Positions 1-34,507 of a stretch of DNA of 34,507 bases are shown here, piece by piece. The notes beneath the pieces are model-generated. The model made no database searches, was not told where the DNA came from, and saw only the letters and a program-made list of their open reading frames with translations. This DNA comes from a virus: the IMG/VR virus record IMGVR_UViG_3300046167_000281, positions 1-34,507 of that record. One strand, 5' to 3'. The translations under genes and the position numbers were made by a program. Position 1 is the stretch's first letter, and every line of letters starts with the position of its first letter.

Positions 1-1436
1 AAAGCGGTCAAGATTCTAACAAAGTAGACAGTAAACAGTTTAACAAGTTCTTAGATGTAGTTACTGGCAGAATATACGAAACAGGAAGTTTTACTGGAGC
101 AAAGTGGGGTGCAATTACTCGTGCTATTGCTAGTATGGCAAAGCTAGGTGGAGCTGTAGTTAGTGCAGCAGCAGATTTGGCTCAGTATGGCGGAGAAATG
201 AGGTATCAAGGCAGATCCTTTTTTGGCGGCATGGGTGAAGCAATGGGATCTTTAGCCAAAATAAAGAATAAAAAAGATAGAAAAGATATTGCTCAAATGC
301 TAGGCATTATGTTTGACAATAGTATCTATGATGTATCAGGCAGATTTCAAGTTGGCGATAGTATGTCTAAAGGATGGACTAACGCTCAAAGAACATTCTT
401 TAAATACAACTTACTTTCTTGGTGGACAAACAATTTAAAAGAGAGTGCTATGCTTGGCATGGCTAATTACTTTGCTAAACAAAAGAATATAAAATTTGAT
501 GACTTAAATCCTGGGTTAAAGACTTTATTTAAACAGTATGATATTAATTCTACAAGATGGAACGTCATTAGAAATATTGCTATGGAAAAGGCTGATGATG
601 GTACAGAGTTTATAAACATTGCGCTACTAGATAAGATTACAGATAGCGAAGCCAAGCTAATATCTGGACTAGATAATCCAAGTCCAAGAGAATTAAGAAA
701 CATTAAAGATAGTTTTAAATCATCAGTATCTGGTATGTTATTAGATCGATCAACTTTTGCTGTGATTGAACCTGATGCTAGAGTTAAAGCAACATTAACA
801 AGAAGCACTATTGCTGGAACATGGGGCGGTGAGGCTATAAGATTTGTTGGTCAATTCAAAGCATTCCCAGCATCTATTATAATGAAAACTTTATCTAGGG
901 AAAAGTCTTTTTTTAAAGCTGGAAATAAAGTTCGAGGAATGACAGGCATGGCATCAATTATAGCAATGTCTACTTTAATGGGTTATGTATCTATGACTGC
1001 TAAAGATATATTAAAGGGGAGAGAGCCAAGAGTTCCTGATGATATGGAAACATTTAAGAATATATTTTATGCTTCTTTCTTGCAAGGTGGTGGATTAGGT
1101 ATATATGGCGATGTGTTGTTCCAAGAAACAAGATCAGGTGGCGACATTGCTGCTAGTTTATTAGGGCCTGTACCTTTAAGTGCATTTGATTATCTGCAAG
1201 CAATAAAGTATGCAGTTATTGATGGAGAGCCTAGTAAGGCAGGTAAGTTGGCGTACAGAAATACCATAGCTAATATACCATTCTTAAATGTATTTTATGC
1301 AAAGGCAGCGTTTGACTATTTAATTGGACATCAGATGATGGAGTTTATGAGTCCTGGTGTATTAAAAAGAGTTGAGAAAAGAATGGAGAAAGATTATAAC
1401 CAAGGGTTTATCTTTACAAAACCATCACAATTATAA
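1..1436 (+). CDS. Internal virion / DNA ejection protein (gp16-like), C-terminal part, 5' end at window end
   Basis: The frame is open from base 3 with no start here; it joins in frame to the gene open at the right end of the window (from 33352), with the single leftover base there plus the first two bases here forming one codon. The joined product is about 863 residues, of which 477 lie here. It follows genes in the order of T7 gp14, gp15 and gp16, the proteins that leave the virion and form the channel through which DNA enters the cell. Visible features are a Phe-rich stretch (RFVGQFKAFPASII) and a hydrophobic Met/Ala/Ser segment about two thirds along that could insert in a membrane. No enzyme motif was recognised. 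Function rests mainly on gene order and size. Confidence 0.75.
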   Translation, partial: SGQDSNKVDSKQFNKFLDVVTGRIYETGSFTGAKWGAITRAIASMAKLGGAVVSAAADLAQYGGEMRYQGRSFFGGMGEAMGSLAKIKNKKDRKDIAQMLGIMFDNSIYDVSGRFQVGDSMSKGWTNAQRTFFKYNLLSWWTNNLKESAMLGMANYFAKQKNIKFDDLNPGLKTLFKQYDINSTRWNVIRNIAMEKADDGTEFINIALLDKITDSEAKLISGLDNPSPRELRNIKDSFKSSVSGMLLDRSTFAVIEPDARVKATLTRSTIAGTWGGEAIRFVGQFKAFPASIIMKTLSREKSFFKAGNKVRGMTGMASIIAMSTLMGYVSMTAKDILKGREPRVPDDMETFKNIFYASFLQGGGLGIYGDVLFQETRSGGDIAASLLGPVPLSAFDYLQAIKYAVIDGEPSKAGKLAYRNTIANIPFLNVFYAKAAFDYLIGHQMMEFMSPGVLKRVEKRMEKDYNQGFIFTKPSQL

Positions 1437-1508
1437 TTAATATGAGAGATATCATTTAGTAGAATTTAATAAATATTATAGGTAAAATAAGGCAGAGGAT
1501 TACAAATT

Positions 1509-3170
1509 ATGGCAATTGACATTTCAGCAACAACAAGGCGTATCGTATATACTGGTTCAGCAGGCACTGGCCCGTATGCTTATGCGTTTAACATATTAGT
1601 AAATACTGATCTAGCCGTATACTTTAATGATACTGAACTAACACTAACTACTGATTATACAGTTGCTATTAGTGCTGATGGTACAGGTAGCGTAACTATT
1701 GTGGTGGGTACTAATGTTCCTACTACACCAGATGCTGATGACCGAATAACTATTGTTGGTGATAGAACCATACAAAGAACTACTGACTTTACGACAGGTG
1801 GCCCACTCTTTGCTGCATCACTGAATGATGAGTTAGACAGTCTTACCATCTTTACCCAACAAAACCTAGAACAATCCAATCGATCACTTCGTGCGCCAAA
1901 CACCGATCCTACTACAGTCAACATGGAGTTGCCTGACAATACAACACGAGCAAATAAAACACTAGCATTTGATGCTAATGGTGATCCTGTTATTGGTGAG
2001 CAGATTGGTGACTATCGTGGTGATTGGGCAGCAGGTACATCATATAACAAGCGTGACTTAGTAAAAGATACATCAACTGATAATATATTTATGGCTAACA
2101 CCGCTCATACATCGAGTGGTTCACAACCATTAACAACGAATACTGATGCAGCTAAATGGGATTTAATTGTAGATTCGGCTTCAGCTAGCGCAAGTGCAAC
2201 TGCTGCTGCGGCTAGTGCGACTGCTGCGGCATCGAGTGCTACAGCTGCGGCTGCAAGCGAAACTGCTGCTGAGACTGCTGAGACTAACGCTGAGACTGCT
2301 GAAACAAATGCTGAAACTGCTGAAACAAATGCGGCATCTTCAGCTACTTCTGCATCAACCTCTGCTAGCACAGCAACAACCAAAGCTTCTGAAGCATCAA
2401 CAAGTGCTACGAATGCAGCTAGTTCTGCATCTGCTGCGAGTACATCAGCAACAAACGCTGCAACTAGCGAAACAAATGCAGCAACTTCTGCATCAACTGC
2501 GACAACGAAAGCAAGTGAGGCAAGTGCATCAGCATCAACTGCTACGACTAAAGCAAGTGAAGCTGCAACTTCCGCAACTAATTCTGCAACTTCAGCTACA
2601 GCCTCTGCTACATCAGCTACTGCATCTGCTAGTTCAGCGACTGCATCTGCCGCAAGTGCTGCATCTTCAGCAGCTAGTTTTGATAGTTTTGATGATCGAT
2701 ATCTTGGTGCTAAATCTTCCGATCCTACAACAGACAATGATGGAGATGCTTTAATTACAGGCGCATTATATTTTAACAGTACATCCAATGACATGCGAGT
2801 ATATAATGGTAGTGCTTGGGAAGATGTTGCTGTAGATGACACAACAGTTGTACTAAAAACTTCTAATACAGGATCAGCAGAACTACCGAACGGAACAACA
2901 GCGCAAAGAGATGGTAGTCCAAACAATGGTTATTTAAGATACAACACAACACTTAACTCTTTTGAAGGCTATACATCAGCTGGATGGGGATCAGTAGGTG
3001 GTGGAGCAACAGGAGCTGGTGGTGATGCAGTATTTCAAGAAAATGAAACTAATGTAACAACTAGCTATACATTAACAACAGGGAAAAATGCTATGAGTGT
3101 AGGGCCGATTACAATTGATAGTGGAGCTACAGTAACTGTTCCTTCTGGACAACGATGGGTGGTATTATAA
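1509..3170 (+). CDS. Tail fibre protein with T7-type N-terminal domain
   Basis: A 553-residue fibre. Residues 1 to about 135 match the T7 tail-fibre N-terminal family, which attaches the fibre to the tail: it opens with a VYTGSAGTGPYAYAFNILV-type strand and includes ITIVGDRTIQRTTDF and a LNDELDSLTIFTQQ helix. Residues 223-390 are almost only Ala, Ser, Thr, Glu and Asn, a probable triple coiled-coil shaft. The last 160 residues contain a short strand-rich module (GALYFNSTSNDMRVYNGSAW) typical of phage fibres. The ATG at 1509 follows a weak purine-rich site. It is the first of several adjacent fibre-like genes and probably the anchor for the others. Confidence 0.9.
   Translation: MAIDISATTRRIVYTGSAGTGPYAYAFNILVNTDLAVYFNDTELTLTTDYTVAISADGTGSVTIVVGTNVPTTPDADDRITIVGDRTIQRTTDFTTGGPLFAASLNDELDSLTIFTQQNLEQSNRSLRAPNTDPTTVNMELPDNTTRANKTLAFDANGDPVIGEQIGDYRGDWAAGTSYNKRDLVKDTSTDNIFMANTAHTSSGSQPLTTNTDAAKWDLIVDSASASASATAAAASATAAASSATAAAASETAAETAETNAETAETNAETAETNAASSATSASTSASTATTKASEASTSATNAASSASAASTSATNAATSETNAATSASTATTKASEASASASTATTKASEAATSATNSATSATASATSATASASSATASAASAASSAASFDSFDDRYLGAKSSDPTTDNDGDALITGALYFNSTSNDMRVYNGSAWEDVAVDDTTVVLKTSNTGSAELPNGTTAQRDGSPNNGYLRYNTTLNSFEGYTSAGWGSVGGGATGAGGDAVFQENETNVTTSYTLTTGKNAMSVGPITIDSGATVTVPSGQRWVVL
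2175..2678 (+). repeat. Low-complexity Ala/Ser/Thr shaft repeat inside the tail fibre gene
   Basis: The codons for residues 223-390 repeat short units: ETAETNA occurs in tandem, and TTKASEA with SATNAA-like words recur. The DNA carries imperfect GCT/GCA/ACT-rich tandem repeats. Such tracts form trimeric fibre shafts and can change length by slippage or recombination. The repeat also creates long open frames in other readings that are not genes. Confidence 0.85.
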
Positions 3171-3171
3171 T

Positions 3172-4134
3172 ATGGCTACAATAATTAATGCAGATACAAG
3201 TAACGGATTAAAATTAACCTCTGATACAAGTGGTGAAATAAAACTACAAAGTGCTGGTGCAGATATTGTATCTGTTACTGCTAATGGTATGGCAGTAGAT
3301 ACTAATACATTGTATGTAGATGCTACTAATAATAAAATAGGTATTGGTACGAGTAGTCCTGCTACACCTTTAGAAGTTGTAGGAGCTGTAAATTCAACTT
3401 ACTTTACTGGAGGTAGTGATACTATCTCTGGTAGACAATTAACTTTATCTTGTGAATCACAGGGTGGGAATGACAATGCTACACACAGATTAACAGTACC
3501 TTCAGGTTATGGTGATTTTGCTACAAGTGTAGCTGGTGCAGAACGTATGCGTATCAACTCTAGTGGTAATGTGTTAATAAATGCAACATCTTCTGTAGGA
3601 ACAGGCAAGTTCCAATCTGCAAATAATTCTGGATATTGTTCAACAATGTATTCAATTGGTAATAATGCAGAGTATATTCAATTTTGGAATGGTTCAGAAG
3701 TAGGTTCAATTAGACGTAATGGTGGAACTGCTGTTTCTTATAACACTTCATCCGACTATCGCTTAAAAGAAAATGTATCCCCTATGTCTAATAGCATAGA
3801 TAGACTAAAACAACTTAAACCTAGCACATGGTCATGGGTACAAGATGGTTCTCATGGTGAAGGTTTCCTAGCACACGAAGCACAAGAAGTTGTACCAGAA
3901 TCAGTACATGGAACTAAAGATGCTATGCGTACAGAGGAGTATGAAGTAACTCCAGCAGTATTAGATGATGATGGTAATGTAGTTACTGAAGCAGTCATGG
4001 GAACTAAAGAAGTCCCTGACTATCAAGGCATAGACCAATCTAAACTTGTACCATTATTAACAGCAGCACTACAAGAAGCTATTACAAAAATAGAAGATTT
4101 AGAAACTAGAATACAAGCATTGGAGAACGCATAA
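3172..4134 (+). CDS. Tail fibre/spike protein with C-terminal S74 intramolecular chaperone
   Basis: A 320-residue protein starting one base after the previous stop. The N-terminal half has fibre-type beta repeats (DTSGEIKLQSAGADIVSV, GIGTSSPATPLEVVG). Residues 193-320 match the peptidase S74 chaperone family: SSDYRLKENVSPM with Ser194 and Lys199, then FLAHEAQEVVPESV, and a final coiled coil (LQEAITKIEDLETRIQALE). In this family the domain helps the fibre trimerise and then cuts itself off before the serine; the predicted cut here is between Ser193 and Ser194. Unlike endosialidases, where shaft and chaperone share one long chain, this chain is short. Confidence 0.88.
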   Translation: MATIINADTSNGLKLTSDTSGEIKLQSAGADIVSVTANGMAVDTNTLYVDATNNKIGIGTSSPATPLEVVGAVNSTYFTGGSDTISGRQLTLSCESQGGNDNATHRLTVPSGYGDFATSVAGAERMRINSSGNVLINATSSVGTGKFQSANNSGYCSTMYSIGNNAEYIQFWNGSEVGSIRRNGGTAVSYNTSSDYRLKENVSPMSNSIDRLKQLKPSTWSWVQDGSHGEGFLAHEAQEVVPESVHGTKDAMRTEEYEVTPAVLDDDGNVVTEAVMGTKEVPDYQGIDQSKLVPLLTAALQEAITKIEDLETRIQALENA

Positions 4135-4703
4135 TGGCTGATATAGTATTAACAGGAGATACCTCTGGCTCTATCACAGTTGCAGCACCAGCAGTCGCTG
4201 GGACTAATACACTTACACTACCTGCTGAAACAGGAACTATTGTAACCTCAACATCTGCTGCGACTAACACACCAGCATTTTCGGTTAAATTAAGTGATAT
4301 TCAAAGTATATCTGAAACAACAGCAACAAAAATTCAGTTTGATTCTAAAGACCTTGATACTGATAATGCTTTTAACACATCTACTTATGAGTTTACTGTT
4401 CCTACAGGAAAAGCAGGAGCATACTCTTTTAATCTTAATTGTAGATTAGTTGCAGATACAAACACTACTGTGGCTAGAGCTTTACTATACATATATAAAA
4501 ATGGTGCTGCAATTAAAAGAGCATATAATTATTTTAGTACAAATTATATTAGGGCAAATTCTTTAGAACTGTCGGCAATATTAAATTTAGCAGAGGGTGA
4601 TGAAATATGTGGTTATGCTTATATAGATACAACTGATAATGCTGGTGCAGATTTAAACAGTCTTACATATACATATTTTGATGGACACAAATTAATAACA
4701 TAG
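4134..4703 (+). CDS. Tail fibre-associated protein, possible C1q/TNF-like C-terminal domain
   Basis: A 189-residue protein; its ATG shares one base with the previous stop, so translation is probably coupled. The first 40 residues (MADIVLTGDTSGSITVAAPA, then AGTNTLTLPAETGT) are a repeat common at the start of phage fibre proteins and echo the start of the preceding gene. The rest is beta-rich, with AFSVKLSDIQSI followed by FNTSTYEFTVPTGKAGAYSF, the pattern of C1q/TNF-like jelly rolls that form trimeric receptor-binding heads. The C1q assignment is by eye and tentative; a fibre role is well supported by position. Confidence 0.7.
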   Translation: MADIVLTGDTSGSITVAAPAVAGTNTLTLPAETGTIVTSTSAATNTPAFSVKLSDIQSISETTATKIQFDSKDLDTDNAFNTSTYEFTVPTGKAGAYSFNLNCRLVADTNTTVARALLYIYKNGAAIKRAYNYFSTNYIRANSLELSAILNLAEGDEICGYAYIDTTDNAGADLNSLTYTYFDGHKLIT

Positions 4704-4712
4704 GTAAAAACA

Positions 4713-4877
4713 ATGAGTCTTTATAAAAAAATAAAAGCACTATATCCAGATTTAACAGATGATGATTTTGCAAATGAAGTTATTGTATTGCAAAACGATA
4801 GTGATGGTAAAGGCGACTACATAGCAAAATGGGAACACCCAACACTAGCTAAACCAACAGACGAGGAATTATCATGA
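4713..4877 (+). CDS. Small hypothetical protein between fibre genes
   Basis: A 54-residue acidic protein (MSLYKKIKALYPDLTDDDFA at the start). Its stop overlaps the ATG of the next fibre gene by four bases (ATGA). The pattern of a short protein with a YPDLTDDDF segment and a KWEHP segment is often seen beside phage fibre genes, where such proteins are guessed to be assembly helpers. No domain is recognised. Coding is supported by the tight overlap and the absence of any other use of the interval. Confidence 0.7.
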   Translation: MSLYKKIKALYPDLTDDDFANEVIVLQNDSDGKGDYIAKWEHPTLAKPTDEELS

Positions 4878-5971
4878 GCGTAGCGATCAACGGAACTAAT
4901 GGTATTACATATAATGATGGCTCATTACAAGCCTCTGCTCCTGTAGGTAGAAACCTTATCATCAATGGTGATATGAGGATAGACCAAAGAAATTCTGGGT
5001 CTGCTTTTACAACAACTGCTGATAACCAAATTGGATTGGATAGATGGGTAGGAAGAACTTTTAGTGGAGCTGGTGCATTTTCAATGCAACAAGTAGCAGA
5101 TGCACCTGAAGGATTTGAATACTCAAATAAAATTACTGTTACAACAGCTGCCACTTCAGGAGTTGGTGGTTATGGAATAGAGCAAAGAATTGAAGGTCAA
5201 AATTTAACAATGTTAGGGTATGGCACTTCTGCTGCAAAAATTCTTACAGTATCATTTTGGATAAAAGCTAGTGTAGTTGGAACATACTCTGTTTCCCTTC
5301 GTACTTCAACAGGTGGTGTTTCAGGAATATCAACTTGCAAAAATACATTTACAATTAGTGTAGCAAATACTTGGCAAAAAGTTACTAATACTTTTCCAGC
5401 AAACACTGCATACGACACTCTATATAATAACACTACAGGTATATTTTTTGATATTAACTTTGGAGCTCAAACATCTAAAGCTACAAGTACCCTAAACACA
5501 TGGGAGCTTGGTAACTATCTTTACGCTACAGGGCAAACTGATGTAATGCAAACATTAGGTGCTACAATTAATATTACTGGAGTGCAACTAGAAGTAGGCA
5601 CAACTGCAACACCATTTGAAAACTTACAATACGAACAGCAGTTAGCATTGTGTCAAAGGTATTATACTAATATAACAGGTGCATCTACATCTATAGCAAA
5701 TTGTGCAGCTTGGTCAGCTACTACTATGTTTGGAATATATAATTATCCTACCACTATGAGAGCAGCTCCGACTATGACTTATTCTGCTTTAGCAGACTTT
5801 GATTGCTTTATGACTAATGGAGCTAGAACCCCAACTCAATTTTTATCAGAATATGGTGATGAAAATGGAACAAGATTAAAAATGTTAATTTCAGGCGGTG
5901 TTCTAGGTCAAGCAGGATGGTTTGCTACTGACCCTAGTGGTGGTACATTAGAATTTAGTGCAGAGCTTTAA
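4874..5971 (+). CDS. Tail fibre protein with carbohydrate-binding-like jelly roll
   Basis: A 365-residue protein. The N-terminus (MSVAINGTNGITYNDGSLQA) is a common attachment repeat in fibre proteins of marine phages. From about residue 26, GRNLIINGDMRIDQRNSG opens a module widely found in phage fibres, with IGLDRWVG, SFWIKASVVGTYSVSL and ITGVQLEVGTTATPFE, which looks like a carbohydrate-binding beta sandwich, followed by YEQQLALCQRYY. This is the best candidate for the receptor-contacting part. Its start overlaps the small gene before it (ATGA). Confidence 0.82.
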   Translation: MSVAINGTNGITYNDGSLQASAPVGRNLIINGDMRIDQRNSGSAFTTTADNQIGLDRWVGRTFSGAGAFSMQQVADAPEGFEYSNKITVTTAATSGVGGYGIEQRIEGQNLTMLGYGTSAAKILTVSFWIKASVVGTYSVSLRTSTGGVSGISTCKNTFTISVANTWQKVTNTFPANTAYDTLYNNTTGIFFDINFGAQTSKATSTLNTWELGNYLYATGQTDVMQTLGATINITGVQLEVGTTATPFENLQYEQQLALCQRYYTNITGASTSIANCAAWSATTMFGIYNYPTTMRAAPTMTYSALADFDCFMTNGARTPTQFLSEYGDENGTRLKMLISGGVLGQAGWFATDPSGGTLEFSAEL

Positions 5972-5980
5972 GGAAAAATT

Positions 5981-6139
5981 ATGAATTATAAAATAAATAA
6001 AGATGAAATTACAAATAAAATAACTTGTATTATTAGGTTAATAGATGGTTCAAGTATTCCATTTGACCCAGCCAACAAGGATTACCAAGAGTATCTAGAA
6101 TGGGTAGCAGAAGGAACACCAGAAGCAGATGAAGCCTAG
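5981..6139 (+). CDS. Small hypothetical protein, fibre-proximal
   Basis: A 52-residue protein with an AGGA site upstream of its ATG. The second half, FDPANKDYQEYLEWVAEGTP, is a motif seen in many very short phage proteins next to fibre genes and resembles the end of some tail-assembly chaperones. Its last codons overlap the start of the next gene by 11 bases. Function unknown; the motif makes it very probably real. Confidence 0.7.
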   Translation: MNYKINKDEITNKITCIIRLIDGSSIPFDPANKDYQEYLEWVAEGTPEADEA

Positions 6140-6296
6140 TCCAGAACAAACTAAACAAGCGATTAAAGAAGGCTTGCAAGAGTGGCTTAATGATAAGTTT
6201 TCTGAGTTTGGAAAGTTCTCTCTTCGTGGCATATTTGCTTTGATGTTAGTTGCATTAGTTTACTTGTGGGCAACATCACAAGGTTGGAAAATATGA
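6129..6296 (+). CDS. Small single-pass membrane protein, lysis region
   Basis: A 55-residue protein: an amphipathic charged N-terminal half (EQTKQAIKEGLQEWLNDKF) and then one hydrophobic helix (GIFALMLVALVYLWATS) at residues 33-49. It overlaps both neighbours, by 11 bases upstream and by four (ATGA) downstream. It sits just before holin and endolysin genes, so an accessory lysis role (pinholin, antiholin or spanin-like) is possible, but no family was recognised. Confidence 0.65.
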   Translation: MKPSPEQTKQAIKEGLQEWLNDKFSEFGKFSLRGIFALMLVALVYLWATSQGWKI

Positions 6297-6364
6297 CAGA
6301 AGAAACTCTTGTTGCATTCTTTGGACTCATAGTATTATTTACATACTGCTATGCGTTGGTTTAA
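6293..6364 (+). CDS. Tiny predicted membrane peptide
   Basis: A 23-residue frame, MTEETLVAFFGLIVLFTYCY followed by three residues. Nearly all of it after residue 5 is one hydrophobic helix. Its ATG overlaps the previous stop (ATGA) and it overlaps the next frame by 14 bases. The overlap chain and composition favour a real gene, but at this size chance cannot be excluded. Confidence 0.45.
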   Translation: MTEETLVAFFGLIVLFTYCYALV

Positions 6365-6467
6365 ATTTTTTCTAACAAAACCTGTAACTGTTACCATAGC
6401 TTTATTGGCAGCACTCCCTGTTACTCCTGTGATTCTATGCCTGCTGTATGGATGGACTGAGGTATGA
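6351..6467 (+). CDS. Small membrane protein, lysis region
   Basis: A 38-residue protein: short basic start (MRWFKFFLTKP), then a hydrophobic helix (VTVTIALLAALPVTPVILCL) and a brief tail. Its stop overlaps the next ATG by four bases (ATGA). A positively charged start before one helix predicts the N-terminus in the cytoplasm. It belongs to the run of overlapping small membrane genes in front of the holin and is a candidate accessory lysis factor. Family unknown. Confidence 0.55.
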   Translation: MRWFKFFLTKPVTVTIALLAALPVTPVILCLLYGWTEV

Positions 6468-6811
6468 ATAATTTAAGTATATTATTAAAAAGATTATCAG
6501 AGTCTACAACTTCTTGCTTGGTAATGATGACACAAGGTAATCTACTAGCTATTACTTTAGGTCATTGGAGTAAAGCTCTACAGGTTGGTCTTATTGCATC
6601 CGTAGCAACTTTAGCTGTTGTTATTTATGGCAACAAAGATTGGTCAGATAATAAGTTTGCTATGGCAGGAGTCATAGGATTCTTTACGGCTGTTGCTGAT
6701 TTATTTACTCACCCAACACACTTTGGTGGGGCATCTACAGAAGCAATATGCACAGGCATAGGTGCTGGATTGTTGTGTCTTGCTATGTCAAATGTATGGA
6801 GTAAAAAATAA
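6464..6811 (+). CDS. Putative holin-like multi-pass membrane protein
   Basis: A 115-residue protein with about three hydrophobic segments (VGLIASVATLAVVIYG at residues 46-61, then FAMAGVIGFFTAVADLF, then ICTGIGAGLLCLAM) and a basic tail. The first 45 residues include SESTTSCLVMMTQGNLLAITLGHW, a pattern I know from uncharacterised membrane proteins of marine phages placed beside holins. It shares one base with the next gene, a 3TM holin. It could be a second holin or an antiholin; size and topology fit, but no functional motif is seen. Confidence 0.7.
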   Translation: MNNLSILLKRLSESTTSCLVMMTQGNLLAITLGHWSKALQVGLIASVATLAVVIYGNKDWSDNKFAMAGVIGFFTAVADLFTHPTHFGGASTEAICTGIGAGLLCLAMSNVWSKK

Positions 6812-7203
6812 TGATACAAGCACTATTACCACTGATCGGGAATGTAATTGATAGAGTCGTTCCTGATAAGAACGCTAACGCAAAAGCCAAGAGAGAGATA
6901 GAGAAGTCTCTTACTGACAACGCTAACAAACTTTTACTAGCACAAACAGAAACCAACAAGATAGAAGCAGCTCATCAGAATTTATTTGTTGCTGGATGGC
7001 GACCTGCTATTGGATGGTCATGTGCATTAGGAGTTTTTTGGTTATTCATTGGTCATCCTTTAGCCACATGGATCGATCATTTAGATGGATCATTTCAGAC
7101 ACTCCCCTCTATAGATTCAGAGATACTACTTGAGCTTGTATTTGCAATGCTTGGGATTGCGGGATTAAGAACTTTTGAAAAGCTGAAAGGCCTAACCAAG
7201 TAG
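6811..7203 (+). CDS. Holin, 3TM family (gene-transfer-agent holin type)
   Basis: A 130-residue protein. An amphipathic N-terminal half (IGNVIDRVVPDKNANAKAKR, then long Glu/Lys/Gln helices) leads to the motif LFVAGWRPAIGWSCALGVFW at about residues 58-77, the hallmark of the phage/GTA 3TM holin family, and a second hydrophobic segment ILLELVFAMLGIAGLR. Holins open the inner membrane so the endolysin reaches the wall. It lies directly before the endolysin-type peptidase and shares its last base with that gene's GTG start. Confidence 0.88.
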   Translation: MIQALLPLIGNVIDRVVPDKNANAKAKREIEKSLTDNANKLLLAQTETNKIEAAHQNLFVAGWRPAIGWSCALGVFWLFIGHPLATWIDHLDGSFQTLPSIDSEILLELVFAMLGIAGLRTFEKLKGLTK

Positions 7204-7640
7204 TGCAACTCAGTCCTCACTTTACCTTAGCCGAGCTAAGTCACTCCAATACAGCTACAAGATTAGATATAGACAACACTCCCTTGGCAGAAGAGATTGC
7301 TAACCTAGAAATTTTAGCAGAAGGATTAGAGCAAGTCCGAACTAAACTAGATAGTAGGCCTATACTAATATCATCAGGATTTAGATGCCTAGAATTAAAT
7401 CGTGCGTTAAAATCTAAAGACACTAGTTATCACACATTGGGTTTAGCAGCAGACTTTACTTGTCCTAGCTTCGGTAATGTTCAGGAGATAATGAGAACAT
7501 TAGCTGATAGCTCAATACAGTTTGATCAACTCATCCTGGAGTTTGGAAGATGGATTCATATTGCTTTTCCAAAACAGGGAGAGAAACCTCGTAGACAAAT
7601 GATGAGAATAAATAAGAGTGGAGTGTTACTGTACGAGTAA
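7203..7640 (+). CDS. Endolysin: M15 family zinc peptidase (D-Ala-D-Ala type)
   Basis: A 145-residue protein starting at GTG within TAGTG, one base inside the holin stop. It matches the M15A peptidase family: LSPHFTLAELSHSNTATRLD at the start, ISSGFRCLELNRAL, then SYHTLGLAADF giving zinc ligands His77 and Asp84, catalytic Glu113 in LILEFGRW and third ligand His119. These enzymes cut peptide cross-links in peptidoglycan. There is no signal peptide, which fits holin-dependent release. All expected catalytic residues are present. Confidence 0.9.
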   Translation: MQLSPHFTLAELSHSNTATRLDIDNTPLAEEIANLEILAEGLEQVRTKLDSRPILISSGFRCLELNRALKSKDTSYHTLGLAADFTCPSFGNVQEIMRTLADSSIQFDQLILEFGRWIHIAFPKQGEKPRRQMMRINKSGVLLYE

Positions 7641-7662
7641 AACCTTGATGAATCAACAACAT

Positions 7663-7680
7663 ATGTTATCCTTATAACAT
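7663..7680 (+). promoter_or_regulatory. Hairpin covering a start codon
   Basis: ATGTTAT at 7663-7669 and ATAACAT at 7674-7680 are exact inverted repeats around a four-base loop (CCTT). The second arm contains the first two bases of the next gene's ATG. No Shine-Dalgarno sequence is visible before that ATG. In RNA the hairpin would mask the start; as DNA it could be an operator. A shorter inverted repeat (TTGAT/ATCAA, 7645-7656) lies just upstream. Confidence 0.45.
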
Positions 7681-8386
7681 GAGTAATTATAAGTCCGTAT
7701 TAGTAATATCAGATTTACATATACCTTACCATCATCCTGATGCGTTTAAATTTTTAGCAGCACTCAAGAAAAAATACAAGCCAGACTTAATCGTAAACAT
7801 CGGTGATGAAATAGATCAACACTCTATTAGTTTCCACAATCACCATCCAGATCTAAAGTCACCAGGCGATGAGTTGCGTGAGGCTAGGAAGTATGTCAAA
7901 GAACTAGAAAAAATTTTTCCGAAGATGACCTTGGTACACTCTAATCATTCATCATTAGTTTATCGTAAAGCAGTCGCTCATGGCTTGAGCCTAGAGTATC
8001 TGAAATCTTACAACGAGTTTCTAAATGTAGGCCCTGGATGGGAATGGGTAGATGACTTAAAGGTTACCCTATCTGATGGTCAAAGATGTTTCTTTACTCA
8101 TGGCATGGCAGCCGATGTAATGAAAGTGGCGCAGCAATATGGCATGCATGCAGTCCAAGGACATTATCATTCTAAATTTAGTATTAGTTATTATTCTAAC
8201 CCTGACAAATTAGTATGGGGATTACAAACAGGATGTCTTATCAATCAAAAAGAACTTGCGTTTGAGTATGCAAAGAATTTTAAATCGAGATTTGTAATCG
8301 GCTGCGGCATGATTATAGATGGACAACCAAAACTAATGCCGATGGTATTAAAGGATGGAGGAAGATGGACAGGGACGATAGTTTAG
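7679..8386 (+). CDS. Calcineurin-like metallophosphoesterase
   Basis: A 235-residue protein with all metal-binding blocks of the family: SDLH (Asp12, His14), NIGDE (Asp43), SNHSS in place of the usual GNHE/D (Asn89, His90), FFTHGM (His141) and GHYHS (His162, His164). These enzymes hydrolyse phosphomono- or diesters with two metal ions; the substrate is unknown. Phages often carry such a gene. The start ATG lies in a hairpin and has no clear ribosome site. The end overlaps the next gene by 22 bases. Confidence 0.85.
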   Translation: MSNYKSVLVISDLHIPYHHPDAFKFLAALKKKYKPDLIVNIGDEIDQHSISFHNHHPDLKSPGDELREARKYVKELEKIFPKMTLVHSNHSSLVYRKAVAHGLSLEYLKSYNEFLNVGPGWEWVDDLKVTLSDGQRCFFTHGMAADVMKVAQQYGMHAVQGHYHSKFSISYYSNPDKLVWGLQTGCLINQKELAFEYAKNFKSRFVIGCGMIIDGQPKLMPMVLKDGGRWTGTIV

Positions 8387-8598
8387 ATGTAGAGTTTACT
8401 TCCGAGGCTGATGCAGAACAAGCTGAAACTTTAGATAAGTTGATCGGAAGAAAGATTTGGAATGTAGAACTGCTAGAAGATGATACACAATCCATGATCA
8501 AAATCTGTTTTTCTCGTGAAGATGATGATTATTTACTGATTCATTGCGAAGGTGCAGATTTATATCTAGTTGAGCCTAAAATGAAGTCAGTCCACTAA
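8365..8598 (+). CDS. Hypothetical acidic protein
   Basis: A 77-residue acidic protein whose start lies inside the end of the phosphoesterase gene, preceded by GGAGGAAG, a good ribosome site. LDKLIGRKIWNVELLEDD resembles the opening of short phage proteins that begin with a LvGRkI motif, including the protein at 11412-11660 here. No function known. It is the last gene of the plus-strand fibre/lysis operon. Confidence 0.7.
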   Translation: MDRDDSLDVEFTSEADAEQAETLDKLIGRKIWNVELLEDDTQSMIKICFSREDDDYLLIHCEGADLYLVEPKMKSVH

Positions 8599-8605
8599 AA
8601 ACGAC

Positions 8606-8632
8606 CTCACACAAGGCTCGTGGTGAGCTTTT
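8606..8632 (+). terminator. Candidate terminator after the lysis operon
   Basis: CTCAC at 8606-8610 and GTGAG at 8623-8627 can pair, followed at once by CTTTT. It begins eight bases after the last plus-strand stop. The stem is only five base pairs, so it is weaker than the GGCC hairpin 100 bases further on. Confidence 0.4.
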
Positions 8633-8731
8633 CTCATGTGTTCCTAGGGGGTAGTATCAAATTATATCGAAGTATTTACCATTAATTCTGTGACAAGTCC
8701 TGACAGTATATCTTTGTTTTAGACAAAGAAA

Positions 8732-8747
8732 AGGGCCTCTCGGCCCT
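8732..8747. terminator. Bidirectional terminator between convergent operons
   Basis: AGGGCC, loop TCTC, GGCCCT form a perfect six-pair GC-rich stem. The plus strand has AAACTTTT after it, and the minus strand reads TTTTCTTTG after it. It sits between the plus-strand operon ending at 8598 and the minus-strand operon ending at 8754, where a two-way terminator is expected. Confidence 0.8.
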
Positions 8748-8753
8748 AAACTT

Positions 8754-8969
8754 TTACAACAGTTTGTATTCTGCAAAACTACATGGCTCATCGAACCTGT
8801 TTAATACTGACTTTCTCTCGGTTTCGATCTCGTAGTTTTTATTTCTCAACTTAAATACCACATCACTTAATCTATAAATACCAAGTTCAGTCCAAGCTTC
8901 CATCGGACTGATCTTTTTGTTTAATTCTAGGTAATGCAATAATCTTGTTTCTTGATTTGTCATATTCAT
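8754..8969 (-). CDS. Small helix-turn-helix protein (HTH_39-like)
   Basis: A 71-residue protein. LLHYLELNKKISPMEAWTEL, then GIYRLSDVVFKLRNKNYEIE and a final SFAEYKLL, is the pattern of the small phage helix-turn-helix family in which a winged helix covers nearly the whole chain. It could bind DNA as a local regulator. A GGAGAG site lies a few bases before the ATG at 8969, and the gene overlaps the preceding one. It is the last gene of the minus-strand operon. Confidence 0.75.
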   Translation of the reverse strand: MNMTNQETRLLHYLELNKKISPMEAWTELGIYRLSDVVFKLRNKNYEIETERKSVLNRFDEPCSFAEYKLL

Positions 8970-9271
8970 TTATCTCTCCTAGTGTACATATTTTTAAGAT
9001 TAATATTGTTGTCTCGCATCTCTCTAACTCGCCTTAATAATCCATCACGACTTATCCGAGAAACACCAAGACAATAATATATAAGTCCATCATCATTCTC
9101 TAGCCAATCCAATGCTTGTTGTCTCACCCTTGCACCTGATTGTGCTGCAACTGCATCATGTATCGCATTAGCTAGTATTGCAATAAACAATCTAGCATCA
9201 GGGTTACCCATGTTTGGATTGCTAAATGTAAAGTTTTCGTACTCTGCATCTACTAAATAATGGTCTTTCAT
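8966..9271 (-). CDS. Hypothetical phage protein
   Basis: A 101-residue protein. ARLFIAILANAIHDAVA is followed by QQALDWLENDDGLIYYCLGV and a basic LLRRVREMRD segment. The pattern of a WL..DD stretch, then Cys-x-Gly and an Arg-rich helix is found in many short phage proteins of unknown role and looks like a small helical DNA-binding fold. It lies two bases after the preceding gene and overlaps the next. Confidence 0.7.
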   Translation of the reverse strand: MKDHYLVDAEYENFTFSNPNMGNPDARLFIAILANAIHDAVAAQSGARVRQQALDWLENDDGLIYYCLGVSRISRDGLLRRVREMRDNNINLKNMYTRRDK

Positions 9272-9273
9272 AA

Positions 9274-9483
9274 CTAATCCTTATGCTTATTAAAAAGGTC
9301 ATCCATTGCTCTTTTAATGTCTGACAACTTAAACTTTGATATGCGGTTCTCCAATACCGCTTTGTTGGTTTTAAATAATAGGTCTGCTTTTTCCTTTTTA
9401 GTTTTAGCATCTATTGATGAGCCATCTATCTTATTAATCAAGCTTATAAATCCATCTGTAAACTTGTACTCATCAGGAAACAT
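9274..9483 (-). CDS. Hypothetical helical protein
   Basis: A protein of 69 residues from the ATG at 9483; a TTG one codon earlier is less likely because AGGAGAG sits at the right distance for the ATG. It is Lys/Asp/Glu-rich and helical (IDAKTKKEKADLLFKTNKAV). It lies between the ERF gene and the minus-strand distal genes, 23 bases after the ERF stop. No family recognised. A role alongside recombination is only guilt by association. Confidence 0.6.
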   Translation of the reverse strand: MFPDEYKFTDGFISLINKIDGSSIDAKTKKEKADLLFKTNKAVLENRISKFKLSDIKRAMDDLFNKHKD

Positions 9484-9506
9484 CAACTCTCCTTTGCCTG
9501 GCAGAC

Positions 9507-9941
9507 TCAGGCTAATGGCTTTTTTACAGGTGCAGTTGTCTTTAACTTTTCAGACATAGACTTTGTTGCTGCATTGCCATCATCATCTTCAGGTGCAATA
9601 CCTGTTGCGGCCATGATCGAATAACGCCTGGCATAAGTTAAGGCCGAGCCATAACCTTGAGGTGTCTGCTTATCAGCGGGTACATGAATCACACCCCCTG
9701 ACATCTGCTCGCCACTTTCATGTAAAAAAATTGTCTCAACCCTAATGCCTGACTCTGCATCATGAGTCTTTTGTATTAATGCTAACCCATGATTGTGTAA
9801 TGCATCTAGTACGGCTTCAATACAACCCGCCAAGTCTACATACTGACTTCTAAAATGAGGATTGGTACTGTTCTTTAGTGCGGGTGCAAATTCTTTCTGC
9901 GCTTGCACAAACGCTTTAGCAATCTCCGATGTTGTTGTCAT
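9507..9941 (-). CDS. erf: ERF-family single-strand annealing recombinase
   Basis: The frame runs from a TTG at 9953; the best start is the ATG at 9941, which has GGAG six bases upstream, giving 144 residues. It matches the ERF superfamily: AKAFVQAQKEFAPALKNSTN, NPHFRSQYVDLAGCIEAVLD, and the signature TPQGYGSALTYARRYSIMAA followed by GIAPEDDDGN. ERF proteins anneal complementary single strands in phage recombination and genome circularisation. It is about 100 bases downstream of a YqaJ-type exonuclease, the usual partner that makes the single strands. The C-terminus is short (KTTAPVKKPLA). Confidence 0.92.
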   Translation of the reverse strand: MTTTSEIAKAFVQAQKEFAPALKNSTNPHFRSQYVDLAGCIEAVLDALHNHGLALIQKTHDAESGIRVETIFLHESGEQMSGGVIHVPADKQTPQGYGSALTYARRYSIMAATGIAPEDDDGNAATKSMSEKLKTTAPVKKPLA

Positions 9942-10053
9942 CATTATCTCCAAAGTAAAGTTTAATAATATCTTGCCTTTTGCTCACATCTTTTACATTG
10001 CGATACAAGACTTCTAAAAAAGTATGAGTATCGTTCATTTCGTAATCGTCCAT
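9916..10053 (-). CDS. Small hypothetical acidic protein
   Basis: A 45-residue frame (MDDYEMNDTHTFLEVLYRNV at the start) that fills the space between the exonuclease and ERF genes, starting two bases after the exonuclease stop and overlapping the ERF start by 26 bases. Its start is preceded by GGGAGTTATA. The position and translational coupling favour a real gene. Function unknown. Confidence 0.55.
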   Translation of the reverse strand: MDDYEMNDTHTFLEVLYRNVKDVSKRQDIIKLYFGDNDDNNIGDC

Positions 10054-10055
10054 GA

Positions 10056-11021
10056 TTATAACTCCCTATCGCGTATGCGAAGTTTAGATTGTCGGATAGT
10101 CCTGGCGGGTTTCGCGGGGACTAGCTTTTGTGCTTGAGCTTTATAATTGATTACAGGCCATGAGATTTTATAACGCCCTGAAACAGCATGTTGATTGTCT
10201 CGCATAAAATTCATAATCTGAATCTGATGTAAGTTAATCTGCTCTTCCAAATCTTTTATCATGTCTCTAAATTCAATTATTTTTTCAGCATAATGCTCGG
10301 CTTCAGGTATCTCGATCTGATCCTTGTCAGGCTGATCGAAAATAGATGAAGCTTCAGCGGGTGTTTTAATGTCATACCACTCGACCTCATCATTGGTTTT
10401 ATACTTATCTAACCTACGCTGAAAGTCATTAATAGCATCATGTATTTGGGCCAATACATCTACATCCCTTTGATAGACAAAAGTCCGTAGAGTTGTACCA
10501 CGATACAAGACACACACTGCACCCCAGGTCGCACCTACTGTATCCATCTGCATTTGCAGCTGTAGTGGGCCACGATACAAAGGTAGGGAATCTGCACTCT
10601 CTACCTCATGAGCAGTTAGTTTGGCTTCGACAATGCCTACGCCCTCTAACCTTATCTCATCCTCATTGACACAAATAATACCCTTATCTAGGTCAGTCAT
10701 GATGATTGAATCATTGCCTTTGACATCACCATCTAAACTACATGCAAATGGCAAATCTTTATGAAAGTAAGGTTCAGGATGTTTAGTCGTTAAATCTTTG
10801 ACATCTAATCCTAAACGCTTACACGCTTCAACCAAGATAGTTTCCTCCAAGGTATTGCCCCAATCCATTGATTCATTAGATATAAATGGTGGTTCAATCC
10901 CTGAAATAATATCCATCTTTTCTTTTAACAGTTCATTGACTGTTTTAAACTTACTAGCACCCATCAATACAGGTATCTCGGATGCTGAAAGTTGGTCGTT
11001 CGGTGTTACTTTTCCTACCAT
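10056..11021 (-). CDS. YqaJ-type viral recombinase exonuclease
   Basis: A 321-residue protein with the core of the YqaJ/lambda-exonuclease fold: QLSASEIPVLMGASKFKTVN at residues 10-29, a Glu at 59 or 60 in WGNTLEET, Asp97 in CSLDGD, then VEAKLTAHE with Glu132 and Lys134, and QLQMQMD with Gln154 and Gln156. These residues bind the two metals used to digest one strand from DNA ends. The last 120 residues hold a coiled-coil stretch (EKIIEFRDMIKDLEEQINLH). With ERF downstream it forms a two-component recombination system like lambda Exo/Beta. Confidence 0.9.
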   Translation of the reverse strand: MVGKVTPNDQLSASEIPVLMGASKFKTVNELLKEKMDIISGIEPPFISNESMDWGNTLEETILVEACKRLGLDVKDLTTKHPEPYFHKDLPFACSLDGDVKGNDSIIMTDLDKGIICVNEDEIRLEGVGIVEAKLTAHEVESADSLPLYRGPLQLQMQMDTVGATWGAVCVLYRGTTLRTFVYQRDVDVLAQIHDAINDFQRRLDKYKTNDEVEWYDIKTPAEASSIFDQPDKDQIEIPEAEHYAEKIIEFRDMIKDLEEQINLHQIQIMNFMRDNQHAVSGRYKISWPVINYKAQAQKLVPAKPARTIRQSKLRIRDREL

Positions 11022-11023
11022 GT

Positions 11024-11269
11024 TTACACTCCCTTTTTTAGGTTATTAAAGTTCTGTTGAAAGGCCATGATTAACTCATCCTTTACCTCTTCATCCATTT
11101 GGCCTATGACTGCATGCGGGCCAAGTTCTAGCACGAGTTCACCAAAATCTCTAATGAGAAAATGTTGGTGCGCTTCCTCTAGTTCTTTTTGTTGCTCTAA
11201 TGCATCGATGTTATCTTCATCAACACCTTCATCTCCATCCCATTCATTAGTACCTTGATTATCTTTCAT
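11024..11269 (-). CDS. Hypothetical acidic protein upstream of exonuclease
   Basis: An 81-residue protein with a strongly acidic N-terminus (GTNEWDGDEGVDEDNIDALE) and a helical C-terminal half (EVKDELIMAFQQNFNNLKKG). Two bases separate it from the exonuclease start, and its ATG overlaps the stop of the small gene before it. No family recognised. Possibly a partner of the recombination enzymes by position only. Confidence 0.65.
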   Translation of the reverse strand: MKDNQGTNEWDGDEGVDEDNIDALEQQKELEEAHQHFLIRDFGELVLELGPHAVIGQMDEEVKDELIMAFQQNFNNLKKGV

Positions 11270-11412
11270 TACTCTACCTCCACATTGCGTTCTTCAGCCA
11301 TTAACATCTCGCAAAACATATGCTTGGCTATCTTTGTTGCTTCAGCACCATCTTTTGCTTCGACCTGTAAATCCCTGGTCACTAGTCCACTTACTTTGAT
11401 ATCAAAAATCAT
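11269..11412 (-). CDS. Small hypothetical protein
   Basis: A 47-residue protein (MIFDIKVSGLVTRDLQVEAK at the start, then EATKIAKHMFCEMLMAEE). The beta-beta-helix layout, with a helix rich in Ala and Met, is typical of very small phage proteins. Both ends overlap neighbours by a single base (TAATG on each side), which strongly argues that it is translated. Function unknown. Confidence 0.65.
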   Translation of the reverse strand: MIFDIKVSGLVTRDLQVEAKDGAEATKIAKHMFCEMLMAEERNVEVE

Positions 11413-11660
11413 TATGCACCCTCCCTAAATACAGGAATACATGACAACTCTTCCTTGTTAGTGAAAATTGCGCCCGCTTCATTGCCTTCGTCATCTGCGC
11501 TTGGGGTTAATATAGTGCCATCATCTAAAAATATTTCACATGGCTGATTGTACCAACCATGTATCCTTTGACTTTCTGAAGGCTCTAACCACTCGACCTT
11601 TACAATTCTGCGACCTACTAAATGCTTTGTTACTAAATCCAACCATTTTTTACTATCCAT
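11412..11660 (-). CDS. Hypothetical phage protein with LVGR and DDEGNEAGA motifs
   Basis: An 82-residue protein: LVTKHLVGRRIVKVEWLEP, GWYNQPCEIFLDDGTILTPS, DDEGNEAGAIF, ending in CIPVFREGA. This set of motifs marks a widespread family of short phage and bacterial proteins of unknown function. One-base overlaps link it to the genes on both sides, in the same minus-strand operon as the recombinases. Confidence 0.75.
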   Translation of the reverse strand: MDSKKWLDLVTKHLVGRRIVKVEWLEPSESQRIHGWYNQPCEIFLDDGTILTPSADDEGNEAGAIFTNKEELSCIPVFREGA

Positions 11661-11812
11661 TAGATTTCACTCCTTTGATTAAAAATAATTTCAGTTCGTC
11701 TTGCTACTTCTCTATCGAAGTCTTCGCCTTGCAAATTGCAAGACTCATCATTGCACAACTCTTCGTGGACTTGTGCAAAAATGTCTAGTTTAATTTCATC
11801 ATTATCCTTCAT
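11660..11812 (-). CDS. Small hypothetical protein
   Basis: A 50-residue acidic protein (MKDNDEIKLDIFAQVHEELC, then NDESCNLQGEDFDREVARR). It overlaps the preceding gene by 11 bases and the next by one. Two Cys residues five apart are not enough to suggest a metal site. Supported mainly by the gapless operon. Confidence 0.6.
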   Translation of the reverse strand: MKDNDEIKLDIFAQVHEELCNDESCNLQGEDFDREVARRTEIIFNQRSEI

Positions 11813-12254
11813 TGTTTACCTCCCAATCATTATCAACTTCAAAGTCCATCGCCCATTCAAAAAAATCAGCATCTCGATCTTGCCAAATATCTGCAAAATC
11901 TGAATCATCATTTAATAAAGATAAAAATTCAGGATACAACCTATGTCTCTTCCTGGCATTTGTAGTGGGTTTTACAGGACTATAAATAAGATGACTTAAA
12001 TCTATTTCAGGATTGCCTTGCCTCCATGTATAGATTAATGTTGGTTTTGTTATGTAAACATTTAAGTTACATATATCCCACCAATGAGTGATGGTATATT
12101 CAACGCCATCAACATTGATGTAATGATGCCAATCATCCTTCAGTTCCTCTTTGGTAAAATTGTACTTTTCAGGATGTTTAAGAATATCCAAGACCTTGGC
12201 TTCAATCTTCCAATGTCTTTTGTTAACGCTTGGTATATGAGTTACTTTTTTCAT
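11802..12254 (-). CDS. Hypothetical protein, first gene of the recombination operon
   Basis: A 150-residue protein beginning MKKVTHIPSVNKRHWKIEAK. It is rich in Trp and aromatic residues (TITHWWDICNLNVYITKPTL) with an acidic end (DFEVDNDWEVNNEG). No family recognised. It follows a near-consensus promoter at 12305-12334 and an AAGGAAAAATAAACA leader before its ATG, a leader shared in form with the starts at 13063, 14072 and 14708, so it is probably an early gene. Confidence 0.7.
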   Translation of the reverse strand: MKKVTHIPSVNKRHWKIEAKVLDILKHPEKYNFTKEELKDDWHHYINVDGVEYTITHWWDICNLNVYITKPTLIYTWRQGNPEIDLSHLIYSPVKPTTNARKRHRLYPEFLSLLNDDSDFADIWQDRDADFFEWAMDFEVDNDWEVNNEG

Positions 12255-12284
12255 TGTTTATTTTTCCTTATCAAAGTTTAAAAT

Positions 12285-12298
12285 AGGTATCTCAACCT
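12285..12298 (-). repeat. Leader/operator repeat copy A (AGGTTGAGATACCT)
   Basis: On the minus strand this reads AGGTTGAGATACCT, with AGGT/ACCT as an inverted repeat around TGAGAT. The identical 14 bases occur at 13095-13108. Here it starts about six bases after the promoter's -10 box, at the likely transcript start, so it could be an operator or the 5' end of the RNA. Confidence 0.6.
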
Positions 12299-12304
12299 GA
12301 GTAA

Positions 12305-12334
12305 ATTATATAGCAGAAAGATATCTTATGTCAA
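12305..12334 (-). promoter_or_regulatory. Sigma70 promoter for the recombination operon
   Basis: The minus strand reads TTGACA (12334-12329), an 18-base spacer and TATAAT (12310-12305), both boxes perfect matches to consensus. The predicted transcript starts near 12298 and first reaches the gene at 12254. It is the strongest promoter-like sequence I found here, as expected for early expression by host RNA polymerase. Confidence 0.8.
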
Positions 12335-12336
12335 AC

Positions 12337-12355
12337 ACCCCTGTTTATAAGGGGT
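12337..12355 (-). terminator. Hairpin just upstream of the recombination operon promoter
   Basis: ACCCCT and AGGGGT form a perfect six-pair stem with a seven-base loop, starting 11 bases past the stop at 12366. On the minus strand it is followed by GTTTGACA, so the U tract is poor. It probably ends or weakens transcripts coming from 12366-13063. Confidence 0.5.
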
Positions 12356-12365
12356 TTCAGACATT

Positions 12366-12854
12366 TTAAAATTTATCTTTAATTACTATTTTCCCAAAAG
12401 AACCTTCGTAATAGTCAAATAAATCACCATTTAAAATATCTTCTTTTGTTAAATCAGCATTGTCTAAATCATCATCTTCTAATGCTTCGTCAATGATGTC
12501 ATTAATTATATTTTTACTGTACAAAGGGGTTATTTCGCAGATATTTGGTTCAAACATAAATGCTTCAATGGTGTCATCGTATGGCATATAACCGATAAAA
12601 TCACAATCTTCTCGGTCATTGTCATAACCAAATTCTGTATCATAAATAACTTGTAAACCAGGTATGACCTCTTCACCTCCTGGCGTTATTCTGCCACGAT
12701 TATTTTTAGTGACTTGAACATTTTCACCCAGGTCATTGATATAATTTTCCTGAATATGTAACTCTATATCAGAATCATTTTTTGCATTGATGATAGACAC
12801 GCCTGAACCTGACATGTCATCACCATTGGTTACATGAATAATTAAATATTTCAT
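12366..12854 (-). CDS. Hypothetical acidic protein
   Basis: A 162-residue protein (MKYLIIHVTNGDDMSGSGVS at the start) that is markedly acidic: DTEFGYDNDREDCDFIGYMP, DEALEDDDLDNADLTKED. The pattern suggests a beta-rich N-terminal half and an acidic helical tail. Unknown family. It follows a 68-residue acidic gene after a two-base gap, as a two-gene unit. DNA-mimic or anti-defence roles are possible for small acidic early proteins, but nothing specific is seen. Confidence 0.7.
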   Translation of the reverse strand: MKYLIIHVTNGDDMSGSGVSIINAKNDSDIELHIQENYINDLGENVQVTKNNRGRITPGGEEVIPGLQVIYDTEFGYDNDREDCDFIGYMPYDDTIEAFMFEPNICEITPLYSKNIINDIIDEALEDDDLDNADLTKEDILNGDLFDYYEGSFGKIVIKDKF

Positions 12855-12856
12855 TG

Positions 12857-13063
12857 TTAGTCCTCCCCTTCTATTTCGCGTATCTCAACCTCGTCTTCAA
12901 AGGTCGAAGAGTCGCAACCTTCTAGACCGCTTGTGTGGGTGTCTTCGTCCGAATAATCCGCATCATCAAACTTCTTTAATGCTTCTTTTTCAGTCTCGGC
13001 CTTAATTACCACTGTTGTTGTCGTGTAGTAATTTTGAACAGTTTCAATTTCAAAAGTTTTCAT
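12857..13063 (-). CDS. Small acidic hypothetical protein
   Basis: I place the start at the ATG at 13063 (68 residues) and not at an upstream ATG at 13141, because the upstream stretch holds a promoter and the terminator hairpin, and because AAAAGGAAAATATACA before 13063 matches the leaders of three neighbouring genes. MKTFEIETVQNYYTTTTVVI followed by KAETEKEALKKF looks like the small family with a beta strand and an EEA helix found in plasmids and phages. The tail is very acidic (TFEDEVEIREIEGED). Function unknown. Confidence 0.7.
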   Translation of the reverse strand: MKTFEIETVQNYYTTTTVVIKAETEKEALKKFDDADYSDEDTHTSGLEGCDSSTFEDEVEIREIEGED

Positions 13064-13094
13064 TGTATATTTTCCTTTTAATAGGTTATAAAAA

Positions 13095-13108
13095 AGGTAT
13101 CTCAACCT
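13095..13108 (-). repeat. Leader/operator repeat copy B (AGGTTGAGATACCT)
   Basis: It is the exact copy of the 14-base element at 12285-12298, again between a sigma70-like promoter and a minus-strand ATG. Here its first two bases overlap the -10 box, so distance to the promoter differs from copy A. Confidence 0.6.
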
Positions 13109-13135
13109 TATAGTTTGATCATCACAAAATGACAA
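13107..13135 (-). promoter_or_regulatory. Sigma70-like promoter for the 13063 gene
   Basis: Minus strand: TTGTCA (13135-13130), a 17-base spacer and TATAAG (13112-13107), each one base from consensus with ideal spacing. The 14-base repeat overlaps its -10 end. Confidence 0.65.
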
Positions 13136-13141
13136 TCCCAA

Positions 13142-13164
13142 AAGGCCCGAACATATCAGGCCTT
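13142..13164 (-). terminator. GGCC hairpin terminator (copy 1)
   Basis: AAGGCC (13142-13147) and GGCCTT (13159-13164) pair perfectly; inside, one C/A mismatch and a GA/TC pair continue the stem. On the minus strand the stem ends in GGCCTTTTGGG, a usable U run. It lies after the stop at 13178 and directly before the promoter at 13107-13135. Confidence 0.65.
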
Positions 13165-13177
13165 ATGAGTTAACACT

Positions 13178-13321
13178 TTATTTTGATTTTAGCTCTATAA
13201 ATATAACTTGAATAATACCTAACAAAGCGAAGGCCATTGTTAAAAAGTATAAATCGAGCCGTAATGCAAGCGCGCTCAATATTAAGAACGCGCATATAAT
13301 AATTAATTGAATTACTCGCAT
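13178..13321 (-). CDS. Small two-pass membrane protein
   Basis: A 47-residue protein (MRVIQLIIICAFLILSALAL, then RLDLYFLTMAFALLGIIQVI and FIELKSK). Two hydrophobic helices are linked by a short RLDL turn. Its ATG is one base beyond the stop of the preceding gene, so the two are co-translated or coupled. It could be an early-acting membrane protein such as an exclusion factor, but no family is known to me. Confidence 0.65.
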   Translation of the reverse strand: MRVIQLIIICAFLILSALALRLDLYFLTMAFALLGIIQVIFIELKSK

Positions 13322-13322
13322 G

Positions 13323-14072
13323 TTATCCCCCCTTTGTAAGAATAAAATTAGTATCAATACCCGCTTGTATTTCGCCCTTTGAGCCTTTCGCGTATAGGGC
13401 CAGTATTGAGTTTTTATCCTTTGTGAATGTTAAATCATTATCATCCCCGCTTAATACCTTGCGCCCGTGAAATTGAAGCGGTATTGTCTCGGCCTTATCA
13501 AAGACAACGGCAATTCTTACGCCTTTATCAATTGCTCTTTTATTGTACTTTTGAAATTCAGGCGCGCCCGAATAGCTAAAGGTTAAATCATAATTAGAAG
13601 GAAAATCATTTAACCCGTTTTTACTATCAACCCTATTTGGAATTTTGGTATAATCCATGAATTTTACTTCGGGGAAAAATTCGAAGATATTACGATAATA
13701 ATTATCTTCAAAAACAAAGCCGATATTTTCCCATCTAATATCCGAAGTGCCATTCAATCGTATAAGCGGGCGCAATTCTTTTTTGGCCGCCTTTTTGATT
13801 AATGCGCGTATTTCAGTTATTAATTGATTGAAATATTCGGCTTGATTGTTTAGATATAATTTCGTTCTGTTTAATCTTGCTTTCTGTACATTTTGAAATT
13901 TACCGCGCCCCGAATAATATAGACATGATTTTACACAACCCGCCTTCTCGGCCATAGGGCAAATATTCACCCCGCTTGTATTATAGGGCGCGAAATATTG
14001 AATACCCGTTAAATATCCGTATTTGGTATTTTTCGAGGTCTTCGCGTTCGTATCAATGCTTAAAAGTTTCAT
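13323..14072 (-). CDS. Conserved phage protein with Cys cluster (GP88/DUF7227-like)
   Basis: A 249-residue protein. The N-terminal third has GYLTGIQYFAPYNTSGVNIC, then PMAEKAGCVKSCLYYSGRGK, giving a C-x(7)-C-x(3)-C set, then QKARLNRTKLYL. Further on come RPLIRLNGTSDIRWE, FMDYTKIPNR and YDLTFSYSGAP, and near the end GDDNDLTF and LYAKG. I know this motif set from many environmental phages as a conserved protein of unknown function; the Cys cluster and the beta-alpha order suggest a metal-binding barrel-like fold. Family naming is from memory and uncertain. Its DNA is richer in CpG than its neighbours. Confidence 0.72.
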   Translation of the reverse strand: MKLLSIDTNAKTSKNTKYGYLTGIQYFAPYNTSGVNICPMAEKAGCVKSCLYYSGRGKFQNVQKARLNRTKLYLNNQAEYFNQLITEIRALIKKAAKKELRPLIRLNGTSDIRWENIGFVFEDNYYRNIFEFFPEVKFMDYTKIPNRVDSKNGLNDFPSNYDLTFSYSGAPEFQKYNKRAIDKGVRIAVVFDKAETIPLQFHGRKVLSGDDNDLTFTKDKNSILALYAKGSKGEIQAGIDTNFILTKGG

Positions 14073-14103
14073 GATATTTTTACCTTTTATGGTTTATAAA
14101 ATG

Positions 14104-14120
14104 ATTGTTAAAATAACAAT
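14104..14120 (-). promoter_or_regulatory. 17-base palindrome, likely operator
   Basis: ATTGTTA, AAA, TAACAAT is an exact inverted repeat with a three-base centre, located 32-48 bases before the ATG at 14072. A possible -10 (TATAAA) lies between it and the gene. Perfect symmetry favours a dimeric repressor site; in RNA it would be a weak AU hairpin. Confidence 0.5.
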
Positions 14121-14125
14121 CTCAT

Positions 14126-14148
14126 AAGGCCCGAAAAAATCAGGCCTT
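14126..14148 (-). terminator. GGCC hairpin (copy 2)
   Basis: AAGGCC and GGCCTT at 14126-14131 and 14143-14148 form the same stem as copy 1, with the same internal C/A mismatch and GA/TC pair but a different loop (AAAAA instead of ACATA). It follows the stop at 14162 and precedes the leader of the 14072 gene. The minus-strand tail is ATGAG, a poor U tract. Confidence 0.55.
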
Positions 14149-14161
14149 ACAAGATTAATAC

Positions 14162-14365
14162 TTAATTATAATGAAAATATGGTATATCAGTTTTTATTCG
14201 ATGTATATCTTCAAATAAAATTGCTAGTTGCTCTGCGCTGTAAATATATCTTGTATTTAACTTGCATATCAACGCGGGTTGATTATCAATTAAATTATAA
14301 AGGTCTTCAGTATTCATTACGATTAATGATAATTCGCGCTCGCTGTATTCTTTTAAATTAATCAT
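14162..14365 (-). CDS. Small hypothetical protein
   Basis: A 67-residue protein (MINLKEYSERELSLIVMNTE at the start; IYSAEQLAILFEDIHRIKTD near the end). Mostly helical by composition. Its ATG shares a base with the stop (TAATG) of the shifted frame of the preceding gene. No family recognised. Confidence 0.6.
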   Translation of the reverse strand: MINLKEYSERELSLIVMNTEDLYNLIDNQPALICKLNTRYIYSAEQLAILFEDIHRIKTDIPYFHYN

Positions 14366-14708
14366 TATTTAACCCCCTTCATGTAAGATTTTGCAAATTC
14401 AATGTCTATAATTGGCACTCTATCCGCTTGAATATTTGCTTCAATTTCAGAATGAAAATTATTTAAATATTGTAACGGCTTCGGGTTGTCTTTAATACCC
14501 TTGTAAGATATAAATCTTCGTAAGTATCCGAAGTGTCAAAAGAAACTTGATTATCAGTTAATAATGTATGACTGTAACTCCAGCCGTTAGCGCCTTTATA
14601 ATAAGCGTCAATAACTGTAACTTGATTTTCGGGATATATTAAAGAGCTGTACCCGTCTTCGTGATGTAATGCTTCGGTTGTCTCATCCTGCTTAATTAAG
14701 TTTTTCAT
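14365..14708 (-). pseudogene. Small hypothetical gene read in two frames (apparent frameshift)
   Basis: From the ATG at 14708 one frame codes 81 residues (MKNLIKQDETTEALHHEDGY at the start, SHTLLTDNQVSFDTSDTYED later) and stops at 14463. A second frame, minus one relative to it, stays open from about 14555 to a stop at 14367-14365 and reads NNFHSEIEANIQADRVPIID then FAKSYMKGVK. This second frame has no ATG, GTG or TTG start, but its stop overlaps the next gene's ATG. The simplest reading is one gene of about 114 residues with one base missing, by mutation or sequence error. A programmed shift is possible, but no standard slippery heptamer is seen. An upstream TTG at 14792 is rejected as start because it is in the promoter. 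Confidence 0.55.
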
Positions 14709-14763
14709 TTTTATGTACCTTTTAAAGTTTATAAATACCGCCCTATTTGGTCGGCTTGAATGT

Positions 14764-14792
14764 AGTTTAGCAGCGTTAAAAAATAATTGCAA
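14764..14792 (-). promoter_or_regulatory. Sigma70-like leftward promoter at the control region
   Basis: Minus strand: TTGCAA (14792-14787), 17-base spacer, TAAACT (14769-14764); four of six bases match in each box. It is placed to drive the 14708 gene and the leftward early block. A 12-base palindrome sits 12 bases upstream of the -35. Confidence 0.55.
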
Positions 14793-14804
14793 ATATCTTA
14801 ATTA

Positions 14805-14816
14805 ATAACGCGTTAT
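14805..14816. promoter_or_regulatory. 12-base palindrome ATAACGCGTTAT
   Basis: Exact palindrome in AT-rich surroundings, just upstream of the leftward promoter. A dimeric regulator site is plausible; no known consensus is claimed. Confidence 0.4.
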
Positions 14817-14931
14817 ATTGTGAGTGTAATTCGCAAGATGTACATATCATATTAAATGAGTATTGATATAAGCTAGTTAAAAAAGTATGTATGGCATTTA
14901 TCCGATAATCGACCAGGGCGCAATTATTACT

Positions 14932-14986
14932 TGTGGATAATACTGTGCATAACTTGCCCTATTTCTGTGGATAACCCTGTGGATAA
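14932..14986 (+). other. Cluster of four DnaA-box-like sites, likely replication origin
   Basis: TGTGGATAA, the complement of the DnaA box TTATCCACA, occurs exactly at 14932-14940, 14966-14974 and 14978-14986; TGTGCATAA, one mismatch, is at 14944-14952. All four face the same way. Starts are 12, 22 and 12 bases apart, so they fall on close to the same face of the helix. An AT-rich stretch lies to the left. Such clusters are bound by host DnaA at origins. No phage replication enzyme is visible in this genome, which strengthens the case. Confidence 0.78.
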
Positions 14987-15092
14987 CTTGACCTTTGCCC
15001 CCCCCGTACCCCCACACCATATATAGGGTATCACACACAAATTTTTGCTGATAATCTCAAAAAACTGTCTATAAGGAATTGTTGACTGACTG

Positions 15093-15161
15093 ATCGTTAC
15101 GATATGTTTTAAGACATGTCTTTATAAAGACTAATATGACAACATATTATCGTTACGATAT
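15093..15161. promoter_or_regulatory. Operator-like array: flanking ATCGTTACGATAT repeats and nested palindromes
   Basis: ATCGTTACGATAT is present exactly at 15093-15105 and 15149-15161; its core ATCGT-T-ACGAT is an inverted repeat. Between them AAGACATGTCTT (15111-15122) and GTCTTTATAAAGAC (15118-15131) are both perfect palindromes sharing the middle GTCTT, giving three half sites in alternating direction. This looks like binding sites for one or two dimeric regulators. The winged-helix protein at 15501 and ribbon-helix-helix protein at 16725 are candidates. Confidence 0.6.
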
Positions 15162-15275
15162 TGACCTACCCTGATATTTAAAAGCGACATAAGACCTAAC
15201 CCGTATAGAAAAAGAGTATTTTCGATATGGGGTCACTCCCTTAAAAAGGAGGGATGGCTCTCGTTTATCTAGTAT

Positions 15276-15288
15276 AGGTTATTAACCT
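15276..15288. promoter_or_regulatory. 13-base palindrome AGGTTATTAACCT
   Basis: AGGTTA and TAACCT are exact inverted repeats around one T. Its AGGTTA half resembles the AGGTT of the leftward leader repeat, but this link is weak. Possible regulator site. Confidence 0.4.
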
Positions 15289-15466
15289 CCGCTTTCACGA
15301 TCCCTGTACTCTCTATATATCGATGAACTGATATGGATTATTAAGGTATCTCTGCAGTTAAACTCGTTTATTCCCTTGGTCACCATCTACCGACAGGAGG
15401 GGTGGGTAATGCCCCCGTATTTATTAATTTACAGTATTGAGCAGATAAGTCAATTAGTTTATTTAC

Positions 15467-15494
15467 TTGACCAACTATATCTATGAGATATACT
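15467..15494 (+). promoter_or_regulatory. Rightward sigma70 promoter for the regulator operon
   Basis: TTGACC (15467-15472), 16-base spacer, TATACT (15489-15494); both boxes are one base from consensus. The expected transcript start is near 15500-15501, which is also where an ATG lies, so the first mRNA may be leaderless. Confidence 0.65.
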
Positions 15495-15500
15495 TATTGT

Positions 15501-15923
15501 ATGGAATATAAGATACCTAAGTCTATAGAGATAAAGAAGTTAAGGAATAAGGATCATAGACACTTTGTTGTGTTGCCGTTTAAAGCAATTATAGATAAGA
15601 AAGTATCTGCCGCCAATATAAGAACACTAGGTATATTAGCAGCGTACTGTAACAAACAAGGATTTAGTATTGTTGGATTGAGGACAATGGCGAGTAAGTT
15701 ACAAACAAGCTATCAGAATGTCTTTAACCAACTAAAGAAGTTAGAAGAGCTAGGATATGTAGAGAGTAGAAAACGATCTGCCTATCCAGGCATTCGAGGT
15801 AACTTGAGACGGATTATCTTTGATGACTCGATCAAGTGGGATGATGTAAAAGGTTATATGTTAGATAACGAAGATATTAAGCATATAGTTAAAGTAAATA
15901 AGATTGATAACTTTGAGGAATAG
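15501..15923 (+). CDS. Winged-helix DNA-binding protein (regulator or replication initiator)
   Basis: The frame has an ATG at 15483, but this falls in the promoter's spacer and has no ribosome site; I choose the ATG at 15501, giving 140 residues (MEYKIPKSIEIKKLRNKD at the start). The middle is a clear winged helix: SAANIRTLGILAAYCNKQGF, GLRTMASKLQTSYQNVFNQL, KKLEELGYVESRKR, with helix-turn-helix and a basic wing. It is the first gene right of the DnaA-box region. It could control the divergent promoters or help start replication; the sequence does not decide. Confidence 0.78.
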   Translation: MEYKIPKSIEIKKLRNKDHRHFVVLPFKAIIDKKVSAANIRTLGILAAYCNKQGFSIVGLRTMASKLQTSYQNVFNQLKKLEELGYVESRKRSAYPGIRGNLRRIIFDDSIKWDDVKGYMLDNEDIKHIVKVNKIDNFEE

Positions 15924-15925
15924 TT

Positions 15926-16210
15926 ATGATTGAATTTGCATTTGTCATGGTAATTAACTTAATGCCTGAGCCATTTTCTAAATGGGAGTATGTTGGAAAT
16001 TTTAACTCGTGCCAAGAGGCGGTGTTGTATGTCAACTTACATTATCCAGATCCAAATAAAGTTGAAATGGAATATAGATGTTTACAAAAAGAATATATTT
16101 CCCTACCAAAAGATACACAGATTATTAATAGAGACATGAAAAATGGATCTGTAAGATATTATGATTCGCATGATGTCTGTAAAGTAAAAAGGAATTGTAC
16201 TGAAACTTAA
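15926..16210 (+). CDS. Hypothetical protein, possible exported
   Basis: A 94-residue protein with a GAGGA ribosome site. The first 14 residues (MIEFAFVMVINLMP) are hydrophobic but short for a signal peptide and lack a charged start. It has four Cys (one each in FNSCQE, YRCLQK, DVCKV and RNCTE) which could pair outside the cytoplasm. No family recognised. Confidence 0.6.
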   Translation: MIEFAFVMVINLMPEPFSKWEYVGNFNSCQEAVLYVNLHYPDPNKVEMEYRCLQKEYISLPKDTQIINRDMKNGSVRYYDSHDVCKVKRNCTET

Positions 16211-16223
16211 AGAGTTTTACCAT

Positions 16224-16448
16224 ATGATATGCGATGAGTTTAACAATGGTAACAACTTAGAGTATAAGTGGACGAGAGCAGATGGGTATTGGAAAATGAC
16301 TAAGGGGTTTTTCAATGGTGGTCGGTCAGTCTCTCTCCACTCCCTAGCACAAGCGTTGAAGTACGATAAGCAAGCGAAAGAGTTAAAGAAGAAGAAGAAG
16401 CAACAACCCAAGAGTAAAAAGATTATTAATAAATACAAAGGAGATTAG
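16224..16448 (+). CDS. Small basic hypothetical protein
   Basis: 74 residues from the ATG at 16224; the frame stays open upstream to a CTG near 16199, which has a better AAGGA site, so the true start may be earlier. The middle has Trp and Gly (YKWTRADGYWKMTKGFFNGG); the last 25 residues are highly basic (KELKKKKKQQPKSKK), suggesting nucleic-acid binding. An open frame on the opposite strand over the same interval is a shadow. Confidence 0.6.
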   Translation: MICDEFNNGNNLEYKWTRADGYWKMTKGFFNGGRSVSLHSLAQALKYDKQAKELKKKKKQQPKSKKIINKYKGD

Positions 16449-16449
16449 C

Positions 16450-16728
16450 GTGAGTGATTTTAAAGTACAAAAATTAGTTGGACAGTATTTTCATACTTAT
16501 AAATATAATCAGAAAATTAACGAATTAGAAATAGAAAACCAAGGATGTATTGAAGGAAAGGTAACTGAAGAATATTACATTTGCCAAATATTTAGTTTTA
16601 TGGATGGAAGCGAAATTCATAGCAAGTTAGTTCACATACAAGATATGAAATCTTGGAGACTTTATAAAACAAATATACTTATGAATTCTAAATATGTAAG
16701 ACCATCTTACTCTAAGGAGGCAGCATGA
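16450..16728 (+). CDS. Hypothetical protein
   Basis: A 92-residue protein starting at GTG with AAGGAG upstream. Beta-rich in the centre (GCIEGKVTEEYYICQIFSFM). Its last codons overlap the start of the ribbon-helix-helix gene by four bases. No family recognised. Confidence 0.65.
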   Translation: MSDFKVQKLVGQYFHTYKYNQKINELEIENQGCIEGKVTEEYYICQIFSFMDGSEIHSKLVHIQDMKSWRLYKTNILMNSKYVRPSYSKEAA

Positions 16729-16886
16729 GTGATTTAAAACCATTTCTAGTTAGACTAACACCAACCAGTGTTGATCTGCTAGGTAAGGCAGCAAAGGAAC
16801 AAGAAAAGACTAAAGCTGGAATTATTAATGAAGCAATTAAGTCCTATCTTGGCAAAGACATAAACAGTAGACTAAACAAGTTATGA
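16725..16886 (+). CDS. Ribbon-helix-helix DNA-binding protein (Arc/CopG type)
   Basis: A 53-residue protein with a strong AAGGAGG ribosome site. The order strand (FLVRLTP), helix (SVDLLGKAAKEQEKT) and helix (KAGIINEAIKSYL) is the ribbon-helix-helix fold of CopG/Arc repressors, which bind palindromes as dimers. The palindromes at 14805-15288 are natural target candidates. It overlaps RusA by four bases (ATGA). Confidence 0.78.
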   Translation: MSDLKPFLVRLTPTSVDLLGKAAKEQEKTKAGIINEAIKSYLGKDINSRLNKL

Positions 16887-17266
16887 AAAAAACTGTTCGG
16901 CTAGATTTACCTTACCCACCAAGTGTTAATACTTATTGGAGGGCAAATGGACACAGAAGATATATTAGTCCAGCTGGGGTAAAGTTTACCGAAGAGGTAT
17001 CGCTTGTTGTCAAAAATAAAAAACCGCGAACATTTGGCGATAAACAAGTTGCCATAAGCGTAATGATTCATCCTAGATCTAAACGAAAGTTTGATTTAGA
17101 CAACACCTTAAAAGCTATTTTAGATGCATTAATGAAAGCTGGCATGTATGATGATGATAGCCAGATTGAATATATCGAGATAGCTAGAGGGGAACACATT
17201 GATGGCGGTAAAGCTGTCGTATATTTATATGATTATATAGGAGAAGAACATGGCTCAGGATTATGA
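16883..17266 (+). CDS. rusA: RusA-type Holliday junction resolvase
   Basis: A 127-residue protein close to the normal family length. PYPPSVNTYWRANGHRRYIS at residues 10-29 is the family's N-terminal signature; the catalytic acidic cluster is FDLDNTLKAILDAL (Asp71, Asp73, Asp81) followed by YDDDSQI (Asp90 and following). RusA dimers cut four-way junctions, here probably clearing recombination intermediates made by the exonuclease/ERF pair before packaging. It overlaps the SSB-like gene by 17 bases. Confidence 0.92.
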   Translation: MKKTVRLDLPYPPSVNTYWRANGHRRYISPAGVKFTEEVSLVVKNKKPRTFGDKQVAISVMIHPRSKRKFDLDNTLKAILDALMKAGMYDDDSQIEYIEIARGEHIDGGKAVVYLYDYIGEEHGSGL

Positions 17267-17531
17267 AGTTAAACCAGGACAAGGATCAGTTTGGCCGAAC
17301 GACCGCAAGACAGAAGATTGGCATGCAGATCACAGAGGGAAAATATTATTACCTGATGGAAGTGAACACTACATTGATTTATGGAATAACGAAAAGGGTG
17401 GCAAGACTTGGATGGGGATCAAGATTGGTAATCCTGTTCAAAACTCAGGTAGCACCGCACCAGTACAAAATACAAGCAAAGCTCCTCAACCTGAAAGCTT
17501 TAGCGAAATAGAAGATGATCTACCTTTTTAA
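17250..17531 (+). CDS. Small SSB-like protein with acidic C-terminal tip
   Basis: A 93-residue protein. The core (WPNDRKTEDWHADHRGKILL, YIDLWNNEKGGKTWMGIKIG) resembles a family of short phage proteins with a compact beta fold. A Gln/Ser/Pro linker leads to SEIEDDLPF at the end, very close to the DDDIPF tip by which bacterial SSB recruits replication and repair proteins. This suggests single-strand DNA binding or host SSB-partner recruitment. It lies between RusA and the packaging genes. Confidence 0.65.
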   Translation: MAQDYEVKPGQGSVWPNDRKTEDWHADHRGKILLPDGSEHYIDLWNNEKGGKTWMGIKIGNPVQNSGSTAPVQNTSKAPQPESFSEIEDDLPF

Positions 17532-17944
17532 TGGCTGAAACTAAAAACAAAAATAAACCTATACCTAGTCTATCTGGGTATGGCGGTGTCAGAACACTAC
17601 AGAGAAATCTGGAGAAAAGCACGACACTCGCTGCAAACAGAGAGGCTGTCGCGTACAGCCTTCTTTGTATGGCAAACACTAAAATAACTGATGTTATGGA
17701 ATGGGACGATAGAGGTAATGTCCAAGTCAAAGCAAGTAAAGATATTCCTGAACATGCACTACAAGCTATTAAATCAATCAAGATTGATAAGGATGGTATG
17801 ATAGCAGTAGAGTTTTGGGACAAAGTGCAGACATTGCGCTTACTTGCAAAAGCAAGTGGCTTACTTGATAACCCAGAAGAATCTGATAAACCAAGTGTGA
17901 TTGGTATTAATATTAAAGCACCAGAGATAATAGATGAAGATTAA
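17531..17944 (+). CDS. Putative terminase small subunit
   Basis: A 137-residue protein. KITDVMEWDDRGNVQVKASK, then DIPEHALQAIKSIKI and VEFWDKVQTLRLLAKASGLL, matches the C-terminal half of small terminase subunits, where this region follows the DNA-binding domain. A typical N-terminal helix-turn-helix is not obvious, though residues 20-50 are basic and helical. Small subunits recognise phage DNA and regulate the motor. The large subunit is 630 bases on, with five small genes between. Confidence 0.72.
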   Translation: MAETKNKNKPIPSLSGYGGVRTLQRNLEKSTTLAANREAVAYSLLCMANTKITDVMEWDDRGNVQVKASKDIPEHALQAIKSIKIDKDGMIAVEFWDKVQTLRLLAKASGLLDNPEESDKPSVIGINIKAPEIIDED

Positions 17945-18083
17945 TTGTCCTAAGTGCAATAAAGAAACAAAAGTAAAAAGCATATACAGATATGGCCCTG
18001 CAAATTATTCTGAATGGTCTTATGTATGTGATGATTGCAATCTAACAATAAATGTATCTTGGAGCAATGATGATTTGTCCTAA
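17934..18083 (+). CDS. Small zinc-ribbon protein 1
   Basis: A 49-residue protein with CPKC at residues 5-8 and CDDC at 32-35, a classic four-Cys zinc ribbon. It starts inside the end of the terminase small-subunit gene and overlaps the next zinc-ribbon gene by 17 bases. Role unknown; zinc ribbons commonly bind nucleic acids or proteins. Confidence 0.68.
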   Translation: MKINCPKCNKETKVKSIYRYGPANYSEWSYVCDDCNLTINVSWSNDDLS

Positions 18084-18222
18084 ATGTGCAACTGAAATGA
18101 TATGGGGTGGCGATCATGATGTAGAAGATGCTGATGGCAATGAAGGCATTAGCTCTAACCTATCATGTCATAAATGCGGAACAATAGTCATTGTTTATTG
18201 GGGGAATGAAAATGAATCCTAA
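18067..18222 (+). CDS. Small zinc-ribbon protein 2
   Basis: A 51-residue protein with CPKC at residues 4-7 and CHKC at 34-37, again a zinc ribbon, with an acidic spacer (GGDHDVEDADGNEG). Similar knuckles but little other likeness to its neighbour. Two ATGs in a row (18067 and 18070) can start it. It overlaps the next gene by 11 bases. Confidence 0.66.
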   Translation: MMICPKCATEMIWGGDHDVEDADGNEGISSNLSCHKCGTIVIVYWGNENES

Positions 18223-18442
18223 AGACACTCAAGTAGGTGGTAATCACTACACGCAAATGAAAATACAGCCGATGCAGTTTTCTATGGCTAATCAACTTAA
18301 TCCTATGCAACATACAATTATTAAGTATGTGACAAGGGTAGACCTAAAAGGTAATGGTGACGAAGATATAGATAAGGCAATACATACTTTACAACTTTGG
18401 AAACAATGGAGAAAAGAGCATGGACATCAAGCTACAGATTGA
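18212..18442 (+). CDS. DUF3310 family protein
   Basis: The ATG at 18212 with GGGGG seven bases before it gives 76 residues. QVGGNHYTQMKIQPMQFSMA, then NPMQHTIIKYVTRVDLKGNG and EDIDKAIHTLQLW, is the signature of DUF3310, a small family common in phages and sometimes labelled nucleotide-kinase-like without direct proof. It overlaps the coiled-coil gene that follows. Confidence 0.82.
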   Translation: MNPKDTQVGGNHYTQMKIQPMQFSMANQLNPMQHTIIKYVTRVDLKGNGDEDIDKAIHTLQLWKQWRKEHGHQATD

Positions 18443-18581
18443 TCAACTGCGCAAAGAGTTTGAGATGGCTAACCAAAATAACTCAAGGGTTATGGAAGTT
18501 ATTGATACTTTATATACAGAGAATAAAGAACTCAAGCGTATGCTGACAATGAAGTTCAAAGACATAGACGATGAGCAATAA
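18420..18581 (+). CDS. Small coiled-coil protein
   Basis: A 53-residue protein, predicted as one long helix with heptads (IKLQIDQLRKEFEMANQNN, VIDTLYTENKELKRMLTM). It overlaps DUF3310 by 23 bases and terL by 11. Unknown; could oligomerise or assist packaging. Confidence 0.6.
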   Translation: MDIKLQIDQLRKEFEMANQNNSRVMEVIDTLYTENKELKRMLTMKFKDIDDEQ

Positions 18582-20124
18582 GAAAGTCCGTAGTGCCAAA
18601 ACGCTTGCTGGCCCTGGAATTGATTTAGATTTTACTGGAGCTAGAACAACTTATGATTTCTTACAGGATAATTCTTTTGTTAGGGGATTAATGGGGCCAG
18701 TAGGTAGCGGTAAGTCTTACGCTTGTGCTGCTGAAATTATGATGCGTGCTGTTAGGCAGAAACCATCACCACATGACAATGTTCGTTACACAAGATTTGT
18801 TATCGTGCGTAACTCATATCCTGAACTAAAAACAACAACAATTAAAACATGGCAAGAGATATTTCCTGAAAATACTTTTGGGCCAATGTTATATACACCA
18901 CCAATAACACATCATATTAGATTGCCTAAGCGTGGTGATGCATGTGGAATAGACTGTGAAGTTATATTCCTAGCACTCGATCAACCAAAAGATGTTAGAA
19001 AACTTTTATCATTAGAACTAACGGGGGCATGGGTTAATGAAGCTAGAGAACTTCCTAAGGCAGTTATTGATGGTCTTACTCATCGTGTGGGTAGGTATCC
19101 TACTAAGCGTGATGGTGGCCCTACATGGCATGGAGTCTGGATGGACACTAACCCAATGGATGACGACCACTGGTGGTACAGACTGTCAGAAAAAGACAAG
19201 CTGTCAGGAAAGTTTGCTTGGCAGTTTTTTAAACAACCAGGCGGTGTGGTCGAAGTCCAGCCTGAAGATTTACCAGAAAATCCAGAAGCCAACGATCATG
19301 TTTTCTCAGGAGGAAGATGGTGGACAATAAACAGTAAAGCAGAGAATGTAAATAACTTACCTAGCGGATACTACATGCAAATGTTGGGGGGTAAAAACCT
19401 AGATTGGATACGCTGTTATGCTGAAGGCAAATATACTTATGTACAAGAAGGTAAACCTGTATGGCCTGAATATAATGATTTAATGATGAGTGGCGATGTA
19501 GAATACGATCCACAACTACCTATTCATGTTGGACTTGACTTTGGTTTGACACCTGCCGCAGCTATTGGACAAAGATTAAACAATGGTCGATGGGTTATCT
19601 TGCATGAGATAGTAACAGAAGACATGGGGTTAGAAAGGTTTGGTAATCAGTTGTTAGCAGAGCTTAATGCCAAGTATCCTAAAGCACAAGTATTAATATG
19701 GGGTGATCCTGCGGGTATGCAACGAGATGCAATCTATGAAGTAACGGCATTTGATTACTTACGAACACTAGGATTGCGTGCGCAACCCACTGCATCTAAT
19801 AACTTTAAGGTTAGGCGAGAAGGAGCAGCTGCGCCAATGCAAAGATTAATTAATGGTAAACCTGGTTTGATTGTGGATAAATCGTGTAAGATGATAAGAA
19901 AGTCATTAGCAGGTGGCTATCATTTTAAGCGTATTGCTGTCGGTGCAGGACATGAAAGGTTTAAAGATAGTCCAAATAAAAACGAACACTCACACATTGG
20001 TGATGCTTTTGGTTATTTAATGTTGGGTGGGGGCGAGCATAAACGAATGACTAAGAACAGTTTAGCAGCTAATACAATGATAGTGCAGACTGTTGCGACA
20101 GCAGAGTTCGATGTATTTAAGTAA
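18571..20124 (+). CDS. terL: Terminase large subunit
   Basis: A 517-residue packaging motor. Walker A GPVGSGKS is at residues 42-49, Walker B LTGAWVNEA at 150-158 with catalytic Glu158, and a coupling-type MDTNP motif at 191-195. The C-terminal nuclease has Asp323 in VGLDFG, Asp379 in IWGDPAG and Asp478 in HIGDAFGY. It uses ATP to move DNA into the prohead and cuts concatemers. The start lies inside the end of the coiled-coil gene. Whether it cuts at fixed ends or by headful is not visible from the protein. Confidence 0.95.
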   Translation: MSNKKVRSAKTLAGPGIDLDFTGARTTYDFLQDNSFVRGLMGPVGSGKSYACAAEIMMRAVRQKPSPHDNVRYTRFVIVRNSYPELKTTTIKTWQEIFPENTFGPMLYTPPITHHIRLPKRGDACGIDCEVIFLALDQPKDVRKLLSLELTGAWVNEARELPKAVIDGLTHRVGRYPTKRDGGPTWHGVWMDTNPMDDDHWWYRLSEKDKLSGKFAWQFFKQPGGVVEVQPEDLPENPEANDHVFSGGRWWTINSKAENVNNLPSGYYMQMLGGKNLDWIRCYAEGKYTYVQEGKPVWPEYNDLMMSGDVEYDPQLPIHVGLDFGLTPAAAIGQRLNNGRWVILHEIVTEDMGLERFGNQLLAELNAKYPKAQVLIWGDPAGMQRDAIYEVTAFDYLRTLGLRAQPTASNNFKVRREGAAAPMQRLINGKPGLIVDKSCKMIRKSLAGGYHFKRIAVGAGHERFKDSPNKNEHSHIGDAFGYLMLGGGEHKRMTKNSLAANTMIVQTVATAEFDVFK

Positions 20125-20599
20125 GACAATTGAAGTAATAAAAAAGATGCCAGAAGTTAAAGGTGCTTATTTTTTACCATTTCATATTGATCATACTAAA
20201 AACTTTAAAGGTGCAGAGAATGACAGTAAATCGTTTTCGTTTGAAGATAGAGTCCGTCATATGGACATACAGTCTAAATGCGGCCCTAGTATTACTGCAT
20301 TCGTTGGCAATACTCCTGTTGCTATCTTTGGGTGCGTTATCATGTGGCATGGTGTTGCTGAAGCGTGGTCTATATTTTCAGAGAAAGCTAGACGATATCC
20401 AATAGCTATGACTAAAAGTGCTATATCATTTTTTGATAACTGTGAGATATCATTTAGTTTACATCGCTTACAAATAACAGTAAACTCTAACGATAAGAGA
20501 GCTTTATCTTGGGCAAAACATTTAAGTTTTGAATCAGAAGGTTTGATGAAAGAATGGAGCGCAGATAAAGATGATACATTTATTATGAGGAGAGTTTAA
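20111..20599 (+). CDS. GNAT-like acetyltransferase family protein
   Basis: From the ATG at 20111 (an in-frame TTG at 20093 is less likely) it gives 162 residues and overlaps terL by 14 bases. SITAFVGNTPVAIFGCVIMW is the central beta pair, RLQITVNSNDKRALSWAKHL a conserved helix, and SFESEGLMKEW followed by DTFIMRRV the end of the GNAT fold. Many podophages have such a gene between terminase and portal. The acetyl target is unknown, and some relatives may be structural. Confidence 0.75.
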   Translation: MYLSKTIEVIKKMPEVKGAYFLPFHIDHTKNFKGAENDSKSFSFEDRVRHMDIQSKCGPSITAFVGNTPVAIFGCVIMWHGVAEAWSIFSEKARRYPIAMTKSAISFFDNCEISFSLHRLQITVNSNDKRALSWAKHLSFESEGLMKEWSADKDDTFIMRRV

Positions 20600-20600
20600 T

Positions 20601-20915
20601 ATGGGTGGAGTAGTAAGCGCAATTACAGGTAAACAACCAAAGCCGCCAAAAGTAGTACAAACAACCGCACAAAAAGAAGCACAAGCAACTCAAGTAAGAA
20701 GCGTTGAAAATGCTGAAGAGTCATTAGCGTTTCAAAGAGAGCAAACCGCTGCTGCTACAAAAAAAGCGGAAGCAGAAAAAAGAGAAGCTGGTGAAGCATA
20801 TGCAGCAAAATCTAAAGCTTTAAGAAGAGGCGGTAAAAGAACATTGTTATCTGATAGGAGATTAAATCCTGAAATGGGAATAGATGACGATGAATACAGA
20901 AAAACTTTAGGATAG
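20601..20915 (+). CDS. Hypothetical pre-portal protein with RRGGKRTLLS tail motif
   Basis: A 104-residue protein: MGGVVSAITGKQPKPPKVV start, then a long charged Ala/Glu/Lys helix, then ALRRGGKRTLLSDRRLNPEM and a YRKTLG end. A basic RRG..T.L motif with a K-T-L-G terminus marks short proteins found before the portal gene in many phages. The 21194-21627 gene ends in a similar way (KKRGATGLMG, KTFLG). Role unknown, perhaps structural. Confidence 0.7.
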   Translation: MGGVVSAITGKQPKPPKVVQTTAQKEAQATQVRSVENAEESLAFQREQTAAATKKAEAEKREAGEAYAAKSKALRRGGKRTLLSDRRLNPEMGIDDDEYRKTLG

Positions 20916-20919
20916 CATA

Positions 20920-21213
20920 ATGGCGGCTTTAGATTATGGAATGGCTTTATCTCGTGGATTAGTTGCACCACAAAAAGTATTGCAAGATGAAGTAAGGAAA
21001 CTTGCTGGCGATCAATTTAAGTCTGAAGATTGGTGGAACAAACAATTAGATCGACAGATTAAAGAAGGTTATGTTGCGACAAGAGATGTTACAGATAAGA
21101 TAACAACAACAACAACAAAGTATAATCCAAATCCTAAATATCAAGTAAAAAATCCAGAATACAGGAAAATTAAGAAAAGTAAACACAGGAATAATGGGAC
21201 AAACAAGAATTGA
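20920..21213 (+). CDS. Hypothetical pre-portal protein
   Basis: A 97-residue protein: MAALDYGMALSRGLVAPQKV start, an acidic helix with SEDWWNKQLDRQIKEGYVAT, then TTTTTKYNPNPKYQ and a Lys-rich end. Unknown family. Its last 20 bases overlap the ATG of the next gene (21194). Part of the run of small basic genes between terminase and portal. Confidence 0.62.
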   Translation: MAALDYGMALSRGLVAPQKVLQDEVRKLAGDQFKSEDWWNKQLDRQIKEGYVATRDVTDKITTTTTKYNPNPKYQVKNPEYRKIKKSKHRNNGTNKN

Positions 21214-21627
21214 ACTTGCTCCCCCTCCAAATACTTTTCAAATTGGTGGTACAATGGTATTGGATATCAATTTGGCCCTCGTTATACAGAAGCCGACTAT
21301 CAAGCATCTATGAATGCTCCAAAATATCTTTATGGCGATCAACCAGAGTATCTTGAAGATACAACTAGTAAAGTTACATACAATACTAGACAAGTAACAG
21401 GTAAAGGCCCTTTAACAGATGCAGAATTAAAAGCAATACAAGGTCAAGCTGAAGAAAGAACAAGGCAATCAAAAAGAAAAACTGCTGAGTTAGAAAAGGG
21501 AACTAGAAAAAAAAGAGGAGCTACTGGTTTAATGGGTAGGTCTGAAATAAAAAAAGCAGGGTTATCACCAGAATTACCACAGCTAGGCTTTGATGGTCTA
21601 GGCATTCAAAAAACTTTTTTAGGATAA
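21194..21627 (+). pseudogene. Hypothetical pre-portal protein with apparent frameshift
   Basis: From the ATG at 21194 the frame reads MGQTRIELAPPPNTFQIGGT and then loses sense, stopping at 21313. One frame back, NGIGYQFGPRYTEADYQASM begins at about 21254 and runs on (APKYLYGDQPEYLED) to the stop at 21627; its longest ATG-started part is 21310-21627 (105 residues). Together they make a coherent protein of about 144 residues, one base short. One idea is loss of one copy of a seven-base repeat (TGGTACA) near 21251, which would have given GGTWYNG. The end KKRGATGLMG with KTFLG is like that of the 20601 gene. Confidence 0.6.
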
Positions 21628-21630
21628 ACA

Positions 21631-21855
21631 ATGGCAGAAGATAAAAAAAAGAAGTATGAAAAAAAAGGAATTAGTTTTGGTGAAGATGGCAAGCCAACTA
21701 AAGCTTCTATGAAAAAAGCATACGAAGACAATAAAGAATTATTCTTAGACTTACAAAATGATTACTTTACTACTAAAGGAACAATGGGAGACAATCCATT
21801 TAAAGGAGTTTTAAAAAACATTTTTGGTAAAAAGAAAAAAGAGGAGAAAAAATAA
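21631..21855 (+). CDS. Small Lys-rich hypothetical protein
   Basis: 74 residues with basic ends (AEDKKKKYEKKG; IFGKKKKEEKK) and a middle helix (KKAYEDNKELFLDLQNDYF). It starts three bases after the previous stop, and its own stop shares a base with the next ATG. Possibly a minor capsid-interior or DNA-contacting protein; no family recognised. Confidence 0.62.
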   Translation: MAEDKKKKYEKKGISFGEDGKPTKASMKKAYEDNKELFLDLQNDYFTTKGTMGDNPFKGVLKNIFGKKKKEEKK

Positions 21856-21995
21856 TGGCTAAAGGTCTATACGCAAATATGAATGCAAGAAAGAAAAAAG
21901 GGATTAGTCGTCCTAAATCTAAATCTACTATATCAGACAAAGCATATAAAAATATGTTAGCTGGTTTTCCTAAAAAGAAAAAGAAAACAGCATAA
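21855..21995 (+). CDS. Very small basic phage protein (GLYAN type)
   Basis: A 46-residue protein opening MAKGLYANMNARKKKG and ending AGFPKKKKKTA. The GLYAN start followed by basic residues is widespread in tiny genes near phage terminase and portal genes, function unknown. One-base overlaps on both sides support translation. Confidence 0.7.
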   Translation: MAKGLYANMNARKKKGISRPKSKSTISDKAYKNMLAGFPKKKKKTA

Positions 21996-22267
21996 TGGTA
22001 GCAAAGAAATATCAAAATCCAAAGGGAGGCTTAAATGAAGCAGGCCGTAAACATTTTAAAAGAACTGAAGGTTCAAACCTTAAAAAGCCGCAGGGATCTG
22101 GTACGGACGGGAGGCGTGTTTCTTTTGCTGCTCGCTTTGGTGGTATGGCAGGCCCTTTAAAAGATTCAAAAGGAAGACCAACTAGATTAAAACTTGCATT
22201 AAAGAAGTGGGGTTTTGGCAGTAAAGAAGCCGCTCGTAATTTTGCAGCTAAAAATAAAAAGGCGTAA
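21995..22267 (+). CDS. Conserved basic phage protein (GGLNEAGR / GPLKDSKGRPTR motifs)
   Basis: A 90-residue basic protein with NPKGGLNEAGRKHFKRTEGS, SFAARFGGMAGPLKDSKGRP and TRLKLALKKWGFG. This motif set defines a conserved phage family (DUF6321, from memory) typically close to the portal gene. Function unknown. It ends two bases before the portal start. Confidence 0.75.
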   Translation: MVAKKYQNPKGGLNEAGRKHFKRTEGSNLKKPQGSGTDGRRVSFAARFGGMAGPLKDSKGRPTRLKLALKKWGFGSKEAARNFAAKNKKA

Positions 22268-22269
22268 TT

Positions 22270-23862
22270 ATGGCAATGATGAGATTAGATGCAAAGCAAG
22301 TATTAGCTAGGCATGATAAAGCACTAACTAAAAAAGAAGATTTTAGAAACCTTTATGATGAAGCTTACGAGTTTGCATTACCACAAAGAAACTTGTATGA
22401 CGGGTATTACAATGGTGGCGTACAAGGTCAAAAGAAAATGAATCGTGTGTTTGATTCTACTGCAATCAACTCTACACAAAGATTTGCAAATAGAATGCAA
22501 TCAGGCATATTTCCACCACAAAGAAAGTGGTGTCGATTAGAGCCAGGATCTGATATTCCAGAAGATAGAAAAGCAGAAGCACAAGCTGCATTAGATGCAT
22601 ATGGCGATAAGTTATTTGATACATTAAAACAATCTAACTTTGATATTGCTATTGGTGAGTTCTTATTAGATCTATGCGTAGGTACAGCAGTTATGCTAGT
22701 GCAACCAGGAGATGATACAAACCCTATAAACTTTATTTCTGTACCACAATTTTTAGTTGCATTTGATGAGGGTGCTAATGGTCAAGTAGATAATGTCTAT
22801 AGAAGAATGAAGCTAAAAGCAGAATCTATACAAAGACAATGGCCTGATGCAGAGCTTCCAGCAGAGCTAAAAAATCTAATAGATCAAAAACCAACAGAGG
22901 AAGTTGAATTAGTTGAAGCAACTGTATTCGATCCTGAGCGTGGTGATTATTGTTACCATGTGATTGATAAAAGAAGTAAAACAGAATTAGTCTATAGAAG
23001 AATGGATCATACACCTTGGATTGTTTCTCGTTATGCAAAAGTTGCAGGAGAAACATACGGACGAGGCCCACTTATTACTGCTATGCCTGACATAAAAACA
23101 CTTAATAAAACATTAGAGTTAGTATTAAAGAATGCATCATTATCTATTAGTGGTGTTTATACTGCGGCAGATGATGGTGTACTAAATCCAAACACAGTTA
23201 AAATTATGCCTGGTGCTATTATTCCCGTAGCTAGAAATGGTGGCCCACAAGGTGAGTCTTTAAAACCATTGCCAAGAGCAGGTGACTTTAATGTATCGCA
23301 AATTATTATGGATGATTTAAGAACTAATATTAAGCGTACATTATTAGATGAATCATTACCACCAGATAATATGTCAGCACGATCAGCAACAGAAGTTGTA
23401 GAGCGTATGAAAGAATTATCACAGAACTTAGGTTCTGCATTTGGTCGTTTAATTAACGAAACAATGATCCCTGTAGTAAAGCGTATGTTACAAGTAATGG
23501 ATGAAAAAGGCTTAATTACTTTACCATTAAAAGTAAATGGATTAGAAATAAAAGTATCACCAGTTGCTCCATTAGCAATGGCACAGAATATGGAAGAAGT
23601 GCAGAATGTATTACAATATGCACAGATTGCACAAGGTTCTGGGCCTGAAGGCGCAGTTAATATCAAAGTAGATGAGATGATGGACTATGTTGCTGAGAAG
23701 TTAGGCGTACCACAAAAGCTTAGACCTACCCCTCAAGAGCGTATGATGATGAAACAACAAATGCAACAACAAGCTCAACAACAACAAATGATGCAAATGG
23801 CAGCAGAAAATCCTGAAGCAACTGCACAAGTAGTAGAAGCAGCAACACAACAACAAGGATAA
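22270..23862 (+). CDS. Portal protein (head-tail connector)
   Basis: A 530-residue protein of usual podovirus length. RHDKALTKKEDFRNLYDEAY, EFALPQRN, FDSTAINSTQRFANRMQSGI and FPPQRKW at residues 15-90 are the head-tail connector family pattern; PWIVSRYAKVAGETYGRGPL is another block. The Gln/Met-rich end (MMKQQMQQQAQQQQMMQM) is typical. Twelve copies form the ring through which DNA enters and leaves. Confidence 0.93.
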   Translation: MAMMRLDAKQVLARHDKALTKKEDFRNLYDEAYEFALPQRNLYDGYYNGGVQGQKKMNRVFDSTAINSTQRFANRMQSGIFPPQRKWCRLEPGSDIPEDRKAEAQAALDAYGDKLFDTLKQSNFDIAIGEFLLDLCVGTAVMLVQPGDDTNPINFISVPQFLVAFDEGANGQVDNVYRRMKLKAESIQRQWPDAELPAELKNLIDQKPTEEVELVEATVFDPERGDYCYHVIDKRSKTELVYRRMDHTPWIVSRYAKVAGETYGRGPLITAMPDIKTLNKTLELVLKNASLSISGVYTAADDGVLNPNTVKIMPGAIIPVARNGGPQGESLKPLPRAGDFNVSQIIMDDLRTNIKRTLLDESLPPDNMSARSATEVVERMKELSQNLGSAFGRLINETMIPVVKRMLQVMDEKGLITLPLKVNGLEIKVSPVAPLAMAQNMEEVQNVLQYAQIAQGSGPEGAVNIKVDEMMDYVAEKLGVPQKLRPTPQERMMMKQQMQQQAQQQQMMQMAAENPEATAQVVEAATQQQG

Positions 23863-23865
23863 ATT

Positions 23866-24165
23866 ATGGATGATGATTATGGAATGCGCCATAATCCAGC
23901 TGATGGTAAAAAATACACAGGCTGGAAAGGTGTTCATATAAACAAACAAGGTCAAAAAGTAACAGAATACTCTATGGGTTTTGGTATGGATGGTAAAGAA
24001 GTAGAAATACCTATGATTGTTCCTTCTACTACAAAAGCAGAGTTAAATAGAATTTTGAATGGAGAGGATGTTACTCCAGCTATGATTAAAAAAGCAACTG
24101 AACATGCAAGAATGAGAATGAAACAAGGTAAATCACCTTTTAAAAATCCAGAGGATGACAAATAA
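23866..24165 (+). CDS. Conserved structural-region hypothetical protein
   Basis: A 99-residue protein. TEYSMGFGMDGKEVEIPMIV, PSTTKAELNRIL and AMIKKATEHARMRMKQGKSP make a conserved pattern in proteins beside phage portal genes (iDGKE-iP-lvP, then a helix ending GKSPF). Function unknown. It shares a base with the next ATG. Confidence 0.72.
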   Translation: MDDDYGMRHNPADGKKYTGWKGVHINKQGQKVTEYSMGFGMDGKEVEIPMIVPSTTKAELNRILNGEDVTPAMIKKATEHARMRMKQGKSPFKNPEDDK

Positions 24166-24428
24166 TGGCAGGATGGGATGACTTAGAACAAGCATTACCT
24201 CTTGATGCTAGAGATGTTAAGCAACAAAGAGATGACACAGACCGATTATGTTTAAGAGTATTCGGCAATGAGAACGGAATGGAATTAATGGAATGGTTAC
24301 GAAAAACCATTTTAGAGCAACCTGTAGCCTTGCCAGGTAGCGACTCTAGTTACGCATTTTATCGAGAAGGGCAAAATTCAATAATTAGAGATATAGAAGC
24401 AAGGATAATTAGAGCAAGGAAATTATAA
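24165..24428 (+). CDS. Bbp19-like structural protein
   Basis: An 87-residue protein: LRVFGNENGMELMEWLRKTI, LEQPVALPG, FYREGQNSIIRDIEAR. The order RVFG, L-x-x-L, PG, REGQxS fits the Bbp19 domain named after a Bordetella phage gene in the same portal-to-scaffold position. Probably a small head-assembly protein; exact role unproven. One base overlaps each neighbour. Confidence 0.78.
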   Translation: MAGWDDLEQALPLDARDVKQQRDDTDRLCLRVFGNENGMELMEWLRKTILEQPVALPGSDSSYAFYREGQNSIIRDIEARIIRARKL

Positions 24429-25237
24429 TGGAAGAAGCAATCGAGCCTAGTACGACTGAAGAAACTTCGGAAGAGGTAACTGAAGAAACAACTGGCCTAC
24501 TCGACGATGCAACACCAGAAGAGGAAGTCAGTGCAGATCCAAAAGAAACAGAAATCGATCATCGTGATCCTGAAGTAGTAAAAGCAGAAGAGGGAGATGA
24601 TGAGCCATTAGAAAGACCAGAATGGTGGCCTGAAAACTTTTGGAAAGAAGATGGAGCAGAACCTGATTTAGAAGGTATAGCTAAATCTTGGATGGATTTA
24701 AGAAAGCAAATATCACAAGGAACACACAAAGCACCAAAAGATGGTAAGTATGATTTAGGTGCATTTGGTGAAACTCCTGAAGATGATCCTGTCAAACAGC
24801 ATGTTGTTGGATGGGCAAAAGAAAATGGTATTAGTCAAGCTGCATTAGATTCATTAGTAAGTGAAGTTGTTGGCATGAATCAAAATGTTACAGAAGAATA
24901 TCAGGTTAATTTAGAAGAAGAAAGAAAACAACTCGGCCCTAACGCTGATGCCAGAATTAATGGCATGGTTAAGTGGGGTGCTGGATTAGTCCAGAAAGGC
25001 GTGTGGGGAAAAGACGACTTCGAAGAGTTCAAAGTAATGGGAGGTACGGCAAGAGGACTCGCAGCTTTAGAAAAAGTTAGAAGTTCTTATGAAGGTCGTA
25101 TTCCTATAGAAACTGCGCCAGTAGATGGTGCGCCATCTAAAGATGAACTATACGCTATGGTCGGAGATGAAAAATATCAAACTGATCCTGTATACAGAGC
25201 CAAAGTAGAAAAAGCTTTTTCACAAAACTTCGGTTAA
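24428..25237 (+). CDS. Capsid scaffolding protein
   Basis: A 269-residue very acidic protein located between portal and capsid as in T7. The first 65 residues are mostly Glu, Thr and Asp (EETSEEVTEETTGLLDDATP), followed by RPEWWPENFWKEDGAEPDLE, a motif common in podophage scaffolds, and a helical C-terminal half with a short MVGDEKYQTDPVYRAKVEKA tail that probably binds coat. Scaffold guides prohead assembly and then leaves. Confidence 0.85.
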   Translation: MEEAIEPSTTEETSEEVTEETTGLLDDATPEEEVSADPKETEIDHRDPEVVKAEEGDDEPLERPEWWPENFWKEDGAEPDLEGIAKSWMDLRKQISQGTHKAPKDGKYDLGAFGETPEDDPVKQHVVGWAKENGISQAALDSLVSEVVGMNQNVTEEYQVNLEEERKQLGPNADARINGMVKWGAGLVQKGVWGKDDFEEFKVMGGTARGLAALEKVRSSYEGRIPIETAPVDGAPSKDELYAMVGDEKYQTDPVYRAKVEKAFSQNFG

Positions 25238-25245
25238 TATTTATT

Positions 25246-25307
25246 GCAATAGCCTTGATTGTATGCTACTTTACAGTTAAGGCTTATTGTATTCAATCGT
25301 AATACAA
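25246..25307 (+). promoter_or_regulatory. Overlapping alternative hairpins upstream of capsid gene
   Basis: Hairpin 1 pairs 25246-25256 with 25279-25290 (GCAATAGCCTT with AAGGCTTATTGT, one bulged T and one G-T pair). Hairpin 2 is TTGTATT (25287-25293) with AATACAA (25301-25307) around a seven-base loop. They share 25287-25290, so only one can form fully at a time. They lie in the 187-base gap before the capsid gene, where I saw no clear sigma70 promoter. Possible roles are attenuation or RNA processing that raises capsid expression. Confidence 0.45.
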
Positions 25308-25424
25308 CCCTTAAACGCAAGTAATCTTGTCGTATGGCTATCGTAATTAGCAAGCACAGGCCCAGACTTCTGGCATACCAAAGCGATTAATTTTTTTATT
25401 TATTAATTTCTAAGGAGAATATAT

Positions 25425-26252
25425 ATGTCTATCGGATTATCCCCAGCATATGTAACGCTCTTTGATGCCGAAGTTAAACAGGCTTACCAAGGTAAAGCTG
25501 CACTTGTAGAAGCTACAAGACAAAGACGAGGCGTTGAAGGCAATTTAGTTAAATTCCCAAAAGTTGGGAAAGGCGTGGCTACACTTCGTGTACCACAAAC
25601 AGATGTTACACCACTCAATACTGACTTTTCACAAGTTACTGCGACTATGCAAGATTGGAACGCAGCTGAGTATTCAGACATCTTCATGCAACAAAAAGTT
25701 AATTTTGAAGAAAGACAAGAGCTAGTTCAAGTTGTATCGAACGCTATTGGTCGTAGACAAGATCAACTTATCCTTGATGCACTTTTAGCAGGTAAAGGTT
25801 CTACAGTAGCTCATGGCTCTACAAACCTAACAGTTGCTAAACTTCGTGATGCAAAGAAAACAATGGACACTAACAATGTACCAGCAGAGGACAGACACAT
25901 GATTATTCATGCGAACAACCTAGCACACTTACTATCAGAAACAGCAGTAACATCCGCTGACTTCAACACAGTTCGTGCGCTAGTATCTGGCGAAGTTGAC
26001 ACATTCTTAGGATTTAAATTCCACACATTAGGTGATCGTACTGAAGGTGGTCTTTCTGTCGATGGTTCAAGTATTCGTTCTTGCCTAGCATTCCACAAGA
26101 CTGCTATTGGCTATGGCGAAGGCATCGGCCCTAAAACTGAAATCAACTATGTACCTGAAAAAACATCTCATTTAGTAAACGCAATGCTATCAGCTTGCTC
26201 AGTTGCTATTGATAGCGAAGGTATTGTTGAAGTTCAAGCAGACGAATCATAA
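25425..26252 (+). CDS. Major capsid protein
   Basis: A 275-residue protein with a strong AAGGAGA ribosome site. SPAYVTLFDAEVKQAYQGKA at the start and MQQKVNFEERQELVQVVSNA with IGRRQDQLILDAL near residues 88-125 match a family of podophage coat proteins (Phage_capsid_2-like). DMIIHANNL-type text appears as HMIIHANNLAHLLS. At 275 residues it is shorter than T7 gp10A. Its own leader region and the hairpin after the next gene suggest separate high-level expression. Confidence 0.9.
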   Translation: MSIGLSPAYVTLFDAEVKQAYQGKAALVEATRQRRGVEGNLVKFPKVGKGVATLRVPQTDVTPLNTDFSQVTATMQDWNAAEYSDIFMQQKVNFEERQELVQVVSNAIGRRQDQLILDALLAGKGSTVAHGSTNLTVAKLRDAKKTMDTNNVPAEDRHMIIHANNLAHLLSETAVTSADFNTVRALVSGEVDTFLGFKFHTLGDRTEGGLSVDGSSIRSCLAFHKTAIGYGEGIGPKTEINYVPEKTSHLVNAMLSACSVAIDSEGIVEVQADES

Positions 26253-26269
26253 TTTAAGGAGATATAAAA

Positions 26270-26539
26270 ATGGCTTATAACATAGATGGACTAAGTCCAG
26301 CTGGCGCACAGTCAAAAGCTGGTGACGCTCCTCAAATGTGGACTTACAAATCAGCAGATGCTAAAGCAACAGTAGCAGCTTCTGGTTATTTTAACGATGC
26401 ATCAAGCGTGCTTAAAGTGGGTGATTTAGTAATGATTTATGATACTGCTACACCAGCAGCATCATTACATATCGTACTAACTAACACAGCGGCAGGCGTT
26501 GTTGATGTATCAGCTGGCACAGACCTTTCTGTAGCCTAG
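26270..26539 (+). CDS. Putative capsid decoration or minor head protein
   Basis: An 89-residue protein with AAGGAGA upstream. MAYNIDGLSPAGAQSKAGDA, PQMWTYKSADAKATVAASGY, FNDASSVLKVGDLVMIYDT and a beta end (IVLTNTAAGVVDVS) are a pattern seen after coat genes in many marine phages. Beta-rich, Ala/Ser-rich, no charge clusters; fits a head decoration protein, but this is inferred from position. Confidence 0.72.
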   Translation: MAYNIDGLSPAGAQSKAGDAPQMWTYKSADAKATVAASGYFNDASSVLKVGDLVMIYDTATPAASLHIVLTNTAAGVVDVSAGTDLSVA

Positions 26540-26551
26540 TTGTAGTTATAA

Positions 26552-26588
26552 TGCAAGGGGTGGGAGTTTCGGCTCTCGCCTATTTGCA
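26552..26588 (+). terminator. Strong hairpin after capsid/decoration genes
   Basis: GGTGGGAG (26559-26566) pairs with CTCTCGCC (26573-26580) over an UUUCGG loop, eight pairs including two G-T; TGCAA (26552-26556) and TTGCA (26584-26588) can pair outside it. The U tract is weak. Placed like the T7 terminator after gene 10, it may lower expression of the tail genes relative to coat or stabilise capsid mRNA. Confidence 0.6.
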
Positions 26589-26604
26589 CAATTGGAGAAT
26601 ATAA

Positions 26605-27219
26605 ATGGCATCTGGAGATACCTCATTATCAATTTGTTCTGATGCATTATTAATGCTTGGAGCAAGTCCTATATCATCGTTTACCGAGGGGACAGACGAG
26701 GCTAACATATGCGATAGTTTATACAAAGATATTAAGATTAAGACACTAGCAAGTTATCCTTGGTCTTTTTCATTCAAAAAAGTTCAATTAGCTAGGCTCA
26801 TTACTACGCCTACAACTGAATACAAATACGAATATGCACTACCTGCTGATATGATAGGTACACCAAGAAAGGTGTTCATCAGTAGTACACAGGGATCAGT
26901 GCCACAAAGAGAATATAGATTAGTTGGTGGTAAGTTATTATCTAACTATGAAGAAGTGTATGTTGATTATCAATATGCAGTAGAAGAATATGAAATGCCA
27001 CATTACTTTGTGCAAAACATGAAGTATCAATTAGCATGGCATTTAGCTATGCCTATTACAGACCAAATAGAAAAAACTGATTACTGGAGATCAGTAGCAC
27101 AAGGTTCTCCATCAGAAAATGGTCGTGGTGGTTACATGCGCCAAGCTATGAATATAGATGGGCAAGGACAACCAACAAACGGAATACAAGACTTTACACT
27201 TATTGATGTGAGGTACTAA
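26605..27219 (+). CDS. Tail tubular protein A
   Basis: A 204-residue protein similar in size to T7 gp11. It has SICSDALLMLGASPISSF, EANICDSLYKDIKIKTLASY, PWSFSFKKVQL and ALPADMIGTPRKVF, the usual opening of tubular protein A, then YVDYQYAVEEYEMPHYFVQN and LAWHLAMPITD. It forms the adaptor ring between portal and nozzle. One base overlaps the next gene. Confidence 0.9.
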   Translation: MASGDTSLSICSDALLMLGASPISSFTEGTDEANICDSLYKDIKIKTLASYPWSFSFKKVQLARLITTPTTEYKYEYALPADMIGTPRKVFISSTQGSVPQREYRLVGGKLLSNYEEVYVDYQYAVEEYEMPHYFVQNMKYQLAWHLAMPITDQIEKTDYWRSVAQGSPSENGRGGYMRQAMNIDGQGQPTNGIQDFTLIDVRY

Positions 27220-29177
27220 TGGCACGCTTTGTTAGCATGCAAACAAACTTTACTTCTGGAGAGTTAGATCCTCTTGTCAGAGCTAGAGTTGATATAGATT
27301 CCTACAACAATGCATTAGAGTCAGCAAAGAATATCATATGTCAGCCACAAGGTGGCGTTACTCGTAGACCTGGTACTAAATTTATAAATGAGTTAACTGG
27401 CAGTCCAGCTAATGGTTTTAGATTAGTACACTTTGAGTTTTCTGTAGATGACAGTTATATGTTGTGTTTTACTGATGACACTATGTTTGTTTACAAAAAC
27501 AAAGTATTAGTCCACACAGAATCAAGTACAGGCATTCCTAGTGCTATGTTAGATAAAATGTGTTGGACACAATCGGCTGATACATTAATTGTTGTACATG
27601 AAGATTATAATCCAGTAAAAATAGTTCGTGGCGCATCAGACACAGATTGGACTGTAAGTAATATTACTTTTGATTCTATTCCAAACTATGCATTTACTAT
27701 TGTTATATTTAATACGAGTGCTGCTGGTCATTTAACACCAAGTGATGTTTCAGGAAAGGTAACTTTAACTTCTCAACATTCTATATTTACATCAGCTCAT
27801 GTTGGGCAATATATTAATGTTACTCCACAAGGTCGTGCAAGAATTGTTGAGGTTACAACAGGTACAACAGTTAATGTAGTTACAGAGTTTCCATTTTTTG
27901 ATACATCACAAATAGCTAATGCTGATTGGGAACTAGAAACAGGATATGAAAATGTTTGGTCATCTTCTAAGGGATGGCCTAGAACAGTGACATTTCATCA
28001 AGGACGACTATATTTTGGTGGTAGTAGGTCAAGACCATCAACAATATGGGGGTCTAAAGTTGCCTTATTTTTTGACTTTGAGCCAGTAGAAGGACTAGAT
28101 GACGATGCAGTGGAAGCCACCTTGGATACCAATACTTTTAATGCTATTACGGATATTATTTCTGGTAGGGATCTACAAATTTTTACTACTGGTGGTGAGT
28201 TTGCTGTCCTCCAAGATAACATAGCAGCAATTACACCTTCTAGTTTTTTCTTATCTACCACTTCTCGTAATGGATCTAAAGAAGGTATACGAGTACAACA
28301 GCTAGAATCAGGCATTTTATTCATGCAAAGGCAAGGAAAGGCTTTGTCAGAAATATCTTACTCTGATACAACACTATCTTATATTACATCTAAAATATCA
28401 CTGTTAAGTGGACATTTACTAAAAAATCCTACAAGCATGGATATTAGGCGTGCAGTGGCTACCGATGAAAATGATTTGTTACTTATTACAAATGCAGATG
28501 ATGGAAGTATGACCGCTTACTCATTACTTAGAGCGCAGAATGTTATTGCGCCATCAGAGTTTACAACAACAGGATCATTCCTAGATGTCGGTGTAGACAT
28601 TACAGACATATATGTAGTGACTAAAAGAACAGATAATGGGTCAGACAAATATTATGTAGAAGTATTTGATGATGATTCTTTAACTGATTGTGGCGTAGTA
28701 GGTACAACATCAGCAACTGCTAACATGGCTCATTTAGAAGGGCAAACAGTCAATTGTATTTCAGATGGTTATGTAGAATCAAATCAAACAGTACCAGGAG
28801 GAGGCACAGTTACTTTTACTAATCCACCAACTGCAAGTTCAGAGTGTGGACTACCTATAAATGTTGAAATTAAAACAATGCCATTAGAAACTAAAATGCA
28901 ATCAGGCACAAGAATAGGATTTAAAAAACGCATAGTAGAAGTTAATGCTTTGTTGTACGAAACACAAAATATAGTAATCAATGGTAATTTAGTTCCAATA
29001 AGAAATTTAGGATCTGGTGCGTTAGATACATCAGTAGCAGAGTTTACAGGGACAAAGGTCTTACATGGTATACTTGGGTATAACAATAATGGACAAATTA
29101 CAGTAACACAAAGTGCGCCATTAAAGCTAACTTTATTGGGTTTAGAATATAAAATATCTGTTTATCAAGGAACATAG
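27219..29177 (+). CDS. Tail tubular protein B (nozzle)
   Basis: A 652-residue protein, shorter than T7 gp12 (about 790). QTNFTSGELDPLVRARVDID, SYNNALESAKNIICQPQGGV and TRRPGTKFINEL are the family's conserved start; SKGWPRTVTFHQGRLYFGGS is a second conserved block in the centre. It forms the nozzle of the short tail where fibres attach. A GAGGTACTA region serves as ribosome site inside the previous gene. Confidence 0.9.
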   Translation: MARFVSMQTNFTSGELDPLVRARVDIDSYNNALESAKNIICQPQGGVTRRPGTKFINELTGSPANGFRLVHFEFSVDDSYMLCFTDDTMFVYKNKVLVHTESSTGIPSAMLDKMCWTQSADTLIVVHEDYNPVKIVRGASDTDWTVSNITFDSIPNYAFTIVIFNTSAAGHLTPSDVSGKVTLTSQHSIFTSAHVGQYINVTPQGRARIVEVTTGTTVNVVTEFPFFDTSQIANADWELETGYENVWSSSKGWPRTVTFHQGRLYFGGSRSRPSTIWGSKVALFFDFEPVEGLDDDAVEATLDTNTFNAITDIISGRDLQIFTTGGEFAVLQDNIAAITPSSFFLSTTSRNGSKEGIRVQQLESGILFMQRQGKALSEISYSDTTLSYITSKISLLSGHLLKNPTSMDIRRAVATDENDLLLITNADDGSMTAYSLLRAQNVIAPSEFTTTGSFLDVGVDITDIYVVTKRTDNGSDKYYVEVFDDDSLTDCGVVGTTSATANMAHLEGQTVNCISDGYVESNQTVPGGGTVTFTNPPTASSECGLPINVEIKTMPLETKMQSGTRIGFKKRIVEVNALLYETQNIVINGNLVPIRNLGSGALDTSVAEFTGTKVLHGILGYNNNGQITVTQSAPLKLTLLGLEYKISVYQGT

Positions 29178-29180
29178 GGT

Positions 29181-29816
29181 ATGGGAACAGCAGTAGCAGC
29201 ATCAACATTAACGCCAACAATGACTTCATTTGCAGCAACAACTGCGGCAACAGCAGCAACAACTGCGTATGTAAGTTATGTACCTACACTATTAACTGCT
29301 AGTCAAGGAATTTCTGTAGGTGGTGGTCTAATGGGAACTATTGGAAGTATTGCTAATACAATTGCTCCATATGCAGGGGTTATAAGTTCCCTTTCATCAG
29401 GAGCGCAAGCTTACAATGCATATAATACAGGGCAAACATTACAAAGCTCATATGACTTACAGGCTACACAAGTATTAGCACAAGCAGAAGTAGATCGATT
29501 AAATAGAATAGAAGATTCTAGAGACAGATTACAAAGATTAAGATCAATTAATGCATCAGCACTTGCAGCAGGATATGCTGGAGGAGTTAATGGATTAGAT
29601 GGCTCTGTTAAATTAATTATGAGCGAAAACGAAAAAGAGTATATTCGTGAAATGCAAATGGCAGAATTTAATGAATCAACTAGTATAGGCTTTGCAAATG
29701 CAGAAGCATCATTATTAGCGCAAGCTGGAGATTCGGCAGTCACTGGATCTAAAGTAGAGGCGTTAGGTTATCTTGGTAGCGCAGCAAAAATATTCGCAGA
29801 AACAAGGACAGCATAA
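29181..29816 (+). CDS. Internal virion protein (gp14-like)
   Basis: A 211-residue protein near the T7 gp14 length (196). The first 75 residues are Ala/Thr/Gly-rich and hydrophobic (SQGISVGGGLMGTIGSIANT), the rest a long helix (VLAQAEVDRLNRIEDSRDRL) ending with a Gly/Ala-rich segment. gp14 forms the pore in the outer membrane on infection. Order before two larger genes matches gp14-gp15-gp16. One base overlaps the next gene. Confidence 0.78.
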   Translation: MGTAVAASTLTPTMTSFAATTAATAATTAYVSYVPTLLTASQGISVGGGLMGTIGSIANTIAPYAGVISSLSSGAQAYNAYNTGQTLQSSYDLQATQVLAQAEVDRLNRIEDSRDRLQRLRSINASALAAGYAGGVNGLDGSVKLIMSENEKEYIREMQMAEFNESTSIGFANAEASLLAQAGDSAVTGSKVEALGYLGSAAKIFAETRTA

Positions 29817-32137
29817 TGGCTAAAAAACTACCTAAATACGAAAAAACAGCTGGCTTTAATTACGAAGGCATGGCTCAATTAACAGATGTTGTCACTAGAC
29901 AAGAAGTTGCAACTGGCGAGCGTATTAATAAATTTTTATCAAGCGTTACTCAAGACTTTAGACAGCAAGGTATTCAGTATGCTACTGACCAAGCAATTGA
30001 AGATGCTATAAGAAACCCAATTACTAAATCACAAATTGATGTTGCAAGAGCAACAGGTGATAATCCAGTTACTAAATATTTACAAGGCGGTACTGCTTAC
30101 AACGAAGCTATGACTAAAATGTTAGGTCAGCAAGTAGCAGGTGAATTGAATATTACCTTAGCAAAGCATAATAGTGATTTATTAGAAAAAGTAAGATTAG
30201 GCGAAATTCATGATTCTGAAGCATTGTTGTTTAAATTATCAGAGCCTATTAAAGCACAAGTAGAATTCTTTTCAAAAATTGATCCAGAGATGGCTGCGGC
30301 TTTTGGGTCGAAAGCAACTCTTTCTGCTAGAAATGCATATATACAGGGAGATCAAATATTTAAAGGATTAAAAGAAAAGAAAGCTTATGCTGATGCTATT
30401 ACAACTATTCAACAAAACAATGATGATTATAATAGATACTTAAAAGCTTATCCTGATGCAACAGACGAGCAAAAAAGAATATACAAAGATACTATAGAAA
30501 AAATTGCTATTGATACATCATTAAGTATGAGTAGACAACAGCTTGAATTAACCGAGCAAATGAAAAAAGATTTAAATGAAACAGAAGATATGCATGTAGC
30601 AGAAGATATTGCTATTAAATACAAAGGTAACAATCTTGCTGAAGTATTAACTGAACTTTCTAAAGATAAAACAAATGTAGGTGAATATTACAATAATAAG
30701 AATATTGTAGATCAAGATGTATTTAAAAGAAAAATATCTAATGCTTTGACTGTTCAAAACTCAGGGTTAGCAGAAATACAAAGAAAAGTTAGGGAGAATG
30801 TAAAAGAAAGCAAAGTTTACATAGACACTTTTCAACCTATTCCTCAACAGTTAGTAGATAAAATTAATAAAGACATTGATGTAGATTCAAGCGAATACAC
30901 TGCGTGGCAAACATTACAAAAGTTTTCTGATAATATTGAAACTTATAACGCAACTCCATATGTTGAGTTAGTAGCTAGCTTAAATGCTGCGCAACAAGAC
31001 ATGATGGATATTACTAAAGTAAAAACTCCAGAAGAGTTAGGAACATTTGATTTACTTAATAGATATGTAAGTAATATTAATAGTGCTTTTAAAAATGATC
31101 CTGTAGGCACTATGATTAAAAGAGCAGGGATAAGTGAGCCTTTAGATTTTTCTAATCCTGATCAATTGATAGAGCAAGTACAAACAAGACAAGAACAATT
31201 AGGTACATATGGGCCATTGTATGGATTAAGTGAAGCACAATATACTGCAAATATTATGACTAAATCAGAAGTTAGTGGATTTGTTAGTGCGTACATGAAT
31301 GGCGATGGAGCAACAAGAGTTGCTTTATTACAAACAATAGATAAAGGATTTGGAGATAGTAACTCACAAGCATTAATGCAATTAGTTAATGGTGGATTGC
31401 CATCAACAGCAGAGTTGTCATCTTACTTTGGTGATCCTGTACTTACTGAAAAGTTAATTAGCTTTGATAGTAAAGAAAAACGAGATGCTTTAAAAGCATT
31501 TGCTAAAGATAACGAAACAAGCTATCAAGCTATTAGGGTTATGGTAAGAGATGAATTAGAAGATTTTGAAGAAGTAGTTATGATTGGTAGTAATTTTAAT
31601 ACGACTGTAGCAACTAAAAAATTAGAAACTATTACAGATACTTTAACTTACCTTGCTCTTCAAGAAATGCAAACAAACCCTGGATATGATGCAGGTGATG
31701 GAGCAGAGGCTGCGGCAGATTTAATAAACAACTCTTTTACTTTAGAAAATGATTATTACATACCTAATATTTATAATGGTCAATCAACAAACCCAGAGCA
31801 GATTGCAGCAAAAGCTAGTTTAATTAAAGACCATTACTTACAAGATTTTAATCCTGTTGCTTTTAGATCAGATAATCCAGACATTACTGATGAAGAATAT
31901 AATGAAGAAATGAGAAATCAGATGATTGAGAATGGTGTATGGCGTAATAGTGCTGATGGAACTTCTTTAGTATACGGCATTGTTTTACCATCAGTAGGAT
32001 TTACACCAATAGAAAATGATCAAGGACAATTGTTAAGTTTTAAATTTAATGATTTAAGTTACATCTTACCTAATACTGATGTAGTGTTGGATACCAAAAA
32101 AACTAAAAACACATTTGGCTACAAAATAGGAAGATAA
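29816..32137 (+). CDS. Internal virion protein (gp15-like)
   Basis: A 773-residue protein close to T7 gp15 (747). Mostly helical, Asp/Glu/Lys/Gln/Asn-rich, with no hydrophobic segment. VVTRQEVATGERINKFLSSV and FRQQGIQYATDQAIEDAIR near the start are typical of this group. gp15 family members form the periplasmic part of the ejection tube. The assignment combines length, composition and gene order. Confidence 0.78.
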   Translation: MAKKLPKYEKTAGFNYEGMAQLTDVVTRQEVATGERINKFLSSVTQDFRQQGIQYATDQAIEDAIRNPITKSQIDVARATGDNPVTKYLQGGTAYNEAMTKMLGQQVAGELNITLAKHNSDLLEKVRLGEIHDSEALLFKLSEPIKAQVEFFSKIDPEMAAAFGSKATLSARNAYIQGDQIFKGLKEKKAYADAITTIQQNNDDYNRYLKAYPDATDEQKRIYKDTIEKIAIDTSLSMSRQQLELTEQMKKDLNETEDMHVAEDIAIKYKGNNLAEVLTELSKDKTNVGEYYNNKNIVDQDVFKRKISNALTVQNSGLAEIQRKVRENVKESKVYIDTFQPIPQQLVDKINKDIDVDSSEYTAWQTLQKFSDNIETYNATPYVELVASLNAAQQDMMDITKVKTPEELGTFDLLNRYVSNINSAFKNDPVGTMIKRAGISEPLDFSNPDQLIEQVQTRQEQLGTYGPLYGLSEAQYTANIMTKSEVSGFVSAYMNGDGATRVALLQTIDKGFGDSNSQALMQLVNGGLPSTAELSSYFGDPVLTEKLISFDSKEKRDALKAFAKDNETSYQAIRVMVRDELEDFEEVVMIGSNFNTTVATKKLETITDTLTYLALQEMQTNPGYDAGDGAEAAADLINNSFTLENDYYIPNIYNGQSTNPEQIAAKASLIKDHYLQDFNPVAFRSDNPDITDEEYNEEMRNQMIENGVWRNSADGTSLVYGIVLPSVGFTPIENDQGQLLSFKFNDLSYILPNTDVVLDTKKTKNTFGYKIGR

Positions 32138-32143
32138 TATAGT

Positions 32144-33349
32144 ATGGCTCAAATAGGGTTTGGATTAAATACTTTTGATGGCGGTAAAGAAGTTGGATAC
32201 GATTATTATGAAACTTCTTTTGCTGACACTATGGGTGCAGTTGCATCAGAAACTTGGGCAAGAAATCCTTTATCATCTTTATCTACTTTAGGTGAATTGC
32301 GTGTAGCAGAACAAAAGAAAGAAAGTCCTTTAGTTCCAAGAGATGATTTAAATAGAGAGTATTCTAACTTAGGTTTATTCTTTGAAGAAGATGAATATCA
32401 ATCTGTTGTTGATATTATGGTAGAAGAAAAGAAATTAGAAAGAGCAAGGCAAGATATTATCAATAGAGGCCCACAAGGGTTTGGAGTAGGGGCAGCTAAG
32501 TTTGGTGTAGGTTTGGGTGTTAGTATGCTTGATCCTATTAATGTAGCATCTGCATTTATTCCTGTGTTTGGACAAGCTAGGTTTGCAAGTTTGGTAGCAC
32601 GCCAAGGATTTGGTAGGGCAAGAGCAGTAAGAGGCGCAGTAGAGGGTGCTGTTGGTGCAGCATTAGTTGAGCCATTTATTGGATATGCAGCAAGTGAAAT
32701 ACAAGCTGACTATGGATTAGCAGATAGTTTTTTAAATGTTACTTTTGGTTCTATTATGGGTGGTGGACTGCATTTTGGAGGTGGTAAGTTAAAAGACATT
32801 TACACTACTAAAAAACTAAGAAATAAAATAAGAGAAGGTAGAGAAAAAGTTGGAATAGAAAATTCTAGAGATATAGAGATTAATCTTTACAAAGCTTATT
32901 ATCCTGAAAATTCTGCAATTATGAGAGATTTACAAAAAACAGATCCTCAAACAAGAGAGCTATTGTTAAGAAAATCAGTTAATGATTTGTTGTTAGAAGA
33001 GCCTGTTGATGTTGCTCCTATTGTAAATACAAACGAAACACTTAAACAATCGTCAGACATGCCTGGGCCAAGTAATACAAAAGTTCAGACACAAAATGAA
33101 ATACCTCAAAAAGATTTAAACACAGTTGAAAAGAATACAGTCAATAAAGAAGATGTAGATTTAGATACAGAGTTAGATAGTTTAGCTGCAAGATTAGAAG
33201 AACAAAGAGAAAAGACAGCAGACTTACGATTTGATCAAGATAGAAAAGAAATTACAAAAGTTACAGATGAGTTAGATCAAGCTAATGCTAACCCAAAAGA
33301 TTTAAATGAAGCAATTGTAGATGCAATTAACTGCATGAATGGAAGATAA
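32144..33349 (+). CDS. Internal virion protein, gp16-like N-terminal component
   Basis: A 401-residue protein. The first half holds a Gly/Ala/Phe-rich hydrophobic region (GFGVGAAKFGVGLGVSMLDP, GAVEGAVGAALVEPFIGYAA, NVTFGSIMGGGLHFGGG) like the membrane-inserting part of large ejection proteins; the second half is charged and coiled-coil-like, ending in DAINCMNGR. No transglycosylase motif of T7 gp16 was seen. With the next gene (863 residues) the sum is 1264, near T7 gp16 (1318), so this may be a naturally split gp16. Confidence 0.7.
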   Translation: MAQIGFGLNTFDGGKEVGYDYYETSFADTMGAVASETWARNPLSSLSTLGELRVAEQKKESPLVPRDDLNREYSNLGLFFEEDEYQSVVDIMVEEKKLERARQDIINRGPQGFGVGAAKFGVGLGVSMLDPINVASAFIPVFGQARFASLVARQGFGRARAVRGAVEGAVGAALVEPFIGYAASEIQADYGLADSFLNVTFGSIMGGGLHFGGGKLKDIYTTKKLRNKIREGREKVGIENSRDIEINLYKAYYPENSAIMRDLQKTDPQTRELLLRKSVNDLLLEEPVDVAPIVNTNETLKQSSDMPGPSNTKVQTQNEIPQKDLNTVEKNTVNKEDVDLDTELDSLAARLEEQREKTADLRFDQDRKEITKVTDELDQANANPKDLNEAIVDAINCMNGR

Positions 33350-33351
33350 CT

Positions 33352-34507
33352 ATGGCTAAAAAGAATACCTGTTTAGTAAGATTACAAGGAATGTTAGACA
33401 AATCTTCTATTGGGTTTGTTGAAAAAGACGAAATAATGAATGCAATTAAGATTGCTCAATCAGAGTTAAAACTTAATAGTATTGATGAGATTAATGTAGA
33501 TGTAGTCGCTAAAGATGTACAGTCACAGATTATATTGCAAAGAAAAATTAATAAACGAAATGCTATTGAAGATGAAATCAAAGGTAGAGAATTAGTTGAT
33601 TATGTATTAAGAGAGTTTCCTGATAATCCACAAGAAGGCTTAACTTCTATATTAGTAGGATCTAATGAACAGAAAGCAGGAGCAAGAGCTTCAGTAGCAG
33701 TACAACAACATGCATCAGTTAATCAAGCTATTAATGGATTAATGAAACAATTAGCTGATAGCAATGTAGAAACTTTATTTGCTAAAGCTGATGAGCCTAC
33801 TCAATTAAGAATTGTTAGAACTATGTATGAGTTAGCACAAAAGCCAACTAAAGCAGAAGCTGACACAGGGATTAAACCTGTGATTACAGAGAAAAATGCA
33901 GAAATAATTAAACTTGCTACTATCTTGCATGAGTATTCTGAGATGATGAGGGTTAAGTTAAATGATCGGGGTGCTAACATTGGTAAAATTTGGGGTTATG
34001 TAGTTAGACAATCACATGATCCATATTCAGTTAGAGATGCTGCTAAAGTTTTGGGTGATACAACTACAGAGGCTGATCCTAGCATTGAAGGTAAGTGGGA
34101 TAAAAATTACAATAGAAACTTCAAAGCTTGGAAAAACTTTGTAATGGAAAGATTAGACCAAGAAAGAACATTTGCTGGTGTAGAGAACATTGATGAGTTT
34201 ATGTTATTTGCATATAACTCTCTTATTAAGAATGAAAACTTAAAATCTGATGGTGCTGAGTTTACATACAATGCAAAGCCAACAAAAAACATAGCTAAAT
34301 CATCACAGATGAAAAGGGTATTACATTTTAAAAACGCTGATACTTGGTTTGAATACAATAAGAATTTTGGTATGGGCAATTTAAATGAGTCTTTCTTTTC
34401 AGGCTTAACTTCTGTTGGTCGTAATTTAGGCATTATGGATACATTAGGTACAAAGCCAGAAGTAAACTTTGAAAAAATTAGAAAAGCAGTTGCAACTCGT
34501 ATAACTC
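33352..34507 (+). CDS. Internal virion / DNA ejection protein (gp16-like), N-terminal part
   Basis: It begins two bases after the previous stop with GGAAG as ribosome site and runs open to the window end: 385 residues (MAKKNTCLVRLQGMLDKSSI at the start), continuing in frame at base 1 of the window to stop at 1436. Composition is helical and charged (KWDKNYNRNFKAWKNFVMER). It overlaps no other plausible gene; a long frame on the other strand near 34107-34433 is a shadow. The joined protein is most likely the inner-membrane end of the ejection tube. Confidence 0.76.
   Translation, partial: MAKKNTCLVRLQGMLDKSSIGFVEKDEIMNAIKIAQSELKLNSIDEINVDVVAKDVQSQIILQRKINKRNAIEDEIKGRELVDYVLREFPDNPQEGLTSILVGSNEQKAGARASVAVQQHASVNQAINGLMKQLADSNVETLFAKADEPTQLRIVRTMYELAQKPTKAEADTGIKPVITEKNAEIIKLATILHEYSEMMRVKLNDRGANIGKIWGYVVRQSHDPYSVRDAAKVLGDTTTEADPSIEGKWDKNYNRNFKAWKNFVMERLDQERTFAGVENIDEFMLFAYNSLIKNENLKSDGAEFTYNAKPTKNIAKSSQMKRVLHFKNADTWFEYNKNFGMGNLNESFFSGLTSVGRNLGIMDTLGTKPEVNFEKIRKAVATRIT

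Follow-up and report, generated by a model that had tools for sequence, protein, structure and literature searches.

How does a small phage with T7-like virion genes and no polymerase of its own begin to copy its DNA, and what part could be played in this by a row of DnaA boxes in its main non-coding region? The locus that raises the question lies in the window analyzed here, the whole 34,507-nucleotide IMG/VR record IMGVR_UViG_3300046167_000281, which is the near-complete genome of a small marine phage with MEP301 as its nearest isolate. The frames cut at the two ends of the window (33352-34506 and 3-1436) between them match positions 2-350 and 366-825 of the same virion protein family, phrog_684, and agree in frame; because one virion gene is thus split across the ends, the record is an opened circle, though it is classed as linear.

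Replication and recombination genes

The T7-like part of the genome encodes portal, capsid assembly, tail tube and internal proteins. Apart from the terminase subunits, profile matches identify four genes of DNA metabolism:

9507-9953, minus strand, ERF single-strand annealing protein
10056-11021, minus strand, YqaJ/RecE-like exonuclease
16883-17266, plus strand, RusA Holliday junction resolvase
17250-17531, plus strand, SSB-like protein (phrog_18154, E 1.7e-6)

Scans against Pfam and/or PHROGs, which covered nearly all sizeable genes, found no polymerase, primase or helicase gene, and the same profile scans found no P-like or DnaC-like helicase loader. An earlier reading made from the sequence alone (the sequence-only reading) had noted the absence of the first three, and this was borne out. 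Its description of the phage as lacking visible replication enzymes overlooks the SSB-like, ERF, exonuclease and RusA genes as well as an initiator gene at 15501-15923, and the missing polymerase is not a novelty, since the lack of both DNA and RNA polymerase has been published for MEP301 (PMC8024684). The phage therefore needs some way of recruiting the host replisome.

A clustered array of DnaA boxes

The largest non-coding gap of the window (~14709-15500), which separates divergent gene blocks, contains four boxes:

14932-14940, plus strand, DnaA box 1, exact TGTGGATAA
14944-14952, plus strand, DnaA box 2, TGTGCATAA, the other strand of which fits TTATNCACA
14966-14974, plus strand, DnaA box 3, exact TGTGGATAA
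14978-14986, plus strand, DnaA box 4, exact TGTGGATAA

A site scan confirmed the arrangement given in the sequence-only reading (three exact sites and one with a single mismatch, on one strand, their starts separated by 12, 22 and 12 bases), and the location in the main non-coding region likewise held. The usual DnaA-box consensus is TTATNCACA, with TGTGNATAA as its reverse complement; the latter is matched by all four boxes, box 2 included, so that all four are consensus sites. The boxes make up two copies of a 29-bp unit that are 86% identical. The sole further TGTGNATAA site in the window, at 19872, lies within the terminase gene.

Across the whole window, sites with one mismatch number 10 against 12.6 expected, which is not above chance, and the evidence for the array is therefore its clustering. 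When 300 genomes were simulated with the dinucleotide composition of the window, the maximum number of sites in any 60 bp was one in 282 genomes, zero in 16 and two in 2; the array is clustered beyond chance. Comparison of the window DNA with annotated phages produced no match to the array region, and a literature search on DnaA boxes in such phages returned nothing relevant. Pairs of TGTGGATAA placed 1-4 bp apart were seen in at least 120 viral contigs (L188-L307), mostly unrelated to the MEP301-type family; close DnaA-box pairs are thus not special to this family and may be widespread among phages.

A putative initiator gene beside the array

The first gene to the right of the gap, and the promoter in front of it, were assigned as follows:

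15467-15494, plus strand, initiator-gene promoter, sigma-70-like, TTGACC-16-TATACT
15501-15923, plus strand, predicted replication initiator, short form, 140 aa, winged helix (PHROGs, AlphaFold2, Foldseek)

The start codon at 15501 was taken from the alignment of relatives; the promoter ends 6 bases before this ATG, so the initiator mRNA may be leaderless. Alone, the protein gave a weak match to phrog_428 (E 6e-5). Among 43 diverse aligned relatives, all 43 matched phrog_428 and 37 matched an O-like initiator family, the best matches reaching ~1e-12. An AlphaFold2 model built from the alignment of the 43 relatives (pLDDT 80) replaced a first model from close relatives only, which was too poor (pLDDT 47). 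Among other winged helices, Foldseek matched the model to the plasmid Rep DNA-binding domains 5kbj, 4pt7 and 4pql, and the model also resembled the O protein of phage Min27. Since the fold matches in the PDB were modest (E ~1e-3, with CodY ranked first), the assignment depends mainly on PHROGs; a PDB search with the initiator sequence profile gave nothing significant. Taken together, profiles and model identify the product as a predicted winged-helix replication initiator of the phage O/plasmid Rep kind.

Two forms of the initiator occur among the relatives, a short one of ~140 aa, as in the window, and a long one of ~200-255 aa. The short form is encoded to the right of a conserved RNA and the long form to its left (for example, in L337, L354 and MEP301). 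In MEP301, the homologue of the O/Rep-like initiator is gp55 (34057-34662), annotated as hypothetical.

A conserved structured RNA on the minus strand

The RNA block lies between the array and the initiator gene and is conserved even where the initiator proteins are only ~30% identical:

15189-15419, minus strand, conserved structured RNA, ~230 nt, leftward, with a long-range pseudoknot (from covariation)
15426-15453, minus strand, RNA promoter, sigma-70-like, TTGACT-16-TAAATT

In a structure-blind alignment of 57 distinct sequences, 22 pairs in six helices retain pairing in 94.7% of the cells, compared with 30-49% when the partners are slid by 1-3 columns, and 18 of the 22 pairs show two-sided changes. 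One helix joins a hairpin loop to a strand ~120 nt downstream in the window copy, forming the pseudoknot. The case for the RNA rests on covariation because the folding energy of single sequences is unremarkable (z 0.25 and 0.87).

A plus-strand RNA, which was assumed at first and has a terminator-like hairpin, was rejected for two reasons: in well-aligned helices the departures from pairing favor the minus strand 32 to 4, being A-C rather than G-U when read on the plus strand, and a sigma-70-like promoter is found at the minus-strand 5' end in 53 of 61 loci compared with 8 of 58 at the other end. The -10 box of the RNA promoter mostly ends 7-9 bases before the minus-strand 5' hairpin.

No family of Rfam 15 matches the RNA by covariance models; the sole match, in L154 at 1217-1334 (E 0.12), is far below the gathering score and outside the RNA of that locus (~184-213 and upstream). 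By covariation and comparison with Rfam, this appears to be a new RNA, conserved, pseudoknotted and apparently equipped with its own promoter. When its 3' motif alone was used as the query, 72 of the 76 newly fetched loci encoded relatives of the window phage's proteins; the RNA is a hallmark of the MEP301-type phage family. Both the RNA and the initiator gene of this family are also found in L185 (CAKZOO010000124.1), a contig in a Flavobacteriaceae MAG, which is probably phage sequence binned with a bacterium.

The RNA may act as leader to the leftward operon, as a free regulatory RNA or as a component of the origin. A DUF1289 gene lies downstream of it in MEP301 (L001, 33564-33881) and, judged by eye, a like gene follows it in many relatives; the window, like its closest relatives, has only a remnant of the end of this gene, at 15030-15075. 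In L009, L017 and L051, the RNA and the initiator gene are separated by an inserted gene that by eye looks to be of the PAPS-reductase type; the RNA is thus not a strict leader of either.

Other signals in the intergenic region

Three further elements surround the array:

14841-14900, no strand assigned, A+T-rich, easily melted block, candidate unwinding element (the least stable 60-mer near the array)
14998-15017, no strand assigned, C-runs C8 and C5 (G-runs in the leftward transcript), just right of box 4
15093-15105 and 15149-15161, no strand assigned, two identical near-palindromic 13-mers ATCGTTACGATAT, found only in the closest relatives

For ease of melting, the 60-mer at 14841 ranks within the top 0.7% of the genome; it overlaps a conserved block, shared by relatives, whose end reads ACTAGTT or GCTAGTT. 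Several other stretches are equal to it or worse in stability, and its instability is compatible with an unwinding element but not specific. Of 63 relatives, 46 have a run of at least five C and 12 have only a G-run; 16 of 17 arrays have such a C-run beside them. The ATCGTTACGATAT pair is operator-like or iteron-like, and possibly an operator or an initiator site. No convincing iterons were detected in or near the initiator gene, the 13-mer occurring in only two copies and being absent from most relatives.

A minimum of GC skew near 14.9-15.1 kb had been proposed as a check on the origin. The cumulative minimum does fall at ~14.5-15.5 kb, but it vanishes at four-fold degenerate sites, where no consistent skew is seen. 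As the minimum coincides with the switch in gene orientation and tracks it, GC skew is not independent evidence and was rejected as proof of an origin.

Strand, place and turnover of the array in related phages

The relatives are contigs retrieved by searching with terminase, initiator or RNA sequences; those that are related to one another are not independent. Across 53 related loci with room for an array, the 500 bp to the left of the conserved RNA contain 53 consensus boxes, every one of them on the plus strand, and such boxes are nearly absent from the rest of these loci; a second, partly overlapping survey gave 60:0 (plus to minus). Successive sites are spaced by 11-12 bp in 39 of 65 cases and by 21-24, 32-36 or 44-47 bp in the others, close to multiples of ~11 bp, which puts the boxes on one face of the helix. 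The number of sites per array reaches six or more, all in the same orientation and phased. Position and strand support functional conservation of the sites in part of the phage family.

Two or more boxes are present in just 14 of the 53 loci, and most relatives have no array. Between close relatives, the flanking framework (on the left, the A+T-rich block ending in ACTAGTT or GCTAGTT; on the right, the C-run) is retained, and turnover or replacement affects the array between its two parts. L030 and L031 encode identical initiator proteins and differ in the presence of the array. On a tree of 38 short-initiator genes, the presence/absence label changes nine times; one of these changes is an artefact, as a gene inserted between RNA and initiator in L010 shifts its array outside the counted range. 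These sequence comparisons show the array to be optional, gained and lost between near-identical phages. The proposal in the sequence-only reading that the phage depends on host DnaA accordingly goes too far, since most relatives that share the virion and initiator genes, MEP301 among them, have no array at all; none was found near the MEP301 initiator.

An array is present in 12 of 34 phages with the short initiator compared with 2 of 81 with the long one (one of these two came from the box scan), an association that is suggestive only, since the short group is a single lineage. In the long-initiator phages, the rare arrays lie after the initiator gene, and their place relative to the RNA and the C-run is unchanged.

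A candidate origin with an optional DnaA module

We hold, with moderate confidence, that the array is the DnaA-binding part of the phage replication origin, at which a phage initiator, host DnaA as an optional helper and the host replisome would act together. The observations behind this explanation are the sites with their clustering, strand, phasing and place in relatives, the homology of the initiator and the absence of fork enzymes; DnaA binding, opening of the DNA, origin activity and helicase loading we infer. The phage would supply its own origin-binding initiator (15501-15923) together with SSB-like and recombination proteins, but not the enzymes of the fork. In phages that have the array, host DnaA would bind the boxes as an oriented, helically phased row and help to open adjacent A+T-rich DNA, most likely at 14841-14900, and/or help to load the host helicase, with the host replisome doing the rest of the copying. 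As in iteron plasmids and P1, DnaA would then assist initiation as an optional factor and would not be the sole initiator, and the phage probably borrows the host copying machinery much like some plasmids do. Such a mixed origin would account for a phage without fork enzymes, for boxes whose strand, phasing and place are fixed, and for the fact that the family as a whole can do without these boxes; the adjacent initiator homologue, the easily melted DNA and the retention of the array in place despite sequence turnover speak for it. Against it stand the lack of an array in most relatives, the difference between phages with identical initiators (L030 and L031), the absence of convincing iterons, the A+T-rich block that is not unique and a GC skew that gives no help.

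Three other explanations were weighed. That the array is a DnaA-responsive regulatory site, through which host DnaA-ATP sets the leftward early operon or the leftward RNA while replication starts elsewhere or without DnaA, is unlikely. DnaA is a known transcription factor, for example at uvrB; the array lies between divergent units, with the first leftward start codon (~14708) ~220 bp downstream of it and the minus-strand RNA promoter on its upstream side, and its loss in many relatives fits a tunable regulator. Six or more phased boxes in the same orientation, however, exceed typical regulatory need, and in the long-initiator phages the array follows the initiator gene instead of lying beside the leftward operon, so that the neighboring promoter changes while the place relative to the RNA and the C-run stays constant.

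Less probable still is a decoy, in which the many phage copies titrate host DnaA, halt chromosome initiation and free the replisome for the phage. High-affinity consensus boxes in tight rows, freely present or absent, fit such an accessory trait, and tandem duplication of boxes alone could yield a uniform strand; yet a decoy needs no fixed strand, place or phasing, whereas the strand count is 53:0 and the place is constant. Local tandem duplication without selected function is very improbable: although the repeated 29-bp unit and the coming and going of arrays are in line with it, other lineages have retained the boxes despite divergence of the intervening spacers, and arrays that arose independently reappear at the same place, on the same strand and with the same phasing.

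MEP301-group phages occur commonly among marine and freshwater contigs, and a description of how replication starts in these polymerase-less podophages was not found in the literature searched. The analysis provides the group with candidates for the initiator and for the origin, the latter with an optional host-DnaA module that its members have gained and lost, and adds a new structured RNA; near-identical natural pairs, in which one phage has the array and the other does not, allow a direct test of what host DnaA does in a lytic phage.

Comparison with known systems

The likeness to T7 is confined to the virion genes: there is no match to the single-subunit RNA polymerase and own DNA polymerase of the true T7 group (Autographiviruses). 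MEP301 (MW452941), a Methylophilales phage that infects OM43 bacteria, has a terminase 86% identical to that of the window and matches it in gene content (YqaJ, ERF, SSB, RusA, T7-type capsid assembly and tail tube proteins among others) and in the conserved RNA; the terminase, structural and recombination genes in common place the window in the MEP301-type group. The two phages differ in the initiator, which in MEP301 is long (201 aa) and on the other side of the RNA, and in the DUF1289 gene, which the window has lost.

The order of elements recalls the ColE1 RNA II origin, in which a structured RNA is likewise transcribed toward G-run-forming DNA followed by a DnaA-box site. In contrast to ColE1, the window has a protein initiator, no antisense RNA was seen, no sequence relation is shown, and 12 of 63 relatives do not preserve the polarity of the G-run; the arrangement is only suggestive of a primer RNA processed by RNase H. 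It is rather unlikely that the leftward pseudoknotted RNA is itself part of the origin, providing or controlling a primer or an R-loop at the G/C-run that immediately precedes the boxes, which would combine a ColE1-like RNA, a Rep/O-like initiator and an optional DnaA array in one origin.

The O-type origin of lambda is approached through the initiator, with O-like families matching 37 of its 43 relatives and the O protein of Min27 matching by fold. Unlike the lambda type, the window has DnaA boxes, no iterons within the initiator gene and no P-like or DnaC-like loader.

The origins of P1, F, RK2, R6K and pSC101, like the window, combine DnaA boxes, A+T-rich DNA and a winged-helix initiator close by with use of the host replisome; in these replicons, the DnaA sites, the initiator and the A+T-rich DNA work together, and the role of DnaA can be mainly facilitatory (PMC5043065). 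The window differs from iteron plasmids and P1 in its initiator of only 140 aa, its T7-like virus setting and the lack of a convincing iteron row. With the DnaA-box cluster and the adjacent Rep/O initiator gene in place and the iteron row missing, we describe the origin as one that would work like the iteron type and do not file it as a member. The comparison with P1 and these plasmids suggests a mixed origin, with a phage initiator and optional help from host DnaA.
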